Shown in pieces: positions 1-21,920 of a stretch of 21,920 nucleotides of DNA. Position 1 is the first letter of the stretch. Each line of letters starts with the position of its first letter. The notes under the pieces are model-generated. The model was not told the origin of the DNA and made no database searches. It worked only from the letters and a program-made list of their open reading frames with translations. The DNA lies in the IMG/VR virus record IMGVR_UViG_3300025785_000109, positions 1 through 21,920 of that record; one strand, 5' to 3'. A program made the position numbers and the translations under genes. The DNA comes from a virus.

Positions 1-55
1 CGATGATGTCAGGGCCTACAAATTAAAACGCGAGGCGCGCAAAACAGTAAAATAA
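1..55 (+). CDS. C-terminal end of an upstream gene (partial)
   Basis: An open frame enters from the left edge and stops at TAA 53-55, leaving 17 visible residues. They are rich in Lys and Arg (ending RKTVK), a basic tail. The next gene starts four bases later at 60, which fits tight packing in one operon. The fragment is too short to assign a family. It could be the end of any small DNA-binding or packaging-region protein. Confidence 0.45.
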   Translation, partial: DDVRAYKLKREARKTVK

Positions 56-59
56 CTAC

Positions 60-251
60 ATGATCATTGATAAGGAAGTAATAACACTCGCCGACATAGA
101 CGAGGCTATTGCCCACCTTTCTGAAATGATGAAGGACAGATACAGAAACAGATTGACTCATCAGCGCAAGGCATTTCTGATGAGCGAGTTGGACAGTCTG
201 CTAGATGCCCGATTGGAAGCCATAAGTGAGCAGAACAACAATTCTAAGTGA
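60..251 (+). CDS. Small hypothetical protein upstream of terminase
   Basis: A 63-residue protein starting with ATG at 60 and overlapping the start of the terminase small subunit (226) by 26 bases. It looks fully helical, with alternating acidic and basic residues and no Cys or membrane segment. I recognise no family. Its place directly before the terminase genes and its translational overlap suggest it is co-expressed with them. A role in packaging is possible but not shown. Good coding context and the overlap argue that it is real. Confidence 0.6.
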   Translation: MIIDKEVITLADIDEAIAHLSEMMKDRYRNRLTHQRKAFLMSELDSLLDARLEAISEQNNNSK

Positions 252-660
252 GGCTATACAAAATGCTATGGTCGAGGCGATAGAGGGCGGTAACTACGCC
301 ACAACCGCCGCCGAAGCCGCTGGCATTGGAAAATCCACACATTACGAATGGATGGAGAAGGGCGAGCAAGGAATTGAACCTTACGCGGAATATGCGGACG
401 CTATTAAAAAGGCTGAGGCTATTGCGGAAACAAACGCCGTTAAAGTAATCCAAGAGGCTTCGCGTGATAACTGGACTGCCGGCGCATGGTACTTAGAGCG
501 TAAATTTCCTGATAAGTGGGGGCGCAAAGATAAACTTACTCAAGAAATTTCAGGTAAAGACGGCAAGCCGATTGAGATTGATTCTAAAGCCCTTGTCTTG
601 GCTATGTTAGGTCACCAACCGTTAGCAATAGAAGGCGAAGATGGCTCAGAGCCTATTTGA
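226..660 (+). CDS. terS: Terminase small subunit
   Basis: A 144-residue protein that should recognise phage DNA and start packaging by loading the large subunit. Residues about 10-46 look like a helix-turn-helix: a run of small residues (ATTAAEAAGIGKSTHYEW), where the segment after the turn would be the recognition helix. This matches the phage terminase small subunit (phBC6A51-like) type. Residues 47-100 are helical and likely oligomerise, with the familiar FPDKWGRKD motif near 95. The start is GTG at 226, supported by GGAAG at 214-218. The gene overlaps the large subunit by 20 bases, the usual terS-terL arrangement. Family call is by motif and position, not by search. Confidence 0.85.
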   Translation: MSRTTILSEAIQNAMVEAIEGGNYATTAAEAAGIGKSTHYEWMEKGEQGIEPYAEYADAIKKAEAIAETNAVKVIQEASRDNWTAGAWYLERKFPDKWGRKDKLTQEISGKDGKPIEIDSKALVLAMLGHQPLAIEGEDGSEPI

Positions 661-2071
661 GCAACTCAAAGCCTTACCGCCAGATCAACTAGAAGCCCAC
701 ATCAATTCATTACCCTCTGAAGTCTTAGATGATTTGGCTAAATCCCCCTGGTGGTACATCGGCAGACCTGAACAACAGGAACCCGAAGGCGATTGGCATA
801 TTTGGCTGATTCTCTCTGGGCGCGGATGGGGTAAATCTCGCACCGGCAGCGAATGGATGATTAATCAAGTCTTTACTCATCCTCAAGCCCCTGACGGCGC
901 ACCTACCGAATGGGCGGTTATTGCCGAAACCTTCAGCGATGCTCGAAAAATCTGTATCGAGGGCGCAAGTGGGATTTTGCGCGTTCTCAAGAATCGTGGG
1001 CTAGTTGAAGATCAGGATTTCACCTATAACAAATCCAACTGGCAAATAGTTTTTGGCGATGGACAGAAGATTCATATATTTGGCGCAGACAACCCTGATG
1101 CTGGTCGTGGATTAAACCTTTCTGGCGTGTGGGCTGATGAAATAGCGAAATGGAGATACCCGTATGCGACCTGGCATGAAGGAATTGCGCCAGCACTCAG
1201 AATCGGGCAGCACCCAAAAGCCTGTATCACCACAACCCCCAAACCCATTGTGATCTTGCGCGAATGGCTGAACAGAACTGATGGGTCGGTATTCGTTACC
1301 AGAGGCTCAACTTTCGACAACGCCACAAACCTTTCACCTGCCGCATTGCTTGAATTACAGGCAAGATACGCCGGAACCCGAACGGGCAGACAAGAACTTT
1401 ACGGCGAACTTCTCGAAGATTCAGAAAACGCCCTTTGGACACGCGCTCTTATTGAAGAATCAAGAATCAAGCCCGAAGATGCACCGCCTTATTTCCGCGT
1501 GGTTGTAGCGATTGACCCTGCCGTGACGAGTGGTGAGTCAAGCGATGAAACGGGAATCGTTGTCGCCGGTGCTACACCTGACGGGCATTACTACATTTTG
1601 GAAGATGCGACTATGCGCGGAACCCCTGAAGCGTGGGCGAGAAAAGCCGTAGAGATGTTTAGGAAGTGGAAGTGCGATCGGGTAATCGGTGAAGCTAATA
1701 ACGGGGGCGACATGATTGAAGCCCTATTACGGCAAGTCGATGCCTCAATCCCTTATCGGAAAGTAACCGCTACTAGAGGCAAGCGAGTGAGAGCCGAGCC
1801 AGTATCTGCCCTCTCTGAACAGTTACGCCTTCACTTTGTCGGCAATGATTTCGCACAGTTAGAGGATCAGCTAGTTACATGGGAGCCTGACTCTGATAAA
1901 AGCCCAGACAGAATGGATGCGATGGTGTGGGCGGTTTCAGATTTGATGGGTGGGTCAGTTGCTATGAGGTCACTCGCTGCGATGGCTGATTTCTGCCCTA
2001 GTTGCCGTTTGCCATTAGTGCGCGGCACGAAATCATGTCCAAGATGTCAAACCGCTATAATCACCAAATAG
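641..2071 (+). CDS. terL: Terminase large subunit (packaging ATPase-nuclease)
   Basis: A 476-residue motor protein that pumps DNA into the prohead through the portal and cuts the concatemer. The N-terminal ATPase shows a Walker A motif SGRGWGKSR (residues 59-67), a Walker B-like GVWADE (162-167) and a TTTP coupling motif (198-201). The C-terminal RNase H-like nuclease shows its acidic residues in AIDPAV (Asp292), IGEANN (Glu351) and DRMDAMVW (Asp423/Asp426). The length is normal for the family. Odd feature: the last 25 residues carry two CxxC pairs (Cys452/455 and Cys466/469), a zinc-ribbon-like addition not needed by the core enzyme. Start is ATG 641 inside terS. Confidence 0.95.
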   Translation: MAQSLFEQLKALPPDQLEAHINSLPSEVLDDLAKSPWWYIGRPEQQEPEGDWHIWLILSGRGWGKSRTGSEWMINQVFTHPQAPDGAPTEWAVIAETFSDARKICIEGASGILRVLKNRGLVEDQDFTYNKSNWQIVFGDGQKIHIFGADNPDAGRGLNLSGVWADEIAKWRYPYATWHEGIAPALRIGQHPKACITTTPKPIVILREWLNRTDGSVFVTRGSTFDNATNLSPAALLELQARYAGTRTGRQELYGELLEDSENALWTRALIEESRIKPEDAPPYFRVVVAIDPAVTSGESSDETGIVVAGATPDGHYYILEDATMRGTPEAWARKAVEMFRKWKCDRVIGEANNGGDMIEALLRQVDASIPYRKVTATRGKRVRAEPVSALSEQLRLHFVGNDFAQLEDQLVTWEPDSDKSPDRMDAMVWAVSDLMGGSVAMRSLAAMADFCPSCRLPLVRGTKSCPRCQTAIITK

Positions 2072-2085
2072 ACTAAGGAGTTTAA

Positions 2086-2424
2086 GTGGGCGCGTACAAT
2101 CCAACAGTTAATCAGGGCATCGACCTTATCTTTACGACCACGAACACCGATGCTACTGGAACCGCCATTAACATTACGGGTTTCACCGTCAAGATGGCTA
2201 TTAGTAATCAGGTAACTGGCACAGTTGTATTGACCCTTACCAACGGCTCAGGGATTACCCTTACGACCCCGGCAAGTGGAATCGCTACCTATCAAATTAC
2301 AGGAGCACAAACAACCGCTATCCCTGTCGGGACTTATTACTACGGGATCAAGGCAACCTCATCTGGCGGCATTAACTACGACTGGGTAGATGGAACAATT
2401 ACTATTGCGGCGGCTCGCGTATGA
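2086..2424 (+). CDS. BppU-N-like beta-sandwich structural protein
   Basis: A 112-residue protein that is nearly all beta strand, rich in Thr and Gly and lacking Cys. The pattern (an opening strand, INITGFTVKMAI, then a Gly-Thr strand, then PVGTYYYGIKAT and a final GTITI strand) resembles the N-terminal beta-sandwich of baseplate upper proteins (BppU_N type) and similar short phage proteins. Such domains attach tail fibres or decorate virions. The start is GTG at 2086 with AAGGAG at 2075-2080, right after the terL stop. It overlaps the next gene by four bases (ATGA). The fold is inferred from strand pattern only. It could equally be a head decoration protein. Confidence 0.6.
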   Translation: MGAYNPTVNQGIDLIFTTTNTDATGTAINITGFTVKMAISNQVTGTVVLTLTNGSGITLTTPASGIATYQITGAQTTAIPVGTYYYGIKATSSGGINYDWVDGTITIAAARV

Positions 2425-2729
2425 CCGTAGATAACATCACAGTCACGACAACTGTTCAAAATGTCACAGTCAGCACCACGACCCCAACGATTACCATCTC
2501 ATCAGTTGGTGTTCAGGGGCCGCAGGGATTAACCGCTAACTTCTACACCTTCAACCAGGCGACCCCATCTAACACTTGGACAATTACTCATAACCTCAAC
2601 GGCTATCCTCTTGCTGCGGTATATGACTCAGCAAACAACCAATGTGAAGGCTCTATCAGTTACACTAATGCGAATACAATGGTTATTACATTTACAGCCG
2701 CGTTTAGCGGTACGGCTTACATAGTCTAG
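2421..2729 (+). CDS. Short tail-fibre-like protein with terminal beta domain
   Basis: A 102-residue protein in two parts. Residues 1-30 are a Thr/Val-rich beta stretch, then a short collagen-like Gly-X-Y piece (GVQGPQG). Residues about 40-102 form a compact beta module with the signature TWTITHNLNGYPLAAVYD. A diverged copy of this module ends the next protein (2738-3640). Such modules occur at the tips of phage fibres, where they likely trimerise. Translation is coupled to the upstream gene by ATGA at 2421-2424. Function is inferred from composition and neighbours. Confidence 0.6.
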   Translation: MTVDNITVTTTVQNVTVSTTTPTITISSVGVQGPQGLTANFYTFNQATPSNTWTITHNLNGYPLAAVYDSANNQCEGSISYTNANTMVITFTAAFSGTAYIV

Positions 2730-2737
2730 GAGATAAT

Positions 2738-3640
2738 ATGTCACGCAAATTCTTAGTCAATCTTGACCTTAGCCAAAACCAGTTGCTTAATGCGACTGTC
2801 CAAAACCTTGCTTCGGCTCCTAGCTCACCCGTTGCTGGACAGATTTACTACAACACGACCTCTAATAATTTTCAGTATTACAACGGTTCTGCGTGGATCG
2901 TTCTTACTTCGTTTACTCCTAGCGCGTACACGCTCGACCAGTTCGGCGCACCCGCAGCCGATGTATCGTTTAACTCTCATAAGATTACAAACCTTACTAC
3001 TCCTACAAATGCCACAGATGCGGCTAACAAAAGTTATGTAGATGGCGTAGCGCAAGGGCTTAATGTTAAGGCTTCAGTTGTCGCTGCCACTACGGTTGCC
3101 GGCGGTAACATCACGCTCTCAGGCGCACAGACCATTGACGGCGTTTCTATCGTTGCTGGCAATCGCGTACTTGTTAAGAATCAGACTACCGCTACACAAA
3201 ACGGCATCTATGTTGCTTCCGCTAGTGCGTGGGCGCGTTCAGCCGACCAGCAAACCCCAACACAGGGCGACTTCACTTTCGTTGAACAGGGGACAGCCAA
3301 CGGTTCACAGGGCTGGATTCTTGCTTCAGGCTCTACAACATGGACACAATTCTCTGCCGCTGGCGAATACACCGCTGGAACAGGTATCTCGATCTCGGGC
3401 AATGTTATTTCGGTGGCTTCGACTACCCCACAAAAATATTCGACAACTCTTTCTACTTCATCCACGACTTACACCATCACCCATAACCTCGGAACGCTCG
3501 ATGTGCTAGTGCAGGTTTACACCGTAGCCGATGGCTCTGAAGTTACAGTCGATAACCTTCGTGCTACGACTAACACCGTAACACTCAACTTCTCAGTGGC
3601 TCCTTCTGCGAACGCTTACCGCGTTGTGATAGTCGGATAA
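2738..3640 (+). CDS. Tail fibre / receptor-binding-like protein
   Basis: A 300-residue fibre-like protein. The N-terminus carries the common GQIYYNTTSNNFQYYNGSAW module. Residues about 76-102 carry the tail-fibre repeat motif (HKITNLTTPTNATDAANKSYV). A central beta-rich part contains RVLVKNQTTATQNGIYVAS and a Trp-rich stretch, known from many phage fibres. The last 65 residues repeat the ITHNL module of the preceding gene. Start is ATG 2738 with AGGAGA at 2728-2733, overlapping the upstream stop. Likely a surface-exposed fibre that contacts the host, although its place beside terminase rather than tail-tip genes is unusual. A head fibre is the alternative. Confidence 0.7.
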   Translation: MSRKFLVNLDLSQNQLLNATVQNLASAPSSPVAGQIYYNTTSNNFQYYNGSAWIVLTSFTPSAYTLDQFGAPAADVSFNSHKITNLTTPTNATDAANKSYVDGVAQGLNVKASVVAATTVAGGNITLSGAQTIDGVSIVAGNRVLVKNQTTATQNGIYVASASAWARSADQQTPTQGDFTFVEQGTANGSQGWILASGSTTWTQFSAAGEYTAGTGISISGNVISVASTTPQKYSTTLSTSSTTYTITHNLGTLDVLVQVYTVADGSEVTVDNLRATTNTVTLNFSVAPSANAYRVVIVG

Positions 3641-3644
3641 TCAC

Positions 3645-4967
3645 ATGAGCAAACTTGCTCTTGACCCCATCAACCTTCTCCAATCATCAGGTTCTCCCAC
3701 TGGCGCGTTTCGCACAGGCGATACTTATTTCGATTCATCTGCCAATGCCATTTATGTGTACAACGGCACGACTTGGGTGCAAAACGCTGCACTAAGCAAC
3801 ACGCAAACTTTTACAGCAGGGCAGACGATTACGCCCTCAGGTGCTTCGACTGCTTTGGTTGTTAATACTGGCGCAGCAGGCAACAAAGGCTTGGTTATTA
3901 AAGGTTTCGCAGGGCAATCCACAAATCTTCAAGAGTGGCAGAATAGTGCTGGAACGGTTATTGCAAAAGTAGACTCATCAGGCAACCTAACCGCTGCATC
4001 AATTATCCCAACTTCATCTACTGTTCCCACTAATGGGATGTATCTACCTGCCGCAAATACGGTTGGGCTTGCTACCAACGGATTAAAGGCATTTTCCTTC
4101 AATGCGAACCGTGAATTTGACATTGGTGGGAACACACCTGCAGCGGGCTCAGGCGTTACATTTTCAAAAAACATCACTGGTGCAACTACTGCAAACGCAT
4201 TCATCATCACTGACCAAGTTGCAAGTGATGTGACTGTCGCGGGGCGTTTGTTTCGCACATTCGTGGATACCACAAATGTGAACTTTGCATTGCCAGAACT
4301 ATCACACATCTATCTGACCGCAGCAACAGCATTTCAGAATGTCACGGCTGGCGGGTCAGTAACTAATCAGTATGGTGTTTATGTCGCGGCATCTCTCACT
4401 GGCGCAACCAACAATTACGGCTTCTTTGGCAACATCCCTAGTGGTGCTAACCGTTGGAACCTCTACATGGCTGGTACTGCTTACAACTTTTTAGCGGGCA
4501 TTACCAGTATTGGAAGTAACTCTCAAACTCTCGGTAGTGGTTCAGTTGCTCAGCAATTTGGTGTAGTTTCCGCCGCTGCAACAACAGTCGGCGCGGCTAT
4601 TCGCGGTGCAGTTTCCCAAACAGCCAATCTTCAAGAATGGCAGAACTCAGCAGGTACGGCATTGGTAGCAGTAGGGGCCAACGGCACTATCGCAACGGGT
4701 ACAACCGCAGGTGCACCAACTATCGCCTCAGCCGCAACAATCGCACCTGTTACGCCAATCGCTTTCGTGTCGGGTGTAACAACGATTAACACGATTACCC
4801 CACCTGCCCCAATCTCAACTAATGGTGGACAAATCACGCTTATCCCTACGGGGATTTTCACAACTGGGGTAAGTGGAAACATCGCTATTGCTTCAACGGC
4901 GGTCGTTTCTAAGGCGCTAACGCTGACCTACGACCCAATTACAACCAAGTGGTATCCATCGTACTAA
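3645..4967 (+). CDS. Large fibre-like structural protein
   Basis: A 440-residue, beta-rich, Ala/Thr/Gly-rich protein. The N-terminus again has a TGDTYFDSSANAIYVYNGTTW module like the preceding gene, suggesting both attach to the same partner. The segment NLQEWQNSAGT occurs twice (near residues 94 and 328) followed by a short Gly-rich strand, an internal repeat also visible in the DNA. The motif is known from phage fibre proteins with uncertain function. The C-terminus (from about 350) is a separate Thr/Pro-rich beta domain. Start is ATG 3645, four bases after the previous stop and with a weak ribosome site, so coupled translation is likely. Receptor binding is inferred. Confidence 0.65.
   Translation: MSKLALDPINLLQSSGSPTGAFRTGDTYFDSSANAIYVYNGTTWVQNAALSNTQTFTAGQTITPSGASTALVVNTGAAGNKGLVIKGFAGQSTNLQEWQNSAGTVIAKVDSSGNLTAASIIPTSSTVPTNGMYLPAANTVGLATNGLKAFSFNANREFDIGGNTPAAGSGVTFSKNITGATTANAFIITDQVASDVTVAGRLFRTFVDTTNVNFALPELSHIYLTAATAFQNVTAGGSVTNQYGVYVAASLTGATNNYGFFGNIPSGANRWNLYMAGTAYNFLAGITSIGSNSQTLGSGSVAQQFGVVSAAATTVGAAIRGAVSQTANLQEWQNSAGTALVAVGANGTIATGTTAGAPTIASAATIAPVTPIAFVSGVTTINTITPPAPISTNGGQITLIPTGIFTTGVSGNIAIASTAVVSKALTLTYDPITTKWYPSY
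3924..3950 (+). repeat. Internal repeat in fibre gene, copy 1
   Basis: A 27-base stretch beginning AATCTTCAAGAGTGGCAGAA. It encodes part of NLQEWQNSAG and is repeated with a few substitutions at 4626-4652. It reflects a duplicated protein module, not a mobile element. Confidence 0.75.
4626..4652 (+). repeat. Internal repeat in fibre gene, copy 2
   Basis: The second, slightly diverged copy of the 3924-3950 repeat, beginning AATCTTCAAGAATGGCAGAA, about 700 bases downstream in the same reading frame. Differences are mostly at third codon positions, so the protein module is kept while the DNA drifts. Confidence 0.75.
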
Positions 4968-4987
4968 CTAACAGAAAGAGAAATAAA

Positions 4988-5218
4988 ATGGCAATAGATT
5001 ACTCAGCACTACTTACAGACGAGCAGAAGCGCAACCTACTACAGCAGCGCATTACTCAGTTTGCTAGTGAGGCATACCAGCATGACCTTAACAAGCAAGT
5101 AGCTGTTTCTTCTGGAAGCACAGAAGGCGTTACCGCAGCTGATGAAGCTTTGGCAGTTCTTGAAACAGCTATCAAAGTCCATCAAGATGTTCTATCAGCT
5201 TTGCCTGTTCAAGAATAA
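4988..5218 (+). CDS. Small hypothetical helical protein
   Basis: A 76-residue protein starting at ATG 4988 with an AGAAAGAG ribosome site at 4974-4981. An upstream in-frame ATG at 4949 would overlap the previous gene by 19 bases and lacks a good site, so I prefer 4988. The protein is predicted helical, with a Gln-rich first half (TDEQKRNLLQQRITQFASEA), a short Ser/Gly linker and a second helix, and no Cys. It lies between fibre genes and the portal. I do not recognise it. A chaperone or small structural role is possible, but nothing shows it. Confidence 0.65.
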   Translation: MAIDYSALLTDEQKRNLLQQRITQFASEAYQHDLNKQVAVSSGSTEGVTAADEALAVLETAIKVHQDVLSALPVQE

Positions 5219-5262
5219 CAACACTAGCCTGAATTACAAGAGGCATAACTAATGGGGGACAC

Positions 5263-7869
5263 ATGGGTCTATTAGACCGTCTAGCAAAAGCAATCGTAGA
5301 TGCACAGATCGAGAAGGCTCCGAGTAACTTACCTGCTGGCGCAGTCGTTATGTCTGAACAACAGATGCGAGATGCTAACCAGCAAAACACATACGGCGCA
5401 CAGACTCCCTTACAACGCAATCCCCTTATGTCGGGCGTTCCTTTCGGCCCCGGTCAGCCGATCATGCCGGGCGCAATCAACCCATTACGCGATGACGGCA
5501 GAGCAGATCCTCGCCGCTATGAATACCAAGTCGCTCAGAACCTTAATATCGGGACAGAGCAGAAACTCGTTCAATTCAAAACACTTCGCGGAGCAGCAGA
5601 GCAAATTGACATTGTGCGCCGTTGCATCGAAGTATTAAAGGCTAAGATTTCAGGTTTAGATTGGGACATCGTTATCGCTCAAGATGCAAGCGAAAAGATT
5701 ATCTCCGAAATCGGTGGCGATCATGTTCGCGCCATGTCACAAGCTCGTTCTAAGTTCTCCGATGAGATTTACCGACTTAGGACATTTTGGGAAAATCCAG
5801 ATAAGGCTAATGGACTGACCTTCATTGACTGGATGATGATGTCGCTAGAGGAAATCCTTGTGCTAGATGCGTGGGCTATCTGGCCTCAGAAAACAGTTGG
5901 TGGGGATTTATACGGCTTTCAGATTTTAGACGGCTCGACTATTAAGCCAATGCTTGATGATCGCGGTATGCGCCCAATGGCTCCACAGGCTGCCTATCAG
6001 CAGATTCTCTATGGCTTCCCTCGCTCCGAGTTTATGGCTAACTCTGACGATGTTAAGGCAGATGGCGAGTTCTCATCAGATGATCTTTCTTACTTCATCC
6101 GAAACCGCCGCGCTAACTCCGTTTATGGCTCATCTCCAGTAGAGCGTTGCCTACCCCTAGCCGATCTTTACTTACGCCGCCAGCAATGGTTACGCGCTGA
6201 ATACACCGATGGCGTTACCCCCGAGATGATGCTTACCTCAGATGCTGACTTCGGTAATGACCCTCTCGTAATGAAGCAGTATGAAAACATTATTAACGAC
6301 AATTTGGCAGGGCAGACAGAGCAACGCAAACGCGCTCTTATCTTGCCTTCTGGTCTGAAGCCTGAGTTCTATGAGGGCTACGGCGAGAAGTTCAAAGCCG
6401 CGCTAGATGAATATTTAATTACCTCAATCACAGGTCACTTCGGCGTTCTGCCAACTGAGATCGGCTTCTCTCAAAAGGGTGGACTCGGCGCATCAGGTCA
6501 TCAAGCAGGAGAGGCAGAGGCCGCGCAGTCAATCGGTGTCGCGCCTTTGGCTCAATGGATTTCTAAGATGCTCACCAACATCTCTTATACCTATTTAAGT
6601 ATGCCACGCGAGCTAGAGTTTAAGTTCATGGTTTCTGAAATCCGTGACGATGAGGAAATGGCTAAGAAGTCAGACCTTGAATTACGCGGTGGCACAAAGA
6701 CAATCAATGAACGCCGTTCAGAGTTGGGCTTGCCTCTCCTAGATACTCCAGCCGCCGATCAGCCAATCCTTGTCGCTGGTAATGGCGTGTTCCTCTTTAG
6801 CCCAGAGGGAATCGTGAACGCTGCCGCGCCTATTGCTGGTGTTGAGAATGTTCAAGATGAAGTCGATCCAATGGCTCCTACAACTGCACAGACCGAAACA
6901 GAGCAGCCAAAACCAACTGAGCCAAAACCTGCTGAAGAAAAAGCCCTCAACAAATACAATGACAATCACGATGAGACAGGGCGTTTCTCTAGCGGAGGCG
7001 GCGGTAAAACTGAGTCAACCATTAAAGACAAAATCATTCCGCAGCTGAACCAAATCCAAGATCGCGTATCTTCTTTCGGTAATACCGAGGCAGCCAATCA
7101 TCTATCAGACGCTCGGCAAGCCCTAGAAAATCGAATCTCGGAAAACTCTCGCGGCAAGGCAGACCTCAATGACGCAGCAAGAAGTATGCTCAATGCTGGT
7201 AAGGCAAATGAAGGCGGAGTAGGCACTCAGGAAATCTATGCACTTGGACAACAGATCGCGGCTCTAAAAAGCGCGTCAGTTGATAAAGCCGGAGTACCTT
7301 CCGAGGCTGAAGCCGAAATTGCTATGAGCCGACTCAATGTTCTGCCTAATCCAGCCGGCAATGCTGTCTCAACTGAGGATAACCCTAGTGACTTCGTAGA
7401 GTCGCCCTGGGAAGTCACAGACCAAATCGCGGTAGACCCTGATGTCTGGCAAAAGGCAGAGTTGAAACTTGTGCCAGTAAAAGACCTTTACGCAACCGAC
7501 ACTGTCCTTGACAGATCAAAGGTTGAAGATCGCATCAAGACAATGGGGCAATCACTAAAGCCGTACCGCAACTTCCCTCTCGTGTATGACGATGGCGAGA
7601 AGCAGGTCATTATCGATGGACACCACCGCCTCCTAGCGATGTGGCTTCTAGGCATGGATCAAGTTCCGGTCTGGGTCGGCACTCCCGACACCGCTAAGGA
7701 AGCCAGCGTTGAAGTGAAGGCGTTTCTCAAGTGGGCTAGTAAAGGAAAACGCGCTCGCCAGTTTGAGTTCAAAGCCCTAGACCCAATCGTGGGGGATGCT
7801 CTAAATCGCTGCTACTTTGACGGCGATACCGACACGATGAAATCTCTGGCTAAGGCTTATCTGACATGA
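5263..7869 (+). CDS. Portal protein with C-terminal ParB-like domain
   Basis: An 868-residue protein, much longer than the usual 400-550 for HK97-type portals. Residues about 85-510 are the portal body that forms the dodecameric DNA entry ring, with conserved-style NRRANSVYGSSPVE (281-294) and GVLPTEIGFS (394-403) segments. Then come a Pro/Glu linker (about 535-562), a NDNHDETGRFSSGGGG motif (567-580) often found before added domains in phage head proteins, and a helical stretch (585-665). Residues about 737-800 look like a ParB/sulfiredoxin-fold domain: VPVKDL at 737-742 and IDGHHRLLAM at 784-793 followed by LGMDQVPVWVG. The usual GERR-type box is replaced by GHHR. Start is ATG 5263 with GGGGGA before it. 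It overlaps the MuF gene (ATGA). Portal call is firm. The added domain's activity is unknown. Confidence 0.88.
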   Translation: MGLLDRLAKAIVDAQIEKAPSNLPAGAVVMSEQQMRDANQQNTYGAQTPLQRNPLMSGVPFGPGQPIMPGAINPLRDDGRADPRRYEYQVAQNLNIGTEQKLVQFKTLRGAAEQIDIVRRCIEVLKAKISGLDWDIVIAQDASEKIISEIGGDHVRAMSQARSKFSDEIYRLRTFWENPDKANGLTFIDWMMMSLEEILVLDAWAIWPQKTVGGDLYGFQILDGSTIKPMLDDRGMRPMAPQAAYQQILYGFPRSEFMANSDDVKADGEFSSDDLSYFIRNRRANSVYGSSPVERCLPLADLYLRRQQWLRAEYTDGVTPEMMLTSDADFGNDPLVMKQYENIINDNLAGQTEQRKRALILPSGLKPEFYEGYGEKFKAALDEYLITSITGHFGVLPTEIGFSQKGGLGASGHQAGEAEAAQSIGVAPLAQWISKMLTNISYTYLSMPRELEFKFMVSEIRDDEEMAKKSDLELRGGTKTINERRSELGLPLLDTPAADQPILVAGNGVFLFSPEGIVNAAAPIAGVENVQDEVDPMAPTTAQTETEQPKPTEPKPAEEKALNKYNDNHDETGRFSSGGGGKTESTIKDKIIPQLNQIQDRVSSFGNTEAANHLSDARQALENRISENSRGKADLNDAARSMLNAGKANEGGVGTQEIYALGQQIAALKSASVDKAGVPSEAEAEIAMSRLNVLPNPAGNAVSTEDNPSDFVESPWEVTDQIAVDPDVWQKAELKLVPVKDLYATDTVLDRSKVEDRIKTMGQSLKPYRNFPLVYDDGEKQVIIDGHHRLLAMWLLGMDQVPVWVGTPDTAKEASVEVKAFLKWASKGKRARQFEFKALDPIVGDALNRCYFDGDTDTMKSLAKAYLT

Positions 7870-8747
7870 CTCTAGGAGTCCATCAAGTTGATGGGCGCAT
7901 CGCTAGTAATTCAGCAGTCAAGATACGCGCCGCGCTTGCTAAAAGCGTAGATGCTAGAAAAGTAGTCGCAGATTACGCGCACACTCACCCGACCGTTTCT
8001 GAGTTTATTTCTCAGGACAGGGCGAGAGCTAGAGCATGGGCGATGCATAATGTGACCCTAGACCACCAAGCCCTAGAGGTCGCACTTCGCCAGCATTACG
8101 CGCAGATGTATGTGACGGGCGTTGTATCGGCTTATGAGGCAGTAGGTAAGTTACGCAAAACCAAAGCGGTTAAAGCCCCACCGCATAACTGGAACCCTGG
8201 CGAGTTTGCCCTTCAAGCATTAGAAGGCGCGTTTAACTGGGACACATGGAAACCCGGCAACCCTGCGGCTGAAGCGTTACTCAAACCGCCTGGCGGGTTA
8301 GAGAAGTTACTCAACGGGATAAAGATTAAATCCCTAGACATGAAGACAACGAGTTATGACCTACTCGGAAGCAAGTTGGCTGACGGATTCGCCATAGGTG
8401 CTAGCCCGACTCACTTGGCTTCAATGATCCAAGACTCACTTTCTACTCCTGAGCGTTCTTTAATGATCGCGCTTACTGAGGGTTCACGCGCCGCAAACGC
8501 CGCAAACATGGACTCTTATCAAGCACTAGGAGTTGAGCAAATCGAGTGGGTAGCTGTTGATCCTTGCGAAGAGTGCGACATTGACGGGGAAGTTATCGGC
8601 ATCGATGAAACCTTTTCCAATGGCGTAGCCCCTGACGAGTTACCTGTTCACCCAAATTGCCGATGTTCTACAACTCCAGCCGCTATTGATTACACAACTT
8701 ATGATTACTCAGCGGCTTTAGATGCAGCACTTAACGCAGACAATTAA
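7866..8747 (+). CDS. MuF-like minor head protein
   Basis: A 293-residue protein of the SPP1 gp7 / Mu F minor head family, which sits inside the prohead near the portal and may be ejected with DNA. The C-terminal third carries the family signature: DPCEECDIDGEV (Cys234, Cys237) and VHPNCRC (His262, Cys265, Cys267), probably a metal site. Residues 1-225 are mostly helical. No toxin domain is fused here, unlike many MuF proteins. The extra domain is on the portal instead. Start ATG 7866 overlaps the portal stop by four bases, so translation is coupled. Confidence 0.85.
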   Translation: MTLGVHQVDGRIASNSAVKIRAALAKSVDARKVVADYAHTHPTVSEFISQDRARARAWAMHNVTLDHQALEVALRQHYAQMYVTGVVSAYEAVGKLRKTKAVKAPPHNWNPGEFALQALEGAFNWDTWKPGNPAAEALLKPPGGLEKLLNGIKIKSLDMKTTSYDLLGSKLADGFAIGASPTHLASMIQDSLSTPERSLMIALTEGSRAANAANMDSYQALGVEQIEWVAVDPCEECDIDGEVIGIDETFSNGVAPDELPVHPNCRCSTTPAAIDYTTYDYSAALDAALNADN

Positions 8748-8790
8748 AATAACCATTACAATTTAACAATAATCCGAGAGAAGGAAAACA

Positions 8791-9078
8791 ATGGCTCTTA
8801 TCCACACAAATGTAACAGTCGGAACAACTCCAACTTTGCTTGTCACTATTCCAAATGGCGTAAAGGGTGTGGCTGTTCAAATTCAAAATCGTGATTCAGC
8901 CGCTATCTATGTTGGCGATTCAACAGTTGCAGTTGCAACAGCAGGTGGAAATGGCGGACACTTAATTGCCGCAACTACAGGTGCGCTACAGGTGTGGATG
9001 AACGGCAACGATTCAATTTACGCAATTTCAGCCGCAGGTACTTCAGCCGGCGCAGTTTCAGTCATCTATTCAGCCTAA
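8791..9078 (+). CDS. Small beta-rich protein, possible capsid decoration
   Basis: A 95-residue protein starting at ATG 8791 with GAGAGAAGGA just upstream. It is almost entirely beta strand, Ala/Thr/Gly rich, without Cys, and has the look of a compact beta-sandwich (NVTVGTTPTLLVTIPNGVKG, VQIQNRDSAAIYVGD). Proteins like this in phage head operons often decorate the capsid or plug fibre sockets. It lies between MuF and the protease, ahead of the capsid gene, rather than just before the major capsid as lambda gpD does. Assignment as decoration is inference. Confidence 0.55.
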   Translation: MALIHTNVTVGTTPTLLVTIPNGVKGVAVQIQNRDSAAIYVGDSTVAVATAGGNGGHLIAATTGALQVWMNGNDSIYAISAAGTSAGAVSVIYSA

Positions 9079-9087
9079 AGGAGCAAA

Positions 9088-10440
9088 ATGGACTTCGCTA
9101 ATTCCTACGCCGCGATTGTTAAGCAAGAAAAGCAAGCAGACGGCTCACTTCTCGTCTATGGCAAGGCAACCGATGACTCATTAGACATCGACCAGCAAAT
9201 CTGCGATGACACATGGCTCTCTGCCGCAATGCCTGAGTGGTTTAAGTCAGGTGGCAACATCCGCGAACAGCACTCATCAATCGCTGCTGGTGTAGCTAAG
9301 GAATACGAAGCAAAGAGCGATGGACACTACATCTCAGTTCTCGTTGTCGATCCAGTCAGCGTTAAGAAAGTTGAGTCAGGAGTCCTCAAGGGCTTCTCAA
9401 TCGGAATCAAAGCCCCACGCGTTGTCAGAGATCAGAAAGCCGCCAACGGCAGAATTATCGATGGTCAAATCGTAGAAGTTTCTCTCGTAGATCGCCCTGC
9501 AAACCCAAATGCCAAACTCATGCTCGCTAAGTCAGTAGAGGGCGAAACCTCTCTTGTCAAAGTTGAGGAATACACCGAAAAGGATAAATCCATGCTCGCA
9601 GAAGTCATTAAGGAAATCGCCGCAGACTCCGCTAAGTTCGATCAGGTGTCTTATGATGCGGCTCGCAAGGGGATCGCTCAACTCATCATTTCAGAGGCTA
9701 GCGAAATTGCTGAAACTGACTCAGATGAGCGCGATGATATTGATACCCTGCTCTCTGCCCTCAAGCACCTCTTTAACTTCCGCGATGGCGAAGCAGATGA
9801 GGCAAGCGATGACATTTCAGGCTCACTTCTCAATCTCGGCGCGACTGCTGACCACGCCAAGTGCCTAGAGTGCGGTTGCGGAGATGTATCTAACGCTCAC
9901 GGCAAGACTCAAACAATCGTCACCGGCGCAACGCCTACCAATGAAGTCGCTAATGTTTCAACAGCGACAATCCTCACCCCAGACTCTCTCGGTGGAAGTG
10001 TTAAGTCTGCCGAAGGTGAAACCGATGCTCCAGTCGATGAAGCGAAAATCGAAGCCGCCGAAGAACTCCTTGAAGAGAAGGCGACAGAAACCCCAGAGAT
10101 TCTTGATGAGAAGTCAGTAACGGCCATCATCGAGAAAGCAGTAAAGAGTGCTACCGATAGTGTCAAGGCTGAGATCACCGAACTTCAGAACGCAACAAAG
10201 GCGGCTGAAGAGAAGGTGGTGGCTCTTGAGTCGGAACTCGTCATTGCTAAGTCAGCAGCAGCCGCGGGTGGCCCAAAGCGCACTGGTCGCGTTGCTGTAA
10301 CTGACACAAACGAACTCCTCATCAAAGCCGCTGAATACCGCATTAAGGCATCAGCGACCTCAGACCCTATCCTCGCAAAAGGCTACAAGGCACTAGAGAA
10401 GGAATATCTCTCTAAGGCTGGAACACCTTCAGAGGAATAA
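9088..10440 (+). CDS. Prohead protease fused to scaffold-like region
   Basis: A 450-residue protein. Residues about 1-150 resemble the HK97 prohead protease (U35/S78-like): His62 in IREQHSS, Ser104 in KGFSIGI, and the closing VEVSLVDRPANPNAK (130-143). It should cut the scaffold and the major capsid N-terminal region during maturation. Residues 150-345 are acidic, with a Cys cluster CLECGCG (259-265). Residues about 345-400 are a Lys/Glu/Ala helix likely to form a coiled coil and serve as internal scaffold. Length is well over the usual 180-250, consistent with a protease-scaffold fusion, and no separate scaffold gene is seen. Start ATG 9088 has AAAGGAG at 9077-9083 overlapping the previous stop. 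Confidence 0.85.
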   Translation: MDFANSYAAIVKQEKQADGSLLVYGKATDDSLDIDQQICDDTWLSAAMPEWFKSGGNIREQHSSIAAGVAKEYEAKSDGHYISVLVVDPVSVKKVESGVLKGFSIGIKAPRVVRDQKAANGRIIDGQIVEVSLVDRPANPNAKLMLAKSVEGETSLVKVEEYTEKDKSMLAEVIKEIAADSAKFDQVSYDAARKGIAQLIISEASEIAETDSDERDDIDTLLSALKHLFNFRDGEADEASDDISGSLLNLGATADHAKCLECGCGDVSNAHGKTQTIVTGATPTNEVANVSTATILTPDSLGGSVKSAEGETDAPVDEAKIEAAEELLEEKATETPEILDEKSVTAIIEKAVKSATDSVKAEITELQNATKAAEEKVVALESELVIAKSAAAAGGPKRTGRVAVTDTNELLIKAAEYRIKASATSDPILAKGYKALEKEYLSKAGTPSEE

Positions 10441-10457
10441 CCCCGAAAGGAAACAAA

Positions 10458-12134
10458 TTGGCACTTCAAGCACCTAAAGCTGCCGACCTCTTTGGAGAAG
10501 ATGTATCTCCTAAGAAGGCCGCAAAGCTCATGGATGAATTTCAGTCTGAACTGAATAAGTCCTTCTCACTTCCAAACTCAAACGGATTATCTCCAGCCGT
10601 TGATCCAACAGGCGCACTTGAGGCTCTCGCAGCCAACAAGTCACTCGCTCCTGATGCTCTCGCAGGTCTGAACAATGCAATCGCCTCACAGCGTTTGGCA
10701 TTACAGGATATGCAAAAGGACATCACACTTACTAGCCCACTCTCAACTTCTTTCGCAGCCTTCGATCTCGAAGCACCTGCAAAGCTCTTGACACCACGCC
10801 CAACACCACTTCGTAACCGTATCCCTCGCAAGAAGGGTGTCGGTACTTCACACCGCATCAAGCGCATCACTGGTTACACAGGTACAGGCACAGGTGGACA
10901 AGGACAAATTTGGCCTGGCATTACTGAATCAACAACAACTGCATTCGGTTCAATCAACTTCGAGCGCGGTTCTAAGATCAGCTACTCATCAGATGACATC
11001 ATCTTGCCTTACAACTCTTACAGCCTCTCAGATTCAGTATCGTTCGATGCTAACTTCTCTGGCTTGGGTTATCAGGATCTCCGTCAGCTCTCCTCAACAT
11101 CTACTCTTTACGCAACAATGTTGATGGAAGAGCGCATGATGCTTATGGCTCGTGGAACTGCTACAGGCTACGCTGGTTCACTTAACGCTGGCGCAGCACC
11201 AACCGCTCCAACAGTCGCAGGTGCTACTGCCGCAGGTTCAGTTACGGCAATCGCCGCAACAACCTACTATGTCTACTACACCGCTGATGCTGGTATCTCA
11301 TCAACTGGTTTTGGTGAGTCCATCGTTTCATCAGTTGGATCAGCAACGACCACTTCGGGTCAGATGCTCACAGTAACAATCCCTACTGCTATTCAGGGTG
11401 CGCTTGCTTACAACATCTATGTCGGCACAACAACTGGTGCTGCCAATGCTAAGTTCCAAGGTCGCACAACTTCGTTGACTTTCAACCTCGGTGGAACAGC
11501 AACCTCAACACTTGGAAACCAAGCACCACTCAACACAACTGGTGCAGTCGCTACTCGCGCAGCCGCAGATACTTCTGCTTATGCAACAGGTTACGATGGA
11601 ATCCTGACAACTGTTCTTGGTGCTAACACCGGGTACAACAACAACATCAACGCAACCTTCAGCAATACAAATCCGGGCACAGAGTTCCAGACTGTATTCG
11701 CTAACCTCTACAACTCAGTAAAGGCTGATCCAGATGAGGTTCTACTTAACGGTTCAGACCGCAAGCAACTCTCAGATGCAATCAAGGGTTCTGCAAACGC
11801 TAACTACCGCCTACAGATCAACCAAGATGAAACATCAGGCGTTACTTACGGTTCAGTAGTTAATGGAATCGTGAACGAAACAACAGGAAAGTCAGTACCT
11901 TTGACTGTTCACCCTTGGCTTCCACAGGGTGTTGCTCCAGTTCTTTCTTACACCCTTCCAATTCCTGATACAGAGGTTTCTGATGTCTGGTCTAACTACT
12001 TGGTACAGGATTACATGGGCATCCAATGGCCTGTAACTCAGTTCGCTTATGAGTTCTCTACCTACTTCCGCGGAACTTTCTTCTGCGCTGCTCCTGCTTG
12101 GAATGGCGTAGTTTCAGGAATCGTTTCTGCTTAG
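10458..12134 (+). CDS. Major capsid protein (HK97-like) with Ig/FN3-like insertion
   Basis: A 558-residue protein, long for an HK97-fold capsid. Residues about 1-110 are helical, likely the delta-like region removed by the protease. Residues about 115-240 and 365-558 look like the two halves of the capsid fold, including the E-loop region near 140-175 (GYTGTGTGGQGQ), helix MLMEERMMLMARG and the C-terminal LVQDYMGIQWPVTQFAY. Between them residues about 245-360 form a beta-rich, Thr/Gly insertion (YYVYYTADAG, YNIYVGTTTG) of FN3/Ig type, probably surface-exposed. The start is TTG at 10458 with GAAAGGA at 10445-10451, unusual for such an abundant protein. A hairpin follows. Confidence 0.9.
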   Translation: MALQAPKAADLFGEDVSPKKAAKLMDEFQSELNKSFSLPNSNGLSPAVDPTGALEALAANKSLAPDALAGLNNAIASQRLALQDMQKDITLTSPLSTSFAAFDLEAPAKLLTPRPTPLRNRIPRKKGVGTSHRIKRITGYTGTGTGGQGQIWPGITESTTTAFGSINFERGSKISYSSDDIILPYNSYSLSDSVSFDANFSGLGYQDLRQLSSTSTLYATMLMEERMMLMARGTATGYAGSLNAGAAPTAPTVAGATAAGSVTAIAATTYYVYYTADAGISSTGFGESIVSSVGSATTTSGQMLTVTIPTAIQGALAYNIYVGTTTGAANAKFQGRTTSLTFNLGGTATSTLGNQAPLNTTGAVATRAAADTSAYATGYDGILTTVLGANTGYNNNINATFSNTNPGTEFQTVFANLYNSVKADPDEVLLNGSDRKQLSDAIKGSANANYRLQINQDETSGVTYGSVVNGIVNETTGKSVPLTVHPWLPQGVAPVLSYTLPIPDTEVSDVWSNYLVQDYMGIQWPVTQFAYEFSTYFRGTFFCAAPAWNGVVSGIVSA

Positions 12135-12149
12135 TAATTAGCAAATAAT

Positions 12150-12179
12150 GGGGAGAGGGTCTTAATCGGCTCTCTCCCT
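12150..12179 (+). terminator. Hairpin after major capsid gene
   Basis: A stem of GGGAGAG (12151-12157) paired with CTCTCCC (12172-12178), which extends inward by C-G and wobble pairs to an approximately 6-base loop. It lies 15 bases past the capsid stop and only about 20 bases before the next start. No long U run follows, so it is more likely a partial terminator or an mRNA-stabilising structure than a full stop. It would set capsid message above the connector genes. Confidence 0.6.
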
Positions 12180-12200
12180 GTTCTATAAGAAAGGCAAATC

Positions 12201-12488
12201 GTGTCACGCTTAGTTCCTAGAGATGGCTTCGCTAAAGAAGTCGAGATTAAAAGGCAATCAGGTTCAAGAGTATTACGCGCAGATAGATCAGGCTTGTATA
12301 GCGCAGATAATCCAAAAGACATTAAGGCACTCAAGGCAGAAGGTTTTACAGAGGCAAACCTCGCATTACACACGCAGGGCGATAATGACAGAGGGTACAC
12401 TTGTACCGAGTGCGGATTCGGCAGCTGGTTCAAGTTATGTTCACGGTGTGGACACGATCAAGCAAGTCCTAAAACAGACGGAGATTAA
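12201..12488 (+). CDS. Zinc-ribbon small head-region protein
   Basis: A 95-residue protein starting with GTG at 12201 (AGAAAGG nearby at 12188-12194). The first 60 residues are basic to mixed, with the pattern SRLVPRDGFAKEVEIKR and YSADNPKDIKALKAEGF. The C-terminus has CTECGFGSWFKLCSRCGHD: two CxxC pairs (Cys68/71, Cys80/83) that likely bind one zinc. Its place directly after the capsid gene is common for small head-joining proteins in this phage type, but I cannot name the role. A larger overlapping frame at 12223-12552 is a shadow. Confidence 0.7.
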   Translation: MSRLVPRDGFAKEVEIKRQSGSRVLRADRSGLYSADNPKDIKALKAEGFTEANLALHTQGDNDRGYTCTECGFGSWFKLCSRCGHDQASPKTDGD

Positions 12489-12490
12489 AC

Positions 12491-13387
12491 ATGGTCGCAG
12501 CAGTATCGCCAATCACACAGTTTCAGTCAGGTTCTTATTTAACAATCGCTGAGTATAAAAACGCCCCAACAGCGATTGACTATAACAACCTTGTGATTGG
12601 CGGTACCTCTGCTCAACAGGATGCAGAGTTATCTTCAGTTATTCAACGCGCCTCATCATGGATTGATATTTATGTAAACCAACCTCTTATTGCTCAAAAC
12701 TTTCAGGAGCAATCTCGCGCCCGTATCAGCCAAGAGGGATTTCTCATTCTCTCGCCAGACTACAACAACATCGTATCCCTCAATAGCCTTTCTTATGGCG
12801 TGACCCCTACCAACATGACTGCCGTTTCCGATGGTGCACTTCAATCATGCTGGTTTGAGAAGTCCCAAGTTATCTACCCAATGAGTCAGGTCGGGCTTTC
12901 CTACTCATCACAAGGCCCACTATCTTTTGGCTTTCCACCATCTACGCGCTCTCGCATTTATGCTTCTTACAACTACTGCGCCGGATTCTGTAACGGAAAC
13001 ATTTCAGCGGCTACCGCCGGTGGAACATCTTTCACAATGGTTGACCCAATCGGTCTAACGGCTGGAACGGTAGTTACTATTTATGATGGCGCAAGCACAG
13101 AGCAAGTTGTCGTTTCACCCACCTACGCCTACGGCTCAAGCACCGTTAATATCACGGGAACCCTGAAATACACTCACGCTTCAGGCGTAGCGGTTGGCAA
13201 TATGCCACAATCAGTTAAGGAAGCGGCAATCTTAGCCACCACAGATTTCCTCAAAGTGCGTGGAGATAACTCCCTTACGATGGCAGTCACTACCAGAGCA
13301 ACATCAGGGCCAAGCGTCCAAGAGATTATTGGCTCAGACCTTGCCCTTGCCAAGCAGCTACTATCTCCGTTCCGAAGGATGCGCTAG
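12491..13387 (+). CDS. Head-tail connector (adaptor) protein with beta insertion
   Basis: A 298-residue protein of the gp6/gp15-like adaptor type. Residues about 15-160 contain the opening YLTIAEYKNAP and helix ELSSVIQRASSWIDIYVNQP typical of such adaptors. The closing helix around residues 240-258 (SVKEAAILATTDFLKVR) and the C-terminal LAKQLLSPFRRMR complete the fold. Between them (about 168-237) lies a beta-rich piece with Thr/Gly/Val content that looks inserted, making this protein longer than typical 100-200 residue adaptors. It should bind the portal ring after packaging. Start ATG 12491 follows the upstream stop by two bases. Confidence 0.75.
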   Translation: MVAAVSPITQFQSGSYLTIAEYKNAPTAIDYNNLVIGGTSAQQDAELSSVIQRASSWIDIYVNQPLIAQNFQEQSRARISQEGFLILSPDYNNIVSLNSLSYGVTPTNMTAVSDGALQSCWFEKSQVIYPMSQVGLSYSSQGPLSFGFPPSTRSRIYASYNYCAGFCNGNISAATAGGTSFTMVDPIGLTAGTVVTIYDGASTEQVVVSPTYAYGSSTVNITGTLKYTHASGVAVGNMPQSVKEAAILATTDFLKVRGDNSLTMAVTTRATSGPSVQEIIGSDLALAKQLLSPFRRMR

Positions 13388-13878
13388 TGGCAGCAGGTCG
13401 CGCCAATCTCAGGGCAACCCTCAACTCCTATCTTGTTGGGGCAGCTATCCCTACCCTCAACCAAGTCTTTACATCCTTTCCAAAGCGCATCAACTTTCAG
13501 GTAAATGCAACGGCAGGGCAGATGAGTCGAGCCGCCGCCGTAATTTTCATCCAGAGCGAGCGCGAAACCCGTCTTGCAATCGGTGGCGCAACTAATGGCT
13601 GGAAACGCGTTGATTACACCGTTGTTTTGCAAGTCTTTCATCACTCTTTACAAAATAACGCCGAAGATGCTATGGCAGATTTTGATACACTAGTGGACAA
13701 CATCAAGGGAACGCTCAGAGCTAGTCACAATTTCGGCGATTCATCGCAGGTTAATGTCTGGCAAGGCGCGGAACCAGCGATTGACTGTCTATACGGGGAG
13801 CCAGTTACTTCCGACAACGGAGCGACTGAAACCTTTGCAGAGATTCGATTCGATGTTACCCAAATGATTCAGGCTTAG
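13387..13878 (+). CDS. Probable tail terminator / completion protein
   Basis: A 163-residue protein, start GTG 13387, sharing one base with the connector stop (TAGTG). Its size, alpha/beta pattern and spot between connector and tail tube match tail terminators (gpU / gp17-like), which cap the tail tube and join it to the head. The motif VDYTVVLQVFHHS with a following helix DAMADFDTLVDNIKGTL fits that fold. The C-terminal ETFAEIRFDVTQM strand is typical. No catalytic motif is expected. Name is by position and size. Confidence 0.65.
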   Translation: MAAGRANLRATLNSYLVGAAIPTLNQVFTSFPKRINFQVNATAGQMSRAAAVIFIQSERETRLAIGGATNGWKRVDYTVVLQVFHHSLQNNAEDAMADFDTLVDNIKGTLRASHNFGDSSQVNVWQGAEPAIDCLYGEPVTSDNGATETFAEIRFDVTQMIQA

Positions 13879-13885
13879 GAGAGCA

Positions 13886-14068
13886 ATGGCAACCTATCAA
13901 TACAACGGCGATGAAGTGAAGGAATTTCCTACACTTGGATTGACCGTCAAGCCCGGCGATACTTTCGACTCGGCAGACGAGATCATTTCCGCCGATGTAA
14001 CTCTCGCTTCTGCACCAAAGAAAACACCAACCCCGTCAGCCGCGCCTGACACAACGCAAGGAGCGTGA
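13886..14068 (+). CDS. Small protein upstream of tail tube
   Basis: A 60-residue protein, ATG 13886, AGGAGAG just before it. The first 30 residues are a compact beta piece (YQYNGDEVKEFPTLGLTVKP). The last 20 are Lys/Pro/Ala rich and look disordered. Similar short genes sit at this place in several siphovirus tail operons, but I do not know a role. The tail tube gene follows within five bases, so co-translation is likely. Confidence 0.6.
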   Translation: MATYQYNGDEVKEFPTLGLTVKPGDTFDSADEIISADVTLASAPKKTPTPSAAPDTTQGA

Positions 14069-14072
14069 GTAA

Positions 14073-15053
14073 GTGGCACTACAAAATACACATCGTTCGT
14101 ATATAGGAATCGCCAAAGAAACAACTAAGGGAACTGCGGTCACAACCCCAACCGCGTATATTCCCGTTCTTGCCAACTCGGTCAAGCCTCAAGATGTTTT
14201 CACACCTCTCTACGATGAGGGCTTGCGTGGATCGCTTGTCAAGAATTACAACTACCTACAAGGCCGCGTTCACTCAACCTTTGACTTTGGTGGAGCAGTA
14301 TTCGCCGACACCGTGATCTACCCTCTTGCTGGTGTACTTGGTGAAGATGTCGTTTCAGGCTCAGCACCTTATGTCCACACCCTCGCACTCAAAAACTCAG
14401 CAACATCAGGCGCAGATGCTCAACCTTCTGCTTACACAATCGTTGATTTCTATGGCGCAAATGTTCGCTCATGGACAGGCCATCAGTTCTCAGATTTCTC
14501 TCTCAAGTGGAACGCAGACGGACTCCTTGAGTACGATGCAAAATCAACAGGATGGCAGTCCGCTACCGCATCGACCCCAACTCCATCTTTCTCAACTGTC
14601 CTTCCAAGCGTTGTCTGGACTGGAACTGTCAGCGTTGCTGGTACTACGATCTCAACCAACACAGATGGAAACATTGATCTCAAGCGACCAGTCACTCCTG
14701 TCTACGGAATCTCAAATGTGCAGACTCCTTATCAGGTATTCCTCGGTGCACTTGAGGTAACGGGTAAGGCAACTTTCCTCATGGAAAGTGACACCCAACT
14801 GACTAACTACTTGACTAACACCCAACCAGCACTCGTCTTTAACTGGACAACTGGAACAGGTGCTACTCAAACATCAATCCAAGCCACGATGACAAAGGGC
14901 GCGTACACACTCGCCGTTATCGAACGCTCTAAGGATTTTGTCGAAGTCTTGGTCGATTTCAACGCTCAAGGCAACCTGACCGATGCTGGAACTGTCGGAT
15001 ACTCACCTATTAAGTGGGTTATCAAGAACGCAGTAACCACCTCAGTCGCTTAA
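14073..15053 (+). CDS. Major tail tube protein
   Basis: A 326-residue protein expected to form the rings of the tail tube. Opening ALQNTHRSYIGIAKETTKGT is the usual start of such proteins, and the body is rich in beta strand and Thr/Val/Ser. DTVIYPLAGVLGED and the C-terminal DFVEVLVDFNAQG fit the tube fold. The start is GTG 14073 after AAGGAG at 14057-14062. It is immediately followed by a strong hairpin, in keeping with a highly expressed gene, and then by the chaperone genes, the classic order tube-chaperones-tape measure. Confidence 0.8.
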   Translation: MALQNTHRSYIGIAKETTKGTAVTTPTAYIPVLANSVKPQDVFTPLYDEGLRGSLVKNYNYLQGRVHSTFDFGGAVFADTVIYPLAGVLGEDVVSGSAPYVHTLALKNSATSGADAQPSAYTIVDFYGANVRSWTGHQFSDFSLKWNADGLLEYDAKSTGWQSATASTPTPSFSTVLPSVVWTGTVSVAGTTISTNTDGNIDLKRPVTPVYGISNVQTPYQVFLGALEVTGKATFLMESDTQLTNYLTNTQPALVFNWTTGTGATQTSIQATMTKGAYTLAVIERSKDFVEVLVDFNAQGNLTDAGTVGYSPIKWVIKNAVTTSVA

Positions 15054-15063
15054 CCCATAGACC

Positions 15064-15107
15064 GCAATGGGGGTTGATAAGCCCGCCTTCGCTTGTCCCC
15101 CCATTGC
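15064..15107 (+). terminator. Strong two-part hairpin after tail tube gene
   Basis: A perfect 10-base stem GCAATGGGGG (15064-15073) with CCCCCATTGC (15098-15107). Inside it, after a two-base bulge, seven more pairs form (15076-15082 with 15091-15097), leaving an 8-base loop. It lies ten bases beyond the tail tube stop. No long U run follows (CTATATTT), so it may end part of the transcripts or protect upstream mRNA, keeping chaperone and tape measure levels below tube levels. Confidence 0.7.
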
Positions 15108-15152
15108 CTATATTTGCTAAGATAATCAGAAGGCAAACTACTAGGAGGCACC

Positions 15153-15500
15153 ATGTCAAAACTAACACTTCCATCAGGCGCAACAGTCACACTTAAAGAC
15201 CCAAATACCTTGAAGGTTAAAGATCGCAACCGCATTATGAAGGCTGGCGATGGTGGGTCAGCAGCAGAGCGCGGAATTGCTATCAGTAACGCACTTCTCG
15301 CCGCAATCATTGAGGACTGGTCTTACGACCTTCTCGTTCCTTCAGTTAAAGAGGAATCCATCGAGGAACTGCCAATCCCTGACTATTCTCTGCTCGTCAA
15401 AGAAACCGAGAGCTACATCAAGGCAATCTTCCCTGAACTCGCAGACACCGACCTTAATCGTTTGAATCCTGATAGCCCTTTAGAAAACTCGAACGGCTAA
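15153..15500 (+). CDS. Tail assembly chaperone, short form (gpG-like)
   Basis: A 115-residue protein from ATG 15153, with a strong AGGAGG site at 15143-15148. It opens with a beta strand SKLTLPSGATVTLKDPN, then helices, matching the first of the two tail assembly chaperones that coat the tape measure during tail building. It ends at TAA 15498-15500. A fraction of ribosomes should shift -1 at 15476-15482 and make a longer form. Lies directly before the gp10-like and tape measure genes, as usual. Confidence 0.8.
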   Translation: MSKLTLPSGATVTLKDPNTLKVKDRNRIMKAGDGGSAAERGIAISNALLAAIIEDWSYDLLVPSVKEESIEELPIPDYSLLVKETESYIKAIFPELADTDLNRLNPDSPLENSNG

Positions 15501-15697
15501 AAGGATTACTGCAAGGGTTTCAGAGAAATCCAGACTTTGATTACCCCGATGAGGAATGGTTCTACTTTAGGTTCGCAGATAAGTTTGGTTGGACTCCTGA
15601 CCAAGTAGATGATCTACCAGCAATACGCGCTGAGTGGTTGATAGCAATAGCCGATACCATTGAGCAAGTGAAGATCGAAAAGATGGAGAACCGGTGA
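15153..15697 (+). CDS. Tail assembly chaperone, frameshifted long form (gpGT-like)
   Basis: The -1 frame is open from 15476 to the TGA at 15695-15697 and reads as real protein (RKLERLKGLLQGF, FDYPDEEWFYFRFADKFGW, then EWLIAIADTIEQVKIEKM), yet has no start of its own with a ribosome site. Slipping at CCCTTTA (15476-15482) joins 110 residues of the short form to 71 of this frame, giving about 181 residues. This is the classic G/GT arrangement, where the long form binds tail tube and tape measure. The -1 frame overlaps the next start (GTGA 15694-15697). Confidence 0.8.
15476..15482 (+). other. -1 ribosomal frameshift slippery site CCCTTTA
   Basis: The heptamer fits the X XXY YYZ rule in the right phase: the zero-frame codons are CCT TTA, which re-pair as CCC TTT after a one-base backward slip. 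It lies 18 bases before the zero-frame stop, directly where the -1 frame becomes open (the -1 frame has a TAG at 15473-15475). No obvious downstream pseudoknot is seen by eye. Confidence 0.8.
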
Positions 15698-16146
15698 GCG
15701 ATAACCTGCCCGAAGTCTTAGCGGCTTTGAAGGCATGGCAAAATCGCATGGATAAGGCGGCAGAGTTAGCTACGAGAGAAATCTCTATTGCTCTCTGGAC
15801 AGATGCCCGTAAAATCGCTAGCGAAACTTCAAACCCACCGATTCAGAAGAACAATAGGTTACGCCACAACCCTCACATCGGCCCACGATCAGGAGAAGGC
15901 CCGAACATCGCAACGGGTAATCTCTTTCGCAACATCATCGCTCAACCAGTTAGGTATCAAGGATTTGGCACTTATGTCGCAAGCGTTGAATCTGGTGCCG
16001 AGTACGCCAGAGCAGTAGAACAAGGCTCATCTAATTGGAATGGGGTAAAATACCCATATATGACTCCTGCGCGTGAGAATCTCATCGCAACGGGTAAAGC
16101 GCAGATAATCGCAACGGGATTTCTAAGAGCAGCGATGGGGGTTTAG
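15694..16146 (+). CDS. HK97 gp10-like protein (neck/tail completion type)
   Basis: A 150-residue protein from GTG 15694, overlapping the chaperone long form by four bases. Residues 15-55 form an amphipathic helix, and ATGNLFRNI then VASVESGAEYARAVEQGSSNW and YPYMTPAREN match the HK97 gp10-like family, which usually works at the head-tail joint or in tail completion. Here the gene is displaced to a place between chaperones and tape measure. Family call is by motif. Exact role in this phage is uncertain. Confidence 0.7.
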   Translation: MSDNLPEVLAALKAWQNRMDKAAELATREISIALWTDARKIASETSNPPIQKNNRLRHNPHIGPRSGEGPNIATGNLFRNIIAQPVRYQGFGTYVASVESGAEYARAVEQGSSNWNGVKYPYMTPARENLIATGKAQIIATGFLRAAMGV

Positions 16147-16147
16147 A

Positions 16148-18658
16148 GTGGCAGGCGATATCCCTCCATTAAATATTGACATCCAAGTCGCTCTTGGAAA
16201 CCTTACTAGCGCAGTAGATAAAGCCACATCCGAACTTGGAAAAGTAGGCGATGCTGCTAAAAATCAAGAGTCTAAATTCTCGTCATTAAAGACTGTCATG
16301 GGTGGAGTCTTTGGTGGAAACTTGATGATGCAGGGCGCACAAATGCTAGAAGGTGGATTGCGCGATGCTATTAAGGCAATCCAAGATACTCAGGTAGCCA
16401 CCGAACAACTTTCAACGGCACTTAATAACTCAAAACAAAACACCGCCGCCAATAGAACAGAAATCCAAGCGACAACGGAAAAAATGTCGGCTTTGGGTTT
16501 TTCTACTTCTGCCACAGAGGGCGCATATAAGACTTTAATTTCTGCAACAGGCTCGACAACTGAAGCCACCAAGTTGATGGCGATGGCAGCTGATCTTGCT
16601 CGCTACAAACATGAAGATTTAGCTACTGCCGCTGGCACTCTTGAAAAAGCCACAATGGGTAACGCTCGCGCTTTCAAAGAATTTGGTATTACTTTAGACA
16701 CAACTTTGCCCAAGAATCAGGCTATCACTAAGGCAATGGATGAGTTAAACCAAAAGATCGGCGGGCAAGCAGTTGGATACACTCACACATTCGCCGGCGA
16801 GATTGAAGTCTTAAAAGCCAAGTTTGACGATGTGGCAGTTAAGGTCGGCGCAGTTGTCATGCCGATCCTGACAAAACTGGTGGAGTTTATTACGGGCGTT
16901 CTCATTCCAGCAATCGTTTTTCTATACAACATCGCCATCGGCGACTGGATTAAACAACTTGTAAATCTCTGGAACACGCACGAAGGTCTAAGAAAAGTCG
17001 TCGTTGATGTTATTAAGGCAATCGTTGATGCTCTTGGGTACATCGTAGGGGCTATCGGTAAAGTTGTAGATGCTGCCTCTCACTTGCCTCTTATCGGCAG
17101 TCACTTCAAGGGTATCGGCGCAGGTATTGATGAAGCCGCAAAGAAAATCGGTGATTTTGGTAAGGGCTTAGATGCTCTAGCTAATAAGAAAATCGGTGGG
17201 GGAGCTAGCCTTGCTGACCAACTCGTTACTGCCGGAACTACTGGCGCGGGTGGGGATACCGGCGTTACAGGCAACCTCGGAGCCGCTGGAAATGTATCTA
17301 AAGCCCATGCTGCTGCTGCTAAAGCAACTGCCACCGCACTAGCCAAGCGCAACGCCGAAATCAAGAAATACAACGATGAGGCAGTCAAGCTAGAAGATCA
17401 GATGAACGCGGTTCTCACAGACCGTCAACAGAAGATGGATGCGGCAACTGCTACTCGTGACGATGCTTTAGCAAAAGCCAACGAAACTTACAACCAATCA
17501 GTCGCAGACATTAACCAAAAGTATGACGATGCTATGGCTACGGCTCAAGATAATTACAACACCGCAGTCGAGAACGCTACTGCCACTCATCAGGAAAATT
17601 TGCTTGATATTCAGCAACAGTACGCAGATAAAGCCGCGCAGATTGAGCAAGCCGCCGCCGATAAGCGACAGAGTATTATTCAGCAATCTATTGATGCAAT
17701 GACTAGCGCGTTTGCCAGCGCAACCAAGATTGACATCGGCAAACTATTCACGGCTGGTGGAGGAACTGCCGATGGTCTGGTATCTCAGTTGCAAGATCAA
17801 ATGGCTCAGATTACGCAGTTGCAACAAGATGCTGGACTTCTTGCTGCGCAGGGCTACAATCAATCTTTCATTAACGAGGTTATTTCACAAGGGCCAGCAC
17901 AGGGAGATGCGCTTGCTCAGTCAGTCCTCAACGCAACTCCTGACACTCAAAACTCTATTAAATCTCTCTACGCTCAAATCCAAGACACATCTCAGAACGG
18001 GCTCAATACTCTTGCCGCGCAGATGAACGATGGAACGAGTTTTGCTACCCAAGCCCTCGCGCAGCAATACGCGCAAGTCGGCGTTGATCTACAAACACAA
18101 CTTGCCGCCAACTCATCAGCCATGCAGACGGCAATGGATAAAGAAAACGACACCTTTAATAAATCACTTACCACAGCCCAAGACACCTTAGATAAGGCTA
18201 CAAAAGCCGCCACAGATGCCCGTGACCTTGCTTTACAAAATGCGCAAGATACCCTTCAGAACTCCATTACGGCGGCTCAGGATGCCTTTAGCAAGTCTGT
18301 AACTGCCATCTCAGACTCGACCATGAAACAACTTGATGCGCTTCAAACCAAACTTGAATCGGTAGCCGCTTCTCTTGGCTCCCTCGGTGCCTCGACAGCC
18401 AGTATCTCTAGCTATGGCGCAAGCGTTGGAATGTCTATGGGTGGAACGAATACAACTCTCGTCAATCCTTTAGGTGGCCCGAAGGATATGTCTAACTACA
18501 CAGACAACAGCGTGAACACAACTATCTACGCCTCGACAACCGCAACAGCAGCAGATATGGCAAACGCCGTGACCTCGGCGGCTAAGTTCGGACAACCAAT
18601 CGCCACTAGCCCGCAAATCGTTGCCGGACTTTCTGGGACTTCTGCGAAGGGTAACTAA
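16148..18658 (+). CDS. Tape measure protein
   Basis: An 836-residue protein, the longest tail gene, that sets tail length. At roughly 1.5 A per residue (known family ratio) this implies a tail near 125 nm. The N-terminal part (1-235) is helical with a Gly-rich hydrophobic patch near 50-65 (MGGVFGGNLMMQGAQ) and the NARAFKEFGI segment. Residues 238-267 form a hydrophobic membrane-like segment (PILTKLVEFITGVLIPAIVF), likely used in membrane passage of DNA. Two long coiled-coil stretches with Ala/Asp/Gln repeats follow (about 400-517 and 662-746), the second with recurring AQDTL/AQDAF units. No lysozyme or peptidase domain is visible. Start GTG 16148 sits one base after the upstream stop. It shares one base with the next gene (TAATG). 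Confidence 0.88.
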   Translation: MAGDIPPLNIDIQVALGNLTSAVDKATSELGKVGDAAKNQESKFSSLKTVMGGVFGGNLMMQGAQMLEGGLRDAIKAIQDTQVATEQLSTALNNSKQNTAANRTEIQATTEKMSALGFSTSATEGAYKTLISATGSTTEATKLMAMAADLARYKHEDLATAAGTLEKATMGNARAFKEFGITLDTTLPKNQAITKAMDELNQKIGGQAVGYTHTFAGEIEVLKAKFDDVAVKVGAVVMPILTKLVEFITGVLIPAIVFLYNIAIGDWIKQLVNLWNTHEGLRKVVVDVIKAIVDALGYIVGAIGKVVDAASHLPLIGSHFKGIGAGIDEAAKKIGDFGKGLDALANKKIGGGASLADQLVTAGTTGAGGDTGVTGNLGAAGNVSKAHAAAAKATATALAKRNAEIKKYNDEAVKLEDQMNAVLTDRQQKMDAATATRDDALAKANETYNQSVADINQKYDDAMATAQDNYNTAVENATATHQENLLDIQQQYADKAAQIEQAAADKRQSIIQQSIDAMTSAFASATKIDIGKLFTAGGGTADGLVSQLQDQMAQITQLQQDAGLLAAQGYNQSFINEVISQGPAQGDALAQSVLNATPDTQNSIKSLYAQIQDTSQNGLNTLAAQMNDGTSFATQALAQQYAQVGVDLQTQLAANSSAMQTAMDKENDTFNKSLTTAQDTLDKATKAATDARDLALQNAQDTLQNSITAAQDAFSKSVTAISDSTMKQLDALQTKLESVAASLGSLGASTASISSYGASVGMSMGGTNTTLVNPLGGPKDMSNYTDNSVNTTIYASTTATAADMANAVTSAAKFGQPIATSPQIVAGLSGTSAKGN

Positions 18659-19524
18659 TGGCAACCGTATCTTCACTCAACTTTTACTCTTTTGCTTTTA
18701 ATGGATTTGTATTTGGTGGGGCAGGTTCGCCTTATCAAATTACCTCGGTTGATGGATTAGAAGGTCTGCCAACTTTGCGCGTTCAAGATGCAGATCGCGG
18801 CTACCAAGACGGAATGTTCTCAGGTCGAGATTTCCTTAGCGGTAGAACGATCACAATGACCATGCTCATTTTGTCGGGTAACGGCAACTCAGCATTTCAA
18901 AACCTAAACCTCTTGCAAGCCACTCTCCAGCCTCAGCAAACAGGCACAACCCCACTTCAGTTTCAGATCTCCCCTGCCAATGGACTTCAATACATCAATG
19001 CTCGCGTGAGAGCATCAAAACTCACAGTCGATCCCGAATACACCTACGGCTATATCAAGGCTCAGTATGACTTCTTTTGCCCTGACCCTCGCTATTACGA
19101 CAACGGTGTTCAAACGGCGATTATGACTTACACAACCCCACTAGGTCGCACCTACCCACGCGTTTATCCCCTGACTTTCGGCGGCGGTTCTAACACTCAA
19201 TTCGCCACAGTCATCAATAGCGGATGGACTAATACTTATCCGCTCATTTCAATTTACGGCCCTGTTACAAATCCCGTCATCGGAAGCATTACGGCTAATG
19301 CTTCTCTGAACTTTAACTACACAATGGCGGCTTCAGATGTCATCTCGATCGATCTGCTTAATCGCACAGTCCTTCTTAACGGGACACCTGCTCGTAACTT
19401 ATTGCTAGGATCATCCACATGGTTTAACGCGGCAGTCGGCACCAATCAGTTTTACTTTACGGGTTCAGGAACAACGGCAGGAACAACAACCGCTTCGGTA
19501 CAATGGAACAACGCTTATGTATAA
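18658..19524 (+). CDS. Distal tail (Dit-like) protein
   Basis: A 288-residue protein immediately after the tape measure, where siphoviruses place Dit, the hub that joins tube to tip. The first about 160 residues have the Dit N-terminal pattern: FNGFVFGGAGSPYQITSVDG, then RTITMTMLILSG and a C-terminal strand KAQYDFFCPDPRYYD. The second half (from 165) is a beta domain with GSITANASLNFNYTM and DLLNRTVLLNG, typical of the galectin-like part. Start ATG 18658 shares a base with the upstream stop, so translation is coupled. Confidence 0.8.
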   Translation: MATVSSLNFYSFAFNGFVFGGAGSPYQITSVDGLEGLPTLRVQDADRGYQDGMFSGRDFLSGRTITMTMLILSGNGNSAFQNLNLLQATLQPQQTGTTPLQFQISPANGLQYINARVRASKLTVDPEYTYGYIKAQYDFFCPDPRYYDNGVQTAIMTYTTPLGRTYPRVYPLTFGGGSNTQFATVINSGWTNTYPLISIYGPVTNPVIGSITANASLNFNYTMAASDVISIDLLNRTVLLNGTPARNLLLGSSTWFNAAVGTNQFYFTGSGTTAGTTTASVQWNNAYV

Positions 19525-19536
19525 CAGGGAGAACTG

Positions 19537-20499
19537 ATGGCATTACGCACACCGCCTAGCTGGTTACAAAACGGCTCACATCCAGCGGAAAATGACCGCT
19601 TAACCACTCAAGCTCTCTACGCGACAACGGGCATCATCGGCTCGACCTCTCTTGCCGTAACTCAAAACGGAACGCCGAATATGTCGGTGAACATCGCCGT
19701 AGGTTGGGCTGCAATCGTAGGAACAAGCACGACAACTCAGGGAACTTATGTCTCCTACAACGATGCCGTAGTGAACGCGGCAATCGCTACCGCGCCGGCA
19801 ACGAACTCTCGCATTGATCTCGTCTGCTTAACCGTCAATGATGCTTATTACTCAGGCTCGACAAATAACATCGTAGTAAATGTGGTGACGGGAACAGCCG
19901 CCGCCTCACCAGTCGCACCTGCTACGCCAGCCAACTCCATCGCATTAGCTCAGGTTCTGGTCGGAACTTCCGTCACTTCTATCCTGACCGCCAACATCAC
20001 CGATGTACGCGTTCAGACCACGACAAACCTTCCAGTCGTAAGCCTTACGGGTACACAAACCCTCACCAATAAAACTCTTACAGCACCAACAATTACAGAT
20101 GGATACCTTTCATCTCCACGCGAGCTTATGACGATTTCTGCTTCAGCGGCTACGGGAACAATCCCCTTTTATGCTTACACGCAAGGAATCCTTTATTACA
20201 CAACAAACGCATCAGCGAACTTCACTCTCAACTTTACGGGTACGGCCGGAACTACGCTTAATACAATTATGAATGTGGGCGATGCTTATAGCGTTGTCTT
20301 TATGAATACCAATGGCGCAACGCCTTATTACGCTTCGGCGTTTCAAGTTGACGGGTCGGCAGTCACCCCGAAATGGGTGGGCGGAACCGCCCCATCGTCA
20401 GGTAACGCTTCCGCAATAGATGTATATTCGTTCACAATCATTAAAACTGCTGCGGCAACCTTCACGGTTCTTGCTGGCGGCCCGACTAAGTTTGCATAG
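19537..20499 (+). CDS. Fibre-like minor tail protein
   Basis: A 320-residue beta-rich protein with a GGGAGA site before ATG 19537. The start ALRTPPSWLQNGSHPAENDR is a recurrent N-terminus of tail-tip proteins, and the first half (to about 165) resembles a baseplate-attached domain with SRIDLVCLTVNDA. The motif TLTNKTLTAPTITDGYL near 175-190 is common where fibres switch to their distal part. The last 130 residues are a separate beta domain ending FTVLAGGPTKF. A host-contact or fibre-anchoring role is inferred from position and motifs. Confidence 0.65.
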   Translation: MALRTPPSWLQNGSHPAENDRLTTQALYATTGIIGSTSLAVTQNGTPNMSVNIAVGWAAIVGTSTTTQGTYVSYNDAVVNAAIATAPATNSRIDLVCLTVNDAYYSGSTNNIVVNVVTGTAAASPVAPATPANSIALAQVLVGTSVTSILTANITDVRVQTTTNLPVVSLTGTQTLTNKTLTAPTITDGYLSSPRELMTISASAATGTIPFYAYTQGILYYTTNASANFTLNFTGTAGTTLNTIMNVGDAYSVVFMNTNGATPYYASAFQVDGSAVTPKWVGGTAPSSGNASAIDVYSFTIIKTAAATFTVLAGGPTKFA

Positions 20500-20508
20500 G
20501 AGACATTC

Positions 20509-21423
20509 ATGCCTTTACTTGCAGGATTTGTATTCGGCGCTGGCGGCGTAGGTCGTGCTGCCGTATCAGGCACAACTGGTTCTCCAACTATTGATTCATC
20601 CACACGCGCACCTAAGACCATCTATAAATTCACGGGGTCGGGAACTATCACGGTAGCGACCGCGGGCGCGGTTGAGTGCTTAATCGTCGCAGGCGGCGGC
20701 TCACCAGGAAGCGCAGGCGACCAGTCAAGTATTGGCGCTGGCGGCGGCGGCGCTGGCGGCGTTACTTATTCGGCCTCGTTCTATTTACCTGTTGGCACCT
20801 ACACGGTAGGGGTAGGCGCAGGCGCGGCGAGCGTAGGCGGCGGCTCAAGTCTCAATTTTGGCCTTTACGGTAGCAACAGCGTAATAGTGCAGTCTGGGAC
20901 ACCTGCTGCCGTGGCCTTTGGTGGCGGTGCTGGCTCGGGTGGTAATGGAATTCCAGGCGGAAACGGTGGATCGGGCGGCGGCGCTTCTAACGCTTCCGCT
21001 GCTTACTCCACTACGGGCGGGACTGGGCTATATGGCAGCGGTAACTCAGGCGGCGGCGTATCGGGTGGGGCGTATGGTTCAGGCGCTGGCGGCGGCGGCG
21101 CTGGCGCGGCGGCTCTTTCTATTACTTCCCCGTCGCAAGCAGGAACGGCAGGCGGCGCAGGAGTTTCTAATTCAATTACAGGTGTAGCGACTTATTACGG
21201 CGGTGGTGGTGGTGGCGGAGGTGCGAGTGCTACTTACCAAGGCGGCGCTGGCGGTAACGGTGGCGGAGGTGGCGCTGGTTATTCAACGGGCACATCGGGG
21301 CAAGCAGGTACAGCGGGCACTGCTAATACAGGCGGCGGCGGTGGTGCCGCTGGTACAGGGTCCACAGTTTCAGGCGCGCCAGGCGCTGGCGGTTCGGGCG
21401 TTGTAATAATCGTGGTCGGATAA
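20509..21423 (+). CDS. Gly-rich tail protein, putative adhesin
   Basis: A 304-residue protein in which residues from about 60 to 300 are extremely Gly-rich (GGGGAGG, GGGGGGGGAS runs) with Ala/Ser/Thr between. Residues 43-62 (YKFTGSGTITVATAGAVEC) and PVGTYTVGVGAG belong to the Gly-rich domain known from phage tail proteins, and the end PGAGGSGVVIIVVG closes it. In T4-like phage adhesins, such Gly runs pack as polyglycine helices and present variable loops to receptors. The same is likely but unproven here. Start ATG 20509, AGGAGA at 20498-20503 overlaps the upstream stop. Confidence 0.7.
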   Translation: MPLLAGFVFGAGGVGRAAVSGTTGSPTIDSSTRAPKTIYKFTGSGTITVATAGAVECLIVAGGGSPGSAGDQSSIGAGGGGAGGVTYSASFYLPVGTYTVGVGAGAASVGGGSSLNFGLYGSNSVIVQSGTPAAVAFGGGAGSGGNGIPGGNGGSGGGASNASAAYSTTGGTGLYGSGNSGGGVSGGAYGSGAGGGGAGAAALSITSPSQAGTAGGAGVSNSITGVATYYGGGGGGGGASATYQGGAGGNGGGGGAGYSTGTSGQAGTAGTANTGGGGGAAGTGSTVSGAPGAGGSGVVIIVVG

Positions 21424-21435
21424 AAGGAGAAAATC

Positions 21436-21693
21436 ATGGCACATTTTGCACAACTCAATGGCGATACGGTTACTCAAGTGATTGTGGTCAATAACGATGT
21501 TATTGGGAATCCAACTGGACTCGAAGGCGAAACGATTGGAATTGAATTTTGCCAATCGTTATTCGGCGCTGACACTCAATGGGCACAGACCTCTTACAGC
21601 GGCGCATTTCGCGGCAAGTACGCTGGTATCGGTGACATTTTTGACGGAACTAATTTCATATCGCCCGAGGTATTAACTCCACCTGTAAAGTAA
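21436..21693 (+). CDS. Short conserved-type phage protein near tail tip
   Basis: An 85-residue protein with AAAGGAGA at 21424-21431 before ATG 21436. It has the pattern MAHFAQLNGDTVTQVIVVNN, then GxxWxQTSYSGAFRGKYAGIGDIFDGTNF. Proteins of this shape occur near tail fibre genes of many aquatic phages, role unknown. The Trp/Tyr-rich second half with GKYAGIGD would form a beta piece. A fibre accessory or chaperone role is only a guess. Confidence 0.65.
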   Translation: MAHFAQLNGDTVTQVIVVNNDVIGNPTGLEGETIGIEFCQSLFGADTQWAQTSYSGAFRGKYAGIGDIFDGTNFISPEVLTPPVK

Positions 21694-21697
21694 ATGC

Positions 21698-21920
21698 ATG
21701 GCTAACTACCGCTACCTCTTTGCCGACCTTTTAACGAACACCATCCTTGCTGAGTTACCGCTAACGGCTGTCAATTTCACGCAACAGTTAAACACGGCAG
21801 GAACCTTTACGGGAGAATTGTTAATTTCCGGTGTCAATACAACAAACCTCAATGTGGCAAATGCAACTATCCCTGCTCGCACCGCCGTTTATGTAGACCG
21901 CGATGGAGTTCTAGTATGGG
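21698..21920 (+). CDS. Minor tail protein, N-terminal part (runs off window)
   Basis: An open frame from ATG 21698 to the right edge with no stop, giving 74 residues. It begins MANYRYLFADLLTNTILAEL and ends YVDRDGVLVWG. The pattern, with an opening strand pair and a closing VYVDRDGVLVWG strand, fits tail-tip proteins of Tal/hub type in phages of this layout, but the fragment is too short to prove it. A nearby ATG at 21694 stops after three codons and is not the start. No clear ribosome site is seen, so coupling to the upstream stop is likely. Confidence 0.6.
   Translation, partial: MANYRYLFADLLTNTILAELPLTAVNFTQQLNTAGTFTGELLISGVNTTNLNVANATIPARTAVYVDRDGVLVW

Follow-up and report, generated by a model that had tools for sequence, protein, structure and literature searches.

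The window (the whole stretch of DNA analysed, 21,920 bases, which is an entire virus record) comes from a bacterial virus known only from environmental DNA, which, to judge from its genes, appears to produce a tail-building helper protein in two versions. The locus very probably encodes the tail assembly chaperones of a long-tailed phage, where a -1 slip on the heptamer C_CCU_UUA gives a short and a long form. That tail chaperones use programmed -1 frameshifting is established knowledge (PMC5009743, PMC10885494, PMC3711429), and we assign the locus to the phage lambda G/GT type because an in-phase slip site, a coding -1 frame, the late position of any start codon in that frame, a chaperone fold match and a place between the tail tube and tape measure genes all coincide. 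The relatives examined carry either of two slip sites nine letters apart, never both.

The layout of the junction is directly observed. The frame-0 gene (15153-15500, plus strand, as are all features of the junction) is an open reading frame with a fold match to the HK97 tail assembly chaperone; it is preceded by an AGGAGG ribosome binding site (15143-15148), encodes a gpG-like short chaperone of 115 amino acids and ends at TAA (15498-15500). The slippery heptamer C CCT TTA (15476-15482) lies near the end of these 115 codons, and frame 0 reads it as AGC CCT TTA, that is C_CCU_UUA in the -1 phase, TTA being codon 110; the frame-0 codons CCT and TTA re-pair as CCC and TTT. A TAG (15473-15475) directly 5' of the heptamer closes the -1 frame upstream, and from the heptamer this frame is open to a TGA (15695-15697), giving 73 codons counted from CCC, 71 of which are decoded after the slip (T-like extension, 15482-15697 including the TGA). 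A correct-phase heptamer of the tandem-slip form X_XXY_YYZ is thus present inside the overlap of the two frames. The preliminary description had placed CCCTTTA in the right phase, exactly where the -1 frame opens, and rechecking the sequence confirms this together with its coordinates, its count of 71 codons and its junction residue number, 110. If 23 genes are assumed for the window, in-phase X_XXY_YYZ heptamers occur at 15 of 6,832 codon positions, from which about 0.015 would be expected by chance across the seven in-phase positions of the overlap; CCCTTTA at 15476 is the only one of the 15 with a -1 frame that outruns its own gene. Of 23 CCCTTTA representatives, 21 retain the -1-frame TAG next to the heptamer, although GAC would suit frame 0 as well as GAT.

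Conservation of the junction was observed directly in relatives, a comparison of slippery sites that the preliminary description had proposed as a check. A scan of IMG/VR with the frame-0 protein finds 60 loci that encode relatives, some of them near-copies of the window. In every one of the 60 an in-phase heptamer occupies the junction (CCCTTTA in 54, CCCAAAA in 6), a degree of conservation that far exceeds chance. The heptamer was seen directly in 58 of these; in the other two (L011 and L031), where frame 0 stopped early, it was seen at the junction itself. Both of these loci have a premature stop about 70 residues into frame 0 with junction and extension present, and are either real variants or assembly artefacts. 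Further loci came from profile scans (the best 80 of 82, 438, 446 and 485 confirmed loci), bringing the collection to 372 sequences including the window; 370 could be analysed, two from one contig (L036 and L101) being left out as both stop short of the core of the extension. They reduce to 134 distinct contexts, none longer than 180 bases, and these are a sample because the profile scans took only the best 80 loci each time. A conserved in-phase slippery site is found in 133 of the 134, always as one of two heptamers: 48 contexts have CCCTTTA and 85 have CCCAAAA; the two never occur together, and a single context lacks both. This exception (L260, 87-305) reads TCCTTTA near a contig end, a natural variant of the slip site or a sequence error; from its letters it should slip poorly. 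Two other relatives (L017 and L018) have roughly 11 extra residues in the frame-0 protein, owing to an apparent tandem duplication close to its end.

The codons of the heptamers are fixed as well. AGC, CCT and TTA are invariant in 23 of 23 CCCTTTA representatives, and CCA and AAA in 45 of 45 CCCAAAA representatives, whereas comparison columns with invariant residues (six per class) use two to six codons each. The frame-0 protein has no need of such fixed codon choices; common ancestry adds to the uniformity, yet the neighbouring columns have the same ancestry. That one junction is served by two different sites is what selection for slippage predicts, and not what selection for one protein motif predicts.

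The -1 frame is observed to be under coding constraint, in line with the preliminary description, which had read it as coding. The comparison took 68 representatives (95% clusters, window included) of 126 distinct core sequences. Over a 150-base stretch of the extension the -1 frame is open in all 68, the other two frames in one and none. Mean pN/pS is 0.20 in the -1 frame (776 pairs), and 1.60 (774 pairs) and 1.88 (763 pairs) in the remaining two. The other ORFs listed for the gap from the frame-0 stop to the next gene come to one, of 60 codons on the opposite strand (15567-15749), and the start-codon-based ORF list omits the conserved 71-codon extension, as had been foreseen for a simple gene caller.

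How this second frame is reached could in principle be explained without slippage, if it were an independent gene with a start of its own, used by internal initiation or reinitiation. An ATG, GTG or TTG does precede the conserved tryptophan in 29 of 133 distinct contexts (ATG in six), but the remaining 104 have none in the open -1 frame ahead of that residue, and a start behind one of four SD-like tetramers occurs in just three of the 133, each time a TTG. The earliest ATG, GTG or TTG in the -1 frame of the window is a TTG 54 codons past CCC, beyond the WTPDQVD motif, which bears out the earlier statement that the frame has no start with a ribosome site. The pair thus consists of two overlapping frames, the second in -1 and lacking a usable early start; its expression most likely depends on the upstream gene. 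A separate start also leaves the fixed heptamer codons unexplained, and we regard it as very improbable. Transcriptional slippage, in which RNA polymerase and not the ribosome changes frame, is another route to a second frame (PMC5009743 and general knowledge); CCCTTTA and CCCAAAA, however, lack the usual long run of more than seven A or eight T (PMC3711429), and what is conserved is an X_XXY_YYZ heptamer in ribosomal phase, which makes a polymerase origin highly improbable. An indel can also create a single-base offset between two frames, so that a sequencing or assembly error, or decay, might have split one continuous gene. The relatives already refute this, since 133 of the 134 distinct contexts have the identical frame relation at the heptamer and selection maintains the extension as coding sequence; the chance that the gene was merely split is negligible. 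Ribosomal slippage at the heptamer remains the preferred reading.

The frame-0 protein of the window has no family match in Pfam, PHROGs or NCBIfam, and its extension matches two PHROGs of unknown function (E 0.13 and 0.16). Weak matches appear among the relatives, to PF10109 (19 of 58, best E 0.021), to the tail protein family phrog_166 (16 of 58, best E 0.00038) and, for the extension, to the tail assembly chaperone family phrog_9001 (10 of 53, best E 0.0044). tblastn against an annotated phage collection finds nothing with the frame-0 protein or the extension (E limits 0.1) or with the extension of a distant relative (E limit 1), although the terminase, Dit-like and tail tube proteins of the window do have distant matches there. 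Searched by sequence against solved structures, frame 0 gives four unconvincing matches (the best, SKP1-like, at E 0.12) and the extension none. A scan of an 84,980-species genome collection returned 39 stretches that fit a pattern, none of which was confirmed, and no host or prophage was found.

The AlphaFold models, for which the structure alignments took 58 and 53 of the 68 representatives, have mean pLDDT values of 80 (frame 0) and 91 (extension, whose five models span 65 to 91). Foldseek places the HK97 tail assembly chaperone [PDB 2OB9, E 0.15 (not significant alone), probability 0.91] at the top of 350,542 solved chains for the frame-0 model, and a second structure comparison agrees (Z 4.8, 82 aligned residues, 3.6 Å, 19-21% identity over the aligned part; the runner-up has Z 2.1). 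The model thus leans towards a chaperone fold for the frame-0 protein. For the extension, comparison with a viral library and 24 PDB chains gives weak matches, several of them annotated as tail assembly chaperones, none of which stands out. The chaperone reading is likely because the predicted fold and the relatives' profile matches, each weak alone, agree with the gene order and the frame layout.

The window has a siphovirus-type structural module with terminase, portal, tail tube, tape measure and distal tail protein. The order around the junction is tail tube, G (the frame-0 gene), T (the extension), neck-like gene, tape measure, which puts the pair between the major tail protein and the tape measure with the neck-like gene intervening. 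The major tail tube protein gene lies at 14073-15053 (PF18906, E 4.2e-24), the HK97 gp10-like or neck-like gene at 15694-16146, overlapping the end of the -1 frame (phrog_5, E 1.5e-7), and the tape measure protein gene, of 836 amino acids, at 16148-18658 (phrog_1272, E 1.4e-4), all on the plus strand. As with the neck-like gene here, the extension is followed by an alignable protein in 65 of 68 representatives. Elsewhere in the window, the portal protein (5263-7869, 868 amino acids) has ParB-like matches near its C-terminus (residues ~726-814; phrog_620 at 772-807, E 7.3e-5), which suggests a fused domain, and the large terminase (641-2071) has a terminal tail with paired CxxC, zinc ribbon-like (PF12773, E 0.012, under its cut-off).

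Taken with the position, phase, missing start, coding signal, conservation and fold, the two-form tail chaperone of the preliminary description is supported, and we infer that slippage occurs; how often it happens and what either form does are likewise deduced. Most ribosomes would translate 15153-15500 into the short form of 115 amino acids. A fraction would slip back one base on C_CCU_UUA, with tRNA-Pro and tRNA-Leu re-pairing to CCC and UUU, bypass the TAA at 15498 and end 71 codons on at the TGA at 15695, giving a long form of 181 residues. By analogy with lambda, the part shared by both forms may coat the tape measure protein, and the extension may recruit tail tube subunits.

The G/GT heptamer of phage lambda is GGGAAAG, as opposed to CCCTTTA or CCCAAAA here, and the lambda extension is longer than that of the window. 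The slip site lies near the end of the first frame in both. The present system also differs from lambda in that neither protein has a tblastn match in the phage collection and in that the neck-like gene separates the extension from the tape measure. As in lambda, a short frame-0 protein would be accompanied by a rarer -1 extended form among the tail genes (PMC5009743). Pseudomonas phage Adele and the Vandenendeviridae likewise have a predicted -1 frameshift, joining TAC-N and TAC-NC just before the tape measure; there one motif, GTTTTT, is described as common to divergent genera (PMC12846349), whereas here two motifs at two positions occur in one family.

Within the window's clade (clade 1) the two heptamers differ in their upstream signals: a strong SD-like GTGGAGA ends 11 nt upstream of the heptamer in seven of eight CCCAAAA rows (-6.4 kcal/mol with the anti-SD; the eighth row has -2.9 kcal/mol). 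None of the 21 CCCTTTA rows of the same clade reaches -5 kcal/mol, 12 have no pairing at all, and the window has none. Such an element is no general requirement of an X_XXY_YYZ site. Outside the clade the contrast is weaker, as CCCAAAA rows average -4.95 and the CCCTTTA loci L185 and L198 have -4.7 and -3.1 kcal/mol. The -1 frameshift of E. coli dnaX combines an SD-like element, AAA_AAA_G and a hairpin (PMC3711429); the GTGGAGA of the CCCAAAA rows resembles the first of these, unlike the window, which has neither an SD-like element nor a detectable downstream hairpin.

Downstream of the heptamer (12-112 nt), mean z against shuffles is -2.49 for clade-2 CCCAAAA (37 representatives), -1.51 for clade-1 CCCAAAA (eight rows) and -0.52 for clade-1 CCCTTTA. 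For the CCCTTTA class as a whole, modelling of simple hairpins gives no convincing structure over the same interval (mean z -0.62, 23 rows), and the consensus fold of 18 rows has eight weak pairs. RNAalifold finds no common pair in 23 clade-2 CCCAAAA rows, and control windows farther downstream are likewise folded (z -1.43 and -1.02; clade-1 rows -1.75 and -1.54 at 60-160 nt); for these two reasons we claim no shared stimulator. The earlier remark that no clear downstream structure is visible therefore stands for simple hairpins, the structures modelled, in the window and in the CCCTTTA class. As to the heptamers themselves, mixed A-site codons such as UUA shift less in E. coli than UUU or UUC. 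Pyrimidine-pyrimidine motifs (CCC with UUU) otherwise do well, and V_VVA_AAR and H_HHU_UUY, but not CCCUUUA, are listed among the most efficient classes (PMC4066793). Points against a frameshifted chaperone at this locus are the mixed A-site codon UUA, the CCCTTTA class with no stimulator found, the two of 60 loci with a premature frame-0 stop, the TCCTTTA of L260, the lack of a curated family for the frame-0 protein and the Foldseek E-value.

CCCAAAA is located nine nucleotides upstream of the CCCTTTA position, and the fused linker is three residues longer (PKSxYRxLxRL in CCCAAAA relatives, PFRxLxRL in CCCTTTA). Related pairs of unlike type (n = 52, mean flank identity 0.75) and of the same type (n = 198, mean 0.785) were compared at a flank identity of at least 0.72. 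DNA identity over the 24 bases around the sites is 0.36 for unlike and 0.85 for same-type pairs, a dip partly by construction because the heptamers inside this bin define the types; only the drop in the 18 bases upstream, from 0.72 (same type) to 0.54 (unlike), escapes that effect.

One family that keeps a required frameshift may have swapped mutually exclusive CCCAAAA and CCCTTTA junctions more than once, a proposal that we consider evenly balanced. Trees of the 68 representatives have eight (G+T), nine (G) and seven (T) changes of heptamer type, at least five of them forced in each; the downstream-gene tree (65 of 68 rows) has five, at least three forced. The competing account, possible though doubtful, is that the two types are one old split and that the repeats on the trees reflect small-gene noise or exchange of neighbouring genes; it challenges the switching of sites, not the frameshift. 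Within the window's own clade a single split is not rejected by the AU test on G+T (p-AU 0.229) or on G+T plus the downstream gene (27 of 29 rows, p-AU 0.37). Across all rows, a single CCCTTTA clade is rejected on G+T (p-AU 0.02). L185 (CCCTTTA) groups with CCCAAAA relatives in three trees (G+T, G and the downstream gene) and is the best-supported extra origin of CCCTTTA. L198 (also CCCTTTA) does so in the first two of these, but the downstream-gene tree puts it on the window's side by clade counts, on a long branch, as one old split would have it. The linkers of L185 and L198 are unlike each other and unlike that of the window's clade, which argues against a single split; that of L198 has the upstream part found in many CCCAAAA rows (GGCAGACCC) followed by TACAAGCCCTTTAGA, and looks transitional.

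Searches of open-access papers yielded no report of a CCCTTTA or CCCUUUA slip site in a phage tail chaperone, nor of slip-site switching within one phage tail chaperone family. The same heptamer is shared by an unrelated RNA virus, giardiavirus, where CCCUUUA was once proposed as the -1 site between capsid and polymerase; a later paper (PMC8230311) disputes this and favours +1/-2. CCCTTTA in a review of SPbeta is an attachment-site string and not a frameshift site.

The frameshift itself is textbook phage biology, and the main gain is a correction of annotation, the conserved 71-codon extension. Beyond that, its value is evolutionary: the family has two heptamers at two positions, with the protein fusion kept, and a clade around the window in which they have different upstream signals. 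Relatives with one or the other would be natural pairs for testing how the ratio of short to long chaperone is controlled, one member having V_VVA_AAR, efficient in E. coli, the other a motif outside the efficient classes named for that organism (PMC4066793). If the repeated swapping is true, programmed-frameshift signals would be interchangeable, and nature would have supplied in the two junctions a matched pair with which to study how the short-to-long ratio is fixed.
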